The translations under genes and the position numbers were made by a program. Below the pieces are notes generated by a model. The model was not told the origin of the DNA and searched no databases. It was given only the letters and a program-made list of their open reading frames with translations. A stretch of 64,000 nucleotides of DNA from Bacillota bacterium (GTDB taxonomy: Bacteria > Bacillota > Clostridia > Ch29): contig JABVCK010000015.1 in assembly GCA_013540605.1 (NCBI GenBank), positions 1-64,000 on the forward strand, read 5' to 3'. This document shows, piece by piece, positions 1 to 64,000 of this stretch. Position 1 is the first letter of the stretch, and each line of letters starts with the position of its first letter.

Positions 1-141
1 GTAGTCGGCCATATCAGCTGCATATCCGTTGATTTCAACATTGATTGGGCGTCTTTCATTGTATGATGCCGCATGGGACTGCCTGTAAGGCTGGTTTGGC
101 GCTGCAAATGCAGAAACAGACATTGATCTTGAAATCGGTAA
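1..141 (-). pseudogene. N-terminal fragment of a secreted protein, cut by the IS1380 element
   Basis: On the minus strand this stretch is open in one frame and runs off the left edge. It reads through a signal-peptide-like end (SVSAFAAP, with an Ala-X-Ala cleavage pattern) and then a polar region ending NVEINGYAADMAD, which resembles the start of a copper-amine-oxidase-N-like stalk domain. The open frame begins exactly where the left terminal repeat of the neighbouring IS starts. On the far side of the IS (about 1957-2007, minus) is a strong ribosome binding site and a hydrophobic frame AKAARVLLVIILILS, which looks like the missing front of a signal peptide, although it has no ordinary start codon and its frame does not join cleanly. 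I infer a secreted-protein gene interrupted near its start. The family assignment is weak. Confidence 0.4.
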
Positions 142-1950
142 GTAACAGAATATAAGCTGCTACCAGCCAACTTATTGCCATTTAAAGGTAAAAAGACGAG
201 TTCCTAACATCATCAACTAAGATCAAACTGCTTTTCAGGTTGATAATACAGCCATTGCAAAAAACAGCACCCTAAAAAGGTAGCACTAAATAAGCCGTTA
301 ATAACCGGGTAAAAATTCACCCTAAATTTTGGTAGAACAACCTGTATTTAGCTTGAATTTACCAAAATCCAGGCCCGTCTTTGGATGAAGTCCTGGAACT
401 TGGCTTTGATGATGCCTACCACCTCCTTGAGCCAGTCGTTGGGTGCCAACTTTACGTGGCGATAGCGGCCATGACCTACGACATTACCTGGTACATTAAG
501 GACCAATCGTCTTAGGGAAGGAACCTCATACCGGGCAGCTTCTTGCGGGAGCAGGGCTAACCTAAACCAGTTGAGCAGGTTGTAAGCGATGATTTTAACC
601 CACATGAAAGCCTTGTTCCTTTGCATTTCGTGCTGGCTGGTCTGATCCAGCCCTAAACCTACTTTTAGTTCATCAATTTTGTTTTCGATATTGCAGCGTT
701 TGTTATACCAGTGCCACACTTCTTCGGGAGTTAAGTCTTCCATATTGGTCACGATAGCCTGGTACTCGTAAGTTTCAAGGTCAAGACAAAGTTGCTCTGA
801 ATCTTCTTTGGGTTTTTGCAGTTCCCGTATGAAAACAATCCTTCTGGCTCTTTCCCAACTGGGCAAGGGGACCCTGATTTCGGTTACGGCATAGGTTCCG
901 TCTAGCTGTTCCCATGTATCTTGTTCATTGAGATAGTGGATGATTTTCCACATTCCACTGGTCAGCTTGGCCTTGCAAACGTATTCGAGACTATTATCTT
1001 CCAGGTAGATAAAGTTCTTTTCGTCAAAGAAGCCTCTATCAATGCGGATTCCTTTAACCACTGTTTTTTGGGGATCGAGCTTTGATAACGTTTCTTTGAG
1101 AAAGTCCAAAAATCCACCGTTACTGGCTGTTTTGCCCCCGCAAAGGTCAGCGTTGACTAACTCACCAGTCTGAGAGATAAAACCAACTTTGACCTTGTAG
1201 GATGAACGCCCATGGTAGCGCGGGTTATACCCTACTTCAGACCCTTTCTGGTTACCAAAAACGGTAATTACGCTATCATCAAAATCAAGCCATACTTCCC
1301 GCGGGCCGTCTAAATCGGCCTTCAAGGACAGAATACTATCATTTACCTGGCGTAATTGTTCGATATTCTCCAAAGTAAGTTGAGACAGTAGATAACGAAG
1401 AGTGCGTTCGTCAGCTACCTTATCGATTTCCTTTAGGTTTTGGTAGCCGGGGTCATGTTTTAGAGCATCCATATGGGAGAACCTTAGAAGTCCAAGGGCT
1501 GCGCAGTCAATCATAATTTCCAAAAGTTCAGCAGCACTGTAGGTACAGTTATGATGTCTTTTAACCGTAAGATGTTTCTGTAGCATATCAGTAAAACCGA
1601 TGACTTGTTTTAGCGCCTCAAAAAGACCGAAGTTGCCGTAAGCAGTAACGGTGTTATTGTCAAAGGCAATTGGCAAATTGGTTTTAGCGGCTAACTTTTG
1701 CAATCTCTTCTGGGCTTTGCGAAGACGACGTTCTTGAGCACGTTTTTGCTGGCGAGTGATATTTTCCTGTTGATTATTGGTAAGTAACTGTGCTACCATA
1801 ATTCGGAGGACACCTTCCTTCGGATGGTTTTGTATGCTACTTTACCAATTCCCGATTCAGGACAGGTGTTCCTCTTTTTTTGCTAATTTTTTTGCATGAA
1901 TTTATGGTCTTAAGCCTTGCTATTAAAGGGTTTTTACAAGTTACTTACCG
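136..1950 (-). mobile_element. IS1380-family insertion sequence
   Basis: A single transposase gene is bounded by an 11-bp perfect inverted repeat: CGGTAAGTAAC at 136-146 and its complement at 1940-1950. The size (about 1.8 kb) fits the IS1380 family. I could not find a clean target duplication directly abutting these repeats. GATCT occurs at 1951-1955 next to the right end and at 125-129, six bases outside the left repeat, so the exact left boundary may lie a few bases outward. Confidence 0.75.
348..1799 (-). CDS. IS1380-family DDE transposase
   Basis: This 483-residue transposase catalyses cut-and-paste movement of the element. The basic, coiled N-terminus (residues 10-40, rich in Arg/Lys/Gln) is followed by a DDE core. 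The first acidic motif is LDFDDSVITVFG (about 171-182), followed by GYNPRYHGR, typical of IS1380. The second Asp is D254 in IRIDRG, and the Glu is E372 in the Y-x2-R-x3-E context (YNKRCNIENK). The length is normal for the family and the frame is intact, so the copy may still be active. It is transcribed from its own end, with the start ATG close to the right terminal repeat. Confidence 0.93.
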   Translation of the reverse strand: MVAQLLTNNQQENITRQQKRAQERRLRKAQKRLQKLAAKTNLPIAFDNNTVTAYGNFGLFEALKQVIGFTDMLQKHLTVKRHHNCTYSAAELLEIMIDCAALGLLRFSHMDALKHDPGYQNLKEIDKVADERTLRYLLSQLTLENIEQLRQVNDSILSLKADLDGPREVWLDFDDSVITVFGNQKGSEVGYNPRYHGRSSYKVKVGFISQTGELVNADLCGGKTASNGGFLDFLKETLSKLDPQKTVVKGIRIDRGFFDEKNFIYLEDNSLEYVCKAKLTSGMWKIIHYLNEQDTWEQLDGTYAVTEIRVPLPSWERARRIVFIRELQKPKEDSEQLCLDLETYEYQAIVTNMEDLTPEEVWHWYNKRCNIENKIDELKVGLGLDQTSQHEMQRNKAFMWVKIIAYNLLNWFRLALLPQEAARYEVPSLRRLVLNVPGNVVGHGRYRHVKLAPNDWLKEVVGIIKAKFQDFIQRRAWILVNSS

Positions 1951-2091
1951 GATCTAAGTTGATAGAATCAGAATTATTACTAGTAAAACTCTGGCTGCCT
2001 TTGCGATAAAATCGCCTCCCTTTTTTGTTCTACCTATAGTCGTTTGAGAAGCCAAAAAGGTTCCACTTTTTTATAAATTTTCTAAAAAAAT

Positions 2092-2120
2092 TTTTTTATG
2101 GTAAAGAAGTGGTGTATAAT
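2092..2120 (+). promoter_or_regulatory. Candidate promoter of the ECF sigma operon
   Basis: A TATAAT box at 2115-2120 lies 17 bp after a T-rich -35 (TTTTTT, 2092-2097), a weak match. Two further TATAAT hexamers follow at 2137-2142 and 2155-2160 in AT-rich DNA, so the real start point is uncertain. Confidence 0.35.
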
Positions 2121-2188
2121 ATAGGTGGTAAAAATGTATAATTGAGGAATATTTTATAATAATGCAGCGGGGTACTCAGGGACGGTGA

Positions 2189-2713
2189 TTGAGAGTGGAA
2201 TCAAATGATTTATTCAGTTTCCTTTTCGAGCAGTATTATAATGATGTATACAAATTCACATATCTGCTGGCAAGAGATGAAGAAATAGCTAAGGATGCGG
2301 TTCAGGAGGCTTTCTGTGAGGGCCTGGTAAGGTTTAAGACATTGAAGGATATTAGCAAATTCAGGGCCTGGATTATATCCATATCATCAAATAAAGCTAT
2401 TGATATAATGCGGAAAAACGCGAGGAATATTCCCAGTAAAAACATGGATCAGATAGCGGCAACTTATGCTGAAGAACCGGTATATGAGATCATCAAAAAG
2501 GAAGACGAAGATAAAATCCTGAGGCTTTTAAACAAGTTAGAGGATAAATACCGTAAAATTATAATCCTGAAGTACTGTTATGAGTTGCCTGAGGAGGAGA
2601 TTGCAACGATACTGCAGCTTCCAAAAGGAACGGTTAAAAGCAGGCTGTACCGGAGTAGAAAAAAATTGAAGGACATGCTTAACGGGTTGGAAGCGAGGGG
2701 TGAGGGGCAATGA
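2189..2713 (+). CDS. ECF-type RNA polymerase sigma factor
   Basis: This 174-residue sigma-70-family protein has only regions 2 and 4. Region 2 spans about residues 9-75 (LFEQYYNDVYKFTYLLARD, then DAVQEAF). Region 4 spans about 112-163, ending in the helix-turn-helix EEEIATILQLPKGTVKSRLYRSRKKL. It should direct RNA polymerase to a small regulon when released by its membrane partner. The chosen start is TTG, with a GTG two codons later as an alternative; the ribosome binding site is weak. Its stop overlaps the start of the next gene by 4 bp (ATGA), which indicates translational coupling with the anti-sigma gene. Confidence 0.9.
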   Translation: MRVESNDLFSFLFEQYYNDVYKFTYLLARDEEIAKDAVQEAFCEGLVRFKTLKDISKFRAWIISISSNKAIDIMRKNARNIPSKNMDQIAATYAEEPVYEIIKKEDEDKILRLLNKLEDKYRKIIILKYCYELPEEEIATILQLPKGTVKSRLYRSRKKLKDMLNGLEARGEGQ

Positions 2714-3471
2714 AGGAACGTTATAGCTATGATGATGTCGATAGAATGCTGGCGGAAGCGATAAAAAGGGAAGGGGAAAAAATAATCCCTCCTGATAAAG
2801 ATGAAGTATGGGCGGAGATAAGCAGAAGGCTGGACAGGGCTTATGAGAGGCGTAAGAAAGTTCGCTTCAAAAAAATTGTTGCCGTCGCAGCCTTGACATT
2901 GGTTATATTTATTGGAACATCTATACTTTTTGCTCATGACGGACGGGCCTATTTCCATGTATTTAAGACCTTTAAAACACTGTGGGGAAATGTGTTTAAT
3001 ATAACCGGCTTTTCAGATACCGGAAAGGTAAATGCGGATGAAAGTAATATTGAAATCATTGACAGAGTAACGGAAAAGGATTTGCAGGGACTTGATGCAG
3101 CCCAAAGATATCTGGACTACAGTATCGCTGTACCGGATTTTATTCCGGACAGATACAGATTTCTGGGCGTTTATATCAGAACAAAGGATTCCGGCTTTTC
3201 TCCTATCGAACTGATATACGGGGATGATGAAGAAAATTATGTTTATATAACGCAGAAACCGCTAATACAACCTTCATCCCTTTCATACAATTTCAGGAGC
3301 AATGATGCGGAAGTCAAAGATGTGGAGGTCAATGGAAACGAGGCCGTTATGATATATTTCGGGAACAGCGGCATGCGCCAGCTGATGTGGCAAACTCCCG
3401 TAAATTATTTCACCATAAATGGTCCCCTGACCGAAGATGAAATAATTGAAATTGGTTCATCCATGGATTGA
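2710..3471 (+). CDS. Membrane-anchored anti-sigma factor with DUF4367-like outer domain
   Basis: This 253-residue protein has a charged cytoplasmic N-terminus of about 53 residues, which would hold the cognate sigma factor. One membrane helix (about 54-75, KIVAVAALTLVIFIGTSILF) follows, then an extracytoplasmic domain of about 175 residues. The second half (about 115-253), with repeated aromatic beta-strand pattern and the ending EDEIIEIGSSMD, matches DUF4367-type sensor domains found on such proteins in spore formers. It is co-transcribed with the preceding ECF sigma gene. The signal it senses cannot be read from the sequence. Confidence 0.8.
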   Translation: MKERYSYDDVDRMLAEAIKREGEKIIPPDKDEVWAEISRRLDRAYERRKKVRFKKIVAVAALTLVIFIGTSILFAHDGRAYFHVFKTFKTLWGNVFNITGFSDTGKVNADESNIEIIDRVTEKDLQGLDAAQRYLDYSIAVPDFIPDRYRFLGVYIRTKDSGFSPIELIYGDDEENYVYITQKPLIQPSSLSYNFRSNDAEVKDVEVNGNEAVMIYFGNSGMRQLMWQTPVNYFTINGPLTEDEIIEIGSSMD

Positions 3472-3510
3472 AATTGGACTGCTCCCAAACTTGTCTGCTG
3501 TGTCCAGCCC

Positions 3511-3550
3511 GAGGGCCGGTTGCCACCGGCCTCTAGACTGTCCCTTTTTA
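3511..3550 (+). terminator. Rho-independent terminator after the sigma/anti-sigma operon
   Basis: A GC-rich hairpin (GAGGGCCGGT paired with ACCGGCCTC, 3511-3532) is followed about 12 bp later by CCCTTTTT. It lies between convergent genes. Confidence 0.6.
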
Positions 3551-3566
3551 CTGGTGTCTGCCGCTT

Positions 3567-3956
3567 CTAATACCGTTTGTTTAAGACAAGAAATCCACCT
3601 ATATATCCTACCATACCTGCGAGCAACTCAACTACAGTTCTTAATGAAACCTGTCCCTCCAGGACCAGTTCCCTGGTATAAAACCATAGTATAGCGCCCA
3701 GCATGAAGTAAAACCCCACTGTTACTGCACGGTAAGTGATAAGCTGAAGCCGCTCATCCAGTTTCTGCCCCTTTGCTTTTATCCTTCTGACCTTAAATAT
3801 GAGCGCCAGCGCAAGCACAGCCAGCAGACCCAGCGATTTGCCCCAAGCCTCCGCGCTGCCTCCGTAGAACAGATTCCCCGCTATGATTATCGCAGCAAAG
3901 GAGCCAATCAATATATAGTTGGTGACAACCAGTTCCCTGACAAAGGATTTACTCAT
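3567..3956 (-). CDS. Small integral membrane protein paired with an XRE regulator
   Basis: This 129-residue protein has about four membrane-spanning segments (residues about 10-28, 40-57, 76-95 and 103-124). A cytoplasmic loop carries basic residues and the motif DERLQLITYRA, which recurs in small membrane proteins encoded next to XRE repressors in Bacillota. Its start overlaps the end of the upstream regulator gene by 8 bp, so the two are translated together. The function is unknown; the pairing suggests that the regulator controls, or is sequestered by, this protein. Confidence 0.65.
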   Translation of the reverse strand: MSKSFVRELVVTNYILIGSFAAIIIAGNLFYGGSAEAWGKSLGLLAVLALALIFKVRRIKAKGQKLDERLQLITYRAVTVGFYFMLGAILWFYTRELVLEGQVSLRTVVELLAGMVGYIGGFLVLNKRY

Positions 3957-4173
3957 CGTTCATACCTCCCTCCAAGTCTGTAAAATCAAAGACCTCTTCT
4001 ATAATGCATCCGAACGCATGGGCCAGCTTGTAGGCCAGCTGCAGCGAGGGATTGTACCGCCCCGCTTCTATTGAGATTATGGTCTGGCGGGAAACCCCCA
4101 TGTTTTTGGCCATCTGCTCCTGCGTCAGCCCATGCCTCTCCCTCAGTTCCCTTACTCTGTTTCTCAATACCAT
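3949..4173 (-). CDS. XRE/Cro-CI family DNA-binding regulator
   Basis: This 74-residue protein is essentially a single helix-turn-helix domain (residues 5-60). The recognition part is GLTQEQMAKNMGVSRQTIISIEAGRYNPS, the classic short Cro/CI-type regulator found in two-gene operons with a small membrane protein. The upstream region has a near-consensus sigma-A promoter and a 16-bp palindrome at the predicted transcription start, so negative autoregulation is likely. The partner gene overlaps its 3' end. Confidence 0.85.
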   Translation of the reverse strand: MVLRNRVRELRERHGLTQEQMAKNMGVSRQTIISIEAGRYNPSLQLAYKLAHAFGCIIEEVFDFTDLEGGMNDE

Positions 4174-4184
4174 CCCACCTCCAT

Positions 4185-4251
4185 GTAAAGCAAACTTTAC
4201 GTCAAGTTTATTTTACATCAGACCCGTTCCTATGTCAAGTTAATTTTACAT
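4185..4251 (-). promoter_or_regulatory. Promoter and operator of the XRE/membrane protein pair
   Basis: On the minus strand, TTGACA (4238-4233), a 17-bp spacer and TAAAAT (4215-4210) form a strong sigma-A promoter. An inverted repeat GTAAAG-CAAA-CTTTAC (4185-4200) lies just downstream of the expected start point. The promoter also contains an 18-bp near-perfect direct repeat, GTCAAGTTTATTTTACAT (4201-4218) and a copy with one change at 4234-4251. Repressor binding here would block the operon. Confidence 0.7.
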
Positions 4252-4397
4252 TTACCCAGCCTCGCTGGTCATGTTATAATTCCATTGGAAGCAACACTTC
4301 CGCCAGTAGGGTCAACCAATTGCTTGGCAAACTTTCATGCCTCCTCAAGGGGAACCCGGCGGGGCATTTAATAATATGTCCAGGGGGGGACAACAAT

Positions 4398-4865
4398 ATG
4401 GAATATATATTTGATACTTACTGCGGCCTATACTGCGGCGCCTGTGAGGTTTTGCTGGTTAACCGGAAGGGAACAGTGGAAAAAGCGGCAAAAATATGGA
4501 AAATGGACCCACATGACCTAAAGTGCACCGGGTGCAAGACAGATATTGTTTCAGTATTCTGCAAAAACTGTCAAATTCGGTCATGTGCTTTGGACAAAGG
4601 GGTGAACTTCTGTTTCCAATGCCATAATTACCCATGTAAAGAGCTGGTTGATTTCAACAATGATGAACACCCGCATCACTTAATTGTGTTGCGCAATCTT
4701 GAAGCGATAAGCAAAAAGGGTATTGAATACTGGCTTAAGGAACAGGAAAATAGATGGAGCTGTCCTGAGTGTGGGGAAAAGTTCTCATGGTATGACGAAA
4801 AATGTCCAATTTGCGGCAGCTGTCTCAGAAGCTGTCTGGATGACGAAAAAGAACTGGACCGGTAA
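4398..4865 (+). CDS. DUF3795-type cysteine-rich protein with C-terminal zinc ribbon
   Basis: This 155-residue protein starts at an ATG preceded by a G-rich ribosome binding site; a longer upstream frame is an artefact. It opens with a CGLYCGACE motif characteristic of DUF3795 proteins, followed by CxxC and CxxCxxxxC pairs in the first half (CTGCK, CKNCQIRSC, CFQCHNYPC). A separate zinc-ribbon motif (CPECGE...CPICG) sits at about 120-142. The many paired cysteines suggest metal binding. The function of the family is unknown, and no partner gene is evident; the gene stands alone and is convergent with the next one. Confidence 0.7.
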   Translation: MEYIFDTYCGLYCGACEVLLVNRKGTVEKAAKIWKMDPHDLKCTGCKTDIVSVFCKNCQIRSCALDKGVNFCFQCHNYPCKELVDFNNDEHPHHLIVLRNLEAISKKGIEYWLKEQENRWSCPECGEKFSWYDEKCPICGSCLRSCLDDEKELDR

Positions 4866-4870
4866 GCCTG

Positions 4871-5611
4871 TCACTGCCCCTTTTCAATTAGAAATCTCCA
4901 ATATCTCACGGGCAGGTTTCTCTTTTGCAGCTTGGGATTTACCCTGTCCTTTATTGCAATGCTTTTGAAATACTCCTTCCAGAGGCTTTGGTATAGCTTC
5001 TCGCCGTTGCTAAGCTCGATCTCATTTTCCAGATCCATATCCCCTAATGACCATGTTTCCCCATTGTAAAAAACTCCGATTTTCCTGTTCACATCGTGTA
5101 TTATCCAGTTTTGGCCGGGGAACCTGTCCAGAAAATGGGGTATGACTAATCCTACAATGTTGTATTGGGGTGAAATGGGGGCGTAGTAGATATTGCCCTC
5201 CAGGCACCTGAAACGTATCAGCCCCATCATTCGGTGCCTTTCCCCGTTGACCCTTTGACTAATCTTGTGCACCCTCAACACCCTGCCGTCTGAAAGCATC
5301 CGGTCAAATTCCTTTCCGATTTTCCATCCAAGCCTTAGGTACTCGTATATCCACGTACCCGCGTCAGGCAGCTCGGATAGATAGACATAGAATACATTCC
5401 TCAACGCCTGGCGGGATATTTTTGTTTGGATGGATACATATACCCTTTGGGATTGTTCCGTCTCGGTTCTTATGTATACTTTTTCTGCCAGCAGGCTCTC
5501 TTGAAAGTCCCCTGCCGCAACAATCCGGCTAGGGGTTTCCCCTCTGTAATAAGCCTGGTATATGGCAGTCAGAAGCCCGTCAAAGCTGCCGTCATAAAAA
5601 TAATAAAGCAT
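4871..5611 (-). CDS. TIGR03915-family DNA-metabolism protein (DUF4130)
   Basis: This 246-residue protein begins YYFYDGSFDGLLTAIYQAY, the hallmark opening of the family annotated as a probable DNA metabolism protein, which is found fused to a uracil-DNA-glycosylase-like domain in some bacteria. Here it stands alone without the glycosylase part. It is encoded directly after its usual partner, the radical SAM gene, with overlapping stop and start (TAATG), so the two are surely co-expressed. The C-terminal half (FRCLEGNIYYAPISPQYN, then FLDRFPGQNWIIHDVNR) is also typical. The biochemical activity is unknown. The shared promoter carries LexA-like boxes, supporting a role in DNA damage repair or nucleic-acid modification. 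Confidence 0.85.
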   Translation of the reverse strand: MLYYFYDGSFDGLLTAIYQAYYRGETPSRIVAAGDFQESLLAEKVYIRTETEQSQRVYVSIQTKISRQALRNVFYVYLSELPDAGTWIYEYLRLGWKIGKEFDRMLSDGRVLRVHKISQRVNGERHRMMGLIRFRCLEGNIYYAPISPQYNIVGLVIPHFLDRFPGQNWIIHDVNRKIGVFYNGETWSLGDMDLENEIELSNGEKLYQSLWKEYFKSIAIKDRVNPKLQKRNLPVRYWRFLIEKGQ

Positions 5612-6918
5612 TACAACTCCCCCGTTATACTGGATAGTTTATCTCCCGTTGATAAAAGATCCGGATAGAGAGAAAATAGGGATACCTGCTCACCGCTATC
5701 TAAACTGCGGGAATTCTTAGCATTTATAAGCAGCTGCTCCTTAATGGAATGCACATCCATATTTATTCCCCCGTAATATCTCCCTTTGCAGGTTATAAAG
5801 TACCTTGCCCTTTTCAGGACCACTCCCAGTTTATTCAGATCTGCGTAATCCAGAGAGCCGAACCGCCTGGATGCGATTATCCGTCTCGCTGATTTCACCC
5901 CTACTCCCGGAATGCGAAGCAGCAGTTCATAATCAGCGTAGTTTACTTCCACAGGAAACAGGTGGATATTTCTCAATGCCCAGTCACATTTGGGATCCAG
6001 GTCTATATCAAAGTTCTGGTGGGTTTCGTTCAGCAGTTCATGGGCATTGAACCCATAAAATCTCAGAAGCCAGTCGGCTTGATAGAGCCTGTGTTCTCTC
6101 ACAAGGGGCGGAGCAGAAATACTGGGAAGGTTCGGGTGACTCGATACGGGGACATAAGCCGAATAATAAACCCTTTTAAGGCTGAAGCGCTTATATAGGG
6201 CTTCTGAAAGTCTTAGGATGTTTGCATCGTTATCCGGCGTAGCCCCGACAATCAACTGGGTGGTCTGCCCTGCCGGCACGAAGTCAAAGGCCTTTTTATA
6301 CTTGCGTTTATCTTCGATCCCTTCAATAATCTTAGAACTGATAAAGCTCATAGGCCTGATTATGGTTTCCCTTTCCTTTTGGGGGGCCAGCAGTTTAAGG
6401 CTTCGCTCCGAAGGAAACTCAATATTAACGCTCATCCTGTCCACGTATTTGCCGGCCCGTTCTATAAGATAATTGTCTGCGCCGGGGATCGCCTTAAGAT
6501 GTATGTACCCGTTAAAATTCTCCTGCTCCCTCAGCTTTCTGACTGCCTCAAGCATCAGCTCCATGGTATAGTTTGGGTTTTTTAAAACTGCCGAGCTTAA
6601 GAAAAGCCCTTCAATATAGTTCCTTTTGTAAAAATTGATTGTTATATCGACAAGCTCATCAGGGGTAAACGTTGCTCTGGGCACAGCATTGGAAACCCTG
6701 TTAATGCAGTAAGTGCAGTCATATATGCAGTGATTGGTGAACAGAATCTTTAAAAGGGAGATGCACCTACCGTCATCCGCCCAGCTGTGACAGATACCGC
6801 TGTAGCAGCTATTGCCTAACCCGTCTTTTTTATTCTTTTTATTGCTGCCGCTCGACGAACACGATACATCGTATTTTGCCGCGTCGGCTAAAATTTTCAG
6901 TTTGTCTAAAAGTTCCAT
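5611..6918 (-). CDS. Putative DNA modification/repair radical SAM protein (TIGR03916 family)
   Basis: This 435-residue radical SAM enzyme carries the cluster motif C64-x3-C68-x2-C71 (CIYDCTYC). Extra cysteines at about 20, 38, 43 and 52 could bind a second cluster. The TIM-barrel region continues to about residue 270. A helix-hairpin-helix DNA-binding element (LLLRIPGVGVKSARRII) sits at about 345-362. The family always pairs with TIGR03915, as here. I placed the start at the ATG preceded by GGTGA, nine codons inside the longest frame. It is the first gene of a two-gene unit whose promoter overlaps two SOS-type boxes. The substrate is unknown. Confidence 0.88.
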   Translation of the reverse strand: MELLDKLKILADAAKYDVSCSSSGSNKKNKKDGLGNSCYSGICHSWADDGRCISLLKILFTNHCIYDCTYCINRVSNAVPRATFTPDELVDITINFYKRNYIEGLFLSSAVLKNPNYTMELMLEAVRKLREQENFNGYIHLKAIPGADNYLIERAGKYVDRMSVNIEFPSERSLKLLAPQKERETIIRPMSFISSKIIEGIEDKRKYKKAFDFVPAGQTTQLIVGATPDNDANILRLSEALYKRFSLKRVYYSAYVPVSSHPNLPSISAPPLVREHRLYQADWLLRFYGFNAHELLNETHQNFDIDLDPKCDWALRNIHLFPVEVNYADYELLLRIPGVGVKSARRIIASRRFGSLDYADLNKLGVVLKRARYFITCKGRYYGGINMDVHSIKEQLLINAKNSRSLDSGEQVSLFSLYPDLLSTGDKLSSITGEL

Positions 6919-6951
6919 CGCAATCACCATTCCATAGTTTGGCATGCAAAT

Positions 6952-7010
6952 ATTTTACCACAACCGCCATATTTATGCAAACATATGTTCTGAACATATG
7001 TTTGCATAAA
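6952..7010 (-). promoter_or_regulatory. Promoter with two LexA-like (SOS) boxes
   Basis: A promoter TTGCAT (6980-6975), 17-bp spacer, TAAAAT (6957-6952) precedes the radical SAM gene. A perfect inverted repeat with 19-bp arms (6972-6990 and 6992-7010) overlaps the -35. It contains two copies of GAACATATGTTTG, one on each strand (6978-6991 and 6991-7004). These match the Gram-positive LexA consensus CGAAC-N4-GTTYG except at the first base. Binding here would occlude RNA polymerase, so induction on DNA damage is expected. Confidence 0.75.
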
Positions 7011-7042
7011 TAAAAAGTACCCCCGATATGAGGATACCATTA

Positions 7043-7096
7043 GATCTTTCAAGTGGGACAGAAGAACCGTCCCCCTTGTCCCGTTTCCCCTTGTCC
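7043..7096. repeat. G/C-rich inverted repeat of the GGGAC type
   Basis: Repeated GGGACA / TGTCCC units (GTGGGACAGAAGAACCGTCC and two following TTGTCCC copies) lie at the end of the nucleoside permease gene. They could form a hairpin that ends transcription of the purine operon. The caps of the composite repeat family elsewhere in the window share only the GGGACA core. Confidence 0.4.
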
Positions 7097-7099
7097 CAG

Positions 7100-8032
7100 T
7101 TATCTGTCTTCGCGGTAATAGGGTTTTGTGAGCGATCCCGGTCCGCTCCATACGTACTTGCTCCTTCTGCTGGTTGAAATCACCAGGACAAGCACAGTAA
7201 AGAGATACGGAAGCATCTTAAGGAAGAAGGACGGCACCATTACGCCCAGGACCTGCAGCCTGAATCCGAGAATATCCAGACCCCCGAATATATATGAACC
7301 CAAAAGGGCCTTTAAGGGATCCCATGCCGCAAATATTACCAGCGCAACAGCGATCCAGCCTCTCCCGGCGGTCATATTCTCCAGCCACGATGGCGCATAG
7401 GCTAGGGATAGATATGCTCCTCCCAGGCCTGCCAGGGCACCGCCCAGAAACACGTGCAGGTACTGTGTCCTGAATACATTTATACCCGCCGCATCCGCAG
7501 CCGAGGGATTCTCACCCACTGCCTTAAGGTTAAGGCCCGGGCGGGTTCTGTTGATATAATACCAGATTACCGGTACAAGCAAAAAGCTGATGTACACCAT
7601 GGCATCGTGCCTGAAGAAAACCGGACCTAGAAACGGTAAATCCTTCAGCAGCGGTATACCTATCTTTACAAAAGGGGCCTTAAGAGAAACCCCAATGTAC
7701 CTTTTCCCCAAAAAACCGCTCAAACCGGTGCCAAAGATTGTCAAAGCCAATCCGCTTACTACCTGGCTGGACCGGAGAGATATGGCTAAAAACCCGTGAA
7801 TTAATGCCATTGTTCCCCCCGCCAGCATTGCTGAAATGAGTCCCAACCAGGGAGAGCCGGTAAGCACGGCGGTTGAAAAACCTGCCACGGCTCCAACCAG
7901 CATCATTCCTTCAACTCCCAGGTTCAAAACCCCTGCCCTTTCGGTCAGTATCTCTCCAAGCGCAGCAAAGAGGATTGGCGTTCCCGCTATTATTGTTGCA
8001 GAGAGTATCACAGTAATTGCAGAACTATTCAC
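7100..8032 (-). CDS. Nucleoside ABC transporter permease (second subunit)
   Basis: This 310-residue polytopic protein of the branched-chain-amino-acid/ribose-type permease family has eight or more hydrophobic segments. It carries the family signature GGVEGMMLVGA-like stretch (NLGVEGMMLVGAVAGF, about 37-52) and the cytoplasmic EAA-like region PSAADAAGINVFRTQ. With the BMP-type lipoprotein, it matches the guanosine/nucleoside importers of the NupNOPQ/BmpA kind. Its start overlaps the end of the first permease gene by 8 bp, and it is the last gene of the operon. Confidence 0.87.
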   Translation of the reverse strand: MNSSAITVILSATIIAGTPILFAALGEILTERAGVLNLGVEGMMLVGAVAGFSTAVLTGSPWLGLISAMLAGGTMALIHGFLAISLRSSQVVSGLALTIFGTGLSGFLGKRYIGVSLKAPFVKIGIPLLKDLPFLGPVFFRHDAMVYISFLLVPVIWYYINRTRPGLNLKAVGENPSAADAAGINVFRTQYLHVFLGGALAGLGGAYLSLAYAPSWLENMTAGRGWIAVALVIFAAWDPLKALLGSYIFGGLDILGFRLQVLGVMVPSFFLKMLPYLFTVLVLVISTSRRSKYVWSGPGSLTKPYYREDR

Positions 8033-9104
8033 CGTTCTTTACCCCCTCTCTTCTAACCAGTTTAATCCTATACTCTGTAAAGAATTCGCTGGCCAGCACA
8101 AAGAACAGGATCATTCCCTGGAGCATCGTTGCTATGGATGCGGACAGGCCTATGGTCTGAACGGAATATCCTCCCACCAGCAGCCCGGCAAAAAGAAAAG
8201 CAACAACTATTATCCCCCATGGATTTAACCGTGACAGCCATGCAATTATTATGGCAGAATAGCCGTACCCGGGCGATATTCCAGACTGCAGCCGGTGCGT
8301 TATTCCCGAAACTTCGGCCATACCGGCTAACCCGGCAAGTGCTCCGCTTAAAAACATTACCAAAAGAATATTCTTTATAACCTTCATGCCTGCATACTCG
8401 GCAGCCTCTCTGCTCTCACCTATGACTCTTATTTCGTACCCCCATTTTGTGTACTTAAGGACAATATATAGAACTGCAGCAATAAGAACCCCGAAAACAA
8501 GACCTATATGAACCCTGGAGTTCCCAAATGCCGGTAGAAATGCTGCCTCGCTGAACTCCGGTGTTATCGGAAAGTTAAACCCCTTCGGGTCTTTCCACGG
8601 ACCGAAAACCAGGTAATCAACCCATAAAATGGCTACATAATTCAGCATTAAGGTCGAAAGGGTTTCGTTAGTGCCGAAAAGCGCCCTTGGCACCGCGGGG
8701 ACCAGCGCCCACAATCCGCCGCCCAGCATACCCGCCATGAACATGGCAGGCAGCATGACATAGGCCGGAAGGCCGGGAAATCTCAAAGCAACCCAGCTGG
8801 CTGCAAAGCATCCCATATATAGCTGCCCTTCCGCCCCGATGTTCCACAGCTTCATCCTGAAAGCCACAGAAACGCCCAGGGCTGCCAGCATCAGCGGAAT
8901 GGTCTTCACAATAGTTTCGGTAATACCGTATTTGGAGCCGAATGCTCCCCCGAACATCTTCCTGTAAATTGCCATCGGAGAAAAACCCATTACACCCAGG
9001 AATGCTGCTCCAAGAACCAAGGCAAGCACAACGGCAAGAATTCTATATGCAAGTTGTCTTCTCTTTGGAACGCATACTTTTTCCAGCACGATTCTGGTCT
9101 TCAA
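8025..9104 (-). CDS. Nucleoside ABC transporter permease (first subunit)
   Basis: This 359-residue membrane protein has a short basic N-terminus followed by about ten hydrophobic segments. The conserved permease signature NIGAEGQLYMG (about 87-97) and the EAA-like VIGESREAAEYAGM loop identify the inner-membrane channel of a BMP-type nucleoside importer. The start is TTG, one base after the stop of the ATPase gene. Together with the downstream permease it forms a heterodimeric channel. Confidence 0.88.
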   Translation of the reverse strand: MKTRIVLEKVCVPKRRQLAYRILAVVLALVLGAAFLGVMGFSPMAIYRKMFGGAFGSKYGITETIVKTIPLMLAALGVSVAFRMKLWNIGAEGQLYMGCFAASWVALRFPGLPAYVMLPAMFMAGMLGGGLWALVPAVPRALFGTNETLSTLMLNYVAILWVDYLVFGPWKDPKGFNFPITPEFSEAAFLPAFGNSRVHIGLVFGVLIAAVLYIVLKYTKWGYEIRVIGESREAAEYAGMKVIKNILLVMFLSGALAGLAGMAEVSGITHRLQSGISPGYGYSAIIIAWLSRLNPWGIIVVAFLFAGLLVGGYSVQTIGLSASIATMLQGMILFFVLASEFFTEYRIKLVRREGVKNGE

Positions 9105-9105
9105 C

Positions 9106-10632
9106 CTAAGCTACCCCCGTTTTTTTGCTTCCCATCATCATGAGACCCACTTCGTTAATGTCCGTCTGCTCCGGCCTTAGGACACCCATCACCTGGCCTC
9201 CGTAAAATACGGCAATCCTGTCGGAAAGCTGGAACAGCGCATCCAGGTCTTCAGAAATGAACAATATTGCGCAGCCCCGCCTTTTCTGTTCGATTAAAAG
9301 ATCGTATATGCTTTCCATCGCTTTTATATCCAGCCCTCTAACAGGGTATGATGTTACCAGTACATCCGGTGTGTCCGATACTTCCCTTGCAAGCAATGTC
9401 TTCTGGAGATTTCCCCCGGACATGAACTTCACGGGTGAATACATGTCTGAAACCTGAATATCGAATTTCTCTATCATCTCCCTGGATGCTTCCCTTATTT
9501 TTGAAATCTTAAGGAAAGCCCCCCTGGAAAATGCAGCGCTTCTATACTTCTTCAGCACCAGGTTTTCCTGGATATTCATACCGGGAACCAGCCCCTTTCC
9601 CAGCCTGTCTTCGGGAACATAGCTTATCCCACGGTTAATTCTATCAAAAACGCTTAGCCCTGTAATGTTTTCTCCCCTGAGCAATATCCTGCCATCCTCA
9701 GCTTTTCTTAAGCCGGCAATCACCTCTGCCAGTTCCTTCTGGCCGTTCCCGGCAACGCCCGCTATGCCGAGAATCTCCCCTCTTCTTATTCCTATGCTTA
9801 TCCCCTTTAATGCCTTTATCCCCTTGTCGTTCAAAACAGTTACCCTGTCCAGGGTTAAGAGTTCTTCCCCCGGATGGTTATCAATTTTGCCGGTGCGCAG
9901 GAAGGTCTCCCTTCCCACCATCATCTCCGAAAGCTTTCTCTTGTCGACATCGGCCTTGTTGACCGTACCGACGACACTGCCTTTTCTGAGGACGGTTATC
10001 GTATCAGCCACTTCCATTACCTCGTCGAGTTTATGGGTTATGAGCAATACTGCGCAGCCCTTTTTCGCCATTTTCCTGAGCGTTTCGAAAAGCCCTTCGG
10101 CTTCCTGGGGAGTAAGAACGGCGGTAGGCTCGTCCAGAATCAGGATATCCGCTCCCTTGTACAGCACTTTGAGGATTTCAACCCTTTGCTGCTCCCCAAC
10201 TGAGATTTGCCATATATATGCTTTCGGGTCCACCTGCAAACCATATTCCTGGGATACCTTTTTTATCTCCTCAATCCCGGCCTTCATGTCCAATCTCAGG
10301 GCAGAATTCCCATTGCCCATAATAATGTTTTCCGCAACGGTAAAGGAATTTACCAGTTTGAAATGCTGGTGGATCATGCCAATGCCGCATTTCAGCGCTT
10401 CCCTCGGACTGGTTAGTTCGACTTTTTTCCCGTGTATGAAGATTTCCCCGCTGTCCGGCGTATAAAACCCGGATAGTATATTCATCAAAGTGCTCTTGCC
10501 TGCTCCGTTTTCGCCGAGAAGCACGTGGATTTCGCCTGCTTTGACCTTTATGGAAACATCATTATTAGCCACAACATCGGCAAAGGTTTTAGATATGTTT
10601 TTCATTTCCACGGCAACTTTCAAAACGAACAC
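9106..10632 (-). CDS. Nucleoside ABC transporter ATP-binding protein (two ABC domains)
   Basis: This 508-residue ATPase carries two ABC cassettes in tandem, as in ribose/nucleoside importers. Domain 1 has an intact Walker A (GENGAGKST), the signature region ISVGEQQRVEI and Walker B ILILDEPTAVL. Domain 2 has the usual degenerate P-loop (GVAGNGQKEL) and signature MSGGNLQK, but its Walker B region reads DVLVTSYPVRGLD, a further departure from consensus; domain 1 probably does most of the hydrolysis. Two starts are possible: GTG at 10632, and TTG at 10623, which is better spaced from GGGGTG. The gene is third in the xpt-BMP-ATPase-permease-permease operon. Confidence 0.9.
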   Translation of the reverse strand: MFVLKVAVEMKNISKTFADVVANNDVSIKVKAGEIHVLLGENGAGKSTLMNILSGFYTPDSGEIFIHGKKVELTSPREALKCGIGMIHQHFKLVNSFTVAENIIMGNGNSALRLDMKAGIEEIKKVSQEYGLQVDPKAYIWQISVGEQQRVEILKVLYKGADILILDEPTAVLTPQEAEGLFETLRKMAKKGCAVLLITHKLDEVMEVADTITVLRKGSVVGTVNKADVDKRKLSEMMVGRETFLRTGKIDNHPGEELLTLDRVTVLNDKGIKALKGISIGIRRGEILGIAGVAGNGQKELAEVIAGLRKAEDGRILLRGENITGLSVFDRINRGISYVPEDRLGKGLVPGMNIQENLVLKKYRSAAFSRGAFLKISKIREASREMIEKFDIQVSDMYSPVKFMSGGNLQKTLLAREVSDTPDVLVTSYPVRGLDIKAMESIYDLLIEQKRRGCAILFISEDLDALFQLSDRIAVFYGGQVMGVLRPEQTDINEVGLMMMGSKKTGVA

Positions 10633-10643
10633 CCCATTTATAA

Positions 10644-10668
10644 GGCTGCTAGCGCTTAACTAGCAGCC
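10644..10668 (-). other. Intercistronic hairpin between binding-protein and ATPase genes
   Basis: A perfect 9-bp stem (GGCTGCTAG / CTAGCAGCC, loop of 7) without a U-tract. Hairpins at this place, just after a substrate-binding-protein gene, commonly protect the upstream message and lower expression of downstream transporter genes. Confidence 0.5.
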
Positions 10669-10681
10669 CGGTTTAATGGTA

Positions 10682-10700
10682 GGGGACAAGGTGTGTCCCC
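10682..10700. repeat. Minimal copy of the cap repeat
   Basis: GGGGACA (10682-10688) is followed one base later by GGTGTGTCCCC (10690-10700). The caps of the composite repeat family are here brought face to face with no arms, directly after the stop region of the BMP lipoprotein gene. Confidence 0.6.
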
Positions 10701-10706
10701 TGACCT

Positions 10707-11813
10707 CTAGATTGTACCTTCCACACCCTCAACGAACCAGTCGAATTGCAGCATTTCAGCATCTGTCATTTCTTCGCCCTCTTTTACCTTAAGCTCGCCC
10801 TTCTGGTCCTTGATTGGTCCCCGGAATACCTTGAATGTACCGTTAATTATCTCCTGTTTCTTCTCCTCTATAGCCTTTTTTGCTTCCTCATCAACCAGCT
10901 CTGTAAGCGGTGCAAGGTCTACGATATTGTCCGCCATGCCGCCCCAGTACTGTTCACTTTTCCAGGTCCCTTCCATAACTGATTTTACAACTTCCACATA
11001 GTACGGCCCCCAGTTCCAGACCGGTGCGGTAAGATACGCCTGAGGAGCAAACTGCTTCATGTCGGTGTTATACCCTACGCTGAAGGCGCCTTTTTCCTGG
11101 GCAGCCTGCTGGGGTCCCGGAGTATCCTGGTGCTGGGCTATCACGTCTGCTCCCGCTTCAAGCAGGCTGATTGCGGCGTCCTTTTCCGCTGCGGGATCAT
11201 ACCAGGTGTTTGTCCAGACAACTTTAACCTTGGCATCCGGATTGACCGATCTTACACCCAGGGTAAATGCGTTGATACCCCTTATTACTTCGGGTATCGG
11301 AAAAGCGGCAACATAACCGATAGTGTTGCTCTTGGTCTTATAGCCTGCGGCTATACCGGAGAGATACCTCGGCTGGTATATCCTGCCGAAGTATGTACCT
11401 ACGTTATCCGCAGTCTTGTATCCTGAACAATGCATGAAAATGACGTCTGGGTATTTCTTGGCTACGTTGATGACAGGGTCCATATACCCAAAACTAGTTG
11501 CAAATATTATTTTATTACCCTCTTCCGCCAGCTGGGTCAACACCCTCTCGGCGTCCGCCCCTTCGGGAACGCTCTCAATATACGTTGTTTCCACATTCAG
11601 ATGTTCTTCAAGATACCTTCTTCCGGCATCATGGGCATAGGTCCAACCTGCGTCTCCCACCGGACCTACATAGATGAACCCCACTTTAATTTTTTCTTCT
11701 TTAGCCCCGTCCTGTCCATTGGCAGCCGGCTGTTCCTTGGGTGTACACCCGCTCACTGCGAGAGCCATTACCAGCACCAGTGCAATCAGAACAATAACCG
11801 TTCTTTTCTTCAT
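10707..11813 (-). CDS. BMP family (PnrA-like) nucleoside-binding lipoprotein
   Basis: This 368-residue lipoprotein has the signal MKKRTVIVLIALVLVMALAVSGC; the lipobox LAVSGC places the mature protein on the outer face of the membrane. The Bmp/PnrA fold follows (IKVGFIYVGPVGDAGWTYAHD, then YNTDMKQFAPQAYLTAPVW), which binds purine nucleosides for the ABC importer encoded downstream. I chose the second of two adjacent ATG codons, six bases after GGAGGG; a longer frame reaches into xpt and is not real. It lies 32 bp after xpt and is controlled with it by the purine riboswitch. Confidence 0.9.
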   Translation of the reverse strand: MKKRTVIVLIALVLVMALAVSGCTPKEQPAANGQDGAKEEKIKVGFIYVGPVGDAGWTYAHDAGRRYLEEHLNVETTYIESVPEGADAERVLTQLAEEGNKIIFATSFGYMDPVINVAKKYPDVIFMHCSGYKTADNVGTYFGRIYQPRYLSGIAAGYKTKSNTIGYVAAFPIPEVIRGINAFTLGVRSVNPDAKVKVVWTNTWYDPAAEKDAAISLLEAGADVIAQHQDTPGPQQAAQEKGAFSVGYNTDMKQFAPQAYLTAPVWNWGPYYVEVVKSVMEGTWKSEQYWGGMADNIVDLAPLTELVDEEAKKAIEEKKQEIINGTFKVFRGPIKDQKGELKVKEGEEMTDAEMLQFDWFVEGVEGTI

Positions 11814-11845
11814 CATTATCCCTCCGTATATCTGTAATATTTGTA

Positions 11846-12415
11846 TTAACAAAAACTTATCTTACCATCCTTCATGTCCTTAATTACTGCAAGGCTCTCC
11901 AGCCTGATTCCCCTCCGGCGCAGCTTTTCTCCGCCTTCCTGGAAGCCCTTCTCAATCACAATACCCACGCCTTCCAGGATAGAGCCGCTTTGGGCCAGAA
12001 TATCCAGAAGCCCCATTATCGAGTCTCCCCGAGCAAGGAAATCATCAATTATTATTATCCTGTCGCTTTCGGTTAAATATGAAGACGAAACGAAGATTTG
12101 ATATTCAGTGTCCTTGGTAAAGGATTTAACATTGGAATAGAAAACCCCACCGGTCATTGTACCCGGTTTTCCTTTCTTTGCAAAAACCACAGGCAACCCC
12201 ATCTCAAGTCCTGCCATCACTGCAACTGCTATACCGGACGCTTCGATCGTCAGAATCTTGGTAGGGTTCGTATCGGAAAACCTTTTGGCAAACTCCCTTC
12301 CCAGCTCCCTCAGAAGGGCCGGGTCAATCTGATGATTGAGAAATGCGTCAACCTTAAGTATCTCACCTGTAATAGCTATGCCTTCATCCAATATCTTCTG
12401 TTTAAGCAAATACAT
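11846..12415 (-). CDS. xpt: Xanthine phosphoribosyltransferase
   Basis: This 189-residue enzyme joins xanthine (and probably guanine or hypoxanthine) to PRPP for purine salvage. The PRPP-binding loop IIIIDDFLARGDS is at about 120-132; KILTIEASGIAVA and KKGKPGTMTGG are typical of Xpt. The ATG at 12415 sits seven bases after GGGGGAG. The frame extends further upstream only because the riboswitch terminator happens to be open, and a start there would lie inside the regulatory hairpin. It is the first gene of the operon with the nucleoside importer, coupling purine uptake to salvage. Confidence 0.93.
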   Translation of the reverse strand: MYLLKQKILDEGIAITGEILKVDAFLNHQIDPALLRELGREFAKRFSDTNPTKILTIEASGIAVAVMAGLEMGLPVVFAKKGKPGTMTGGVFYSNVKSFTKDTEYQIFVSSSYLTESDRIIIIDDFLARGDSIMGLLDILAQSGSILEGVGIVIEKGFQEGGEKLRRRGIRLESLAVIKDMKDGKISFC

Positions 12416-12485
12416 ATAAGCTCCCCCGTATAATTCGAATATAGATCGCAGGTGCCAGGTACTGCTCGTAGTTGGCAGATCAAAT

Positions 12486-12518
12486 AAAAAAAGATGGATT
12501 GAGTGAAATCTATCCATC
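12486..12518 (-). terminator. Riboswitch-controlled intrinsic terminator
   Basis: On the minus strand, the hairpin GATGGAT...ATCCATC (12518-12493) is followed by seven T's (12492-12486). Its loop contains TTTCACTC, which can instead pair with GAGTGAAA at the 3' end of the aptamer P1 region (12541-12534). The terminator and an antiterminator are thus mutually exclusive, the logic of an OFF purine switch. Confidence 0.85.
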
Positions 12519-12538
12519 AAATGAAATAGAGAGTTTCA

Positions 12539-12605
12539 CTCGTAGTCGGGCAATTTACGGTTACCCGGTAGAAACTTTTGAGCCTTATTCTCAAAAATAT
12601 ACGAG
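12539..12605 (-). ncRNA. Purine riboswitch aptamer, guanine class
   Basis: Reading the minus strand: P1 is CTCGTA/TACGAG, the P2 stem is TTTTGAG/CTCAAAA with loop AATAAGG, the junction is GTTTCTACC, and the P3 arm has loop CCGTAAA, followed by GACTACGAG. All core purine-riboswitch positions are present. The base that decides specificity (C in GACTA, position 12545) is C, as in guanine/hypoxanthine/xanthine sensors, not U as in adenine sensors. It lies upstream of xpt and its terminator. Confidence 0.93.
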
Positions 12606-12632
12606 CATTCGACATCTATTCTCGATGTTTAT

Positions 12633-12661
12633 ATTCTATCCTAATACTCAAACTTTCTCAA
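12633..12661 (-). promoter_or_regulatory. Sigma-A promoter of the xpt/nucleoside operon
   Basis: TTGAGA (12661-12656), a 17-bp spacer and TAGAAT (12638-12633) would start transcription near 12626, about 20 bases before the aptamer. Confidence 0.65.
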
Positions 12662-12779
12662 GTACTTTTTAAGAAAAATTCCGACGCATTGGTTAATATT
12701 TTTATAATAATACCTTGAAATGTTCGGGTTTTTGCACAAACGGTGCAGAATCCAATTCATTTGGTTTATGTTGTTGCAG

Positions 12780-14312
12780 CTACAGAATAATCTCCAAAAT
12801 CTTTTCTGCCGTTTCTACAAGCCTGCCCGAATTCACCAGCCCAACCGCTTTCTCCATATCCCTGTGCATGATACGGTCGTTTTCCAACGGCGGGACCACT
12901 TCCCTGATCATATCGTACAGGGCCTGTGTTCCCTCTCCCAGTTTTCTGTTTCCCCGGAGGTCAATCGCCTGTGCTGCAGCAAGTAACTCTATGGCAAGTA
13001 TAGCGGCCACATTATCCTTGATCTCCATCGCCTTCCTTGATGCTATAGTCCCCATGCTCACATGGTCTTCCTGGTTGGCCGAAGACGGTATGGAATCGAC
13101 ACTGGCCGGGTGCGCCAGCACCTTGTTCTCCGAAACAAGGGATGCAGCGGAATACTGTGTTATCATGAACCCGGAATTGAGTCCCCCGTGCTTTGTCAGG
13201 AAGGCCGGCAGCCCGTTGCTCAACTGCGGGTTAACCAACCTTTCCAGCCTCCTCTCTGAGATATTCCCCAATTCGGACAGGGCAATTCCCAAAAAGTCCA
13301 TAGCCAGGGCGACCGGCTCACCGTGAAAGTTACCCCCTGAAAGCACGTCGCCGCTGTCGGGGAATATTAACGGATTGTCTGTGGCTGCATTGATCTCCTT
13401 TTCCACAACGTCCCACACGTAACCCAGAGCGTCCCTGCAGGCCCCGTGCACCTGGGGTGTACACCTCAAAGCGTAGGCATCCTGTACCCTTAGCTCTCCC
13501 TGCCGTGTTACATACTCGCTGCCCCTCACCATTCGAACTATATTTGAAGCCGATTTTATCTGGCCCATATGTCCCCTGACCTCATGTATTCTACTGTCAA
13601 AGGCATCTATTATGCCTGTAAGCGCTTCGAGGCTCATGGCGGCAATCATATCTGCGGTTTTCACAAGACATCTTGCATCATGAAGGGTGATGGACCCTAC
13701 CCCTGTCATAGCCTGCGTACCGTTAATCAGCGCCAGCCCTTCCTTGGAAGAAAGGGTAACCGGTTTCAAGCCCGCTCTTCTCAACGCTTCATTGCCGTCC
13801 AGCACTTCATTTTCATACTCTGCCAAACCTTCCCCCAGCATCACAAGCACCATATGGGCCAGGGGGGCAAGGTCGCCGCTCGCCCCCAGGGACCCTTTCT
13901 GCGGTATGAGAGGATGTACTCCCCGGTTTAGCATATCGACAAGGAGTTCAACGGTCTCAAGCCTGACCCCGGAGTACCCTTTGCATAGCGCATTAGCCCT
14001 GAGAAGCATTATGGCCCTGACTACATCCCTGTCAAAGCAGCTGCCTATCCCACAGGAATGACTCATAATAAGGTTTTTCTGAAGCATTTCAGTTTCATCG
14101 GAAGAAATGACTATATCGCTAAACCTTCCAAAACCTGTTGTTATCCCGTATACAACCTCTTCCCGGCTTACATATCTATCTACCGTATCCCGGGAATTCC
14201 GTATACCGCTAACCGCTTCCGGATGTATCGCGACAAAGTATCCTTTTCTCGAAACATTTACTACATCATCAATAGTAAGGTGCTGACCGTCGATTAGAAT
14301 CTCCTTCATCAT
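12780..14312 (-). CDS. hutH: Histidine ammonia-lyase
   Basis: This 510-residue cytosolic enzyme deaminates L-histidine to urocanate, the first step of histidine breakdown. The Ala-Ser-Gly triad that self-cyclises to the MIO cofactor is at 144-146 in GSLGASGDLAPLAH. Also visible are the YGITTGFGRF N-terminal motif, QDAYALRC and the NQEDHVSMG segment near the C-terminus. Length is full. The start is one of two adjacent ATGs after GGGAGGGG. No other hut genes (hutU, hutI, ftcD) are in the window, so the rest of the pathway must lie elsewhere. Confidence 0.95.
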   Translation of the reverse strand: MMKEILIDGQHLTIDDVVNVSRKGYFVAIHPEAVSGIRNSRDTVDRYVSREEVVYGITTGFGRFSDIVISSDETEMLQKNLIMSHSCGIGSCFDRDVVRAIMLLRANALCKGYSGVRLETVELLVDMLNRGVHPLIPQKGSLGASGDLAPLAHMVLVMLGEGLAEYENEVLDGNEALRRAGLKPVTLSSKEGLALINGTQAMTGVGSITLHDARCLVKTADMIAAMSLEALTGIIDAFDSRIHEVRGHMGQIKSASNIVRMVRGSEYVTRQGELRVQDAYALRCTPQVHGACRDALGYVWDVVEKEINAATDNPLIFPDSGDVLSGGNFHGEPVALAMDFLGIALSELGNISERRLERLVNPQLSNGLPAFLTKHGGLNSGFMITQYSAASLVSENKVLAHPASVDSIPSSANQEDHVSMGTIASRKAMEIKDNVAAILAIELLAAAQAIDLRGNRKLGEGTQALYDMIREVVPPLENDRIMHRDMEKAVGLVNSGRLVETAEKILEIIL

Positions 14313-14327
14313 AAATCCCCTCCCTAA

Positions 14328-14362
14328 GTTGGTAGTTCGTAGCTGGTAGTTATAATGTCCCC
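14328..14362. repeat. Short heptad repeat with TGTCCCC cap
   Basis: Three 7-bp units (TTGGTAG TTCGTAG CTGGTAG) are followed by TGTCCCC at 14356-14362, a short derivative of the composite repeat family. The cap touches the stop codon of the HD-GYP remnant. Confidence 0.6.
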
Positions 14363-15062
14363 TAACCTAATATTTCAATTACCGTTATATCCACATCCTC
14401 GCAAAAGTCTACGAACTCCTCGCCGACCTTGACCACAACCTTTGTGGGTTGATTCGGATAAATATATATAACTTCGCCTATCCGTCCGTGGCTTAATCTG
14501 ACCGTTCTGCCCACAAAATACTGAGAGATTCCCTTTAGGAACACTCTTGTTACCTTCGGATCAAGGGATGCGAAGCCGCTTCTCTCAATGTGGTCAACCA
14601 CCTCAAACGCCGGTTCTTTTTTCATGTATACCCTGTCGGACGCCATTGCGTCAAACACATCCGCCACGGCGACAACCTTAGCATACGGGTGTATCCTTCT
14701 GCCCTCAACCCCAAAGGGGTAGCCCCGGCCGTCTTCCCTCTCATGGTGCATCAGTACTGCCGATAGGATATCCTTGCTGATTCCCGGCATATTCTTCAGG
14801 ACATTTGTATTTACGGTATCCCTTACTTCATCAAGCGTTATCTCCCTGCCGTTTCTTACACCGTCAAGCATGGTTCTGACCGGACCGTAATTATTTCTGT
14901 ATATCTCGTTGAATTTTTCTTCATTCTGTTTATCAAAATGTCAGTCAATATTGTGTCTCCAGCGAGAAACATTCTTCCTGATTCGCTGATTAGATCATTC
15001 TTAAGCCTCATTCCTGGGCGCAACTCTTCTGACCTTATATAACCCATAATTATCCCGCCCAT
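14362..15062 (-). pseudogene. Broken HD-GYP domain gene (frameshift plus internal deletion)
   Basis: An intact N-terminal piece (LRPGMRLKNDLISESGRMFLAGDTILTD) reads to the A-run at about 14913-14920, where the frame shifts; reading resumes in another frame as FNEIYRNNYGPVRTMLDGVRNG. The second piece keeps MPGISKDILSAVLMHHEREDGRGYP (the GYP signature) and the C-terminal GRTVRLSHGRIGEV region. The expected HD part with HDIGK between DEVRDTVN and NVLKNMPGIS is missing, a loss of some 60-90 residues. It could not act as a cyclic-di-GMP phosphodiesterase. It ends against a cap of the repeat family. Confidence 0.8.
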
Positions 15063-15124
15063 CCATATAGAATTATGGTTTTGCTACCATAATTATACGT
15101 TTTACGGCAAATATTATCAACTGT

Positions 15125-15318
15125 CGGCCAGATAACAGTGGCCAGTGGCTAGTGGTCAGTGACCAGATCGCAGATGGCAGTTGACAGTTGGCAGAGTATA
15201 AGTTATTAGTTATTAGTTATTAGTTGTCAGTAGTCAGTAATTAGAATCTAGGATCTAGAATCTAAGATCTGTGATCTGCGATCTAAGATCTGTGATCTGC
15301 AAACTGCGATCTGTTAAC
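15125..15318. repeat. Heptad repeat block (arms only)
   Basis: About 190 bp of degenerate 7-bp units with no cap. It passes from CAGTNNN-type units (CAGTGGC CAGTGGC TAGTGGT CAGTGAC) through TTAGTTA copies to CTGTGAT/CTGCGAT-type units. It belongs to the composite family seen throughout the window. No gene is present in 15063-15481. Confidence 0.8.
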
Positions 15319-15401
15319 GAGCATAGTGGAGCTTTTTGAAGCAATGTTCGATAAAACAGGCTAAACTGGCAGCCTGGGCACGCCAGCGCTAAATTTGAAC
15401 C

Positions 15402-15430
15402 TTGAAAAAAAAACTGATAAGGCTTATAAT
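15402..15430 (+). promoter_or_regulatory. Sigma-A promoter of the ACT-hom-thrB operon
   Basis: TTGAAA (15402-15407), a 17-bp spacer and TATAAT (15425-15430), about 55 bp before the first gene. Confidence 0.75.
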
Positions 15431-15484
15431 ATCCACCATATAGAAACATATGTCCTTATATCGTGGACATAAGGAGGTGATTGT

Positions 15485-15925
15485 GTGAAGGAGCCCATTT
15501 ACTACATAGTAAATGCATCGGTACTGCCGGAGGTATTCTCAAAGGTTATCGAAACAAAGGCCCTTTTGAGAACGGGCAGGGCAAAAACCATAAATGAAGC
15601 TGTCAGAACAGCCGGCATTAGCCGAAGTGCTTTTTACAAGTACAAAGACTATGTATTCCCCTTTTACGAAACCAATAAAATGAAGCTGGTCAGCATAGCA
15701 TTGATGCTTGAACATATTCCGGGGGTTTTATCCAAGGTCCTTGATGCAATCGCTGAGGTAGACGGCAGCATACTGACTATAAATCAAAACATTCCGATAA
15801 ATGAAGTGGCAATGGTAAGTATATCCTTCGAAACAGCAAATATGAAAAAGGACGTGGAAGAACTTATCCTTGAGATAGAAAGCATCCCCGGAGTAAAAAG
15901 CCTGAACATTATATCTAGAGAATAA
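15485..15925 (+). CDS. UPF0735-family ACT-domain protein
   Basis: This 146-residue protein has an N-terminal helix-turn-helix-like part (TGRAKTINEAVRTAGISRSAFYKYKDYVFPF, about 29-59) and a C-terminal ACT domain (about 70-146, LVSIALMLEHIPGVLSKVLDAI). ACT domains bind amino acids and regulate their metabolism. The GTG start follows an excellent AAGGAGGTGA site. It is the first gene of an operon with homoserine dehydrogenase and homoserine kinase, so a regulatory or sensing role in threonine/methionine synthesis is likely. The related PheB annotation (chorismate mutase) is not supported by visible catalytic residues. Confidence 0.85.
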   Translation: MKEPIYYIVNASVLPEVFSKVIETKALLRTGRAKTINEAVRTAGISRSAFYKYKDYVFPFYETNKMKLVSIALMLEHIPGVLSKVLDAIAEVDGSILTINQNIPINEVAMVSISFETANMKKDVEELILEIESIPGVKSLNIISRE

Positions 15926-15949
15926 TTCAGATGGAAGGAAGGTATCAAC

Positions 15950-17212
15950 GTGATAAAAATCGGTCTCCTTGGCTGTGGCACTATAGGTTCCGGGGTAGTG
16001 GAGCTAATAAGCAAGAATTCGTCTGCCGCCCAGCAGATTTTAATAGAAAAAATTCTTGTAAGGAATGTAGAGAAACATATTAATTCGCCGTATGGTTTAA
16101 AAATAACGGATAAGTTCGAAGATATTCTGAACAGTGAAGTGGATATTGTGGTCGAGGTTATGGGGGGTATAGATCCTGCCTACTTCTATGTGAAGCAATC
16201 ACTTTTACAAGGGAAGCATGTGGTTACTGCGAATAAAGACCTCATAGCAAGGTACGGCAAAGAACTGCAGTGCATAGCACGGGATAAGGGCGTGAGGCTG
16301 CTGTTTGAAGCAAGCGTTGGCGGCGGTATCCCGATAATCAAGCCCCTAAGCGAATCCCTCGCCGCAAATAATATTACAGAAATATGGGGTATTGTCAACG
16401 GCACTACCAATTACATACTGTCGCAGATGTACAACTGGGGCAAAGGGTTTGAAGAGGCCTTGAGGGAAGCCCAGGCAAATGGTTATGCGGAGGCAAACCC
16501 CGCAGCCGACGTTGACGGGTATGACGCTGCAAGAAAACTAGCAATTCTGTCTTCCATCGCATACCATAAAAACGTTAACTGTGAAAGTATTCATATTGAA
16601 GGGATAAGAGGGATAACCTCCGATGATATTCAGTTGGCCAAGTATCTGGGATATACAATCAAGCTGCTTGCCGTAAGCAGGAAATATGATGACAGCATAA
16701 TGGCAAAGGTGACTCCGTTTATGCTGAAGCTTACCCATCCCCTGGCACAGGTGGGAAACGTATACAACGCCATAATAGTTAAAGGAGATGCGGTAGGAGA
16801 TATCCTGTTTTATGGACAGGGAGCGGGCAAATTCCCTACAGCGAGCGCTGTTCTAGGGGATGTGATAGACATTGTGAAGAATAGCATATCGACGAATAGG
16901 CCGGACAATGTCACACCGGATGATTTGCCTGAAGCAAATGTCGACATCCGGGAAGATGAATGCAGGTTTTTCATAAGGATCAGCCCGGTTGACCGATCCG
17001 CCGCAATGGGGGAAGTGGTCAGCTGTTTCGGAGACTGTGAGTTTATCTTCCCTAACAGGGTGAAGCTCGGAAAAGCTATAGAGGAAGGCCAGATCATAGT
17101 GATAACCTCCAGGATGAAAGAACAAGCCCTGACTGAGGCCGTTGACAGACTGCTGGAAAGCGGAAAGGTAAACAGGATCCTGAATATTATTCGCATCGGG
17201 GAGGATGACTAA
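15950..17212 (+). CDS. hom: Homoserine dehydrogenase
   Basis: This 420-residue enzyme reduces aspartate semialdehyde to homoserine, the branch point to threonine and methionine. The Rossmann motif GLLGCGTIGSG lies at residues 5-15. The catalytic-domain signature is GIVNGTTNYILSQM, then NGYAEANPAADVDGYDAARKL. A C-terminal ACT domain (about 345-420) is expected to give threonine feedback inhibition. It lies 24 bp after the ACT-protein gene and is followed by thrB, forming one operon. Confidence 0.95.
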   Translation: MIKIGLLGCGTIGSGVVELISKNSSAAQQILIEKILVRNVEKHINSPYGLKITDKFEDILNSEVDIVVEVMGGIDPAYFYVKQSLLQGKHVVTANKDLIARYGKELQCIARDKGVRLLFEASVGGGIPIIKPLSESLAANNITEIWGIVNGTTNYILSQMYNWGKGFEEALREAQANGYAEANPAADVDGYDAARKLAILSSIAYHKNVNCESIHIEGIRGITSDDIQLAKYLGYTIKLLAVSRKYDDSIMAKVTPFMLKLTHPLAQVGNVYNAIIVKGDAVGDILFYGQGAGKFPTASAVLGDVIDIVKNSISTNRPDNVTPDDLPEANVDIREDECRFFIRISPVDRSAAMGEVVSCFGDCEFIFPNRVKLGKAIEEGQIIVITSRMKEQALTEAVDRLLESGKVNRILNIIRIGEDD

Positions 17213-17268
17213 ATTGTATTATAGCGTTCTACACGGCAAGCCGGAGGGTTTTACTGGAGGTGGTCAGA

Positions 17269-18168
17269 TTGGCTAAGGTTAAGGTTCCTGCTACATCTGC
17301 GAACATGGGCCCGGGATTCGACTGCATGGGTATAGCGCTGGAGCTGTATAATACGGTGGAGGCCCGGATAATCGGCAGCGGCCTGGAAATAAACACCTTT
17401 GGAAGGGACGCTGGCTACATCGAAAACAATCAAAACAATCTTATTTACAGGGCTATGGAAAAGGTTTTTAATGAAACAGAATTCAAGCCCCCCGGGATAA
17501 GAATTGTATGTCATAACCAGATACCGGTTGCAAGAGGTTTGGGAAGCAGCGCAGCAAGTACAGCGGCGGGACTTATCCTGGCGAACTATCTTTCAGACAG
17601 CAAGCTCCCCATGGAAAGAATCATTGAATTGGGAACCGAACTGGAGGGTCATCCCGACAATATTGTACCGGCAATAATCGGAGGCATGACGATATCGTAT
17701 ATGGAGGATTTCTCATCGGTTCAGTATATAAAGCTGGGTTTTCCGGAAAACCTGAGAATGGTGCTTATGGTGCCCGATTTCATGCTTGGTACCAGGGAAG
17801 CAAGGGAAGTGCTCCCTAAATCGGTGGACATCAAGGATGCAGCATTTAACGTAAGCCGTGCGGCACTTATGGTAGCAGCCCTTATGACCGACAGCCTGGA
17901 GCATCTTAAATATGCATCCCAGGACAAACTGCACCAACCGTACCGGGAAAGGTTGATACCCGGTATGAAGGAGATTTTTGAAGAATCCTACAAGGCCGGC
18001 GCACGGGGCGTATTCCTGAGCGGAGCCGGCTCAACGCTGGTTGCAATGGTGGATAGGGAAAATTACGGATTTTTAGATAAAATAAAGGATTTTTTAAGGA
18101 AAAAGTCTCTCAACTGGGAGTTGAATTATGTAGGTGTTAGTTCACAGGGAGCAGCATATGTTCAGTAA
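17269..18168 (+). CDS. thrB: Homoserine kinase
   Basis: This 299-residue GHMP-family kinase phosphorylates homoserine in threonine synthesis. The N-terminal VKVPATSANMGPGFDCMGIAL and the ATP-binding motif ARGLGSSAAS (about 88-97) are diagnostic, as is the C-terminal GVFLSGAGSTLVAM. I favour the TTG start at 17269, placed correctly after GGAGGTG; the GTG at 17260 lies within that binding site. It ends the ACT-hom-thrB operon before a clear terminator. Confidence 0.94.
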   Translation: MAKVKVPATSANMGPGFDCMGIALELYNTVEARIIGSGLEINTFGRDAGYIENNQNNLIYRAMEKVFNETEFKPPGIRIVCHNQIPVARGLGSSAASTAAGLILANYLSDSKLPMERIIELGTELEGHPDNIVPAIIGGMTISYMEDFSSVQYIKLGFPENLRMVLMVPDFMLGTREAREVLPKSVDIKDAAFNVSRAALMVAALMTDSLEHLKYASQDKLHQPYRERLIPGMKEIFEESYKAGARGVFLSGAGSTLVAMVDRENYGFLDKIKDFLRKKSLNWELNYVGVSSQGAAYVQ

Positions 18169-18208
18169 TTCCCCCCCTCCAAGAATATCTGCTGCTGTCC
18201 GTGAAAAT

Positions 18209-18239
18209 GCCAGGGCTAAGATAACCCTGGCGTTTTTTT
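18209..18239 (+). terminator. Rho-independent terminator after thrB
   Basis: A GCCAGGG/CCCTGGC stem with a 9-base loop is followed by GTTTTTTT. It is also the gap between thrB and the convergent Gate-domain gene. Confidence 0.9.
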
Positions 18240-18245
18240 CGTTCA

Positions 18246-18731
18246 TCAAATTTTACTTTGCAGGCTGCCCGGCAGGTCTCTTTCCAGAGGCAACCTTTTC
18301 GATAAAACCAGTGTTGTCAGTACAGCTGCAGTTAACCTGCAGCCGAGCAGCAAAGCTCCGTTGGCTCCAATTGCTACAAAAACCAGGGTGTCTTCTATAA
18401 CAGCGTGGCAGGATATGAGAAAGAAGCTGAGAAGATAAAGGTCTCTTTTCTTGAGGGTTCCTTCCTTGGCCCACTGAATTATCACTCCTGCGCCGAAAGC
18501 GAGGCCGAATATCACGCCAACTGTCAGAGGAAAAGCCGCTTCTCCCGACAGGCCCAGCACCCTGGTGAACCTTTTTGCCCGTTCCGCGATCCTGTCCAGA
18601 ACCCTGTAGGCCCTTCCCGCTTCCATAAGGACCATTATGGGAATGACCACCCTGGCGATGGTATAAACCGACTTTGCGCTGCCCGTAAATGATTTATATA
18701 CTAATTCAATGATCAGGTCAAAACTCATCAA
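18246..18731 (-). CDS. Nucleoside-recognition (Gate) domain membrane protein, second of a pair
   Basis: This 161-residue protein has about four membrane segments. The Gate-domain pattern is visible (SVYTIARVVIPIMVLMEAGRAY near the start, FPLTVGVIFGLAFGAGVII in the middle, then SCHAVIEDTLVFVAIG). Such small Gate proteins occur in pairs and resemble the halves of SpmA/SpmB and FeoB/NupC gates. Its upstream partner is separated by a 180-bp block of heptad repeats, though both read in the same direction. The transported substrate is unknown. Confidence 0.7.
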   Translation of the reverse strand: MMSFDLIIELVYKSFTGSAKSVYTIARVVIPIMVLMEAGRAYRVLDRIAERAKRFTRVLGLSGEAAFPLTVGVIFGLAFGAGVIIQWAKEGTLKKRDLYLLSFFLISCHAVIEDTLVFVAIGANGALLLGCRLTAAVLTTLVLSKRLPLERDLPGSLQSKI

Positions 18732-18742
18732 TCTTCCTCCTT

Positions 18743-18924
18743 GTCTAGTTACCAGTTAACAGATGACAGAAATCAGTGGTCAGTGGCTAGCACCTAGGAC
18801 CTAGCACCTAGCACCTATAGACTACGAACTACCAACTACGAACTACGAACTGTTATCTAATACCTGCTAACTGCGATCTACGAACTCGCACCTGCGATCT
18901 GCCGACTGCGATCTGTGATCTAGC
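18743..18924. repeat. Heptad repeat block (26 consecutive 7-bp units)
   Basis: The gap is filled by unbroken 7-bp units, e.g. AATCAGT GGTCAGT, then ACCTAGC ACCTAGC, then AACTACC AACTACG AACTACG, then ATCTGCC GACTGCG. The CAGT type changes to CTA/ACT type near the middle. No caps or central hairpin. It separates two genes that would otherwise be adjacent. Confidence 0.85.
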
Positions 18925-18928
18925 CAAT

Positions 18929-19357
18929 TTATAACAGCAGATTAACCGCTATACCGGAAACGACCGCCAGGCCTATCCTGGTCAGTATCACGGGAAGGCC
19001 CTTGACCCCAATTTTCTGCGTGACAGCGGTTTCCAGCGGAAGGGCGTGGGAAAAGCTCAGCATCACAGCCATAATCGTTATCTCCCTCGTAGTGAAGCTG
19101 ATGGCCTTTATCGCTCCGATGCCTGCGTATAGTCCTATCAAGTTGCCGACCACCAATGGTATAGAAGCCTGCCCCGGCAGCCCCGCCAGGGACATAATTG
19201 GCTCCATACCCCTGGCAATCCACCCGATAACAGGGGTGGCATCCAAAAACGTTACGATGAAATATACGGGAATAATAACCTTCGCCAGCATCCAGGTCAC
19301 ATTTAGCCCGTTCTTTGTGCCTTTCACAATGACATCATTAAAAAAATCAACCTTCAC
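18929..19357 (-). CDS. Nucleoside-recognition (Gate) domain membrane protein, first of a pair
   Basis: This 142-residue protein has about four membrane segments and a Gate-domain pattern (NVTWMLAKVIIPVYFIVTFL, SIPLVVGNLIGLYAGIGAI, then LSFSHALPLETAVTQKIGV). It is the likely complement of the downstream Gate protein, the two forming a split membrane gate. It lies about 40 bp after queC in the same direction and may be transcribed with the preQ0 genes. A role in nucleoside or queuosine-precursor movement is a guess from context only. Confidence 0.68.
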   Translation of the reverse strand: MKVDFFNDVIVKGTKNGLNVTWMLAKVIIPVYFIVTFLDATPVIGWIARGMEPIMSLAGLPGQASIPLVVGNLIGLYAGIGAIKAISFTTREITIMAVMLSFSHALPLETAVTQKIGVKGLPVILTRIGLAVVSGIAVNLLL

Positions 19358-19398
19358 TTCGGTCTCCCCCTTTTAGCTGCACAGCAATGGCCCGGTAT

Positions 19399-20064
19399 TC
19401 AAACCTTTTCATAGTCGATGGGATCTTTGATGCCGGCCTCCTTGAAGCCCTTAAGCCTAAGTGTGCAGCTGTCGCACACACCGCAGGCCACTTCGCCGCC
19501 CCTGTAACAGCTGGTAGTCAGATGATAGGGTGCGCCCAATGACTGTCCCAGCAGTATCGTCTGTGCTTTGCTCAAATTGATCAGCGGGGTTCTTATCCTA
19601 ATGGGGTTCCCTTCAACACCCATTTTGGTCCCGACTTCCAGGACTCTCTGGAAAGCTTCGATAAACTCGGGCCTGCAGTCAGGGTATCCGCTGTAGTCAA
19701 CAGAGCTTACCCCAATGAAAACAGCCTCTGCGCCTATGCTTTCGGCATAACCGGCTGCGTAGCTCAAAAACAGTATATTTCTAGCGGGAACATATGTAAC
19801 AGGGATAGCATCTCCACCGTTATAATCGGGTACGTCCACGCTTCGGTCTGTTAACGCATTTCCTTCCACATACCCGATTTTGAACACCCTATGGTCCTTG
19901 ACTCTATAGTACTTTGCAACTCTCACAGCATTCTCAAGCTCTTTATTGTGCCTCTGTCCATAATCAAAGGACAGGGCGTACAGGTCATACCCCTCGTCCT
20001 GTGCAACAGCCATGCATGTGGTACTGTCAAGACCTCCCGAGAGGAGCACCACTGCCTTTTTCAT
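19399..20064 (-). CDS. queC: 7-cyano-7-deazaguanine (preQ0) synthase
   Basis: This 221-residue ATP-dependent enzyme turns 7-carboxy-7-deazaguanine into preQ0 with ammonia. The PP-loop motif SGGLDST is at residues 9-15, and the zinc site is Cys186, Cys194, Cys197 and Cys200 (CxxxxxxxCxxCxxC). It is the last gene of queD-queE-folE-queC; its ATG overlaps the folE stop (ATGA), so translation is coupled. No genes for the later steps (queF, tgt, queA) are in the window. Confidence 0.95.
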
Positions 20065-20621
20065 TTTTTATCCCTCCCAATCAACGCCAGAAACTCAGCC
20101 CTTAAACTTGCATCATCGTTAAAAATACCCCTTATAGCAGAGGTTACGGTTGTAGTTCCCGGCTTTTTTACGCCTCGCATTGTCATACAAAGGTGCTCTG
20201 CCTCAATAACCACCATAACACCCTGGGGACTCAACTCCCTGTACATTACATCCGCAATAGTGCTGACCATCCTCTCCTGCAGTTGAGGCCTCCTGCTGAC
20301 TACTTCAACGAGGCGGGCCAGCTTGCTCAGCCCTGATATCTTCCCGTTCGGAACATACCCGATATGCGCGTGGCCGAAGAAGGGTATCAGGTGATGCTCA
20401 CACATCGAATAAAACGGTATATCCTTTACTATGACCAGTTCATTATAGCCTTCCTCAAACTCTGCGCTTAAAACCGAGGCGGGGTCGATCCCCATACCGC
20501 TGAACAGCTCCCTGTACATCCTGGCCACCCTTGCGGGCGTATCAACGAGTCCCTCCCGGGCTGTATCCTCTCCGATTTCCTCCAGTATGGTTCTTACCGC
20601 CCTTTCCAGCCTATCACTCAT
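20061..20621 (-). CDS. folE: GTP cyclohydrolase I
   Basis: This 186-residue enzyme opens GTP to dihydroneopterin triphosphate, the first step to preQ0 and to folate. The zinc ligands are in [14 protein letters not shown] and [22 protein letters not shown] near the N-terminus and PQLQERM are family marks. The start is the ATG six bases after AAGGGGTG; the longer frame overlaps queE and is not needed. Placement between queE and queC shows that its product feeds the 7-deazapurine pathway. Confidence 0.95.
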
Positions 20622-20622
20622 A

Positions 20623-21252
20623 TTATACACCCCTTGCATCCGGATCAAATATAATTTTGTGCAATTGCAGCTGGAACCTTACGTCCAGCCCGTCCTCAAG
20701 TATCCACCTTACTATCTGCGCAGGGATTATTTTCCCAAATACGGGCGAAATAGTAGCAGTACCCTTTACGAGCTCTTTTTGTATAATATCCCTTGCCCAG
20801 AGATAGTCCTCCCTGTTTCCTACCACAAACTTAACCTCATCCTCTTCCCTCAGCAGTTCAAAGTTGGGCCAATGTATGCTACCCTCTTCCCCTGAGGACG
20901 GAGCTTTTACGTCCATCACGTAGGTCTGTCCCTCAAGAAGACTTACCCTATCCAGGGGTATTGACCCGTTGGTTTCTATTGTAACCCGGTAACCCTCCAG
21001 CCTGTCGATCAATTCCTGCAGCCCTTCCTGCAGCAGGGGCTCGCCCCCGGTCAAACAAACCCTGGAAAACCCATAATCAGATATCCTTTGGTATATCTGT
21101 TCCGCAGACATCTCCTCGCCGCTGTAATAGGAATAGGTTGTATCACAAAAACTGCACCGGAGGTTGCAACCGGTAAACCTGACAAAAACCGTTGGAAACC
21201 CGGTCAGAAGCCCCTCTCCCTGTATTGAAAGAAATATTTCGTTCACCTTCAT
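20623..21252 (-). CDS. queE: 7-carboxy-7-deazaguanine synthase (radical SAM)
   Basis: This 209-residue radical SAM enzyme rearranges 6-carboxytetrahydropterin to 7-carboxy-7-deazaguanine. The opening [14 protein letters not shown] is the QueE hallmark, and the cluster cysteines are C29-x3-C33-x2-C36 (CNLRCSFC). [10 protein letters not shown] follows. The start is set four bases after the queD stop; the longer frame runs back through queD. All four genes are spaced within a few bases of each other. Confidence 0.94.
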
Positions 21253-21256
21253 ACCT

Positions 21257-21637
21257 TTAATCCATCCTCTCAATGGTGCAGCAGCTGGTTGGGGTTTCCC
21301 ACAGAACAATCCTGAAAAGTTGCAGGCCCTTTTCTTCAAATACATTGATGAGCCTATTCCAAATCACGGCACAGAGGTTCTCGGCAGTAGGATTTTCTTC
21401 CATCACGTCGTTTAGCAGGCAGTGATCAAAGTCTATTATGACCGCTTTCTCTACGATGTCCTTCATTTCGCCGAAATCCACAACCATTCCCCGGTAATCC
21501 CTGCTTCCGCATACCGTCACTTCAAGCCTGTACGTATGCCCATGGAGCCTGGAGCATTTGCCCTCATAGTCTTCCAGCCTGTGGGCGCTGTCAAAGGTAA
21601 AGGTTTTGGTAAGCAATATTCTCTTGTTTTCTCCCAT
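21257..21637 (-). CDS. queD: 6-carboxy-5,6,7,8-tetrahydropterin synthase
   Basis: This 126-residue enzyme converts dihydroneopterin triphosphate to 6-carboxytetrahydropterin. The zinc-binding histidines H19, H32 and H34 (DSAHRL, LHGHTYRL) and catalytic Cys28 are present. Also visible are DFGEMKDIV, DHCLLND and a C-terminal ETPTSCCTI. The ATG at 21637 is five bases after AGGTGA; an upstream GTG frame is less likely. It is the first gene of the preQ0 operon. Confidence 0.94.
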   Translation of the reverse strand: MGENKRILLTKTFTFDSAHRLEDYEGKCSRLHGHTYRLEVTVCGSRDYRGMVVDFGEMKDIVEKAVIIDFDHCLLNDVMEENPTAENLCAVIWNRLINVFEEKGLQLFRIVLWETPTSCCTIERMD

Positions 21638-21711
21638 CCGAATCACCTACTTATTTTTTTGTTATGTATTTCATCAACCGCTCTCACATATAAATTAAAC
21701 AGAATAATATT

Positions 21712-21741
21712 ATTATATATCACATAAACATAATGTCACAA
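21712..21741 (-). promoter_or_regulatory. Candidate promoter of the preQ0 operon
   Basis: TTGTGA (21741-21736), an 18-bp spacer and TATAAT (21717-21712), about 75 bp before queD. The leader has no convincing preQ1 riboswitch. Confidence 0.5.
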
Positions 21742-21779
21742 TCCCCACGAATTTCTAATTCCTTGAGCTGTTATTGCTC

Positions 21780-21808
21780 TTTACAATTCTAAGCAATAAT
21801 TGTATTAT
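21780..21808 (+). promoter_or_regulatory. Sigma-A promoter of mecA
   Basis: TTTACA (21780-21785), a 17-bp spacer and TATTAT (21803-21808), about 33 bp before mecA. It diverges from the preQ0 promoter. Confidence 0.6.
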
Positions 21809-21841
21809 AGAAATAACCCAATTTTATGGAGATGATGCGTT

Positions 21842-22429
21842 ATGAAAATTGAAAAGATTAACGACTATAAAGTAAAAATAACCGTCAACTCAATAGACCT
21901 TGAGGAAAGAAATATTGATATGGATGACCTCGTATATAATAGTCCGAAGGCGCAAGAGCTTTTCTGGGATATTCTTTATCAGGCATATATTGAGCAAGGT
22001 TTTGAAGTAAAAGATGAACAGCTTATTGTCGAAGCCATCCCAAACTCCAGGGATACCTTTGTAATCATAATAACAAAGTACAGGAACCGCCAGCTCCTAA
22101 AACCGGGACCCAACAAGTTTATCAAAGGCATCGATACAAAAAAGGCCATAAAGCCCAAGGAGATATCATTTTGTTTTGATGACCTTGAAGACATAATAAA
22201 CCTGAGCAAGAGAATCATCGATATATACAGGGGAGATAGTTCGGTTTACAGGTTTGATGACAAATACCACCTGATATTGAGGCCGTATGACACCTTTTCC
22301 AACCTCTCCATAGAAACTATAGCGGAGGAGTACGGTTCCAGGAGCAAAGCTGCTGAGATATTTTTAAAGGAATATGGAAAAACCATAATCGAGAACAGCG
22401 CTATAGAAATCCTCGCCTGGTGCGTTTAA
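21842..22429 (+). CDS. mecA: Adaptor protein MecA
   Basis: This 195-residue adaptor delivers proteins to the ClpC/ClpP protease and, in competent Bacillota, targets ComK. The start MKIEKINDYKVKITV and the acidic, two-domain layout are typical. The N-terminal target-binding part is about residues 1-80, the linker about 85-110, and the C-terminal ClpC-binding domain about 110-195 (ISFCFDDLEDIINLSKRI, then YHLILRP, then LSIETIAEEYGS). The length is slightly shorter than the B. subtilis protein. It stands alone between its promoter and a repeat element. Confidence 0.92.
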   Translation: MKIEKINDYKVKITVNSIDLEERNIDMDDLVYNSPKAQELFWDILYQAYIEQGFEVKDEQLIVEAIPNSRDTFVIIITKYRNRQLLKPGPNKFIKGIDTKKAIKPKEISFCFDDLEDIINLSKRIIDIYRGDSSVYRFDDKYHLILRPYDTFSNLSIETIAEEYGSRSKAAEIFLKEYGKTIIENSAIEILAWCV

Positions 22430-22435
22430 ATGTAT

Positions 22436-22580
22436 GGGGACACACCGCCTACCAGTGGTCAGTGGCCAGTTATCAGTTGCCAGAGTATAGGGAAGTGCTT
22501 ACGGGAAAAACCTGTAAGGCTTTCCTAGAGAACTGGGATCTGGGAACTAGAAACTAGAAACTGAACTGTGGAATGTCCCC
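22436..22580. repeat. Full-length composite repeat (caps, heptad arms, central hairpin)
   Basis: A 145-bp element: left cap GGGGACACACC (22436-22446), CAGT-type heptads, core hairpin at 22489-22526 (stem TTACGGG/CCTGTAA), ACT-type heptads (GGAACTA GAAACTA GAAACTG), and right cap GGAATGTCCCC (22570-22580). It fills the gap between mecA and the convergent methylase gene. Confidence 0.85.
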
Positions 22581-22595
22581 AATTAATGGCTGCTT

Positions 22596-24581
22596 TTAAC
22601 CGCAGCCTTTTTTGCTGCACTCTTCAACAATCTCCACTTCGTCCTGCGTCAAACCGAACAAATCATATACCAAACGGTCCAAGTGTCTTTGAACAGCTGT
22701 TTCAGCAGTACCTTTCCCCTGAATAAGGTCCTTTACCATATCCTCAATCCGGCCCTGACGGCTAAGTTTCATTCCAAGCCGCATTACGGTATTGGGATAG
22801 TACTCGTACATATCCATGCCAAGCTTTTTTCCAAAGGTCTTAAAGTAAAAATCGTACAGCTTTGAGTTCAGCAATCCTATTATATACTCCAGAGATACTC
22901 TGTCTTCATATTCCTCTTTAAGGTAAAAAGAATACACATCGGCGCTGAAAAAAAGTTTTTCCCTGTCAATGGCAAATCTGTTCTCAGGAGACTTGTACGG
23001 GTAAACTACCTTATGCCTTTCAAAGCTTTCGTTCGTCCTTCCCCATTGCAGTTCATACCATTTTCTGAATCCCCGGACACACTCCCGCCTATTCTCCAGC
23101 CTTACTTTGTATGGCATAATATGCTTTTTGACGCCGGGATATTCGTCAATATCGTCTATACCGTCGGTATACATCAGCCGCCTGTCGGAATCCTTTACGC
23201 GGTACCTTTTTATATGACTGCTTTTAATCCATTTTTTCAGTATAGACGCATCCAACCCCAGACCCTCTGCCTCGTCCTTATCAAGGACAAACGCCCTATC
23301 GCATCCCGTGATTATACCCTGGAAACTGCATACCAAGTCCCCCAAAGCGGCATCACACTGGCTTTCTATCTTATCCACAATCCTGCTGCAGTGCGGCGGC
23401 GACAATCTCCACCCGTCTGCATTCAGTTTTGCCCATGGAAGTTCAAAGGTTGTATATCCCTTTTCCCCTCCCGCCGTAATCCTACTTATTAATTCATCTC
23501 CCGGGAGGTTCAGGTCTTTAACCCTGACAACCCTGGTGGTTAACGTTTCCTGTCCCCTGACATTATCTGAGGAGGTGTGTCCCCTTTCCTTATAGGCCTT
23601 ATAGAAGAAAACCATGGGGTCTACCTGTACCCCATCAAGCGTCCTGTTTCCGTAAAAGTCAATGATTTCCTCCATATGGCCCATGTCCAGCAAAAACTTG
23701 CGAATGCCCTTTGCTCCCGGCGCCTCGGCAAGATACCTTGAAACAATGAAAGAGAGGAGTCCCCCCTTTCTTAACAAACCTATACTCTTTTTGATAAAGC
23801 AGCAATATATATCCGCTTTATCCGTCAATACGTCCGGATACAGCTTTTTCAGTTCATCCCTGTATTCACGGGCGAGTTTCTTATGCCCAATATAGGGTGG
23901 ATTGCCCGCAATGATATCAAAATCAATATCTCCCCAGGGAAAGCCTACAGCAGTTAATGCATCGGCCTTACATATATTAACCCTGTTTTTCATACAAACC
24001 CCTGAAGCAAAATACAGCTGAAGCCCTGCCAGTTTTACGCCAAGGGCATCATTGTCAACTCCATACAGGTTTCCGATCACAAACTCGCCGATATTGCTTG
24101 CATCCAGGTTCAGCGAGGGATGCTCTGCCCTGATCGAGGTTATGTTGCTTAGTATCTTATACTTCAGCCTTTCAAAGGCTTTTACCAGAAAAATTCCCCC
24201 TCCGCAGCTGGGGTCAAAAAACCTAACTTGGGGGGTTTTTACAATATCAACCTCTTCCAAAAGCCTGTCCACAATATACCCGGCCAGATACTCAGGCGTG
24301 TAGAACCGGCCCCATTTTTTCCTGGAATGCCTGTGAATTATATTCTGGTAACATTCGGCAAGATGGTTTATCCCGGTTGTTCCTCCCGTATCCAGCAAGG
24401 CTTTTGCAAGCCCGCAGATCTCTTCATCGATCCTTTCCTGCGAGCCGGTGCCCTGAATTATGCTATACAGAATCTCTATAACACTATCTACGAATCTGTA
24501 AGCAGAACCGTTTATATCCTCAGGGTCCTGATATTTTCTGTAATACAAATCCTCCAATTGTTTTTTAATGCTTTCCCCCAA
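22596..24581 (-). CDS. Orphan Eco57I-like N6-adenine DNA methyltransferase
   Basis: This 661-residue gamma-type methyltransferase has the SAM-binding motif FFDPSCGGGIFL (about 124-135) and the catalytic motif GNPPYIGHKKL (about 230), preceded by HSRKKWGRFYTPEYLAGYIVD. The C-terminal half resembles a TaqI/Eco57I-type target-recognition region. No endonuclease motif or restriction gene is nearby, so it is probably a solitary regulatory or protective methylase. An in-frame segment at about residues 333-344 (GHTSSDNVRGQE) is encoded by a cap repeat (23551-23584) and is absent from the logic of the fold. The gene lies 16 bp after the GGDEF gene. Confidence 0.88.
   Translation of the reverse strand: MGESIKKQLEDLYYRKYQDPEDINGSAYRFVDSVIEILYSIIQGTGSQERIDEEICGLAKALLDTGGTTGINHLAECYQNIIHRHSRKKWGRFYTPEYLAGYIVDRLLEEVDIVKTPQVRFFDPSCGGGIFLVKAFERLKYKILSNITSIRAEHPSLNLDASNIGEFVIGNLYGVDNDALGVKLAGLQLYFASGVCMKNRVNICKADALTAVGFPWGDIDFDIIAGNPPYIGHKKLAREYRDELKKLYPDVLTDKADIYCCFIKKSIGLLRKGGLLSFIVSRYLAEAPGAKGIRKFLLDMGHMEEIIDFYGNRTLDGVQVDPMVFFYKAYKERGHTSSDNVRGQETLTTRVVRVKDLNLPGDELISRITAGGEKGYTTFELPWAKLNADGWRLSPPHCSRIVDKIESQCDAALGDLVCSFQGIITGCDRAFVLDKDEAEGLGLDASILKKWIKSSHIKRYRVKDSDRRLMYTDGIDDIDEYPGVKKHIMPYKVRLENRRECVRGFRKWYELQWGRTNESFERHKVVYPYKSPENRFAIDREKLFFSADVYSFYLKEEYEDRVSLEYIIGLLNSKLYDFYFKTFGKKLGMDMYEYYPNTVMRLGMKLSRQGRIEDMVKDLIQGKGTAETAVQRHLDRLVYDLFGLTQDEVEIVEECSKKGCG
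23551..23584. repeat. Cap repeat inserted in frame inside the methylase gene
   Basis: TGTCCCC (23551-23557) and GGTGTGTCCCC (23574-23584) flank 16 bp. These are caps of the intergenic repeat family placed here within coding DNA without breaking the frame. Both caps point the same way, unlike full elements. Confidence 0.65.
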
Positions 24582-24597
24582 CCTCCATCAACTCCGT

Positions 24598-25278
24598 TTA
24601 CGCCTGCTGTTCAACAACCCTGTTTTTTCTGTCCATCTTTGCCTTATACAGGTAAGCGTCGGCCCGTTCAAGGAAAACGTTTAAGTCCTCACCGTCATAG
24701 TTGACAAGGCTAATGCTTACCGTCACCTCTCCGGGCTCTACTTTGAACACAGCATTTTCTATTATTGCTCTTGCCCTTTCCATAACAGCCCTCGCATTGG
24801 TTAAGCCTATTTCAGGAAAAATCACGGCAAACTCATCACCGCCAAATCTGGCGACTATGTCGGAGGACCTTGTATTCTCTTTAAGAATCTTACCTATTTG
24901 CTTCAGTACGGAATTACCCTCCATATGGCCGTAGTTGTCATTGAAATTCTTAAAGTTGTCACAATCAATAAACGCCAGGACCAGGGGTCTTTGGTACCTG
25001 ACGGACCTGCTCATTTCCTCTTCCAAGCGTGTTATGAAGTACCTGTAGTTGTATACACCGGTTAATTCATCCTTTGTAGAGTTCAACAAAAAATAAGAAG
25101 CACATTTATAAAGCTGGCGGACTAGAGCAAGATTAGTTAAAATAAGGAATACAGTCCACGCAGACTTCAAATGTGCGGATATGTCCAAAAACTGAACGGC
25201 GACTACGCATGCTACCACTATCGTTAGGAAAATGCACAAAACTTTTAGCCTTTGTTCTACTCTTCTAAACCCTTTCAT
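24598..25278 (-). CDS. Membrane-bound diguanylate cyclase (GGDEF)
   Basis: This 226-residue protein has two N-terminal membrane helices (about 11-31 and 38-55), then a GGDEF domain (about 65-220). The active motif FGGDEF is intact (GGDEF at 146-150), and an RxxD inhibitory site, RSSD, lies at 137-140, so it should make cyclic-di-GMP with product inhibition. There is no separate sensor domain. The gene precedes the methylase with a 16-bp gap, which suggests co-transcription. Confidence 0.92.
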   Translation of the reverse strand: MKGFRRVEQRLKVLCIFLTIVVACVVAVQFLDISAHLKSAWTVFLILTNLALVRQLYKCASYFLLNSTKDELTGVYNYRYFITRLEEEMSRSVRYQRPLVLAFIDCDNFKNFNDNYGHMEGNSVLKQIGKILKENTRSSDIVARFGGDEFAVIFPEIGLTNARAVMERARAIIENAVFKVEPGEVTVSISLVNYDGEDLNVFLERADAYLYKAKMDRKNRVVEQQA

Positions 25279-25382
25279 TTATTATCCCTACTTGGCTGAT
25301 ATTTCTGTAGTATATTATATAGTACTCCAAGCAAAATTTAAAGGGATCGGTACTATTTATCTTTTGTTCCGGAAACCGCGTA

Positions 25383-26516
25383 TCATTTTCCTGCTGCGAT
25401 ATGTATTTTCTGCTGATGGTCTTCGTCAACCGCCCCATCCTTGTGACGAGTGCTGTTTAGGAAATGTACATCAAAATGCCCGTTGAACCCGTTATTTGTA
25501 ATATATTGTATATCATGGGGCATGGCGCTTGCAGACGCTGCCAGCCTTCTACCTTTGACTTCCACAATAACCGGCCTTGTCCCCCAGCTCCAGCTTCCTC
25601 CCCAAACCTTTTTCATTGTTTCTGTATCTTTGGCGGTTAACGGCTCTACATCCGCATGGTTCGATCCTATCGTCCTTCTGGCATTCCATGAAATTCCGGT
25701 ATAAAAGTCCGTTATCTTCGCGTCAACCCCTATAGGCCAAACGTACTGCGCCTCTGTCCACCAGTCAAGAAGCTCGCCGTACTGGGGACCGGGAGTACTC
25801 TTCACGGGAATGTTATGAACAGGAATTCTCAGCTTTTGTCCTATGTACAATACCGAGTTTTCATTGAGACCATTAGCCTCTAAAATCTCCCCATAGGGTA
25901 CACCGTACTTTATTCCCAACTGCCAAAAATCGTCTCCCTTTTGCACCGTATGCGTTATATAGGTTACCGATGGCTTCTGCGTATTGTTCTGCGGCGGCTG
26001 GGGGATTAGAAGCACCATGCCGGGGTAAAGAATAGTATTCTGATTGGCCCCGTTTGCCTCCATCAGGGAATTTACTCCCACGCCAAACTTACTGCTGATA
26101 ATCCAGAACGTGTCCCCCTGCTTTACTGTGTAGCTCTTCACTTGAGGCGGCAGGTTAATAGTTTGTCCCACATAAAGCACTGTCTTATCATTTGCCCCGT
26201 TTACCTGCATCAGCTCATTTACCGATACGTTGACCCTTTGGCTGATGATCCAGAACGTGTCGCCCTGTCTTACCCTATAGGTTTCTCCTGCTGTCGGCAC
26301 TATTACCTGCTGTCCCACATACAACACTGAATTTTCGTTTGCACCGTTGGCGCTCAATAATTCTGTCAGACTTACTCCATATCTTTGGCTGATTTTCCAG
26401 TATGTATCTCCGGCCTCTACACTATGTATTATTGCGGCACCTGCAATAGAATGACTGCCGATCGTAACCATCAACGTCAATGCTCCAACCATTGCTATTT
26501 TTTTTGCTTTTTTCAT
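25383..26516 (-). CDS. Secreted protein with four LysM repeats
   Basis: This 377-residue exported protein has a signal peptide (residues 1-28, ending AGAA) and four LysM peptidoglycan-binding repeats (about 30-72, 78-120, 126-170 and 188-232). Each repeat has the pattern GDTFWxIS...NGAN...LYVGQ. A C-terminal domain of about 135 residues (from PQYGELLDWWTEAQYVWPIG) contains ADVEPLTAKDTETM, PVIVEVKGRRLAASASAMPHD and HFLNSTRHKDG, as in a family of spore- or cell-wall-associated LysM proteins. The His-rich end suggests metal binding, but no known hydrolase motif is seen. Confidence 0.85.
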   Translation of the reverse strand: MKKAKKIAMVGALTLMVTIGSHSIAGAAIIHSVEAGDTYWKISQRYGVSLTELLSANGANENSVLYVGQQVIVPTAGETYRVRQGDTFWIISQRVNVSVNELMQVNGANDKTVLYVGQTINLPPQVKSYTVKQGDTFWIISSKFGVGVNSLMEANGANQNTILYPGMVLLIPQPPQNNTQKPSVTYITHTVQKGDDFWQLGIKYGVPYGEILEANGLNENSVLYIGQKLRIPVHNIPVKSTPGPQYGELLDWWTEAQYVWPIGVDAKITDFYTGISWNARRTIGSNHADVEPLTAKDTETMKKVWGGSWSWGTRPVIVEVKGRRLAASASAMPHDIQYITNNGFNGHFDVHFLNSTRHKDGAVDEDHQQKIHIAAGK

Positions 26517-26652
26517 TTAACCATCCTTTCATCAGTTTTTTCCGAGGAGCAAATCTTTATAATAAACTTGCCTTAAATATTCTACAAACGCTCTCTTTTC
26601 CCTTGTGGTAATTTGTGGAACAGTTTCCTCCAAATCAAAAGGGAATCCAAAA

Positions 26653-26799
26653 GGGGACATTCCGCGATGCTAGATCACAGTTCACAGATCACAGTTCACA
26701 GTTGCTAGGGTAATCCTTACAGGTCTTTTCCCTTTAGCATTACTCTACGCTCTGGTAACTGACAACTGGTAACTGACAACTAATAAGCGATGTGTCCCC
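26653..26799. repeat. Full-length composite repeat, reverse orientation
   Basis: A 147-bp copy with the GGGGACATTCC cap on the left (26653-26663), heptads CACAGTT CACAGAT CACAGTT, a core at 26707-26745 (reverse of the others), ACT-type units (GGTAACT GACAACT GGTAACT GACAACT), and the cap GATGTGTCCCC at 26789-26799. It occupies the gap between the LysM and crotonase genes. Confidence 0.8.
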
Positions 26800-26826
26800 T
26801 TTCCGCTAAACAGGTTTTTTATCGAT

Positions 26827-27606
26827 CTATTTTCCCTGGAAGTTGGGCTTCCTTTTCTCCAGGAAGGCGGCTACTCCTTCCTTCTTATCCTCCGTCGCGC
26901 ACGTAAAGGCATGAAGATAGGATTCATGGGCCAGGCCTTCATAAATTCCTACTTCCATAGAACGGTTTACCGCCTCTTTGGCGCATTGGACAGCTAAAGG
27001 AGCCTTGGACGCAATTTTGGATGCCAGCTTTTTAGCGGTTTCCATCAATTCCGCCCTGGGGACCACTTTGTTAACAAGGCCGATTCTGTATGCTTCGGCG
27101 GCATCAACAAAGTCCCCGGTCAGCACCATTTCCATCGCTCTGCCGAAACCTATCAGCCGCGGCAGACGCTGTGTTGCGCCGTCTCCCGGAATTATGCCGA
27201 GATTCACTTCAGGAGAACCAAGGCGGGCCTCCTCACAGGCCACCCTCAGGGTACAGGCCACAGCCAGTTCCAGCCCTGCACCAAGGGCAAAGCCATTGAT
27301 CGCGGCGATGACAGGAATCTTCATTTCCGCAATCCGGTTGAAAACCTCCTGACGCCGTTTGGTTTGCTGCCGGCCCAGAACAAAATCACGCTTTTCGAGC
27401 TCTTTAATGTCAGCTCCGGCCATAAAGGCCTTTTCCCCTGCTCCGGTAATTATTAATGCCCTTACTTCTTCATCCTGCTCCACCAGATCAAAGGCCTTGT
27501 CAAATTCTTCAACCAAGGCATTGGAAAGGGCGTTCATGGCGTCGGGACGGTTGACGGTAATATAGGCAAAGGGCGCCTCCTTTTCATAAATCAGAAGTTC
27601 AAACAA
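26827..27606 (-). CDS. crt: Enoyl-CoA hydratase (crotonase)
   Basis: This 259-residue hydratase interconverts crotonyl-CoA and 3-hydroxybutyryl-CoA. The oxyanion-hole motif AFMAGADIKEL and the catalytic region GFALGAGLELAVAC...GSPEVNLGIIPGDG contain the two glutamates of an active crotonase. The TTG start at 27606 follows GGAGGTGG; the upstream GTG lies within it. It is the last gene of the etfBA-thiolase-hbd-bcd-crt operon. Confidence 0.9.
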   Translation of the reverse strand: MFELLIYEKEAPFAYITVNRPDAMNALSNALVEEFDKAFDLVEQDEEVRALIITGAGEKAFMAGADIKELEKRDFVLGRQQTKRRQEVFNRIAEMKIPVIAAINGFALGAGLELAVACTLRVACEEARLGSPEVNLGIIPGDGATQRLPRLIGFGRAMEMVLTGDFVDAAEAYRIGLVNKVVPRAELMETAKKLASKIASKAPLAVQCAKEAVNRSMEVGIYEGLAHESYLHAFTCATEDKKEGVAAFLEKRKPNFQGK

Positions 27607-27621
27607 TACGTCCACCTCCTC

Positions 27622-28776
27622 TTACACAAAAGCTGAGACACCAAGTTCGAAGTTACCGATAATGAGCTGCTGAATTTGCGAAGTTCCTTCATACAATGTA
27701 TTGATTCTGGCATCCCTGTAGATCCTTTCCACCGGGTATTCCGCCGAGAATCCATATCCGCCGAAGACCTGGACCGCTTTGTAAGCCACCCTGTTCACCA
27801 TTTCACTGCAGTAGTACTTGGCAAAACAGACTTCCTTGGTCGACCTCTGGCCTTTATTCTTGACATGCCCGGCCTTGTATACCAGCAGCCTTCCGCACTC
27901 AATGTCCACGGCCATGTCGGCGATAAGCTGCTGTACCAGTTGATGGGCCGCAATTGGCTTGCCGAATTGAATCCTCTCCTTAGCGTATTGCTTCGCATAG
28001 TCCAGGGCGGCCTGGGCGCTGCCGACGCAGCCCGCAGCCACAGTATAGCGGCCATTGTCAAGGGTTGCCATGGCAATACCGAAGCCCTTTCCTATACCAC
28101 CCAGCATACTGGTCTTTGGCACCCGCACATTGTCCAGGATGATCTCCGCGGTATTGGAAGCCTTAAGGCCCATCTTGTCATGGATATCCTTGGTGGAAAA
28201 TCCGGGGGTATCCCTGTCCACTAAAAACGCGGTAATTCCCTTGGCACCCGCATTTTTGTCGGTCTTGGCAAAAATCAGGGCCACATCGGCGATGCCGGCA
28301 TTGGTGATCCACATCTTGCTGCCGTTAAGTACATAATAATCTCCGTCTTCCACAGCAGTTGTTGTCATTGAGGCCGCATCGCTGCCGGAATTGGGCTCAG
28401 TCAGACCGAAGCAGCCGAACAATTTGCCGGCAGCCATACCGGGAAGGTATTTATTCTTTTGCTCTTCGGTGCCAAAGGCAAGTATGGTTTTGGCCACCAA
28501 AGAAACCGCAACCGAGTAGACGCCCCGGAGGGATGAACAACCTCTGCCCAGCTGCTCTGCCACTATGGCATGGCAGATGGCGTCAAGGCCGCTGCCGCCG
28601 TATTTTTCCGGAAGGGCGGTACCGAATATGCCCAGTTCACCCATTTTTTTGACCGTATCCCAGGGGAATTTTTCCTCCTTATCCCACTGTGCGGCAAAGG
28701 GAATGACTTCCTTTTCCACAAATTCCTCCATCATACCTTTAACAGCTTCCTGTTCCGGTGTATAATCAAAATTCAT
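27622..28776 (-). CDS. bcd: Short-chain acyl-CoA (butyryl-CoA) dehydrogenase
   Basis: This 384-residue FAD enzyme interconverts butyryl-CoA and crotonyl-CoA. Visible marks are FGCFGLTEPNSGSDAASM, YVLNGSKMWITNAG, the FAD-site ERIQFGKPIAAHQ, QVFGGYGFSAEYPVERIYRDARI and the catalytic Glu in TLYEGTSQIQ. The length is standard. It is encoded between hbd and crt with ETF genes in the same operon, so the ETF is its likely electron partner. Direction (synthesis or beta-oxidation) cannot be told from sequence. Confidence 0.92.
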   Translation of the reverse strand: MNFDYTPEQEAVKGMMEEFVEKEVIPFAAQWDKEEKFPWDTVKKMGELGIFGTALPEKYGGSGLDAICHAIVAEQLGRGCSSLRGVYSVAVSLVAKTILAFGTEEQKNKYLPGMAAGKLFGCFGLTEPNSGSDAASMTTTAVEDGDYYVLNGSKMWITNAGIADVALIFAKTDKNAGAKGITAFLVDRDTPGFSTKDIHDKMGLKASNTAEIILDNVRVPKTSMLGGIGKGFGIAMATLDNGRYTVAAGCVGSAQAALDYAKQYAKERIQFGKPIAAHQLVQQLIADMAVDIECGRLLVYKAGHVKNKGQRSTKEVCFAKYYCSEMVNRVAYKAVQVFGGYGFSAEYPVERIYRDARINTLYEGTSQIQQLIIGNFELGVSAFV

Positions 28777-28805
28777 TTATCTGCACCTCCTTCATTTATC
28801 CACTC

Positions 28806-29687
28806 TTAGAGTTTGGTCGGAACCGGGGGGTTCTGGCTGTAATCATAGAAGCCCTTCCCGGTCTTTCTGCCCAGATATCCCGCTGCCACCATTTTCTTAA
28901 GCAGATAGCAGGGACGATATCTGGCATCTCCCAATTTGCTGTATAGGGTTTCGGTTTTTGCCAAATGTATATCAATACCGATAAGGTCGATTAGCTCCAG
29001 GGGACCCATGGGCTGGTTTGCCCCCATCTTCATGGCCTTGTCGATATCCGCCGCTGTTCCAATGCCCTCTTCCAGCACCCACACGGCTTCGTTCAGCAGT
29101 GCGGCCAGGACCCTGGAAGCGATACCGGCTATACCCTCTTTAACCGTGACAACGGGTTCTTTTCCCAGGAATTCGGCAAAGTCACGGGTCTTGGCGACGG
29201 TCTCCGGAGAAGTCTGCAGGGCCGGCATAATCTCCACCAGTTTCATCACAACCGGAGGATTGAAGAAATGCATTCCGATAACCCTCGCCGGGTTTTTCAC
29301 CGCTGAAGCAATCTCGGAAATAGAGCAGGCTGTTGTATTGGTGGCCAGAATGACATCAGGCCGGGTGATTTGCTCCAGCTTGGCAAAGACCTCCTGCTTT
29401 AGTTTTACATCCTCCAAAACCGCTTCGACGACAAAATCGCAGTCAGCGCCTGCTCCCATATCGGTAGAAACAATAATCCTTGACATGATGTCCTTGACCT
29501 CTGCTTCGGTCATCTTACCTTTCTCAACCCTGCCCATCAGCCCTTTTTCAACTATTTTGACCGCACCCGAGACAATATCTTCCTTAACATCAACGAGGTG
29601 GGCCACAATGCCGTTCTGTGCCATCAATTGGGCAATACCGCGGCCCATTGTGCCGGCACCCAGGACCAAACATTTTTTAATCTCCAT
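28806..29687 (-). CDS. hbd: 3-hydroxybutyryl-CoA dehydrogenase
   Basis: This 293-residue enzyme interconverts acetoacetyl-CoA and 3-hydroxybutyryl-CoA. The NAD motif [13 protein letters not shown] is at residues 8-20, and the catalytic His lies in [19 protein letters not shown]. The C-terminal [11 protein letters not shown] is typical. The ATG at 29687 is preceded by AAGGAGGATT at proper spacing, so the longer frame into the thiolase end is rejected. It is the middle gene of the operon. Confidence 0.94.
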
Positions 29688-29745
29688 AGAATAATCCTCC
29701 TTCATCGGGGGCATTCCTTCCCCCTTTATATTTGGGCACATTTCT

Positions 29746-30927
29746 TTAATCAACCCTCTCAACGATCATGGCTACTCCCTGACCCCCGCCCACACAGAGG
29801 CTGACCAGGCCCACTTGCTTGTCATAGGTCTTAAGGGCATAAAGAAGGGTGGTAAGGATTTTTGCACCTGTTGCTCCAACGGGATGTCCCAGCGCAATTG
29901 CGCCGCCATGGACATTGACTTTACTTCTGTCCCATTTCATTTCCCGTTCCACCGCAAGATACTGAACTGCAAAAGCTTCATTTAACTCGATAAGGTCGAT
30001 ATCCTCAAGGGTCATTCCCGCCTTCTTTAATGCCATGGGCACGGCTTCCACCGGGCCGATTCCCATATACTTGGGGTCGACCCCTGCCGTAGCATAGGAG
30101 CGAATCACAGCCATAGGTTTGACACCCAGTTCCCCGGCCTTTTCATCCGACATCATAACCATAGCCGCTGCGGCATCACACAGGGCACAGCTGTTCCCTG
30201 CCGTAACCGTTCCGTCCCTCTTGAAAACGGGTGGTAGTTTGGCCATCTTTTCCAGACTGACATTGTTTCTCGGGATTTCCTCCTCAGCAAAGACTTCGGT
30301 TGCCTTCCCTACCTTCACTTCAACCGGCAGGACTTCTTCTTTGAATTTGCCTTCTTCCATGGCTTTTACTGCCTTTTGGTGACTCTCCAATGCATAGGCG
30401 TCCTGCTCCTCACGGGAGATTTGGTATTTATCTGCCAGGAGTTCGGCCGTACTCCCCATCAGCATCCCGGCCAGCTGGCACATGAACCCGTCTTTGTGAA
30501 GACTGTCATAGACCTGCTTATCTCCCATCCTGTGTCCCCAGCGCGCATCCTTCAGGATATAGGGAACATTGGAGGAAGATTCTGCCCCGCCTACCACAAG
30601 AACGTCAGCATCCCCGCTTAGAATGGTAGAGGCACCGATTGCTGCAGCCTTCAGGCTTGAACCACACCTTATGTTAACTGTGTAAGCGGTTGTTGTGTGG
30701 GGCAACCCTCCCCTAACACTGGATATCCTGGCCACATTTGGTCCTAGCCCTGCCTGCCAGCCGCAGCCAAAGATCAGTTCATCCACAACCTCCGGTGAAA
30801 TGGCGGCCCTTTTTACCGCTTCATTGACAACCAGAGCGCCCAATTCCGAAGTCTCCAGACCGGCCAGCTTGCCACCAAAACTTCCCCCCGCCGTCCTAAC
30901 GGCACTGACAATTACTGGTTTTTTCAT
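29746..30927 (-). CDS. thlA: Acetyl-CoA acetyltransferase (thiolase)
   Basis: This 393-residue thiolase condenses two acetyl-CoA or cleaves acetoacetyl-CoA. The nucleophile is Cys88 ([10 protein letters not shown]). The His and second Cys of the active site are in [14 protein letters not shown] and SLCVGGGQG near the C-terminus. The length matches family II thiolases. It is cotranscribed between etfA and hbd. Confidence 0.93.
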
Positions 30928-30981
30928 ACTCTTCCCCGGATAACCCGGGCACCTCCTTTTATTATTCTTTTATTATGCATG

Positions 30982-32181
30982 CTATTTCTCTAAAAGCTCC
31001 CTGAAACGTTCTTTCAGATAAGGTAAGGCCTTATGAAGATCGGCGCAGATACCGATATTGGCCACCCTGAATATCGGCGCTTCGGGGTCTTTGTTTATGG
31101 CAACGATGAAATCCGAGGTCTGCATTCCGGCCAGATGCTGTATGGCGCCGGAAATTCCACAGGCGATATAAAGCTTGGGAGCTACTGTTTTCCCTGTCTG
31201 GCCGACCTGCCTGTAATGGGGTACCCATCCGGCATCCACGACGGCACGGGAAGCTCCGGCCGCACCGCCCAGGATTTCCGCCAATTCCTCAATAAGGTGA
31301 TAATGCTCGGGGCCTCCGATCCCCCGGCCTCCCGAAACGATAATGTCGGCTTCTTCCAGGTTTATTGTTTTGGCAGTGTGCTCCACTACTTCCTTCACCT
31401 GATAAAGAATATCCTCGGCGGTCACTACGGCGTCAAATCTGATGATCTCGCCGGTCCTATTGTAGTCCGGCACCACTTTCTTCATGACATTCGGCCTGAC
31501 TGTCGCCATTTGAGGCCTGTGTTCGGGTGTGAGAATGGTAGCCATGACATTGCCGCCAAAGGCCGGACGGGTCTGATTTAAGAGTCTGGTCTCGGTGTCT
31601 ATGCTTAACTCAGTACAGTCAGCGGTAAGGCCGGTATATACCCTCACCGCAACCCTGGCGGCGAAATCCCTGCCGTCATGGGTAGCACCAAAGAGCACAA
31701 TATTGGGTTTATACCTTTTGATCAATTGCGAAAAGGCCGTGGTATAAGGCCCGGTTGAATAGTGTTCATAGACAGCCCCGTCAACATAGTAGACCTTGTC
31801 GGCGCCATAGGCAAAACAGTCCCTGGCGAGGTTTTCCACATCGTCACCGATAAGAACGCCTGCCAATTCTTCTCCCAATTGGTCTGCCAGCTTCCTGCCT
31901 TCAGAGAGCAGTTCCAGAGTAACATTGGCCACCCTGTTCTTCCGGTGTTCCACAAAAACCCAGACACCTTTAAACTCATTCACATTAATTCCCGTTTCCC
32001 TTTTGGCCTCTTCGAATTCAATGGCCCCGGCATTGCACGAATCCACACACGCGCCACATTCCACACATTTTTCGGTAATCACCGCGATCCCGCCGTCCAT
32101 GACTATAGCGCCGGGATAGGGGCAGCTGTCAAGACACAGTCCACACCCCACACAGTTGTCTTTATTTATATTGATGGCCAT
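30982..32181 (-). CDS. etfA: Electron transfer flavoprotein alpha subunit with ferredoxin domain
   Basis: This 399-residue ETF alpha subunit carries an N-terminal ferredoxin domain (about 1-58) with two CxxCxxC...CP-type clusters ([12 protein letters not shown] and [11 protein letters not shown]). The ETF alpha core follows, with the FAD-binding C-terminus ([18 protein letters not shown], then [20 protein letters not shown]). The extra iron-sulfur domain is common in strict anaerobes and could link the flavin pair to ferredoxin. The ATG at 32181 follows GGGGAGGTAGGGG. It lies 16 bp after etfB. Confidence 0.93.
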
Positions 32182-32197
32182 ATCCCCTACCTCCCCT

Positions 32198-32983
32198 TTA
32201 CACGATTTTTTCTTCTCTGAGGATTTTAACAAGTTCCCTTAAGGCTTCTTCCATTTCACCGCCCAGCATCCTGCCGCCTTTTCTGGGCGGGGGTGTAAAC
32301 GTGCGCTTCACCCTTGTGGGGGAGCCGTCCATACCGTAAAACCCTTCCTTGACATTGATGTCCCTGGCGGTAAGTGTCTTGATCTCTTTCTTCAAGGCTT
32401 TCATTGTTCCCATCATGGAAGGAAGCCGGGGCTGATTGGCAGATTTGTCGATCGTGAGCACCGCAGGAAGGGGGGTCTCGATCACCTCATACCCGCCCTC
32501 AATGCCTCTTTCAACTTCGATCGCGTCTTCTTTAACACCCAAAACCTTTTGAACATATGTCACCTGGGATATTTTCAAGTGTTCGGCAATCCCCGGGCCA
32601 ACCTGGGCGGTATCTCCATCAATGGCCTGTTTTCCGCATAGAATCAGGTCAAATGCGCCCAGTGCTTGAATGGCTTTGGCAAGGGTATAGGATGTACTCC
32701 AGGTGTCCGACCCGGCAAAGGCTCTGTCGCTAACCAGAACCGCATCATCGGCCCCCATGGCCACACACTTTCTCAGAGCGTCAACTGCCTGGGGCGGCCC
32801 CATGGTGATAACAGTGACCTTGCCCCCTTTTTCCTCTTTAATCCTTAAAGCTGCTTCCACCGCATACTCGTCAAAAGGGTTGACAATACTGGGGACACCT
32901 TCCCTGATCAACGTTCCCTTTTCCGGATCAATCTTTACTTCGGTGGTATCGGGTACCTGCTTGATGCAAACAATAATCTCCAT
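32198..32983 (-). CDS. etfB: Electron transfer flavoprotein beta subunit
   Basis: This 261-residue subunit pairs with EtfA to carry electrons to or from the acyl-CoA dehydrogenase. Visible motifs are IIVCIKQVPDTTEVKIDP at the start, NPFDEYAVEAALRIKE, ICGKQAIDGDTAQVGPGIAE (nucleotide-binding loop) and the ETF-beta signature near VERGIEGGYEVIETPLPAV. The start ATG follows GGAAGGAG. It is the first gene of the butyryl-CoA operon. Confidence 0.94.
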   Translation of the reverse strand: MEIIVCIKQVPDTTEVKIDPEKGTLIREGVPSIVNPFDEYAVEAALRIKEEKGGKVTVITMGPPQAVDALRKCVAMGADDAVLVSDRAFAGSDTWSTSYTLAKAIQALGAFDLILCGKQAIDGDTAQVGPGIAEHLKISQVTYVQKVLGVKEDAIEVERGIEGGYEVIETPLPAVLTIDKSANQPRLPSMMGTMKALKKEIKTLTARDINVKEGFYGMDGSPTRVKRTFTPPPRKGGRMLGGEMEEALRELVKILREEKIV

Positions 32984-33059
32984 TCCGTTTCTCCTTCCCT
33001 TTAGATTTAGTAGATTAAATAGGCAAATTCTGATAAGCTTCGACATGTGTAATAATTCT

Positions 33060-33340
33060 TAAATAAAAAAAGTTCTAATATGCCTTTGATTTATATTGCA
33101 AAAAACATGCCACAATACGAAAATCTTCCAGTGGCAACCAGCATTTTTATAACCCGTCAAGAACAGGGTTTGCGCTGTCCGGAGTCAAATCACCACCTCT
33201 ATTTACGATAATTTAATGATTTATTGTTTTCATTATTTTAACATGTCCCCTTGATACGTTTAAAAAATAAACGCGCTTCCTTCGCCACAGGCAAGGGGAC
33301 AGGGACTTGTCTGGCGAAAAAAAAAGGCCTTACCCGAAGG
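33060..33340. other. Gene-free stretch upstream of etfB
   Basis: AT-rich DNA with no convincing gene. It contains TGTCCCC (33244-33250) and GGGGACA (33295-33301) as inverted caps of the repeat family, and an imperfect hairpin CGCCACAGGCAAG...CTTGTCTGGCG next to a run of nine A's. The etfB promoter must lie here but I could not identify it. Confidence 0.4.
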
Positions 33341-33372
33341 TGCCGTAAAGCCCCTGCCTTTAGTTATGGGGA
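33341..33372 (+). repeat. Solitary IS200/IS605-type end hairpin
   Basis: AAGCCCCTGCCTTTAGTTAT followed by GGGGATTGTCAA closely resembles the left end of the TnpB element at 36019-36042. It forms a short CCCC...GGGG stem with a TTTAG loop. No transposase gene lies beside it. It may be a remnant end or a stray guide-RNA scaffold. It abuts the stop of the lipoprotein gene. Confidence 0.5.
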
Positions 33373-33375
33373 TTG

Positions 33376-35202
33376 TCAAGGCTCAAATATCTTGAAATAC
33401 TGACCTCTTATCAGATAATCATTCGAGAAATTCACCAGGATCTCCGGTTTTCCATCTCTGTCAATATCCGATACATGCATGGCGGATATGCCCTGGCTTC
33501 CCAGTTCCTCGCTTTGCCACACGTGGTCAAGGCTGTAGTTTTCGCCTTCCCATTCAAACACCTGGCTCTTCCAGCTTGCAAAAGAGCCTTGATGCAGCGC
33601 TGCAATTACCCTTTGCCTGCCATCTACCACGCCCATCCATGCAAAGGGTATTTCCCTGGTCCCGGTTAAACGCTTGGACCTCCACAGTTCTCTCCCCTGA
33701 TCGGACAGTATAACCAAACTGTTGCCCTCCCATACCAGGAACTCATCTTTGCCATCACCATCCATGTCTGAAACGGCTTTTATCTCTCCGCCTCCTGTGA
33801 TTGCCTTTTCTTCCTTCCATACACTGCCGTCATAGTATACTTTATATGCAGAGCCGGCGCCCTCGCGTTCAAAGCTATCCTCTAAATAATACATATTGCC
33901 GGCCGCGTCTTCTCCACCCGGTACGCTGAACACCACATCGTGATACTCTCCGTCTTTTCCTATGTGGGACCACTCCGGCCTCCATTCGCCGCTGCGGTTT
34001 GAAAGAATAAACAGGCCTTCGATAATGCCTGGAATCCTCTCTCCTGAATTCCTGGCGCCAAACCCTACCTTAACTATTACATCCGACCTGTGGGGGTCCC
34101 TGAGGTTATGCACTCCCAAAAGCTCCACCCATTGAGGTTCATATGCCTTATCCACGTCCCATTCAAGCACAATAGAATACCAGTCAATATCCCCATGAAA
34201 TTCGAGCTTATCTTTCTCTAAGGAGTATAAGCTCAGATAGTATTTAACCTCCCCCGATTTTAGTGCAGCAATTTCGTCCACGGCAGTCTTTTCCAGTATT
34301 ACGATCGAAGCCCTGCCGTTTTTGTCAAACACACCTATTCTTCCATCAACAACAACTCTATCCTGGTTCAGCCGCTCCTCGGTATCTTTGAAAAACAGTC
34401 TCTTGAGCCCCTGAGGCCGGCACGAGTAAATCCCTATGGCGCTGGAGGGTTCGGGCCCCATGCCTTCCCATTCACCCCATATGCCCATCGTCAATATTTC
34501 AGTATTCCCATCATCGTTTAGATCACCCAAATCGGCCAGCACGGAATTGTTCAGGCTCCCCCATTCCTCCGGTACGGCCTTCTGCATCTCTGCCGGGAGA
34601 GAATCAATCATTTTGAGTTTCCACATATTTCCATCCATCTCTAAAGTTATATCCATGTCAAATGCTTCACCCAGCCTGACCAGCAGCCTACTGTCATCCG
34701 ACTGCAAACTCTCAATCTCAATATTGTCTAAAGCATTTTCATCATAAACAGCAAGGGTTTCCAAACCATCCCTGACAAAACCCGCAATATCCCCACTATC
34801 CAGATAATGATACGACGCAAACAGTATATCCGAGTTCCTGAAAAACGTCTCAAGGGGCGTCAGTGTCAGCATATCCATCCTTTCAAGGTCTTTATCCCGC
34901 CATGCATCGAGAAACATATACACCGTCTCCACCTTGCTTATTAAGGGACCGCCGGTGGGCTGTGACTGTTCACTTCCGGCTTCGGCGGTTTCCGTCCGGC
35001 TAATGTTTTCATCTACCTTAACCGGTTGTTTTCCCTCTTCCGCTTTGCCATCTCCATCCGGCTTCATGGTTTCGACGGCAACTACCTGCTCCTCCAAGCC
35101 CTGTTTATCGCCTTCCTCAATGATACCGGATAGGTCACCGGAAGAACATCCGGCTAAAGCCAGTGTGATTATAATTAGAATAACAGCAAGTTTTTTATAC
35201 AT
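33376..35202 (-). CDS. Lipoprotein with VCBS/FG-GAP-like repeats
   Basis: This 608-residue lipoprotein has the signal MYKKLAVILIIITLALAGC with lipobox ALAGC. A low-complexity acidic linker (to about 80) leads to a large extracytoplasmic region. Its second half contains several short calcium-loop-like repeats of the FG-GAP/VCBS type: DLGDLNDDGNTEILTMG, AVSDMDGDGKDEFLVWEG and VSDIDRDGKPEILVNFS. These usually build beta-propellers. The middle (about 85-200) resembles a small alpha/beta domain common in Clostridial lipoproteins. Function unknown; monocistronic. Confidence 0.75.
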   Translation of the reverse strand: MYKKLAVILIIITLALAGCSSGDLSGIIEEGDKQGLEEQVVAVETMKPDGDGKAEEGKQPVKVDENISRTETAEAGSEQSQPTGGPLISKVETVYMFLDAWRDKDLERMDMLTLTPLETFFRNSDILFASYHYLDSGDIAGFVRDGLETLAVYDENALDNIEIESLQSDDSRLLVRLGEAFDMDITLEMDGNMWKLKMIDSLPAEMQKAVPEEWGSLNNSVLADLGDLNDDGNTEILTMGIWGEWEGMGPEPSSAIGIYSCRPQGLKRLFFKDTEERLNQDRVVVDGRIGVFDKNGRASIVILEKTAVDEIAALKSGEVKYYLSLYSLEKDKLEFHGDIDWYSIVLEWDVDKAYEPQWVELLGVHNLRDPHRSDVIVKVGFGARNSGERIPGIIEGLFILSNRSGEWRPEWSHIGKDGEYHDVVFSVPGGEDAAGNMYYLEDSFEREGAGSAYKVYYDGSVWKEEKAITGGGEIKAVSDMDGDGKDEFLVWEGNSLVILSDQGRELWRSKRLTGTREIPFAWMGVVDGRQRVIAALHQGSFASWKSQVFEWEGENYSLDHVWQSEELGSQGISAMHVSDIDRDGKPEILVNFSNDYLIRGQYFKIFEP

Positions 35203-35288
35203 TTTATCTCCCTACCCAAACTTATTTCTATTGTTAATTTTACCCTTTTTTTAGTTTGACGAACAGCAAATAAAAAAGTTTCTTGAAA

Positions 35289-35993
35289 TTATTTTTCGCT
35301 TTTGATCAAATCCAGTACCGTATCCAGCAATATTTTCATTGGATCAACCATGCAAACGCCAACGTGCTCCTGCCTTAATACAACAGATATTTCCGAACTG
35401 CCCGAAACCAGCAGTTGAGCGCCCATGTAGATCAGGTATCCCGCCGCATCCTTTAACAACTTTCTTGAGCGAGCAATAGTTTCTTCGGTCTTGATGCCCC
35501 TCTTGTTGTTGATGGCCTCCATAACAAGGTTATCCTGGATATCCTTCGGTGGATATATAAGCCTGAAATCGCTCAAATATTCCTTAAATATGCCGGCGTT
35601 TATGGCGTCACTGGAAGCGAGCACTCCCACCGTGCTGTCCCTTCTCTTGTTCCCTTTGAGGAATCTTCCTGTACAGTCAAGGGCATCTATTAATTCCGCG
35701 CCTATTTCACTCTTAAGACGTCTTATGTAGTAGTGTGCTTCTATACAGGGAATAACCAAATAGTCAGCGCCTGCCCTTTCCATTGTCCTTGCGCTTTCCA
35801 GCAGTTTTTCATACGTTTGCTGCTCTTTTCCCACCGGAAGGGTTCCTTCACCCAGACCTCCGATTTTATAATCCGCAATGATTCTTACATCCGCTCTATT
35901 CTCGCTGTCCGCTGCTTTCATTATGAGATTACTAAGAAAATCGGTGATCCCCTCCGGTGCAAATCCTCCCAATACCCCAAGCACTATTCCCAT
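35289..35993 (-). CDS. Aspartate/glutamate racemase-like protein lacking the second catalytic cysteine
   Basis: This 234-residue protein has the Asp/Glu racemase fold: VLGVLGGFAPEGITDFLSNLI at the N-terminus and the first catalytic Cys in LVIPCIEAHYYIRRL. The position of the second cysteine, normally GCTE near the C-terminus, reads SGSSEISVVL, so Ser replaces Cys. A two-base racemisation mechanism is therefore doubtful. It may have a different activity or be inactive. The TnpB element lies about 25 bp upstream and has probably separated this gene from its promoter. Confidence 0.78.
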   Translation of the reverse strand: MGIVLGVLGGFAPEGITDFLSNLIMKAADSENRADVRIIADYKIGGLGEGTLPVGKEQQTYEKLLESARTMERAGADYLVIPCIEAHYYIRRLKSEIGAELIDALDCTGRFLKGNKRRDSTVGVLASSDAINAGIFKEYLSDFRLIYPPKDIQDNLVMEAINNKRGIKTEETIARSRKLLKDAAGYLIYMGAQLLVSGSSEISVVLRQEHVGVCMVDPMKILLDTVLDLIKSEK

Positions 35994-36012
35994 AACCTCA
36001 CCGAAAAGCTAG

Positions 36013-36046
<34 letters not shown>

Positions 36047-36139
36047 GGGCGTCTTTCCGGTTTCCACCTCCTTTCAATAGGTGATTATATTTATCAATAC
36101 ATTGTGGTATAATTATCCTTAGAATGGGGGGACGCCACA

Positions 36140-37219
36140 ATGCTTGTGACACTGAAAGTAAAGCTATTAACTGATTCTGAACAACATTCTAAGCTTCTTG
36201 AAACGATGCATGTCTTTAATGAAGCCTGCAATTTTATTAGCCAGTTATCCTTTGAAAAGAGGATTTTCAATAAAGTTAAATTGCAACAAGAATGCTATTA
36301 CGAAGTAAGGGAGAAGTTTAAGCTGTCTGCTCAATTCGTCATCCGCGCTATTAGCAAGGTAACGGAAAGCTACAAGGCTAATAAAAAAGCATTACATACC
36401 TTTAAACCAACAGGGGCTATTGTTTATGACCAAAGACTGCTTTCTTTCAAGGGGCTTGAACATGCCTCCATCTTAACGATGGCCGGTAGAATCCTTGTTC
36501 CCATGATCTTTGGTGAATACCAAAAAGGCGTTGTCGACGGTCGCCGTATTCGCGGACAGGCAGACCTAATTTTGGTTGACGGTGTTTTCTACCTCCTGGT
36601 CGTCGTCGAATTACCGGACGGTTCCCCGACTGATACCAAAGACTTCCTTGGTGTTGACTTCGGTATCAAAAATATTGCCGTTGATAGCGACGGGGAAGCC
36701 TTCTCCGGCGCCAAGGTTAACGGTATCCGCAAGCGTCATGCTAAACTGCGTGCCAAACTTCAGAAGAAGGGAACAAAATCTGCCAAGCGTCTCTTGAAAA
36801 AACATTCCAAGAAAGAGCGCAGGTTTGCCACAGACGTCAACCACTATATTGCCAAGAAACTTGTTGCCAAGGCTAAAGGCACCGGTCGCGGTATTGCTCT
36901 TGAGGATTTAAAGGGCATACGTGAACGGGTAACGGTTAATAGGCTTCAGCGTAGGCAGCATAATTCTTGGGCGTTCTACCAGCTCCGGCAGTTTATCCAG
37001 TACAAGGCTACTCTGGCCGGTGTTCCAGTGGTTTTGGTTGACCCACGCAATACTTCCAGGGCCTGCCCGGTTTGCGGGCACGTCGATAAAAAGAACCGTC
37101 TAACCAGGGATAATTTTTGCTGTCAGTCCTGCGGTTACGCTGGCCCGGCTGATAGCATCGCTGCTCGCAACATTGCGGGCAGGGCTGTGGTCATGCAGCC
37201 GGACGTAGGAGTCGCTTAG
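36140..37219 (+). CDS. tnpB: TnpB RNA-guided nuclease (IS605 OrfB)
   Basis: This 359-residue TnpB is a Cas12 relative that cuts DNA guided by an RNA from the element's right end. The RuvC-like active site is complete: D173 (LGVDFGIKN), E254 (IALEDLKGI) and D337 (GPADSIAARNI). The zinc finger is C308-x2-C311...C327-x2-C330 (ACPVCGH, CQSCGY). The N-terminal part (1-160) is somewhat shorter than in longer TnpBs. The frame is intact, so it may be active. A TATAAT box at 36108-36113 may start its transcript. Confidence 0.9.
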   Translation: MLVTLKVKLLTDSEQHSKLLETMHVFNEACNFISQLSFEKRIFNKVKLQQECYYEVREKFKLSAQFVIRAISKVTESYKANKKALHTFKPTGAIVYDQRLLSFKGLEHASILTMAGRILVPMIFGEYQKGVVDGRRIRGQADLILVDGVFYLLVVVELPDGSPTDTKDFLGVDFGIKNIAVDSDGEAFSGAKVNGIRKRHAKLRAKLQKKGTKSAKRLLKKHSKKERRFATDVNHYIAKKLVAKAKGTGRGIALEDLKGIRERVTVNRLQRRQHNSWAFYQLRQFIQYKATLAGVPVVLVDPRNTSRACPVCGHVDKKNRLTRDNFCCQSCGYAGPADSIAARNIAGRAVVMQPDVGVA

Positions 37220-37224
37220 TTAGG

Positions 37225-37268
37225 ACTACTTACAAGCCCTCCGGCTTTAGCCGTGGGGACTATGACAT
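37225..37268 (+). ncRNA. Probable 3' end of the TnpB guide RNA scaffold
   Basis: In TnpB systems the guide RNA spans the tnpB 3' end and right-end hairpin, and the guide is the flanking DNA. Here the hairpin at 37237-37258 is followed by GGGGACTATGAC, so the guide would start near 37268. This is inferred from the family layout only. Confidence 0.45.
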
Positions 37269-37463
37269 CCTATAAACGGAATTTTACGTCTTTAATATAC
37301 TATGTTGATATGGATTAGGATTATGTTAGCGGCTATACAAAAATAGGAAATTTACAGTACATCTAGGAGGAAATAGTGTTTCGGAGGAGAATGTAAGTAT
37401 TATCTCCACATCGTACGGCAAATTAAATAACAAGTTCAAGGATTTAAAAGAGGAGGAAAATTT

Positions 37464-37693
37464 ATGCCCAAAAAATCTTTTAATGAAAAACTCAATAACT
37501 CTAAAGGTTTACCAAAGGTTGAATTTGTGGGTTTTGACAGTAACATGGCAAAGCGCTTTGGCGTCGGCAATATGCTCATCGCCGCTCCAACAGAGTATGA
37601 TGAGATTATGAAATGGAAGGGCATGAAATAATAAAAAAAGGCAAACGCTATTTTGTAAAGGACTATGAAAAAGCATTGTATCAATTACCATAG
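37464..37693 (+). pseudogene. MGMT-family protein remnant (internal deletion)
   Basis: A good GGAGG site precedes an ATG frame encoding PKKSFNEKLNNSKGLPKVE and MLIAAPTEYDEIMK, the N-terminus of MGMT-family proteins (alkyltransferase-like). The frame stops at 37631. In the next frame, EGHEIIKKGKRYFVKDYEKALYQLP (two parts, ending at the TAG 37691-37693) matches the C-terminus of the same family. The middle, with the active-site region, is missing. The gene is thus a deletion remnant. It sits immediately before the deoxyinosine glycosylase gene, suggesting that a DNA-repair pair once stood here. Confidence 0.75.
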
Positions 37694-37740
37694 ACATGAG
37701 CAGGTCTGTCCATGGGAATCTAAAATATGGGGGAGTAGCC

Positions 37741-38247
37741 TTGGGTGACGTTAGATCTTTCGGGCCCGTTGTGGATGAGAACTCGAGGGTATTGATACTC
37801 GGGTCCATGCCTGGAGAAGAATCGCTTAGAAAACAGCAATACTACGCTAATCCGAGAAACCAGTTTTGGCCGATTATTTACGCTATTTTCGGCCTAAAGC
37901 CTGATGTCTCCTATGATAAGAGGATTAATTTTGTATTAAGTAAGGGGATTGCATTGTGGGATGTCATTGAAAGATGCGAGAGAAAAGGAAGCCTAGATTC
38001 AAATATTAGAAATGAAAAACCAAACAATATTAAAGAATTGCTGAAAGCGTATCAAAACATTCGGCTGGTAGTATTCAATGGTATTAAGGCATACAAGACA
38101 TACAGGAAAAATATAGGGTTTGGACAAGCCGACGGGATTATATATAAAAGGCTGCCGTCTACAAGTCCGGTCCCTGGAAAAAACATTAAATCCCTTACAG
38201 AAAAAGTTAAGGATTGGAAGATTATATCAGAATTTCTTAGCAAGTAA
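37741..38247 (+). CDS. DNA-deoxyinosine (hypoxanthine) glycosylase, UDG superfamily
   Basis: This 168-residue protein belongs to the uracil-DNA-glycosylase superfamily, removing hypoxanthine made by adenine deamination. Diagnostic stretches are LILGSMPGEESLRKQQYYANPRN near the start, ALWDVIERCERKGSLDSNI and LPSTSPVPGKN near the end. The longer frame begins at an upstream ATG, but a TTG at 37741 correctly follows GGGGGAG and gives the usual family length. It lies right after the MGMT-family remnant and may be transcribed with it. Confidence 0.87.
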   Translation: MGDVRSFGPVVDENSRVLILGSMPGEESLRKQQYYANPRNQFWPIIYAIFGLKPDVSYDKRINFVLSKGIALWDVIERCERKGSLDSNIRNEKPNNIKELLKAYQNIRLVVFNGIKAYKTYRKNIGFGQADGIIYKRLPSTSPVPGKNIKSLTEKVKDWKIISEFLSK

Positions 38248-38350
38248 GGATTCAGGGTCCATCTAATGGAGGTATAGAAGCGCCTGCATCAAATTAGACT
38301 CCCTTCTCTTTCCTCCCGTTATGCCATGTATAAACCTTGAGTAAAATTTC

Positions 38351-38379
38351 AAGTAAAAAGAGAGACATTAATGCCTCTC
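38351..38379 (-). terminator. Terminator overlapping the end of the hicB-like gene
   Basis: On the minus strand, GAGAG-GCATTAATGT-CTCTC is followed by TTTTTACTT. The stop codon of the gene lies inside the hairpin. Confidence 0.65.
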
Positions 38380-38778
38380 CTTGATACCTAGCTGTTCCTT
38401 AAGAGCTTTTTGAAGTACCTGTGAAAAGTTAATATTGTTTTCCGTAGCAAGTTTGTTTAACCACTGAGGGATAGAGAGAGTTTTCTTTACCGAATAGTTC
38501 TCTATAGCCTCACGCATTACTGGCATTATTACTTCTACAAGAACAACCACCTGGTTCGGTTCAAGAGATATTTTATTTACAGATGATGGTTCAGGGATTA
38601 TATCATTATCTTCCTCCATGCTATACAGATGCAGTCCCAAAGCCTCCCTTGCCATTGAAATAGCTTCTTCATTTGTATTAGCACAAGAAAAACAGCCTGG
38701 TAAGTCAGGGAACGAAATAGAAATACCATCATCCGCATAGTCAAAGATAGCTGGATAGATATAACGGTCTTTTTTCAT
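38368..38778 (-). CDS. HicB-like antitoxin (solitary)
   Basis: This 136-residue protein has the HicB partial RNase-H-like fold (YIYPAIFDYADDGISISFPDLPGCFSCANTNEEAISMAREALG, given here as the conserved start through residue 48) and a C-terminal ribbon-helix-helix-type end (TLSIPQWLNKLATENNINFSQVLQKALKEQL). No hicA toxin gene is adjacent on either side. The start is the second ATG, seven bases after AGGAG. A palindrome covers its promoter, consistent with autorepression by the C-terminal DNA-binding domain. Confidence 0.85.
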   Translation of the reverse strand: MKKDRYIYPAIFDYADDGISISFPDLPGCFSCANTNEEAISMAREALGLHLYSMEEDNDIIPEPSSVNKISLEPNQVVVLVEVIMPVMREAIENYSVKKTLSIPQWLNKLATENNINFSQVLQKALKEQLGIKERH

Positions 38779-38845
38779 AAACATGCTCCTATAAATTCAA
38801 CTCATATGAAGAATACGATTTCATTTAGTATCCCTCCATATTTAC

Positions 38846-38874
38846 ATTATAATACGTATTATAATACGGGTCAA
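38846..38874 (-). promoter_or_regulatory. Promoter and palindromic operator of hicB-like gene
   Basis: TTGACC (38874-38869), a 17-bp spacer and TATAAT (38851-38846). A perfect 20-bp palindrome, ATTATAATACGTATTATAAT, covers 38846-38865, filling the spacer and -10, so a bound dimer would block RNA polymerase. Confidence 0.8.
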
Positions 38875-38915
38875 TTGTTACGTAAAGAATAATCGGTAAG
38901 GGTACAACCTGCATC

Positions 38916-38958
38916 AAAATAAAAGAGCCGTCCAATAATATATAATTGGAACCGGCTC
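38916..38958 (-). terminator. Terminator of the ABC-2 operon
   Basis: On the minus strand, stem GAGCCGG...CGGCTC with inner CCAAT/ATTGG (38958-38925) is followed by TTTTATTTT. It ends the operon that starts at the tetR gene. Confidence 0.8.
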
Positions 38959-38990
38959 ATTGAAAACCATTGTTTTATTAACGCACGGTC

Positions 38991-39110
38991 TTACAACTCT
39001 TCTGCATCATCCCTGTTCCTTTTCGCGAGCATTTTCTTTAAAATTCTCAGCTTTATCGGCGCGACCACAGCCGCGAGCAGGACCAATAACGCCCAACCCC
39101 ACCAAGGCAT
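38991..39110 (-). CDS. Small membrane protein (39 aa) of the ABC-2 operon
   Basis: A short gene with an excellent site, AGGAGGTGAAGG, before ATG. The product begins MPWWGWALLVLLAAVVAPIK (one membrane helix) and ends in a charged tail (KKMLAKRNRDDAEEL). It starts 12 bp after the stop of the permease gene and ends before the operon terminator, so it is co-transcribed with the exporter. It could be a small accessory subunit. No family recognised. Confidence 0.65.
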   Translation of the reverse strand: MPWWGWALLVLLAAVVAPIKLRILKKMLAKRNRDDAEEL

Positions 39111-39122
39111 ATCCTTCACCTC

Positions 39123-40124
39123 CTATCGAAAGTTAAGTTTTCTTTTCAGCACCGGAACCAGCAATGCTAAAAACGCTAGGCTTAACAGTATGGTTATTGC
39201 GTTTGCCGCCGCAAAGCTGAAAGCCTGGTTGCCGCCGTCGAACACCTTCAGGCAGGACTGATAAGCCCAGTAATTCGGAAAGGGATAGAATACCCAATGG
39301 AATTTATCCGGTGTAAACAGCGAAGCAATGGGTATCCCCGTAAAGACCAATGCTAGGAACTTTACAACCGCTATCGCCGAGATAAGATTGTCGGCCAGGC
39401 CTCCTATAAGAAAACCAGCAATCAACCCCAAACCTACCGCGGACAGCATTGAAGCCACAACCATCCAGTAACTGATCGACGTCCTGGCAAATACAAACCC
39501 CGAAAGAACAGCCAGGACCACGCTCGTTATGGCACAAAATAAGGCATGGGATAGGATAAACTCCCTCAACCTCGTCGGGGAGACCGCAAGGGCATGGACC
39601 ATCTTTGTCTCCTTCTCGTCCACTATTCCAAATCCAACGATAAACCCGCCTATGAGCACCGCGGTGAGCAGGATAAGCGCCCCTACTATCTCCCTGATCC
39701 TGGAGCTTGTTGCACCTAGACTCTCATGCCTGAATTCCGACTTCGGCTCATCCGACAAAATCATATTCAACAGGATGGTGGCCATCTCTTCCGCCTCGCC
39801 TGCCTCGTTTCCCTCGAGCAGTACCACGTACTGCCCGTTGTCCCTGACAATCCCTGCAATATCATCATTCTTTTCCACCCGTTTCCTTACATCATCCCGG
39901 GTTTCCAGGATCTCTACCTCAACATAATTTGTCAAACCTTCTAAAAGCCTGGCTTCAACACCCTTCTCCACGGCTACTGTGACCTTCATCCCCTCCATAT
40001 CGGGGATAAGCAGCCCCAGCACCAACGCAAGGAGTATCGGAGACAACACCCCGTACAGAATTATATTATCCCTCAGGGCCTTTGTTGCTTCCTTACCAAG
40101 CAGGCTTCCTACCCGTCTCATCAT
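39123..40124 (-). CDS. ABC-2 type transporter permease (second)
   Basis: This 333-residue membrane protein has one N-terminal helix (about 25-42), an extracytoplasmic domain of about 120 residues (to about 155) and a bundle of five C-terminal helices. This is the ABC2_membrane_3/YhgE-like layout of exporters. Charged GFGIVDEKETKMVHALAVSPTRLREFI is the typical coupling region with the ATPase (EKE...). It follows the first permease with a 2-bp gap. The substrate is unknown; a drug or lipid-like molecule is plausible given the TetR control. Confidence 0.83.
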   Translation of the reverse strand: MMRRVGSLLGKEATKALRDNIILYGVLSPILLALVLGLLIPDMEGMKVTVAVEKGVEARLLEGLTNYVEVEILETRDDVRKRVEKNDDIAGIVRDNGQYVVLLEGNEAGEAEEMATILLNMILSDEPKSEFRHESLGATSSRIREIVGALILLTAVLIGGFIVGFGIVDEKETKMVHALAVSPTRLREFILSHALFCAITSVVLAVLSGFVFARTSISYWMVVASMLSAVGLGLIAGFLIGGLADNLISAIAVVKFLALVFTGIPIASLFTPDKFHWVFYPFPNYWAYQSCLKVFDGGNQAFSFAAANAITILLSLAFLALLVPVLKRKLNFR

Positions 40125-40126
40125 GG

Positions 40127-41176
40127 TTATCTTCCCTCCCTCATTAGCCTTCTGTGCACAACGAGATAACTGAACAACAGCATCCCAAGGCTTTCAGCTA
40201 TCAGCAGGAGATTTAGGGATGTTATGAAACCTGTCTTGCCCGTCGGAAAGAGAATCTCCCTGACTCCGAACAGTATTGGATAGGAGGGCAGCCAAGTTAC
40301 GATGTCCGGGGAAAAGGCCGGACTGTAGTAGGAACCCACCGGAAATGACAGTATGGACAGTATAAAAACCCCTACGAAAAGAAACTCCTGCAGGCTCCTG
40401 AAGAACGCGCTTACCGCAAGGCCAAGCATGGTAATGAAAAAGCTCGATAGGGCGACCAGAACCATGAGAGCCGGGAAATTTACTCTGAATCCCATGGTGA
40501 GTACCACAAGAAGTGTTGCATAAATAACCCCCAGCCCCATGTTAACCGCAGCCTTTGACAGGATGTATTCAAGGGTGCCCCCTGGGCTAACCCTGTACGC
40601 CCTGATACTGCCCTCTTCCTTCTCCTGGAAGACCATCACCGATATTAACAGGAAGCCCAGCATGATAGCCTCCATGAATACAATAATCGGGATTGTATTT
40701 TTGTTGAACGAAACAGGGGCGCTCTTAGACCGCAGGTATTCAACCCTGTGATTTGATTCCCTCTCAATTCCCCTGACCCGGTCCAGTGCACTCTCTATTG
40801 TTGCGTCAAGCAGGTTCAATATCTCCTCGGATTCCGTCCCCTGATGGATGATTGTAACCCTTGCCCTATCCAACTCCCCTTCAACTGCAATTCCAAGAGA
40901 ACTGCCATCTTTGCGCACCGCGCTTTTCAGGTCCTCATAACTGTTGAAAAACCTGTCCGGATCGACTCCTTCGGAAATCAGGTATTCCTGAAACGCCTTT
41001 CCCGGGGTGTTGTCAAAAAACAGTTCGGTAGGGGTAAGTTTGACCTCATCGGGGATAGCAAAATTGATAAGCAGTGACATCAGGACAGCCAGAATCAGTA
41101 TTACCAGGTGAAAGTAATTCCTTAAGGCAACCTTGCTGTCCTGCTTCATTAGATTCAGCGTGCGCTTAAGCATCAC
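40127..41176 (-). CDS. ABC-2 type transporter permease (first)
   Basis: This 349-residue protein shares the layout of the next permease: N-terminal helix (about 21-41), external domain (to about 155) and about five C-terminal helices. The coupling loop is FQEKEEGSIRAYRVSPGGTLEYILSKA. The two permeases probably form a heterodimer. Its ATG overlaps the ATPase stop (ATGA). Confidence 0.83.
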   Translation of the reverse strand: MMLKRTLNLMKQDSKVALRNYFHLVILILAVLMSLLINFAIPDEVKLTPTELFFDNTPGKAFQEYLISEGVDPDRFFNSYEDLKSAVRKDGSSLGIAVEGELDRARVTIIHQGTESEEILNLLDATIESALDRVRGIERESNHRVEYLRSKSAPVSFNKNTIPIIVFMEAIMLGFLLISVMVFQEKEEGSIRAYRVSPGGTLEYILSKAAVNMGLGVIYATLLVVLTMGFRVNFPALMVLVALSSFFITMLGLAVSAFFRSLQEFLFVGVFILSILSFPVGSYYSPAFSPDIVTWLPSYPILFGVREILFPTGKTGFITSLNLLLIAESLGMLLFSYLVVHRRLMREGR

Positions 41177-42027
41177 TTCAACCCCTTGCCCGTTAGTTTT
41201 ATGAATATCTGCTCAAGGGTGGCCTCCTGCGAGTGTATCGTCTGGACTTCCCTGCTGTCCAGCAGTTCGTTGAACTCCTTCCTATCCCTTTCATCATCCA
41301 GGAAAAATATCCTGCTGTTAACCGCATTGTTGTGCATATACTCAACCTTAACGGATTTATCGCCGTATTTCAGCTTCAGGTTTCTCGGAGAATCCATAGT
41401 TACTATCTTCCCTTCGTTGAGAAAGGCAACCCTATCGCACAGCTCATCAGCGACGAACATATTGTGGGTCGTTAGAAACACCGTGCACCCTTCCTCTTTT
41501 TTGGATATTATTATGTCCTTTACCCTGCTTGCGGTATTTGGGTCAAGTCCTGAGGTCGGTTCGTCAAGGAAAAGAATGTCCGGCCTGTTCAGCAGGGCCC
41601 TCACAAACACAAGCCGCTGCTTCATCCCCTTTGAATAGGCTGAGGCCCTCTTGTGGGCATCAGCCCTCAGGCCTACCATATCCAGCAGTCTCATCGGATC
41701 ATCGGTGGGAACATCGAAAAGCCCTGCATAGTATTTTAAGTTCTCGTACCCGGTCAGCTTATTGTATAGGTTCGGATGTTCGAAGGATACGCCTATCCGG
41801 TTGAAAAATTTTGCGCTGATATTCTTGATTGATTTACCCTCGTAAAGAACATCTCCTCTCTGAAGTTTGAGCAGGCCGGTCATGATGTTCTGAACCGTGC
41901 TCTTCCCGGCGCCGCTTGGCCCCAAAAACCCGAATATCTCTCCCCTCTGTATCTCAAAGCTCACGTTTTGAACCGCGTACCTGTCGTCATTTGTATATGA
42001 GTGGTATAGTTCTTTTACCTTCAGCAT
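41173..42027 (-). CDS. ABC transporter ATP-binding protein
   Basis: This 284-residue ATPase energises the two ABC-2 permeases. Walker A GPSGAGKST is at 36-44; the signature motif is YSKGMKQRLVFVRAL (a variant of LSGGQ), and Walker B is ILFLDEPTSGLDP. The last 70 residues form the extra domain usual in drug/antibiotic exporter ATPases. It is the second gene after tetR, with a 12-bp gap. Confidence 0.92.
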   Translation of the reverse strand: MLKVKELYHSYTNDDRYAVQNVSFEIQRGEIFGFLGPSGAGKSTVQNIMTGLLKLQRGDVLYEGKSIKNISAKFFNRIGVSFEHPNLYNKLTGYENLKYYAGLFDVPTDDPMRLLDMVGLRADAHKRASAYSKGMKQRLVFVRALLNRPDILFLDEPTSGLDPNTASRVKDIIISKKEEGCTVFLTTHNMFVADELCDRVAFLNEGKIVTMDSPRNLKLKYGDKSVKVEYMHNNAVNSRIFFLDDERDRKEFNELLDSREVQTIHSQEATLEQIFIKLTGKGLK

Positions 42028-42039
42028 TCCTGCTGCCTC

Positions 42040-42660
42040 CTATCTCTTTTTGATGCCGTTTTCAATCACAAATATCATTTTATCGGCCAGTTCCAGTATT
42101 TCCATGTCATCCTCGGCCTTCATCTCTTTTATAAAGTATTCGCTTATCGAGATGCTGAGCTCGGTTAACATATAGGCGACAATGTCAGCATCGATTTCGG
42201 GGGCAATCTCTCCCCTTTGAATGCCTCTCAGCAGCATACCCTTTATAAACTCATTGCTCTTTGGAATGGCTTCTCCGAGCACCTCCTGCATAAGCTTGAC
42301 ATCCGCTCCTTTGATAAGGCTGTTCCCTATCTTGGAAAGCCTCGGGTTGTCCTTTGCGAACTTTATCCCTGCGGCATACATCTCCCTGAAGGCCTGAAAA
42401 AAGTCCAGCTTTTCAAAATCCTTCAGAAGCCGGGTCATATACATCAGCTTTTTTTCTCCGATAATATCGATAATGTGCTTAAAAAGGTCCTTCTTGTCTT
42501 CAAAGTACTGGTAGAAGCTGCCCTTGGCAATATTCGCATTATCCACGATCCGCGTAATGCTTGCTCCTTCATAGGAATATTCTGCGAATTCATCTATGGC
42601 GGCCTCTGTTATTCTTTCCCTCTTTTCGTCAGGCAGATTAAAAAAGGTTCCCTTTGGCAT
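42040..42660 (-). CDS. TetR family transcriptional regulator
   Basis: This 206-residue repressor has an N-terminal helix-turn-helix (about 14-58: ITEAAIDEFAEYSYEGASITRIVDNANIAKGSFYQYFEDKKDL, quoted as a region) and a ligand-binding C-terminal domain. The second ATG is spaced correctly from GGAGGTG. It is the first gene of the exporter operon, and a set of four identical half-site pairs lies in its promoter region, so it most likely represses itself and the exporter until a ligand binds. Confidence 0.9.
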   Translation of the reverse strand: MPKGTFFNLPDEKRERITEAAIDEFAEYSYEGASITRIVDNANIAKGSFYQYFEDKKDLFKHIIDIIGEKKLMYMTRLLKDFEKLDFFQAFREMYAAGIKFAKDNPRLSKIGNSLIKGADVKLMQEVLGEAIPKSNEFIKGMLLRGIQRGEIAPEIDADIVAYMLTELSISISEYFIKEMKAEDDMEILELADKMIFVIENGIKKR

Positions 42661-42691
42661 CATGCCACCTCCCTATGACTTCATCTTTATG

Positions 42692-42801
42692 TGACTGAAC
42701 GGTCATCTCCTAGTCAAAAAAAATATGACCTTACCGTCATATGACTTAATAGTCATATGACGGTAAGGTCATATTATAACGCGAATCTTTCCCCCTGTCA
42801 A
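42692..42801 (-). promoter_or_regulatory. Consensus promoter and four-site operator of the tetR-ABC operon
   Basis: TTGACA (42801-42796), 17-bp spacer, TATAAT (42778-42773) is a perfect sigma-A promoter. Downstream lie four TGAC-N6-GTCA sites at 42692-42705, 42726-42739, 42742-42755 and 42758-42771. The last three repeat every 16 bp and together form an inverted repeat with 25-bp arms (42722-42746 and 42751-42775), reaching into the -10 box. Confidence 0.85.
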
Positions 42802-42838
42802 GACAAGAGGATGGTTTGATAGCATCAAACAAAGATAA

Positions 42839-42882
42839 GGGGACGGCCCCTGAAATATATCAGCAGAACGGTCCCCGTAATA
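42839..42882 (-). terminator. GGGGAC hairpin after iorB
   Basis: GGGGACGGCCCC and GAACGGTCCCC form a GGGGAC/GTCCCC stem between iorB and the tetR promoter. It probably isolates the two operons, though no strong U-tract is present. It belongs to the GGGGACGG-type repeats, also seen at 7043-7096. Confidence 0.4.
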
Positions 42883-42894
42883 TACGTGATATAT

Positions 42895-43479
42895 TTAGCT
42901 TGCCAGCTCCATGCCCTTCTGCAGGGCTTTTTTGTTTATCGCGACAAATTGCGGTTTAACTTCAGCTTCAATCGCGGTATCCCAATCAAGGTCTTCCAGG
43001 CCTATGGCCTTGATCAATGCACCCAGGAGAACAATATTCTGGGTTTTGGGATTTCCAATCTCCCTGGCTACTTCCGCTGCTTTGAACACTATGGTTTTTG
43101 CCTTTGAGCTGAGTTCTTCAATGATGCCTTCGGGATACTCTTCGGCTCCTGTCAACACGGTCATCGGGGGTATTACATGGTCGTTCACAACCAGAACCCC
43201 GCCCTTTTTCAGATACTGTATCATTCTCAAGGCTTCCATTCTTTCGAAGGCTACTATAATATCAGCCTGGCCTTTACCTATTATAGGAGAATAAACTTTC
43301 TCACCGTAGCGAACCTGGGTTGTTACACTGCCTCCCCTCTGGGCCATTCCGTGAACCTCGGACATCTTCACGTCATATCCGGCATTCACCAGACCATTGG
43401 AGAGAACTTTACTGGCGAGTATCGTTCCCTGCCCGCCTACGCCAACCATCAATATATTCTTAATTTCCTTAGCCATCAT
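42895..43479 (-). CDS. iorB: Indolepyruvate:ferredoxin oxidoreductase beta subunit
   Basis: This 194-residue subunit carries the pyruvate-ferredoxin-oxidoreductase gamma domain (ILMVGVGGQGTILASKVLSNGLVNAGYDVKMSEVHGMAQRGGSV region, about 8-55). With IorA it oxidises aryl pyruvates (from aromatic amino acids) to aryl-acetyl-CoA using ferredoxin. Its ATG overlaps the iorA stop (TAATG). Confidence 0.92.
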   Translation of the reverse strand: MMAKEIKNILMVGVGGQGTILASKVLSNGLVNAGYDVKMSEVHGMAQRGGSVTTQVRYGEKVYSPIIGKGQADIIVAFERMEALRMIQYLKKGGVLVVNDHVIPPMTVLTGAEEYPEGIIEELSSKAKTIVFKAAEVAREIGNPKTQNIVLLGALIKAIGLEDLDWDTAIEAEVKPQFVAINKKALQKGMELAS

Positions 43480-45230
43480 TATTCACCCACCTTCTCTATC
43501 GCATCAAAGCGGCAAACCTGGGCGCACAGCCCGCAGCCGTTACACATTGTCTCATCAATCTGTATTTTGCCTTCAATGTTGAATATTGCAGGACAGCCTA
43601 CCTTGAGGCACGCCTTGCACATCTTGCATTTCTCTTCATCAATGCGGCAGTAACCCTTTGCCTTCACCTGGTCCTTCAAAAGCGCACAGGGCCATTTGGT
43701 TACTATTACCATAGTTTCATCGGTGCTGGCAGCTTCTTTGATTGCCGCTTCCATTTCCTCCAGGTTCAGCGGGTTAACTTCAATAACCTTGTCAACCCCC
43801 AGCCCTTTGCATACCTTTGCAACGTCTATTTCGACGGTAGGCTCACCCTTAAGGGTTTTTCCGGTACCCGGGTTTTCCTGGTGCCCTGTCATCCCCGTTA
43901 TCCTATTGTCTGCTATGATCACTATGCTGTTGCCTTTGTTGTATACCACATCCATTAAACCGGTTACCCCTGAATGGAAGAAGGTGGAGTCACCTATTAC
44001 CGAGAAGATCTTCTTCCCTTCGGTTTTATTGTGCTCAAAGGCCTTGTACATTCCGTGGCCTGCGGTAATGCTTGCGCCCATGCATATGCAGGTATCCCCT
44101 GCATTCAGCGGAGGAGCGGAACCCAAAGTATAACAACCTATATCTGTTGTAACTATCGCATTTTTTTGTCTTCCTAATACGTAATACAGTCCCCTGTGGG
44201 GGCATCCGGGGCACAGTACCGGCGGCCTGTTCGGAAGCTTTATGTCCGTTGTAAATACTTCCCTTTCGGTACCCATAAAGGCCCTCTCAACGATGTCCGG
44301 GTTAAGCTCTCCGACTAACGGCAGCTTATCCTTGCCTATGCAGTCAATACCCATTACCTTTAAAGCTTCTTCAAGGTACGGTTCGCCTTCTTCCACTACG
44401 TATATGGTTTCAACTTGAGCGGCAAATTCCCTGATCTTCTGTTTGGGCAGTGGGTTGGTCATTCCGAGCTTCAAGTATGAAGCGCCTTCTCCGAACACTT
44501 CCCTTGCATACTGAAACCCTACTCCGCTGGCAACTACTCCGATTTTTTTATCGTTCCATTCGATGTAATTGAGGGGAGAATTGTTGCTGTACTCTTCAAG
44601 CCTTTTCAGCCTTTCCTCAAGGGTTCCGTGGAGAACCTTCGCATTCGCAGGGGTTGCAATGTATTTGTTCGCCTGCTTGACATAGGGCTTCATTGCCACT
44701 TCCTGTCTGTCCTTGAACTCGACAAGGGTCTTGCTGTGGCATATCCTCGTGGTGACCCTGAGTATTACTACAACGTCAAACTCTTCACTTATCTTCATTG
44801 CCTCCGCTACCAGGTCCTTTGCTTCCTGGCTGTCACTGGGCTCCAGCAGCGCCATCTTACCAAACTTGGCATAATACCTGTTATCCTGCTCGTTCTGAGA
44901 ACTGTGCATCCCCGGGTCATCGGCGGTTACCAGCACCAAACCGCCGTTTACACCGGTATATGCCAGTGTCATGAGCGGGTCTGCAGCAACGTTTACACCT
45001 ACGTGTTTCATAGCAGCCAGTGCACGCGCACCTGCTATTGAAGCTCCCCCGGCCACTTCCAGAGCCACTTTCTCGTTGGGCGCCCATTCGGCATATATCT
45101 CTTCATAGGGCGCAATATTTTCTAATATTTCAGTGCTCGGAGTTCCTGGATAAGCTGCTGCAACCGTGATGCCTGCTTCATACGCACCCCTGGCAATAGC
45201 TTCGTTACCTGTCAGAAGTTTCTTCAACAC
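43479..45230 (-). CDS. iorA: Indolepyruvate:ferredoxin oxidoreductase alpha subunit
   Basis: This 583-residue subunit has an N-terminal pyrimidine-binding half (LLTGNEAIARGAYEAGITVAA, AAYPGTPSTEI) and a TPP-binding half (CPGCPHRGLYYVLG, then IGDSTFFHSGVTGLMDVVYN). The C-terminus has two 4Fe-4S clusters (CKMCKACLKVGCP, CNGCGLCAQVC). It is the catalytic subunit in aromatic amino acid fermentation or aryl-CoA formation. The start is GTG at 45230 (or TTG one codon later) after GGGAG; the longer frame lacks a binding site. Confidence 0.94.
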   Translation of the reverse strand: MLKKLLTGNEAIARGAYEAGITVAAAYPGTPSTEILENIAPYEEIYAEWAPNEKVALEVAGGASIAGARALAAMKHVGVNVAADPLMTLAYTGVNGGLVLVTADDPGMHSSQNEQDNRYYAKFGKMALLEPSDSQEAKDLVAEAMKISEEFDVVVILRVTTRICHSKTLVEFKDRQEVAMKPYVKQANKYIATPANAKVLHGTLEERLKRLEEYSNNSPLNYIEWNDKKIGVVASGVGFQYAREVFGEGASYLKLGMTNPLPKQKIREFAAQVETIYVVEEGEPYLEEALKVMGIDCIGKDKLPLVGELNPDIVERAFMGTEREVFTTDIKLPNRPPVLCPGCPHRGLYYVLGRQKNAIVTTDIGCYTLGSAPPLNAGDTCICMGASITAGHGMYKAFEHNKTEGKKIFSVIGDSTFFHSGVTGLMDVVYNKGNSIVIIADNRITGMTGHQENPGTGKTLKGEPTVEIDVAKVCKGLGVDKVIEVNPLNLEEMEAAIKEAASTDETMVIVTKWPCALLKDQVKAKGYCRIDEEKCKMCKACLKVGCPAIFNIEGKIQIDETMCNGCGLCAQVCRFDAIEKVGE

Positions 45231-45337
45231 ACTCACTCCCTCACAAAATATGTTTATTGTAAAATTATGCATAAAGATTTAAGACCCAAAATAAATTATA
45301 CATCAGTCGACATAAAATGTCATAGTATAATTCTTCC

Positions 45338-46243
45338 TCACTTGTTTCCGGCGATCACGCTTCCCAGCGCTATGGAATACAGTTTTGCCTCGTGGGTGTC
45401 TGCCCTGGATACCAGCACCACAGGAGCCGCCGCTCCCATAACAATACCCGCTGATTTTGCGTTTGCGAAGTACGTCATGCACTTGCCAACGCCGTTTCCT
45501 ACCTCTATCGTCGGTACCAGTATTACGTCCACATCACCGCATACCGGGCTCTGGATGCCTTTATGCCTTCCGGCCTCTGCGCTCACGGCAAGGTCAAAGG
45601 AGAGAGGCCCGTCAATGATTGCATCGCCGAATTCTCCTCTTTCGCACATTTCCTTGAGCTGCGCTGCGTCCAGGGTCGCCTGCATTTTAGGATTCACCTT
45701 CTCCACAGCGGTTAATGCTGCGATCTTGGGCTTCTCAAGACCCATCGCCCTGCACACCTCGATTGCATTTTCAATGATTTGTTTCTTATCATCCAAATCC
45801 GGGGCAATATTCATTCCTCCGTCGGTCAGATAGATCAGCTTGTGATACGCAGGTATTTCATAGACCATTACGTGGCTGAGCAGATTTTTGCCCCTGAGCC
45901 CGATTTCCTTGTCCAGGACAGCTTTTAATAAGTCCGCCGTACCCAGTATCCCCTTCATGACAAAATCAGCTTTACCGCTGCTGACAAGGGATACTGCTTC
46001 CCTGGCGGAGCCCTCAAAATCAGGCTGGTCGATAACTTCGAATCTGGTTATATCAATGTCAAGGCTTTTAGCCAGTTCAGCAATCTCTTTTTTATTTCCA
46101 ACAAGTATAGGTTCAACCAACCCCAACTCCAGGGCACCGTCAACCGCCTTTAATACCTCGTCGTCCTCAGCCGCAGCGACTGCCAGCCTCATGGTCCTCT
46201 GCTGTTTGGCTTTTTGTATTAACTCGTCAAATTTTTTAATCAT
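45338..46243 (-). CDS. ptb: Phosphate butyryltransferase
   Basis: This 301-residue enzyme of the phosphate acetyl/butyryl transferase family exchanges CoA for phosphate on butyryl- or other acyl-CoA, allowing ATP formation through a kinase. Family marks are DFVMKGILGTADLLKAVLDK, HVMVYEIPAYHKLIYLTDGGMN, LSFDLAVSAEAGRHKGI and PTIEVGNGVGKCM. No butyrate kinase gene follows. Its neighbours iorAB suggest that it could also act on branched or aryl-acyl-CoA products. Confidence 0.9.
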   Translation of the reverse strand: MIKKFDELIQKAKQQRTMRLAVAAAEDDEVLKAVDGALELGLVEPILVGNKKEIAELAKSLDIDITRFEVIDQPDFEGSAREAVSLVSSGKADFVMKGILGTADLLKAVLDKEIGLRGKNLLSHVMVYEIPAYHKLIYLTDGGMNIAPDLDDKKQIIENAIEVCRAMGLEKPKIAALTAVEKVNPKMQATLDAAQLKEMCERGEFGDAIIDGPLSFDLAVSAEAGRHKGIQSPVCGDVDVILVPTIEVGNGVGKCMTYFANAKSAGIVMGAAAPVVLVSRADTHEAKLYSIALGSVIAGNK

Positions 46244-46408
46244 CTTCTCACCCCTTTATCAGTTATTGATTATAAATATTATTTTTTATGCCAATATAAT
46301 TATTCTTTACAGATGATATTTATCCTGCAATCCGGAAACAAAAAATTGCATTGCTAAAATATTTTAATTTTTAAAATTTTTAAACATTTTGTATGACTTC
46401 AAAATAGA

Positions 46409-47629
46409 TCAGTAAACAACAAAGAACAAGGTGATCGTTAATATGAACAATGCCGGCCAATACAATCTGTATTCCCTGTATAATTCTTTAGATTTAACAC
46501 CGAAATATTCGGTGGTAAAAACCTGGCATAGGTGAACGGGTGATATGAAATAAAAAAGAAATCCCGAAATGAATATAAGCGAAGCAAAGGCAGCCCGCTC
46601 TTGCAAGCTATGCGCAAAGGGCAAAAATATGGGGCAGAGCATGCCGACCACTGCGGGATTGGACGCCGTGAGAAATCCGATAAAGGCAGCCGCCAGCACG
46701 ATTAGGACCCTGATATCCATGCCCGTATCGACCAGGGAATTGATTGTTTGTTTTACTGCCGGCATATTCGAAATGAAACCCTGCAGAGACATAATCCCGG
46801 CTACAGAGTACAGCATCTTTATATTAATTCCCTTAATTATATCCCTGGCAAAATCGCCCTTGTCTTCTCCTGTTGTCATGTACACAATCAGCACCCCGGG
46901 AGCCAGCGCCAAATAAAACGGCGTACCGAAGGCCAAATTAAGCAGTATTGCAAGCCAAAAGGGGGATGTGTATAACAAAACTCTGCCAACTCTTAAGGGT
47001 AATGCCTTAGCTGACCTCTCCACATTAACTGCAACTCTCACAGGACTCTTCCTTACAAACAGTATATAGCCTGCCAGTAGTGCAGCAGCCGCCACGGGAA
47101 TATTAAGCCTGATTATCATATAGGGGCTGACTTCTGCAAGCTGCGAAGCCAGAACCATTGCAGTGGAAAAGGGGAAAAGGAGAAATAATGCATGGCGGAA
47201 AACAATATTGATTGCCGATTTACGCGCATTTCCGAATTCCAGCCTGTCCCCCAGGTATCCGACGACCGGAGCCGACATTACCGCACCTCCCGGTATGAAC
47301 AGCACACCCATAAGGGAGGGAACAAGCATAATCAGGACCCTGCTGCTTCCGAACAGGTCCTCCAGCGAATCCACCATCCGGTCAAGAATTTTATACGTAC
47401 GAAGAAGGTGGTCCAGGATGCATATCATCGTTACTACTGCGAGGAGGACGATAGTTGAACGGCTGGTAACGGAAGTAAAAATTATACCGGCGGTTCTCCT
47501 CAGGCCAAACCCCCCTAGCAGGCCGATAACAGCAGAGGCGGTAAACATGGTTGTACCAATGTGGACTTTCCTGTAAAGCAGCAATATTATTAGTATGAAG
47601 CCTACCGCCAGTGCGGCCGTCTCTCCCAA
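46409..47629 (-). CDS. DUF401 family membrane protein
   Basis: This 406-residue protein has about ten to eleven membrane segments. Recognisable stretches are LVPSLMGVLFIPGGAVMSAPVVGYLGDRL, INIVFRHALFLLFPFSTAMVLAS and FLTASNPAVVGMLCPIFLPFA, which resemble ion/anion transporter halves and match DUF401. The longer frame begins inside a cap repeat; the TTG at 47629, well placed after AAGGGGTG, is the better start and makes GETAALAVGFILI the first helix. Substrate unknown. Confidence 0.8.
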   Translation of the reverse strand: MGETAALAVGFILIILLLYRKVHIGTTMFTASAVIGLLGGFGLRRTAGIIFTSVTSRSTIVLLAVVTMICILDHLLRTYKILDRMVDSLEDLFGSSRVLIMLVPSLMGVLFIPGGAVMSAPVVGYLGDRLEFGNARKSAINIVFRHALFLLFPFSTAMVLASQLAEVSPYMIIRLNIPVAAAALLAGYILFVRKSPVRVAVNVERSAKALPLRVGRVLLYTSPFWLAILLNLAFGTPFYLALAPGVLIVYMTTGEDKGDFARDIIKGINIKMLYSVAGIMSLQGFISNMPAVKQTINSLVDTGMDIRVLIVLAAAFIGFLTASNPAVVGMLCPIFLPFAHSLQERAAFASLIFISGFLFYFISPVHLCQVFTTEYFGVKSKELYREYRLYWPALFILTITLFFVVY

Positions 47630-47650
47630 ATCCGAAACACCCCTTACATC

Positions 47651-47698
47651 GGGGACATTCCGCAGCAAGCAATGCCCGCGTGACAGCGGTGTGTCCCC
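47651..47698. repeat. Short composite repeat (both caps, no arms)
   Basis: A 48-bp copy with GGGGACATTCC (47651-47661) and GGTGTGTCCCC (47688-47698) enclosing 26 bp of unrelated sequence. It lies just upstream of the DUF401 start. Confidence 0.7.
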
Positions 47699-47702
47699 TT
47701 TC

Positions 47703-47817
47703 ATTATAGTGACCAGTGACCGGTGACCAGATGGCTAGCACCTAGCACCTAGGACCTGTGATCTGTGATCTAGGACCTGTGATCTACCAACTACCAACTA
47801 GCACAAGTTGTGTCCCC
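47703..47817. repeat. Heptad repeat block with cap
   Basis: About 15 units of 7 bp (ACCAGTG ACCGGTG, ACCTAGC ACCTAGG, ATCTGTG ATCTAGG, AACTACC AACTAGC) end in GTTGTGTCCCC (47807-47817). It directly follows the short capped copy and abuts the stop of ychF. Confidence 0.8.
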
Positions 47818-47822
47818 ATACC

Positions 47823-48911
47823 TTAAACATTGAATCTAAAGTTGATTATATCTCCGTCCTGCACAACATAATCCTTGCCTTCCAACCGGAAGAGCCCCTT
47901 TTCCTTCAATTTTGCCATGGAACCCAGGGCTTTCAAATCCGAATACTTTACAACCTCCGCTCTGATGAATCCTCTCTCTATATCGGAATGTATTTTACCC
48001 GCAGCCCTGTGTGCGGTAGTGCCTTTTTTTATCGTCCACGCTTTGACTTCATCCTCTCCGGCTGTCAAAAAAGAGATAAGCCCGAAATAATCGTAGGTAG
48101 CCCTTGCCGTCCTGTCAATACCGGATTCTTCGATCCCGAGTTCTTCCATAAATAGTCTTTTGTCCTCTTCATCAAGGCGGTCGATCTCCATTTCCACCTT
48201 AGCGCAGACTTCTATTACCGGAATACTTCTTTCCCCTGCGTAGGAATAAAGCTCTCCTTTCTGTGGATATTCCCCCGTCTCCAGCTGTTCTTCATCCACG
48301 TTCACCACAAGAAACATAGGCTTGACCGACAGAAAGTTAAATGTTTTCAAGTGCTCCTTTTCTTCACCGGTTAGTTCAAGGGTATGTATGGGCATCTCCT
48401 GCTCCAACCCGTCCCTGCATTTTTTCAATACTTCCAGCTCTTCCTTCATGACGCTGTTAATCTTCTTTGAGTTTTCTATTCTCTCTATCCTGGTCTCAAT
48501 CACCCCAAGGTCGGACAGCAGGAGTTCCAGATTAACCGTATCTATGTCCCTCATGGGGTTGATTGAGCCCTCAACATGCATAACCTCATCATTTGTAAAA
48601 GTCCGTACAATCTGTATGAGAGCATCAACCTTACGCACCGATTCAAGGAACTGGTTCCCCACCCCCTTGCCTGAGCTTGCACCCTTTACCAATCCCGGTA
48701 AATCAATCAGCTCCATGGCAGCGTAGGTCGTTTTCTTCGGGTGATACATACCCGCCAGAAAATCAACCCTGCAGTCAGGAATCCTGGCAACTCCCAGGTG
48801 CGCTTCCGCTTTCCCGGAGGAATAAGCGCTGGTTTCAATAGACGAATGGGTCAGCAGGTTAAAGAACGTGGTCTTTCCTGATGTGGGCAAGCCGGTTAAT
48901 CCGATTTTCAT
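47823..48911 (-). CDS. ychF: Redox-regulated ATPase YchF
   Basis: This 362-residue Obg-family protein hydrolyses ATP rather than GTP and associates with ribosomes. The P-loop GLPTSGKTT is at 7-15, the G3 motif is DLPGLVKGAS, and the base-recognition region reads LVVNVDEEQLE in place of NKxD, as in YchF. The C-terminal TGS domain ends VVQDGDIINFRFNV. It appears monocistronic, followed by repeat elements. Confidence 0.94.
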   Translation of the reverse strand: MKIGLTGLPTSGKTTFFNLLTHSSIETSAYSSGKAEAHLGVARIPDCRVDFLAGMYHPKKTTYAAMELIDLPGLVKGASSGKGVGNQFLESVRKVDALIQIVRTFTNDEVMHVEGSINPMRDIDTVNLELLLSDLGVIETRIERIENSKKINSVMKEELEVLKKCRDGLEQEMPIHTLELTGEEKEHLKTFNFLSVKPMFLVVNVDEEQLETGEYPQKGELYSYAGERSIPVIEVCAKVEMEIDRLDEEDKRLFMEELGIEESGIDRTARATYDYFGLISFLTAGEDEVKAWTIKKGTTAHRAAGKIHSDIERGFIRAEVVKYSDLKALGSMAKLKEKGLFRLEGKDYVVQDGDIINFRFNV

Positions 48912-48975
48912 TCATATTCTTCCTTTCTTCCTTGATTAGCACAACTGACATACCTATTATAGCATATTTACATGC

Positions 48976-50121
48976 TCACTTAACAGCAATTCCGTAGTCC
49001 TGTTTAAGCATGAGTATCCTCCGTACCGAAGTATCTATTCTCCCGGGGCTTATCCTGCCCGTTTCAACAGCTGCTTTCAACGCATCAACCACTTCCTGGG
49101 CACCTTCACTATGAAGGGCAATCAGCAGCATGTCCACCCCGGCTTCTACCGCAAGGACGGCGGCATCGCCTGTTTTGTACCTGCTGCTGATAGCGCCCAT
49201 GAGGAGGTCGTCGGTGATTACTACTCCTTCAAAACCAAGTGTACCTCTCAGTAAACCGTTAATAATTGTCGGGGACATGGTTGCCGGTCTGTCGGCGTCT
49301 ATGCTGGGAAACAGTATGTGGGCGGTCATAATTGCAGGAACACCCTTATCAATAGCCTCCCGGAAGGGAACGGTCTCAAATTCCATAACCCTGGCCTCGG
49401 TATGTGAAAGAACAGGGAGCCCGGTATGCGAATCAACCAAGGTATCACCATGACCGGGGAAATGCTTCGCAACGGGTATTACCCCGGCCGCTTCCATTCC
49501 TTCGATAAATGCGCAGCCCATACGCGATACGGTTTCCGGAGTTTTCCCAAAGGACCTGTCCCCGATTACCGGGTTCTGAGGGTTGCTGTCAATATCAAGA
49601 ACGGGTGCAAAATTCATGTTGAACCCGAGGCCCTTTAGTTTGCCGCCAACTTCCAGCGCTGTGCCCTTGACCCCTTCGGGGTCGTTCGTGCTGCCCAGTT
49701 CCCTGGCCGACGGATAGTTATACTCAGCCGGAAGCCTGTTCACTCTGCCCCCTTCATGGTCAATGCCAATGAACAAGCCTATATCCTTATACTCGAGGCT
49801 ATATTCCTGAAGTTCCTTGATCAGTCTGCCTACCTGCTCGCCGGACGAAACGTTCCGTTTGTAGATAATAATGCCCCCGGGTTTATTGGTCCTTAGCATC
49901 CTGATTGTTTCATCGTCAATGATCTCTCCGTCAATCCCTACTATTAGCATTTCGCCTATCTTATCTTCCAGGGTCATCCCGCCTATCACTTTATCAATCA
50001 AGCTCAGTTCATCTTCACCGGCCCTCTGCTCCGGAACCCTGCCCGAATCCATGCTGATATCAGCAGTATAGACTAACAGCGCAACCGCAGCTATAAATAG
50101 TGCGACCAGGAACCGTTTCAT
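48976..50121 (-). CDS. Glycoside hydrolase family 3 protein (beta-N-acetylhexosaminidase type)
   Basis: This 381-residue exported enzyme has an N-terminal signal/anchor helix (about 4-20). The GH3 catalytic domain contains GIDHEGGRVNRL, AKHFPGHGDTLVDSHTGLPVL (the KHFPGHG...DSH hallmark of NagZ-like enzymes) and the nucleophile Asp in VVITDDLLMGAI. It likely trims N-acetylglucosamine from muropeptides outside the membrane. It is followed by no obvious partner. Confidence 0.92.
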   Translation of the reverse strand: MKRFLVALFIAAVALLVYTADISMDSGRVPEQRAGEDELSLIDKVIGGMTLEDKIGEMLIVGIDGEIIDDETIRMLRTNKPGGIIIYKRNVSSGEQVGRLIKELQEYSLEYKDIGLFIGIDHEGGRVNRLPAEYNYPSARELGSTNDPEGVKGTALEVGGKLKGLGFNMNFAPVLDIDSNPQNPVIGDRSFGKTPETVSRMGCAFIEGMEAAGVIPVAKHFPGHGDTLVDSHTGLPVLSHTEARVMEFETVPFREAIDKGVPAIMTAHILFPSIDADRPATMSPTIINGLLRGTLGFEGVVITDDLLMGAISSRYKTGDAAVLAVEAGVDMLLIALHSEGAQEVVDALKAAVETGRISPGRIDTSVRRILMLKQDYGIAVK

Positions 50122-50149
50122 CCGGAATCCCTCCCCGTTATCCCCAATA

Positions 50150-50500
50150 CTATTTTAAGGAATTGATATCCCTTTGGATCCTTGCCATCTGTTTTCTTAT
50201 TACATAGCCGGTTATTTCCTCGAAGGACTTCATACTGGCCATCGCAACCACCACCCCGTTCAGTATTACCACAACGATTTGCGAAAGCCAGTCACTGCAT
50301 TGAAACTTCGAAACCTCCTTTGTAATGAGCACCATGGCAAACATAAGGATTTCAGCATACGCATAAACAACGTACTTTGTAGGAACCTTGTTGACTTTAT
50401 CTATGATATCCTTTGTAAACTGTGTCAGCAGGCTAACTGCTGCCACAAGCCCCACCGGTGTTGTCAGCATTTCTATGGACAAAAATTCGAAGTCGAACAC
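50150..50500 (-). CDS. Small membrane protein, holin-like layout
   Basis: This 116-residue protein has an N-terminal helix (VGLVAAVSLLTQFT, about 16-30), a second helix (YVVYAYAEILMFAMVLIT, about 40-58) and a third (QIVVVILNGVVVAMASM, about 70-88), with a basic C-terminal tail. The GTG at 50500 follows GGAGG, so the longer frame is rejected. The layout recalls phage-type holins, but no lysis genes are near; the identity is open. Confidence 0.5.
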   Translation of the reverse strand: MFDFEFLSIEMLTTPVGLVAAVSLLTQFTKDIIDKVNKVPTKYVVYAYAEILMFAMVLITKEVSKFQCSDWLSQIVVVILNGVVVAMASMKSFEEITGYVIRKQMARIQRDINSLK

Positions 50501-50523
50501 TATTCCTCCACCCCCCAATGTAA

Positions 50524-50688
50524 GGCGACACACCTTTTATCAGTTGTCAGATGCCAGATCACAGATCACAGACGTCAGGGAAGTTCTTATGGGAAAACCT
50601 ATAAGGCTTACCCTGGTAACTACGAACTACCAACTACGAACTACGAACTAATACTTGCACCTGCGATCTGCCGGCGAGGAATGTCCCC
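50524..50688. repeat. Full-length composite repeat
   Basis: A 165-bp copy: left cap GGCGACACACC (one change, 50524-50534), CAG-type heptads (GCCAGAT CACAGAT CACAGAC), core at 50577-50614 (stem TTATGGG/CCTATAA), ACT-type heptads (TACGAAC TACCAAC TACGAAC), and right cap GGAATGTCCCC (50678-50688). Confidence 0.87.
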
Positions 50689-50725
50689 TTTTGATTCCAG
50701 TATATGCGCGGAGGAACCCAAGTGT

Positions 50726-51682
50726 TTATTCTCTCAGGAACTTCCTTACCGCCTTGCCCCCAAGATAATCAGACTTCTTCCCCTGCCATGTACCACGTTC
50801 TTCCATCCGTGCCTCTATCATGTCTCTTACCTTCCACCAGCTTGTATTCCAATTTGCCAGAAGCGTTTCTTCCTCAGGGGCCCTTCCTATAAGCCTCTGG
50901 ACAACTATTTCAGGCGACAGGTACTCCAGGAAAGCGATTACCCTTTCGATATACCCGTCCATTGAAACCAGCCGGATCTCATCCCTGAGGAAGGCCTCTG
51001 CCATCGGTGTACCCTTCACAATGTATAAAGAGTGCAGCTTCACCTGGGTTACCCGCAGGGCGGAATTTATTTTTGCGTTTTCAATGACATCCAGCATATT
51101 GTCCCAGGGCAGATCGAGGATAACATGGCTGCACACATCAAAGCCGAACGATTTTACGCGCAATACGCAGTCGATGAACTCCGCCAGAGAATGTCCCCTG
51201 TTGACCTTGTCGAGGCTGTGATAATTCACCGTCTGGAGCCCTATCTCAAAGGTTACGCTAATCCTTTTATCCTCCTGGATTTTTTTAACCGCATCAAGGT
51301 GACGGTCGGAAATGCAGTCGGGACGGGTTGATACGTATATTTCTACGACATCGTCGATGCAGGCGTCTGTGAGGTATTCCATCAATACTGCCGGTTCCAG
51401 ATAGGTGTTTGAAAAGTTTTGAAAATACGCAATAAACTTCACGGCATTATACTTGCCCCTGATATAGCCCATGTTCTTCTCCAATTGCTCCCGGACAGGC
51501 ATAAAGCTGGGCAGGCTTTCAAACCCTGCGCCCTTTTCTCCGCAAAAAGTACAGCCGCCTGTTCCCAGCTCCCCGTCCCTGTTCGGGCAGGTAACCGGCA
51601 GATTTACGGGCAATTTGTATACTTTGCACCCGTATTTATCTTTCAGATAATTTGAATACTTCCTGTATCTATCGCCAATAAT
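50726..51682 (-). CDS. TIGR01212-family radical SAM protein (YhcC-like)
   Basis: This radical SAM protein, about 318 residues if translated from an ATT codon at 51682, has the motif C32-x11-C44-x2-C47 (TCPNRDG...GGCTFCG) of the YhcC/TIGR01212 family. Conserved downstream stretches are YFQNFSNTY, STRPDCIS, EIGLQT and SHVILDLPWD. The first ordinary start in frame (TTG at 51613) would cut off YRKYSNYLKDKYGCKVYK, which belongs to the family's N-terminus. The only codons before it without a stop are two ATTs placed seven to ten bases after GGGAGGG. I infer an AUU start. Function unknown, probably RNA- or cofactor-related. Confidence 0.85.
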   Translation of the reverse strand: MIGDRYRKYSNYLKDKYGCKVYKLPVNLPVTCPNRDGELGTGGCTFCGEKGAGFESLPSFMPVREQLEKNMGYIRGKYNAVKFIAYFQNFSNTYLEPAVLMEYLTDACIDDVVEIYVSTRPDCISDRHLDAVKKIQEDKRISVTFEIGLQTVNYHSLDKVNRGHSLAEFIDCVLRVKSFGFDVCSHVILDLPWDNMLDVIENAKINSALRVTQVKLHSLYIVKGTPMAEAFLRDEIRLVSMDGYIERVIAFLEYLSPEIVVQRLIGRAPEEETLLANWNTSWWKVRDMIEARMEERGTWQGKKSDYLGGKAVRKFLRE

Positions 51683-51707
51683 CTTTCAACCCTCCCTTCT
51701 AAGGTAT

Positions 51708-51934
51708 GGGGACACACCATCTATCAGTTGCGAGAAATCAGCTATCATATGCCAGTTACCAGTTGCCAGTGCTTAGGGTAAAGCTTAAGGGAAAACTTGT
51801 AAGGCTAACCCTGAAGACTTATAACTGATAACTGTGAACTGAATTATTGCACCTGTGAACTGTGATCTGTGAACTACTAACTACAAACTACCAACTACGA
51901 ACTATAGTCTAACGCCTGCGATCTGCGAACTGTA
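51708..51934. repeat. Longest composite repeat (one cap, long right arm)
   Basis: About 227 bp: cap GGGGACACACC (51708-51718), CAGT-type heptads, core at 51775-51812 (AGGGT...ACCCT outer stem), then about 17 ACT-type heptads (ACTGTGA TCTGTGA ACTACTA ACTACAA ACTACCA ACTACGA). The right cap is missing; the arm runs up to the stop of the phosphoesterase gene. A detached cap CGAATGTCCCC occurs on the other side of that gene (52656-52666). Confidence 0.85.
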
Positions 51935-51936
51935 AA

Positions 51937-52635
51937 TCAGTACAGCCTCAAAGGAGAAAAGCCGATATGGTCGCAAGACGTAAGCAAAAACTGTATGCCC
52001 CCGATAACCCCTTCTGCCGCATCCTTCAGCGCCGGTCCATGCAGGTGCCCGTAAATACACTTTTTTACGCCGTAACTTTTCATCAATTCAAGGAATTCAC
52101 TGTCTACCCCGTTAGAATAGAACGGAGGATAGTGCAGCATAACCAATATGTCATTATATTCTTTACCCCTGAGACTCCTGATAGATAGTTCAAGCCTGTT
52201 AAGCTCCCTGTTGTGTATTTTGGCATCATGCTCCGTGAACTCCGGGCTTCCGGGGCAAATCCATCCCCTGGTACCGCAAACGGCTGTGCCTTCACATATA
52301 TAACTGTTATTATTCAGAAAATGGATGTTTTTAATTCCCCTGCTCTCAAGAAAACCGTTCAGCTTGCTCAGGGTTGTCCACCAGTAATCGTGGTTCCCCT
52401 TTATTATTATTTTTCTGCCCGGAAGCCCATCTATGAATCTGAAATCCATCAGGCTCTCTTCAAGGTATGTAGCCCATGAAATATCGCCGGGAATCAGTAC
52501 CCAGTCCTCCCGGCTGACGGTATTGCTCCAATTCTCTTCAATCTTCTCCATATAGTTTTCCCAGCCGCCGAACACGTCCATCGGCTTGTCGATTGCCTTT
52601 GAAAGATGAAGGTCGGATATTGCGTATATGGCCAT
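51937..52635 (-). CDS. Metallophosphoesterase
   Basis: This 232-residue calcineurin-like phosphoesterase has all metal-binding blocks: ISDLHLSKA near the start, LIPGDISWA, IKGNHDYWW, MLHYPPF and IYGHLHGPA. The two-metal site should cleave phosphomonoesters or diesters; the substrate is unknown. The ATG at 52635 follows GGAGAG; the longer frame begins in a cap repeat. Monocistronic. Confidence 0.9.
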   Translation of the reverse strand: MAIYAISDLHLSKAIDKPMDVFGGWENYMEKIEENWSNTVSREDWVLIPGDISWATYLEESLMDFRFIDGLPGRKIIIKGNHDYWWTTLSKLNGFLESRGIKNIHFLNNNSYICEGTAVCGTRGWICPGSPEFTEHDAKIHNRELNRLELSIRSLRGKEYNDILVMLHYPPFYSNGVDSEFLELMKSYGVKKCIYGHLHGPALKDAAEGVIGGIQFLLTSCDHIGFSPLRLY

Positions 52636-52827
52636 AGTCAACTCTCCTACTCTTACGAATGTCCCCAATATAGTGATATTATAGCAAATTGGCGTAAATA
52701 ATGAAACTTATTCAACCGGTGCCGAAATTATTTATCTAGAATTATATGTCAGTATGCAGGAAATACTACTTAATAAAATATTTTGTTAAAATGACAATAA
52801 TACCATCTGAAGCAAGGGGAACCCATT

Positions 52828-54453
52828 ATGCTGAACAAGCTGATAAATCTAGGCAGGAAAATATTCAAAAAAAAAAGTGTGGAGACTGTTAACGCAGATA
52901 CAAAAAATACAAGCCCCCTGACATCCAGCCTGAAAAGAAACATTGATGATTTAAAACACATGGTTGGTTTGAGCGGAGATGTTGTTGTGCGAAGGTTCAA
53001 GGTGTCCGGCGATAAAAATACAGATGCCGCTGTCGTATATGTCGACGGCCTCGCCGACAAGGACAGAATCCTCTACAGCATTATGAACACACTGGCGTTG
53101 AACACACAGCTTCCCGGCCTTTCAGACGGGCTCACAAAGGAAAACCTGGAAAACGCGATACTGGAAAAGGGCTTTGTGAGTTCAGAAGTAAAACATGCGG
53201 TTGACTGGGTGAGCATAATCGATGGAATATTCTCCGGTGATACTGTCCTCCTGGTTGACGGTATAAAAGGAGCTTTTATTATAGAAACCAGGAAGTGGGT
53301 TGACCGGGGGGTGCAGGAAAATACCAGCGAGCAGGTGGTCCGGGGTCCCAGGGACAGCTTCTCGGAAACCCTGAGGCTCAACACTATGCTCCTGAGGAGG
53401 AGGATAAAAAGCCCAAAACTGCAGCTTGAAAGCATGAAGGTAGGCTCCCTGACAAAAACCGACATAGTTATTGCATACATCAAAGGGATTGTGAACCCCA
53501 AACTGGTGGAAGAGATCAGGAGCAGGATTAACCGGATAGAGACGGACAGCATACTGGAAACCAACATGCTGGAGGAATTCATTGAAGACAGCCCCTGGTC
53601 TATCATACCTCAGATAAGAAACACCGAAAGGCCGGATAAAACGGCAGCCCACCTTCTGGAAGGCGGTGCGGCAATTATCGTGGACGGCACTCCGGTGGTA
53701 CTGCTGCTGCCCACAACCTTCTGGCAGTTTCTCCACTCCCCGGATGATCACTATGAACGGGTCTACACAACTTTTTTGCTCAGGGCTCTTCGTCTGCTGG
53801 CTTTGGTAACGGCACTGACCCTGCCCTCCTTTTACATAGCAATAACCTCCTACCATCACGAGATGATACCCCAGGGTGTATTGGAGGTTATTATTGCGTC
53901 CCGCAGGGGCGTACCCTTTCCCGTACTGGTGGAAGCCTTTATCATGGAGTTTATTCTGGAGATAATCCGGGAAGCGGGTGTACGCCTCCCGAGGAACGTC
54001 GGGCAGGCGATAAGCATAGTAGGAGCCCTTGTTCTCGGGCAGGCAGCCATCCAGAGCAAGCTTGCCAGCCCCATCACGGTGACGGTGGTATCCCTTACGG
54101 CAGTCTCCAATTTTGCCATTCCTTCGTTCAGCGCTGCCCTTACCATAAGGTTCATGCGGTTCGGGCTCATGATCGTATCCGGAACCTTCGGGATATTCGG
54201 GTTTATATCGGTAATATTTGTTATCATGGTTCATTTATGCTCCCTGCGCTCCTTCGGCGTACCGTTCCTTGCTCCCCTCACCCCGCTCATCCCGGCAGAC
54301 CTTAGGGATTCCCAGGTACGGCTTCCTATGTGGCTTTTGTCAAGACGGCCAAAGACGTTCGGACCAAAGGACCAGACAAGGCAGAAATCCGGATTGAAAC
54401 CGGGGCCATATCAAAAAGACGGCCAGCCCAAGGGGGAGGATAAGGATGCTTGA
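52828..54453 (+). CDS. gerKA: Spore germinant receptor subunit A (GerA/GerKA family)
   Basis: This 541-residue A subunit of a germinant receptor sits in the spore inner membrane. The N-terminal soluble part (about 1-290) includes VLLVDGIKGAFIIETRKW and the family motif RGPRDSFSETLRLN. About five membrane segments follow (about 310-460), with YHHEMIPQGVLEVIIASRRGVPFP between, and a basic tail of about 40 residues. It is the first gene of a ger operon; its stop overlaps the next start by 8 bp. The germinant cannot be predicted. Confidence 0.95.
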   Translation: MLNKLINLGRKIFKKKSVETVNADTKNTSPLTSSLKRNIDDLKHMVGLSGDVVVRRFKVSGDKNTDAAVVYVDGLADKDRILYSIMNTLALNTQLPGLSDGLTKENLENAILEKGFVSSEVKHAVDWVSIIDGIFSGDTVLLVDGIKGAFIIETRKWVDRGVQENTSEQVVRGPRDSFSETLRLNTMLLRRRIKSPKLQLESMKVGSLTKTDIVIAYIKGIVNPKLVEEIRSRINRIETDSILETNMLEEFIEDSPWSIIPQIRNTERPDKTAAHLLEGGAAIIVDGTPVVLLLPTTFWQFLHSPDDHYERVYTTFLLRALRLLALVTALTLPSFYIAITSYHHEMIPQGVLEVIIASRRGVPFPVLVEAFIMEFILEIIREAGVRLPRNVGQAISIVGALVLGQAAIQSKLASPITVTVVSLTAVSNFAIPSFSAALTIRFMRFGLMIVSGTFGIFGFISVIFVIMVHLCSLRSFGVPFLAPLTPLIPADLRDSQVRLPMWLLSRRPKTFGPKDQTRQKSGLKPGPYQKDGQPKGEDKDA

Positions 54454-55540
54454 CAAAGGCAAGATATCCAGCAGGCAGTTAACATTACTGGTATTTACAT
54501 TCATCAGTTCTACAGCAACGTTATTTCTCCCGGCATTCCTTGCGGATGATGCAAAGCAGGATGCCTGGATTTCTTTGCTGCCCGCAGGAGTGGTAGGAGT
54601 ATTAACAGCCCTTGTGGTTACAGCCCTCGCCCGTAAGTTTCCGGGTAAAACCCTGACAGAGTATGTTACCATCCTGCTCGGTCCTGTTTTGGGAAAATGC
54701 ATAGGTATCCTTTACCTATGGTTCTATCTGCATATGACCTCCATAGTAGTCCGGGAGGTTGTCTTTACAGTAATAAGCTCCCTTCTTCCCAGGACTCCCC
54801 TTGAGGCGGTTACCATAATAATTATCATAGTATGTGCGTACACGGTAAGGCAGGGCATTGAGGTTATAGCCCGGACAAACGTTCTCAGCGTGACCTTCAG
54901 TTATGTATCAATAGCCTTGATCCTGGTGCTTTCGGCAAGCAACCTGGATATTGGAAACGTCACTCCGGTATTGAGCCGGGGAATCGGCCCTGTCCTGAGG
55001 GCCTCTGTAACGCCATCCGGCTGGTTCGGTGAAGTGGTGGGCGTTGCCTTCCTTATTCCGTTCGTTAACTCCCAGGACCAGGCACGCAGGGCTGCCCTGA
55101 TCGGAGTTGTCTGGTCCGCGCTGACCCTGATGTTTTTAGTGCTGGTAACCCTTATGGCGCTTGGACCCGGAATGGCTGCCCTGTTCCTGTTCCCTACTCT
55201 GAGGGTAGTCCGTTTGATCAATGTTGCTGAATTTTTCCAGCGTACCGAAGCCATATTTCTGATACCGTGGATAATATCAAACTATATCAAGATATGCGTT
55301 TTCTACTATATAATAACGAAGATAACCTCCGACCTGTTCAAACCCAGGGACAGCTTAAGCTTGACCCTGCCCTTGGGTATAATAGTAGGATCGATGTCTT
55401 TGTATATTTTCAGGAACAACGTAGATTTGGTGGAGTTTCTGGACAGGGTGTGGGGGATATATTCGTTACCCTTTGAGCTTGGCATTCCCCTTCTGTTATT
55501 GATATTTGCTTCATTGAGAAAAACAGGAAAGAGGGTATAG
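54446..55540 (+). CDS. gerKB: Spore germinant receptor subunit B (GerKB family)
   Basis: This 364-residue APC-superfamily-like membrane protein has ten predicted membrane segments and is the ligand-binding subunit in characterised receptors. Family stretches are KISSRQLTLLVFTFISSTATLFLP at the start, SLLPRTPLEAVTIIIIIVCAYTVRQGIEVIAR and PILRV-like LFPTLRVVRLINVAEFFQRTEAIF. It overlaps gerKA and is followed 2 bp later by gerKC. Confidence 0.94.
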   Translation: MLDKGKISSRQLTLLVFTFISSTATLFLPAFLADDAKQDAWISLLPAGVVGVLTALVVTALARKFPGKTLTEYVTILLGPVLGKCIGILYLWFYLHMTSIVVREVVFTVISSLLPRTPLEAVTIIIIIVCAYTVRQGIEVIARTNVLSVTFSYVSIALILVLSASNLDIGNVTPVLSRGIGPVLRASVTPSGWFGEVVGVAFLIPFVNSQDQARRAALIGVVWSALTLMFLVLVTLMALGPGMAALFLFPTLRVVRLINVAEFFQRTEAIFLIPWIISNYIKICVFYYIITKITSDLFKPRDSLSLTLPLGIIVGSMSLYIFRNNVDLVEFLDRVWGIYSLPFELGIPLLLLIFASLRKTGKRV

Positions 55541-55542
55541 GG

Positions 55543-56700
55543 TTGAGACGTTTAATCATCATGGTAATAATATCTATATCAATGACAGTCCTTTCCGGAT
55601 GCTGGGACAGGATGGAGATAGGCAGCATCACCTTTCCCGTCGCCATGGCAATGGACCGGAACGCGCAGACAGGCATGATAGACCTCTACGCACAGGTTGT
55701 AAAGACTTCCGTTGGTCCGGAGGGACAGATGGTAAAAACCTTCGAAACTCTGGAGTCCAGCGGCCGGACCCTGTCGCAGGCCATGTACAGGATGACCGAC
55801 CGCGCCGAGCAGCGGATTTCCTGGAAACACATTAATGTCATTGTCATAAGCGAAAACTTTGCCCGGCATGGTCTTGCCGAAGTTATGGACCTTCTGTCCC
55901 GTTTTACGCAAATCCGTGATACCAGCTATCTGCTTGTAACGGATGAAAACCTGAAGGAGCTTTTACAGGGAAACCCGAAGGTAGATATAGGTATCCCTAC
56001 CCCCCTGGCGGCAATAACGATATCGGGTGAGAGAACGGCAAAAACCAAGGTCGTTTCCCTTAAGGATTTTTTCTCGGCGTATCTTAGTGAAGGCCGCGAA
56101 CCCGTGATCCCAAAGGTCAGCATAGCGCAAAGAGAGGGTGATAGAATACAGCTTGAGTTCAATGAATTAGGTGTATTCAAACGCGACAAGCTTGTCGGGT
56201 TCATAACACAGGAAGAGACCATGGGTTTATTGTGGGTGGTCCAGAAAACCACCTCAGGAAACCTCATGATTCCATGTTCCAGCGGAAAAAATGGGATAAT
56301 CTCAATAAACCCGTTGCAAACAAGGTCCAGAATAATTCCTGATATCACCGACAAGCTCCGTATCACGATAGAAGTCAAAGCCGAATACAGCCTTATAGAA
56401 ATGACATGCCCGGTTGTTATGACTACCAACAATGTCAATGAAATAAACCGTAAGGTTGAAGAGTATGTCAAGAAGCGCATCGAGCAAACTATAGAAAGAA
56501 CCAGGAAGGAATTCAATTTAGATGTTTTCGGGTTCGGCGAAAGGGTGTACCGGAAGTACCCGCAGTACTGGTACGAAAACAAGGATAACTGGATGGAGAT
56601 ATATAAAGGCACGGAGTTCAAAATCACTGTGCAAGCGCAGATGCGGCGCACCGGAGAGACATCCGACAGCCTGGTGTTTGAGTTCAGAAGGGGTGAATAG
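55543..56700 (+). CDS. gerKC: Spore germinant receptor subunit C lipoprotein (GerKC family)
   Basis: This 385-residue lipoprotein has signal MVIISISMTVLSGC (lipobox VLSGC) directly followed by WDRMEIG, the mark of Ger(x)C proteins (CWDxxEI). The later part forms the three-domain outer fold, with KHINVIVISENFARHG and the C-terminal YPQYWYENKDNWMEIY region. The start is TTG. It anchors to the outer face of the inner spore membrane with subunits A and B. Confidence 0.94.
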   Translation: MRRLIIMVIISISMTVLSGCWDRMEIGSITFPVAMAMDRNAQTGMIDLYAQVVKTSVGPEGQMVKTFETLESSGRTLSQAMYRMTDRAEQRISWKHINVIVISENFARHGLAEVMDLLSRFTQIRDTSYLLVTDENLKELLQGNPKVDIGIPTPLAAITISGERTAKTKVVSLKDFFSAYLSEGREPVIPKVSIAQREGDRIQLEFNELGVFKRDKLVGFITQEETMGLLWVVQKTTSGNLMIPCSSGKNGIISINPLQTRSRIIPDITDKLRITIEVKAEYSLIEMTCPVVMTTNNVNEINRKVEEYVKKRIEQTIERTRKEFNLDVFGFGERVYRKYPQYWYENKDNWMEIYKGTEFKITVQAQMRRTGETSDSLVFEFRRGE

Positions 56701-56703
56701 GCT

Positions 56704-56916
56704 TTGCTTGAGATATTCACAGCTTTATTGCTGGTTTTCGGAATCGCTGCGGGGATAGATGTACCCTTCCTGATCAAGGCAAAGAAATGGAAGGACCTGA
56801 AAATCTACATAGTCCTTTGGTTTATCGGGTTTATTCTGAATGTACTCGCACGCATATTTGATATAGATTTTGCCGCTATGTCCGACTGGTTCGTTAAGAC
56901 CATAGGCTACACCTAA
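56704..56916 (+). CDS. Small two-helix membrane protein, candidate Ger D subunit
   Basis: This 70-residue protein has two membrane helices (about 3-24 and 36-53) linked by a basic loop KAKKWKDLK. Its size, topology and position as the fourth gene after gerA-B-C match the small D subunits described for some germinant receptors. The TTG start follows AAGGGGTGA. Its stop overlaps the end of the convergent nitrilase gene by 4 bp. Confidence 0.65.
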   Translation: MLEIFTALLLVFGIAAGIDVPFLIKAKKWKDLKIYIVLWFIGFILNVLARIFDIDFAAMSDWFVKTIGYT

Positions 56917-57698
56917 TAGAGGTCTTCTCTCCTGTCCGAAAACACCGGAATCCTGTTCCTGACATCATCGACCAGGCCGAGGTCAATCTTGACGTTGACG
57001 ATACACTCCTTGTCCCCCGCCTGGGCTATGACTTCTCCCCAGGGGTCCACCACCATGGAGCGGCCGAAGAAACTATCTCTGCCGCTTCTGCCCACCCTGT
57101 TGGCAGCCACAACGTAGAGCTGGTTCTCAATAGCCCTAGCCCTGAGCAGTGTCACCCAGTGCTCCTGCCGGGGGAACGGCCACTGTGCGGGAACAAATAC
57201 AACCCTGGCTCCCTTCAGGGCCAGGCTCCTCATCAGCTCTGGGAAACGCAGGTCATAGCAAATCAGTATGCCGCAGCTTATATCATCGAGCCGGAAAAGC
57301 CCAAGCTCTTCTCCGGGAGATAAAAACCTGTCTTCTTCCATCAAACCGAAAAGGTGTATCTTGCTGTACTGTGAGATTACTTCCCCTTTCCTGCCTACAA
57401 TATAGGAAGTATTGTATACCCTGTCGTCCCTCATATCTGCCACCGAGCCTGCTATGATATTTATGCCGGTTTCCCTGGCCAATCCTTTGACCATCGGCAG
57501 GGTCGGGTCCCCATTCCTGTCGCAGATGGACTTCAAGCTATCGAAACTATAGCCGGTATTCCACATTTCGGGCATTATAATTACATCGGGGTTTGTCTCG
57601 GCAGCTCTTTCAATCAGCTTCAAAGCCGTACTCCTGTTTTTTTCCGGACATCCCGCCTCCACGTTCATCTGAATGAGCGAAACAAGCATCCTCCCCAT
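56913..57698 (-). CDS. Carbon-nitrogen hydrolase (nitrilase superfamily)
   Basis: This 261-residue hydrolase has the catalytic triad in order: Glu in IIMPEMWNTGY, Lys in YSKIHLFGLMEE and Cys in GILICYDLRFPEL. The closest type is omega-amidase/YafV-like amidase, which cleaves small amides such as 2-oxoglutaramate. The ATG at 57698 follows GGAGGT at good spacing; an upstream ATG falls within that site. It overlaps or abuts the end of the rhomboid gene and converges with the ger operon. Confidence 0.9.
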   Translation of the reverse strand: MGRMLVSLIQMNVEAGCPEKNRSTALKLIERAAETNPDVIIMPEMWNTGYSFDSLKSICDRNGDPTLPMVKGLARETGINIIAGSVADMRDDRVYNTSYIVGRKGEVISQYSKIHLFGLMEEDRFLSPGEELGLFRLDDISCGILICYDLRFPELMRSLALKGARVVFVPAQWPFPRQEHWVTLLRARAIENQLYVVAANRVGRSGRDSFFGRSMVVDPWGEVIAQAGDKECIVNVKIDLGLVDDVRNRIPVFSDRREDLY

Positions 57699-57703
57699 AT
57701 AAA

Positions 57704-58753
57704 TTACCTCCAATCCGAATATTTAAGTATGACCATTGATGCTGCATATCCCCCGGCCAGCCCTCCGATATGGGCAAAATTGTCTATCCCCGGGTACGTA
57801 AACCCGATGAACAGGTTAATTCCAATTATAGTAGCAATATTGCCTATAAATCCTCTGTTGAGCACCCCCGGCCTTGCCTTTCCAAAATAGAGCAGTGCGC
57901 CCAGCAAACCGAATATTGCCCCCGATGCCCCTGCAGAAACCGCCTTTGTAAATAAAAAACTGGATACGCTTCCGCATAACCCCGCCGCAAAGTAAATGAT
58001 AATAAACTTCACTCTGCCGAATATAATTTCAGACAGGCTTCCCAGCTGGTATAGCGCATAGGAATTAAAGCTGAGGTGTACCAGGCCGACGTGCAAAAAC
58101 ATTGGTGTAACCAGCCTCCAGTATTGCCCCTGTGCTATTAACGGACTGTACATGGCGCCGAATCTTATCAGGACACTGCTGTTGGTGGATCCCCCTGCCA
58201 TCGTCATAAGCATCCAGAGGATGAAGTTTACCGACAGTATGGCATAGGTGACCATTGGAACGGGCTTTTTCCGGGTTCTCTTTGGAACTTCAGCCTCCAG
58301 GTCCTTCGGCCTGTATTCATCCAATACCCTGGAATCCGAAAGCTTTTTGAGAACTCCATCGACCGTTTCATTTCCGCTGCTCCCAATGACAGCCGACCGG
58401 TCAAGGTCAACCCGGATTTCAGCAATCTGAAGCCTGGAACTGCTGCTGTATGTTGAATGATCCGCTCCCGGTTCATCTTTAGCCCCGACGTGAATGGCAC
58501 TGAGATCGGCCTTTCTACATCCGGTCGTATCCATGAATCTCATCAATCCCGGCAGCAGGCCTTCAATATACGAAGTTAATGAGACCTCAAAATCAAAAAA
58601 GACTACCTCAAGCCTCTCCCCTCTTTTCTCAACCAGAGCACAGGCAGGTTTATCCGCATTGATCTTCAGTATGGAAAAACCGTGATCGGAAATCAGTTCA
58701 TACGCCGCTGCGTTCACATATTTATTCGCTATATCGGGTTCCAACTCAGCCAC
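57704..58753 (-). CDS. Rhomboid family intramembrane serine protease
   Basis: This 349-residue protein has an N-terminal cytoplasmic domain of about 170 residues, then a six- to seven-helix rhomboid core. The core has HLSFNSYALYQLG (conserved His and Asn), the catalytic Ser in GASGAIFGLLGALL and the catalytic His in NFAHIGGLAGGYA. It cuts membrane proteins within the bilayer. It is read through into the nitrilase gene, and ytfJ lies just upstream. Confidence 0.92.
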   Translation of the reverse strand: MAELEPDIANKYVNAAAYELISDHGFSILKINADKPACALVEKRGERLEVVFFDFEVSLTSYIEGLLPGLMRFMDTTGCRKADLSAIHVGAKDEPGADHSTYSSSSRLQIAEIRVDLDRSAVIGSSGNETVDGVLKKLSDSRVLDEYRPKDLEAEVPKRTRKKPVPMVTYAILSVNFILWMLMTMAGGSTNSSVLIRFGAMYSPLIAQGQYWRLVTPMFLHVGLVHLSFNSYALYQLGSLSEIIFGRVKFIIIYFAAGLCGSVSSFLFTKAVSAGASGAIFGLLGALLYFGKARPGVLNRGFIGNIATIIGINLFIGFTYPGIDNFAHIGGLAGGYAASMVILKYSDWR

Positions 58754-58764
58754 ACCTCTAATCT

Positions 58765-59169
58765 CTACCTGACCCTTAGTTTCTCTTCTCCCTTTTCATT
58801 ACCCTTATTATTTTTATTATTCTTACCGGCTGTCTTGCTTTTTATTTTTTTAACAATGTCGGGTATCATATCGATCAGCCTTTCGATTCCTCCAGCTCCG
58901 TTGAGCGGAACTACCGAAATGTCCCCTTCCCGAACTACAATAACAGCAGTAGGGGAAATCTTGGCTCCAAGTCCGGCTGCGCCTCCCTGGCGGCCTGCAC
59001 TCTTCGCATCTTCACCCCCGCCGGCGCCCGTGCCCATACCGAAGGTAACGTTTATTACAGGAATCAGGGTGACGTCACCGACTTCAATAGCTTCGCCCAC
59101 CACGGCCTTGGTGGTAAGAAAGCTTTCCATCTCATCAAATATTGCCTTTAGGTTCTCTTTTAAATCCAT
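58765..59169 (-). CDS. ytfJ: Sporulation protein YtfJ (GerW family)
   Basis: This 134-residue protein starts DLKENLKAIFDEMESFL and contains VVGEAIEVGDVTLIPVINVTFGMGTG and a Gly-rich loop with GLGAKISPTAVIVV, the diagnostic YtfJ/GerW sequence. It is required for normal germination of spores in Bacillus. The C-terminal tail is Lys/Asn-rich. It follows the DUF2953 gene, the usual neighbour in spore formers, but a repeat fragment has been inserted between them. Confidence 0.93.
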   Translation of the reverse strand: MDLKENLKAIFDEMESFLTTKAVVGEAIEVGDVTLIPVINVTFGMGTGAGGGEDAKSAGRQGGAAGLGAKISPTAVIVVREGDISVVPLNGAGGIERLIDMIPDIVKKIKSKTAGKNNKNNKGNEKGEEKLRVR

Positions 59170-59235
59170 ATTCTTTACCTCCCTATGGGAAAAGGGGTCA
59201 GGCTTGAAATATTCCCTTATTCCCTTATTCTCTTA

Positions 59236-59301
59236 TTAGTTGGTAGTTCGTAGTTGACCACTGCCGACTGGTCACTGGCAACTACGATAAGGAATGTCCC
59301 C
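59236..59301. repeat. Short heptad repeat with GGAATGTCCCC cap
   Basis: Heptads (TTAGTTG GTAGTTC GTAGTTG, then ACTGGTC ACTGGCA) end in cap GGAATGTCCCC (59291-59301). The cap overlaps the 3' end of the DUF2953 gene, so its last residues (WGHSLS) are encoded by the repeat. Confidence 0.75.
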
Positions 59302-59875
59302 AATAAAGTTTGGAAAGCAGCCGCTCCTTTGTGAAGACGGCCAAAACCTTCAAAATTACCATAATCACCGCAGCCGGTATTAGTATCCCTTCAAAATGTA
59401 GATCAACCTCCAGTGTTTCCCCGGAGAAATCCGGCTGAAACTCAACGTTGCCGTTCAGAAAGGCAGGTATACAGTAAACCATTCCGCACAACATGCCCGT
59501 ATATGCCGGGTCCTCAAAGCCTACCCTTAACTTTGCCTGATAACTCTTAGCTACGGCAGTGCCATAAACTCCCTTCCCCACCCGCAGCATAAACCTGACA
59601 TACTGCTTGCTCCTGAAGGGACTTTTTTCTCTGCCCGCTCTCTCCTTCTCCTTTTTTCCCCTATCCGCGGTGCCCCTCACCCTGTTGTAAACCCTGGCAC
59701 CGAAAAACCTGGCTGTGGTACAGCTGTTTTCTATTTCCCTGTCGTAGTTATAGCAAACCATCCCCCATGCGTAGGACGCATGGATTTTCAGGCAAAACCG
59801 GCTGGAATTACTAAGCCCCAGACGGAATCTTACCGGCAGAACCGGTATTATCAATAGAAAAGCCCAAAGAACCAT
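59282..59875 (-). CDS. DUF2953 domain protein
   Basis: This 197-residue protein has an N-terminal membrane helix (VLWAFLLIIPVLPV) and a C-terminal one (PAAVIMVILKVLAV). The DUF2953 core between them includes KSYQAKLRVGFEDPAYTGMLCGMVY and PDFSGETLEVDLHFEG. Found next to ytfJ in many spore formers, it is probably sporulation-linked. The ATG at 59875 follows AAGGGTGG; a longer frame has no such site. The last six residues come from an inserted cap repeat, so the natural C-terminus has been replaced. Confidence 0.8.
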   Translation of the reverse strand: MVLWAFLLIIPVLPVRFRLGLSNSSRFCLKIHASYAWGMVCYNYDREIENSCTTARFFGARVYNRVRGTADRGKKEKERAGREKSPFRSKQYVRFMLRVGKGVYGTAVAKSYQAKLRVGFEDPAYTGMLCGMVYCIPAFLNGNVEFQPDFSGETLEVDLHFEGILIPAAVIMVILKVLAVFTKERLLSKLYWGHSLS

Positions 59876-60025
59876 AGAAACCACCCTTACATCCACGGAA
59901 GCATATCTTCTGTTATATGTATTATTCTTTACATTATGCCAAAAACCTCTTTTATTGTCTTTAATTCCAGCATCCTGATGCACAGTTTTCATTCCACAAG
60001 GAAGGGCTTGCCCCTGGACCCCTCG

Positions 60026-61006
60026 CTATTGCAGGCTTAAGTCTTTTTTCCAAAACGGCCGGTACAGCGCATAAATCAAACCCAGAATCCTCTCATCTCC
60101 TGTCAAGGGCATAATACTAACCACATCCATGACAAAATTCTCCGCGACATACAGGCAAATCCTTGAAGTCCCGCAGTAATCAGTTGTTCCCTGGAACGGT
60201 ACCATATCTTCATCGTTAGGTTTGATATCCTGAGGCACCGGTTTTGCATGCCTTCCGGTGGTGTTCCCTATACGGTTTACCAGGCTCTTTCCGGTATCAA
60301 ACCCAAAAACCCTTATTCTATCCAGCTGCAAAGGGTCGTCTCCAATTTTTGCGGCACCATGGGCTGTGGTTACCGCCATATCAATCCCTTCGGCCTTAAG
60401 AACACCCCTTAAAGCGCTGGAATGCCTGCCGAAGGGATAACAGAAAAACCTTACAGGCTTATCAAGCAGTTCTTCCAGAACCTCTCTGGCCCCTGCCACC
60501 TGAGCCCTCATCCTCGCACTGTCCATGTCCGACAGGTTGTACAGGTGTGACGCGCTGTGATTTTGTATGTCAAACACACCGCTGTGCTGCATCTCAACCA
60601 GCATCTCTCCGTCAAGATATCCATAACTGCCGATATAATCGGTTATCATAAACACCGTGGCACAATACCCATACTCGCTCAATATTCCGAATGCATGGGA
60701 ATAATTGCTTAAATAACCATCGTCAAAGGTTATCAGTACCGGATTCTCCGGGAGCCCTTCCCCACCCGAAAAATATTCATGCAGTTGCTCAAAGGTTATT
60801 GAGTTGTACCCCATATACTTTAATGTTCTTATATGGTCTTCAAATCTGTCAACAGGTACATTAAGGGCATCCTCTTCTCCGCCCTCATCAACGATGTTAT
60901 GGTACATCAGGATTGGAACAGGCTGATTCAAACCATTGGCGAATGCCGGAACCACTCCGGAGACCGACAGGACAACAATCAATACAGCTGCTGCTATTTT
61001 TTTCAA
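60026..61006 (-). CDS. Polysaccharide deacetylase family protein
   Basis: This 326-residue exported protein starts at a TTG after GGGAGGTAG and has a signal peptide (about 1-25, ending AFA). The NodB domain includes PILMYHNIV, the metal/catalytic motif LITFDDGYLSN, the HSASH metal motif (IQNHSASHL) and RFFCYPFGRHS. It should remove acetyl groups from peptidoglycan or another glycan. A C-terminal extension of about 80 residues (from KPVPQDIKPNDED to the end) is not part of the domain and is unusual. Confidence 0.88.
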   Translation of the reverse strand: MKKIAAAVLIVVLSVSGVVPAFANGLNQPVPILMYHNIVDEGGEEDALNVPVDRFEDHIRTLKYMGYNSITFEQLHEYFSGGEGLPENPVLITFDDGYLSNYSHAFGILSEYGYCATVFMITDYIGSYGYLDGEMLVEMQHSGVFDIQNHSASHLYNLSDMDSARMRAQVAGAREVLEELLDKPVRFFCYPFGRHSSALRGVLKAEGIDMAVTTAHGAAKIGDDPLQLDRIRVFGFDTGKSLVNRIGNTTGRHAKPVPQDIKPNDEDMVPFQGTTDYCGTSRICLYVAENFVMDVVSIMPLTGDERILGLIYALYRPFWKKDLSLQ

Positions 61007-61170
61007 TACCGCTACCTCCCACAGGTATTGCAGGAGAACTGGCCCCTGCAGCTTCAACCCGGTTTATTGTCATCTAGTATTCTTAACCTAAACCCCTTGT
61101 TAAATACCTGTGGCCTGGTACAATATGATCAGAGCGATATCAATATCCACCTCTTGAATAAAGTATCTAT

Positions 61171-61205
61171 AACAAACACCAGAGTACAAAACCCTGGTGT
61201 TTGTT
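61171..61205 (-). terminator. Hairpin after the TRAP binding-protein gene
   Basis: A perfect 12-bp stem (AACAAACACCAG / CTGGTGTTTGTT) with an 11-base loop. The T-rich 3' strand makes it a plausible terminator for the TRAP operon. The rest of 61007-61290 has no gene. Confidence 0.65.
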
Positions 61206-61290
61206 ATGAGCATACAATACATAATAAGATTTATATGTTTGAAACACTCTTTTTAGTCATATAAATATTCTAATCCCTTAGTACACATGT

Positions 61291-62319
61291 TCATTGAATC
61301 TCTTTTACTATGCTTTCAAATAATTTTTCGCCATAGTCTCCTTTAACTAAAGGCCATACCTGCTCTCTGGTCTTCTTTGCAAAGGCTGCAAGCTCAGCGT
61401 CGGTAAACTCAACAATCTTTATTCCTTCAGCTGCAAGCTTACCTTCAAATTCTTTTTCCTGTTGCTCAGCGTCTCTGAAACGTTTTTCTTCCATTGCCTT
61501 AGCTGCATCCAGGAGAGCTTTCTGTTGCTCAGGTGATAGCTTGTTAAACTCCTCTTTATTTACATACATATACCACATTTCAAAGTGGTCATTCAATGGC
61601 AGATACCATTTAACTAAATCTTTAAAGTTCGAGTAATAACCTTCGGCTCCAGCACCGATAGCCCCCTCAACAATACCGGTCTGCATAGCAGTAAATGTCT
61701 CGGCAAATGGCAGAGGTGTCGCTATATACCCCAAGGCTTCAGCAGTTTTTTCAAAGGACTTTATTGGAGGAACCCTTATCTTTATATTCTTTGGAACGTC
61801 AGCATTTCCAGGTTCCTTGGGTTCTTTTACTAGAGCAATTCCTCCAAAATATAGTGGGTAAACGGCAATAAGCTTCATTCCATTCTTATCAAGTATTTCG
61901 GCCATTGCAGTATTTAATTTGCTGTCGCTGGCGTATACCTTACGCGCCTGATTCCAGTTTTCAACAAGGTATGGAGCACTTGTAATGCCGAAGCTCTTAT
62001 CCAAGTTTGTCCCTACCGGGGCCACTTGCATATGAATATCACCTATGCTAACACGTTCCTGAACAACTGTATAGTCTCCTAATTGGCTGGCAGGATAAAT
62101 TTCGAGCTTTAAACTGCCATTACTTCTGTTCTCCACATCTTTTGCAAAGGCCTGAAAATCCAGGTCTGAAACAGAGCCAGCCGGCCTTATATGGGCGAAT
62201 TTCCAGACTTTTACTTCATTTTCTTTATTATCACCTGTCCCAGATGGAGAACATGCTGCAAGGCTTGCTGCTAAGAATATAACGCAAATAACTAGGCTTA
62301 TGCTTTTCAACCCTTTCAT
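61291..62319 (-). CDS. TRAP transporter substrate-binding lipoprotein (DctP family)
   Basis: This 342-residue protein has a lipoprotein signal (LVICVIFLAASLAAC) and the DctP fold: VWKFAHIRPAGSVSDLDFQAFA, LEIYPASQLGDYTVVQERV and MQTGIVEGAIGAGAEGYY. It captures an organic anion (the ligand is not predictable) for the membrane subunits. The ATG at 62319 follows GGAGGAG; the much longer frame is spurious. It is the last gene of the cluster, after the dehydrogenase-like gene. Confidence 0.92.
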   Translation of the reverse strand: MKGLKSISLVICVIFLAASLAACSPSGTGDNKENEVKVWKFAHIRPAGSVSDLDFQAFAKDVENRSNGSLKLEIYPASQLGDYTVVQERVSIGDIHMQVAPVGTNLDKSFGITSAPYLVENWNQARKVYASDSKLNTAMAEILDKNGMKLIAVYPLYFGGIALVKEPKEPGNADVPKNIKIRVPPIKSFEKTAEALGYIATPLPFAETFTAMQTGIVEGAIGAGAEGYYSNFKDLVKWYLPLNDHFEMWYMYVNKEEFNKLSPEQQKALLDAAKAMEEKRFRDAEQQEKEFEGKLAAEGIKIVEFTDAELAAFAKKTREQVWPLVKGDYGEKLFESIVKEIQ

Positions 62320-62354
62320 TTTTGCTCCTCCTTTATTTTTTATTTGATGCGTTT

Positions 62355-63359
62355 TTATACAAAGGCAAACTTTCCGCCCAAGCCTTTCTCTACTGCTTTC
62401 TGGAGCACTACAGTTGCTACTGCAATGTCCATAGCACCTGTACCTATTGGTATGCAAAGAATACGATCATTTTCATTTGTTCGTCCTGGCTTTAACCCGG
62501 CAGCAAGTTCACCTATTGTAGCATAAATGTCCTTTTCTGTGATTTTTCCCGCTGCATTAAGTTCTGCAAGGGCTCCTCTATGTAGGGTCTGTCCTATATG
62601 GTCAACGATAATCTTATCGGCATTCAGTATGAATGCATCTTCGCATTCCTGGTAAGAGCCCATTGGGAATAAAACCATTCCCGGTTTAATCCACTCGTCT
62701 TTGACAAACTTATCTTTAGATTGGGTAACACAAACAACTGCATCTCCCTTTGCCGCCTCTTCAGGTGTGTCGGCAATTATAATTTCCCCTTTTACTACAT
62801 CCTTCATATTGTTCGCAAACTTCAAACTTGCTTCTCTGTTAATGTCAAAGACTCTTAGTTCCTCGATATCAAACACTTCAGAAATTGCCATGGTCTGGGT
62901 ATGTCCCTGCATTCCCGCTCCGAACAAGCCTATACGGATTGAATTTTTGTTATGCATGTACTTTAAGGCAACTGCCGTTTGAGCACCTGTACGAAGATTG
63001 GTAATGTGTTCTCCATCCATAACTGCCCTAAAATGCCCAATCTTGGGGTCTATCAGAAGTATCAGGGAAGTAATATACGGAAAACCAAGCCTCTTTCGCT
63101 CGCCTAAGAATCCACCGGCCCACTTAATACCTGCAGTATCCAGCCAGCCTACATAAGCGGGCATGGCATTCATAAACCCTTGATATGGGGGATATGGAGC
63201 TGTTTCCCCTAAATCGAGATTTACTTTAGTAGGATTAATAGTTGTACCTTCACCAAATCCCTTAAATGTCTTGTCAACTATCTCCACTACATCTTTCATC
63301 GTTATAACCTGATTTACGTCTTCCTGGCTTAATAATACTGTGTCAATTTTACCTGGCAT
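62355..63359 (-). CDS. Ornithine cyclodeaminase/mu-crystallin family protein
   Basis: This 334-residue NAD(P)-dependent enzyme of the OCD family has the N-terminal MDGEHITNLRTGAQTAVALKYM (substrate/dimer region) and a Rossmann motif IGLFGAGMQGHTQTMAI. Family members include ornithine cyclodeaminase, alanine dehydrogenase of archaea and imine reductases. It is encoded between the TRAP permease and the TRAP binding protein, so it probably acts on the imported compound, perhaps an amino- or imino-acid. Confidence 0.88.
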   Translation of the reverse strand: MPGKIDTVLLSQEDVNQVITMKDVVEIVDKTFKGFGEGTTINPTKVNLDLGETAPYPPYQGFMNAMPAYVGWLDTAGIKWAGGFLGERKRLGFPYITSLILLIDPKIGHFRAVMDGEHITNLRTGAQTAVALKYMHNKNSIRIGLFGAGMQGHTQTMAISEVFDIEELRVFDINREASLKFANNMKDVVKGEIIIADTPEEAAKGDAVVCVTQSKDKFVKDEWIKPGMVLFPMGSYQECEDAFILNADKIIVDHIGQTLHRGALAELNAAGKITEKDIYATIGELAAGLKPGRTNENDRILCIPIGTGAMDIAVATVVLQKAVEKGLGGKFAFV

Positions 63360-63459
63360 TTTTATTCCCCCTTGTACGATATTTTTTTATATAAATTCTT
63401 TGAAACTGCTATCTCAAAGAATTTATAAGCTATTAAACTGAATTGCTTTTTCTTGGGTC

Positions 63460-64000
63460 TTACATGAAACCCAAAAGCTTTGGCAGAAAAAGTGATAAAT
63501 CCGGCCAGAAGGTAGTAAGAAATACAATTGGTATATATGCAAATGCGAGGAATAGTAATGTAGGCCTTAATATATCATTGAATTCGCACTTGCCAAGACG
63601 CATCCCCAGGTACAAAATGCTTGCGTAAGGTGGTGTAACTCCTCCCATAGCTAGGTTCACTCCCATTATGGCTGCAAAATGAATAGGATGGATGCCCAAT
63701 TCCTTGACCAGGGGAAGAAGCAGGGGCGCAACTAATATCATCCCGGTGGCATCGTTCACTATCATGCCAACAAGGAAAAGGAACAGATTTATAATTATTA
63801 GCATGAGCGTCCTGTTCTGAGTAAAATCAAAGAATAATTTTACAATAGCCTGGGGCACCTGGAGCATAACGTATGTCTGGCTCAGCATAAGACAGAATAC
63901 AATCATTGTCATAATAGCACCTATAGAAGTAGACGATTCAAATGTCATCTTATAGAAGTTTTTGCGGTTTAGTGATCTATAGATCAGGAATCCCACTGGG
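63460..64000 (-). CDS. TRAP transporter large permease (DctM), 5' end beyond window
   Basis: The visible 180 residues form the C-terminal part of a TRAP large membrane subunit: about five membrane segments, with NDATGMILVAPLLLPLV, MGVNLAMGGVTPPYASILYLG and a C-terminal FWPDLSLFLPKLLG. The frame continues past the right edge. It is upstream of the OCD-like and DctP genes in the same direction. Confidence 0.9.
   Translation of the reverse strand, partial: PVGFLIYRSLNRKNFYKMTFESSTSIGAIMTMIVFCLMLSQTYVMLQVPQAIVKLFFDFTQNRTLMLIIINLFLFLVGMIVNDATGMILVAPLLLPLVKELGIHPIHFAAIMGVNLAMGGVTPPYASILYLGMRLGKCEFNDILRPTLLFLAFAYIPIVFLTTFWPDLSLFLPKLLGFM

What the first reader, a model, noticed from the sequence alone, without database searches (positions are those of the whole stretch)
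6952..7010. SOS-type boxes control the TIGR03915/TIGR03916 radical SAM pair
A perfect inverted repeat with 19-bp arms overlaps the -35 of the only plausible promoter of this operon. It holds two copies of GAACATATGTTTG, nearly the Gram-positive LexA consensus CGAAC-N4-GTTYG. The module's function is unknown; families fused to a uracil-DNA-glycosylase-like domain hint at repair. A LexA-type promoter would give direct regulatory evidence that this radical SAM enzyme and its partner act in the DNA-damage response.
Basis: partly seen in the sequence, partly recalled or inferred. Interest (0 to 1): 0.75.

Follow-up and report, generated by a model that had tools for sequence, protein, structure and literature searches.

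The report
SOS-controlled radical SAM repair pair
Two binding sites for LexA, the repressor of the bacterial DNA-damage response, sit on the promoter of a poorly understood radical SAM enzyme and its partner; the same type of site precedes this gene pair across most of the bacterial phylum, so the pair very probably belongs to the DNA-damage response, as earlier papers had already predicted for related bacteria.

Summary
A perfect 39-bp palindrome (window 6972-7010, two 19-bp arms, one central base) holds two GAACATATGTTTG boxes on the promoter of a TIGR03916/TIGR03915 operon. In the same genome lexA has three such boxes, recA and uvrB one each, and the identical 13-mer also precedes recF and a Bro-N gene. 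A matrix built only from lexA promoters of 21 other genomes ranks the two window boxes first and second in the 64 kb (18.1 and 15.0 bits; next 10.3). A strict box lies within 250 nt upstream of TIGR03916 in 66 of 105 orthologues (reversed-pattern control 0; shuffles average 1.1) and in 42 of 56 families.

LexA control of this module is not new: it was predicted for Clostridium acetobutylicum CAC3343-CAC3344 in 2013 (PMC3828012), and SOS control of what is probably the same module (COG1573-COG4277) is reported for three other phyla/classes (PMC8565304). The additions here are phylum-wide evidence and a rare overlapping operator pair 13 bp apart. Co-regulation places the pair in the SOS response; its chemistry and substrate remain unknown. 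LexA binding and damage induction were not measured.

The parts
6972..7010 (.). perfect inverted repeat, 19-bp arms, 1-bp centre; composite operator
6978..6990 (-). proximal LexA box GAACATATGTTTG (one of the two best matrix scores in the window); overlaps the -35
6992..7004 (+). distal LexA box GAACATATGTTTG (the other of the two best matrix scores), 13 bp from the proximal box centre to centre
6975..6980 (-). -35-like hexamer TTGCAT, inside the right arm
6952..6957 (-). -10 TAAAAT with extended TG (17-bp spacer)
5611..6918 (-). TIGR03916 radical SAM + helix-hairpin-helix protein (likely start ATG 6918; longest ORF starts at 6945)
4871..5611 (-). TIGR03915 / DUF4130 partner, directly abutting the radical SAM gene end (same operon)
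7012..7038 (-). intrinsic terminator of the upstream ABC-transporter operon, separating it from this operon

Best explanation
The palindrome is a double LexA operator. In undamaged cells LexA dimers bind the proximal box, which overlaps the -35 element, and possibly the overlapping distal box, and so block RNA polymerase (inferred). After DNA damage, RecA filaments trigger LexA self-cleavage; the TIGR03916 radical SAM/HhH protein and its DUF4130 partner are then made together from one operon. The module is therefore part of the SOS response, most likely acting on damaged or modified DNA. Shown here: box identity, match to this genome's own SOS genes, conservation across the phylum, and promoter geometry. 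Inferred: LexA occupancy, induction, and the repair role.
For: In the same genome lexA (C1:329269) has boxes GAACGTTTGTTCG, GAACATTTGTTC and GAACATTTGTTTG upstream; recA has GAACGTTTGTTC 46 bp before its HMM start; uvrB has GAACATTTGTTCG over its start region; the exact 13-mer also precedes recF and a Bro-N gene. LexA is intact and canonical, with an AG cleavage site and the catalytic Ser and Lys (motif knowledge is general). A matrix from 45 lexA-promoter sites of 21 other genomes ranks the two boxes first and second in 64 kb. A strict box lies within 250 nt upstream of TIGR03916 in 66 of 105 phylum orthologues; reversed-pattern control 0 of 105; block-shuffled mean 1.06, maximum 4 in 200 runs; in-gene rate 0.004 per 250 bp. 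42 of 56 families have it, as do 58 of 80 named genomes. Combined, the matrix hits 143 of 185 promoters against 1.8% of shuffles. The pair is adjacent in 91 of 105 and 76 of 80 loci. Published prediction for C. acetobutylicum, with expression clustering.
Against: No binding or induction data for this organism. 39 of 105 orthologues lack a strict box, although several have one-mismatch boxes at the usual position, and in one genus without boxes the lexA promoter also lacks the box. The promoter hexamers alone are not above chance. Whether two LexA dimers can sit 13 bp apart is unknown.
Confidence: 0.93

Rival explanations
1. The palindrome is the operator of another dimeric repressor (for example an S24/XRE phage-type regulator) that happens to resemble the LexA box.
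For: Many genomes also hold LexA-like S24 repressors, and in G368 one lies directly upstream of TIGR03916. The arms extend 6 bp beyond each box.
Against: The box is of the same type as those on lexA, recA and uvrB, and identical to that on recF, of the same genome, and the matrix that finds it was trained only on lexA promoters.
Confidence: 0.04
2. The palindrome is a transcription terminator or RNA hairpin of the upstream ABC operon, or a repeat element.
For: As RNA it would form a strong hairpin (region z-score -6).
Against: It lacks a T-run on either strand; a proper terminator with a T-run lies just before it at 7038-7012. It lies upstream of the predicted transcription start. It is unique in the genome, and no Rfam family matches.
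Confidence: 0.02
3. Chance similarity to a LexA box without function.
For: GAAC-N4-GTTYG occurs 38 times in the genome, fewer than its reversed control (68), so one loose match means little.
Against: Two exact 13-mers arranged as a perfect palindrome on a promoter, top two of 64 kb, and conservation in 66 of 105 orthologous promoters.
Confidence: 0.01

Closest known systems
Predicted LexA control of CAC3343-CAC3344 in Clostridium acetobutylicum (PMC3828012)
   Different: Single-species prediction; an overlapping double operator is not described in the text read, and no orthologue was listed as LexA-controlled in RegPrecise at that time.
SOS-regulated COG1573-COG4277 operon in Bacteroidetes, Verrucomicrobia and Alphaproteobacteria (PMC8565304 and its references 7 and 65)
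   Same: Two-gene putative base-excision-repair module under LexA-type control. That COG4277 is the TIGR03916 family is from my own knowledge, not tested here.
   Different: Those modules carry a uracil-DNA-glycosylase part and different LexA motifs; here the DUF4130 partner stands alone and the best TIGR03914 hit elsewhere in the genome is below cut-off.
SplB (spore photoproduct lyase), a radical SAM DNA-repair enzyme under SOS control
   Same: Radical SAM enzyme linked to SOS and DNA repair (PMC3765255; PMC8565304).
   Different: TIGR03916 is a distinct family: it carries a helix-hairpin-helix region and a DUF4130 partner, and spore photoproduct lyase was not among the top 50 structural matches of its model.
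Bacillus-type SOS box (GAAC-N4-GTTC)
   Same: Core and symmetry; used by lexA, recA and uvrB here.
   Different: Two boxes overlap at 13-bp spacing with perfectly symmetric flanks.

Membership tests
LexA (SOS) regulon of Gram-positive type | GAAC-N4-GTTC-type box in the promoter | tested here: met
LexA (SOS) regulon of Gram-positive type | same box type on lexA and recA of the same genome | tested here: met
LexA (SOS) regulon of Gram-positive type | box conserved at orthologous promoters | tested here: met
   66/105 and 58/80 promoters
LexA (SOS) regulon of Gram-positive type | intact, cleavable LexA encoded in the genome | tested here: met
LexA (SOS) regulon of Gram-positive type | LexA binds the operator | not testable with these tools
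   needs EMSA or footprinting
LexA (SOS) regulon of Gram-positive type | RecA-dependent induction by DNA damage | not testable with these tools
   needs expression measurement
TIGR03916 / TIGR03915 module | both proteins above family cut-offs and adjacent on one strand | tested here: met
   663 vs 343.5 bits; 269 vs 112 bits
TIGR03916 / TIGR03915 module | radical SAM CX3CX2C cysteines | tested here: met
   C64, C68, C71 invariant in 39 sequences
UDG-fused form of the module (TIGR03914) | uracil-DNA-glycosylase-like domain fused to TIGR03915 | tested here: not met
   246-aa partner has only DUF4130

The most novel reading that the evidence does not exclude
The pair is a dedicated SOS-induced DNA-repair or DNA-modifying enzyme with radical chemistry distinct from spore photoproduct lyase, with the DUF4130 partner supplying a second activity; its weak structural likeness to DHH/RecJ phosphoesterases is a lead only. 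Overlapping LexA boxes would give it tight repression.
Probability: 0.3. Interest if true: 0.75.

Novelty: new member of a known kind. Interest (0 to 1): 0.4.

Why it matters
TIGR03916/TIGR03915 was above family cut-off in 91 of 398 sampled genomes of this phylum, yet its function is unknown. Phylum-wide LexA boxes (42 of 56 families) turn a few scattered predictions into a consistent rule. They make the module testable: induce with a DNA-damaging agent, delete, and look for the lesion that is no longer repaired.

Tried and rejected
Terminator or RNA element reading of the palindrome: rejected. Repeat element: rejected. Apparent N-terminal fusions of TIGR03916 in L056, L248 and L250: the extensions look like low-complexity or out-of-frame sequence by eye and were treated as spurious upstream ORFs; they were not scanned against a library. 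A first promoter scan ignored locus orientation and was redone. Search for an alternative shared box in the genus lacking GAAC boxes (f93) gave only GAAT-type variants (lexA GAATGTATGTTT, rSAM GAATATATATTC), suggestive but not tested statistically. Paper searches with the TIGR accessions returned nothing. The C. difficile LexA paper does not name this pair in its main text by the terms searched.

Full report
Observation. The + strand at 6972-7010 reads TTTATGCAAACATATGTTC T GAACATATGTTTGCATAAA, a perfect palindrome with 19-bp arms. It contains GAACATATGTTTG twice, on opposite strands (6978-6990 and 6992-7004); no other match exists in the window even with one mismatch, and shuffles give 0.07. 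The 37-bp core occurs once in the 3.35-Mb genome, allowing three mismatches, so it is not a repeat element.

Surroundings. The operon runs on the minus strand: TIGR03916 (663 bits) then TIGR03915 (269 bits). Pfam sees Radical_SAM plus weak helix-hairpin-helix matches in the first protein and DUF4130 in the second. The upstream ABC-transporter operon on the same strand ends with its own terminator at 7038-7012, followed by a T-run, so the pair needs its own promoter. The best candidate is TTGCAT (6980-6975), 17 bp, TAAAAT (6957-6952) with an extended TG. The hexamers alone are no better than chance. A start at 6945 would be leaderless; ATG 6918 after GGTGA agrees with the start offset common to orthologues. 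The proximal box overlaps the -35 by 2-3 bp.

Test in the same genome. lexA (C1:329269) has three boxes 150, 121 and 81 bp upstream of its HMM start: GAACGTTTGTTCG, GAACATTTGTTC, GAACATTTGTTTG. recA (C1:302655) has GAACGTTTGTTC 46 bp upstream. uvrB has GAACATTTGTTCG across its start region, and the exact 13-mer GAACATATGTTTG precedes recF and a Bro-N-domain gene. A box also lies before an SbcD-like gene whose family score is below cut-off. The genome's LexA is complete, with the Ala-Gly cleavage site and the Ser/Lys pair (motif recognition from general knowledge). Because the loose pattern GAAC-N4-GTTYG occurs 38 times in the genome and its reversed control 68 times, single loose matches carry no weight. 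I therefore built a matrix from 45 sites in lexA promoters of 21 other genomes only. It places the two window boxes first and second in 64 kb at 18.1 and 15.0 bits, with the next at 10.3; which box of the two scores higher depends on the strand read, because the outer base differs. recA, uvrB, recF and the Bro-N gene score 15.3, 19.5, 18.1 and 18.1.

Test across relatives. TIGR03916 was above cut-off in 91 of 398 sampled genomes of the phylum and 17 of 60 relatives. Of 105 orthologues with upstream sequence, 66 have a strict box within 250 nt; the reversed-pattern control has 0, block-shuffled sequences average 1.06 (maximum 4), and coding sequence has 0.004 per 250 bp. By family, 42 of 56 have it. 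In a second, named set (which may overlap the first in species), 58 of 80 have it. With the lexA matrix, 143 of the 185 promoters pass against 1.8% of shuffles. In 30 genomes with lexA promoter sequence, 17 have boxes on both genes, 5 on lexA only, 1 on TIGR03916 only and 7 on neither; 6 of those 7 belong to one genus, so these counts are not independent. In that genus both promoters carry GAAT-type variants instead, suggestive of a drifted box but not tested. The DUF4130 partner is adjacent in 91 of 105 and 76 of 80 loci.

Special feature. The two boxes lie 13 bp apart centre to centre and share the middle GTTC-N-GAAC. Among 185 promoters only this one and G427 show 13-bp spacing, with a 14-bp case in G437; spacings of 27-32 and 57-62 bp are commoner. 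The lexA promoter of G398, a member of the same family, also has a 13-bp pair. Simultaneous occupancy by two dimers is unproven.

What the pair may do. The first protein keeps the CX3CX2C cysteines and three further invariant cysteines, C20, C43 and C52, which could bind a second cluster (inference). Its model (mean pLDDT 83) resembles radical SAM cores such as HydE, PFL activase and lipoyl synthase. The DUF4130 model (pLDDT 92) has only weak matches, and most of the leading ones are DHH/RecJ phosphoesterases with TM-scores below 0.45; this is a lead, not an assignment. The partner is not fused to a UDG-like domain here.

Known or new. PMC3828012 predicted LexA control of CAC3343-CAC3344, the same pair type, in 2013. 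PMC8565304 reports SOS control of a COG1573-COG4277 module in Bacteroidetes and cites it for Verrucomicrobia and Alphaproteobacteria; that COG4277 equals TIGR03916 is my knowledge, not tested. PMC3765255 calls DUF4130 a predicted mutagenesis-related enzyme linked to SplB-like radical SAM proteins and uracil-DNA glycosylases. The finding is therefore a well-supported new member of a known regulatory kind, with phylum-wide evidence and an unusual operator layout as additions.

Noticed in passing
L125 (G368:C38): An S24/LexA-like repressor gene lies directly upstream (about 80 bp) of TIGR03916 on the same strand, which could be a local damage-responsive regulator of the pair.
   Followed up: partly
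window 4871-5611: The DUF4130 model's leading structural matches are mostly DHH/RecJ-type phosphoesterases in both the PDB and the viral library, but with TM-scores below 0.45.
   Followed up: partly
window 5611-6918: Three invariant cysteines (C20, C43, C52) precede the radical SAM CX3CX2C motif in all 39 aligned sequences; they might bind an auxiliary iron-sulfur cluster.
   Followed up: no
L046 (G000:C28:14746): The exact 13-mer GAACATATGTTTG precedes a small Bro-N-domain gene, a possible further SOS gene.
   Followed up: partly
L173-L177 and L179 (genus g140, family f93): lexA and TIGR03916 promoters both lack GAAC boxes but carry GAAT-type variants, suggesting a shifted LexA motif in this genus.
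   Followed up: partly
window 7050-7105: A GGGACAAGGGGGACGGTTCTTCTGTCCC-type element lies between the ABC operon and its terminator; it looks like a repeat element but was not searched.
   Followed up: no
window 348-1799: A 483-aa ORF that looks like a transposase; not checked against any library.
   Followed up: no
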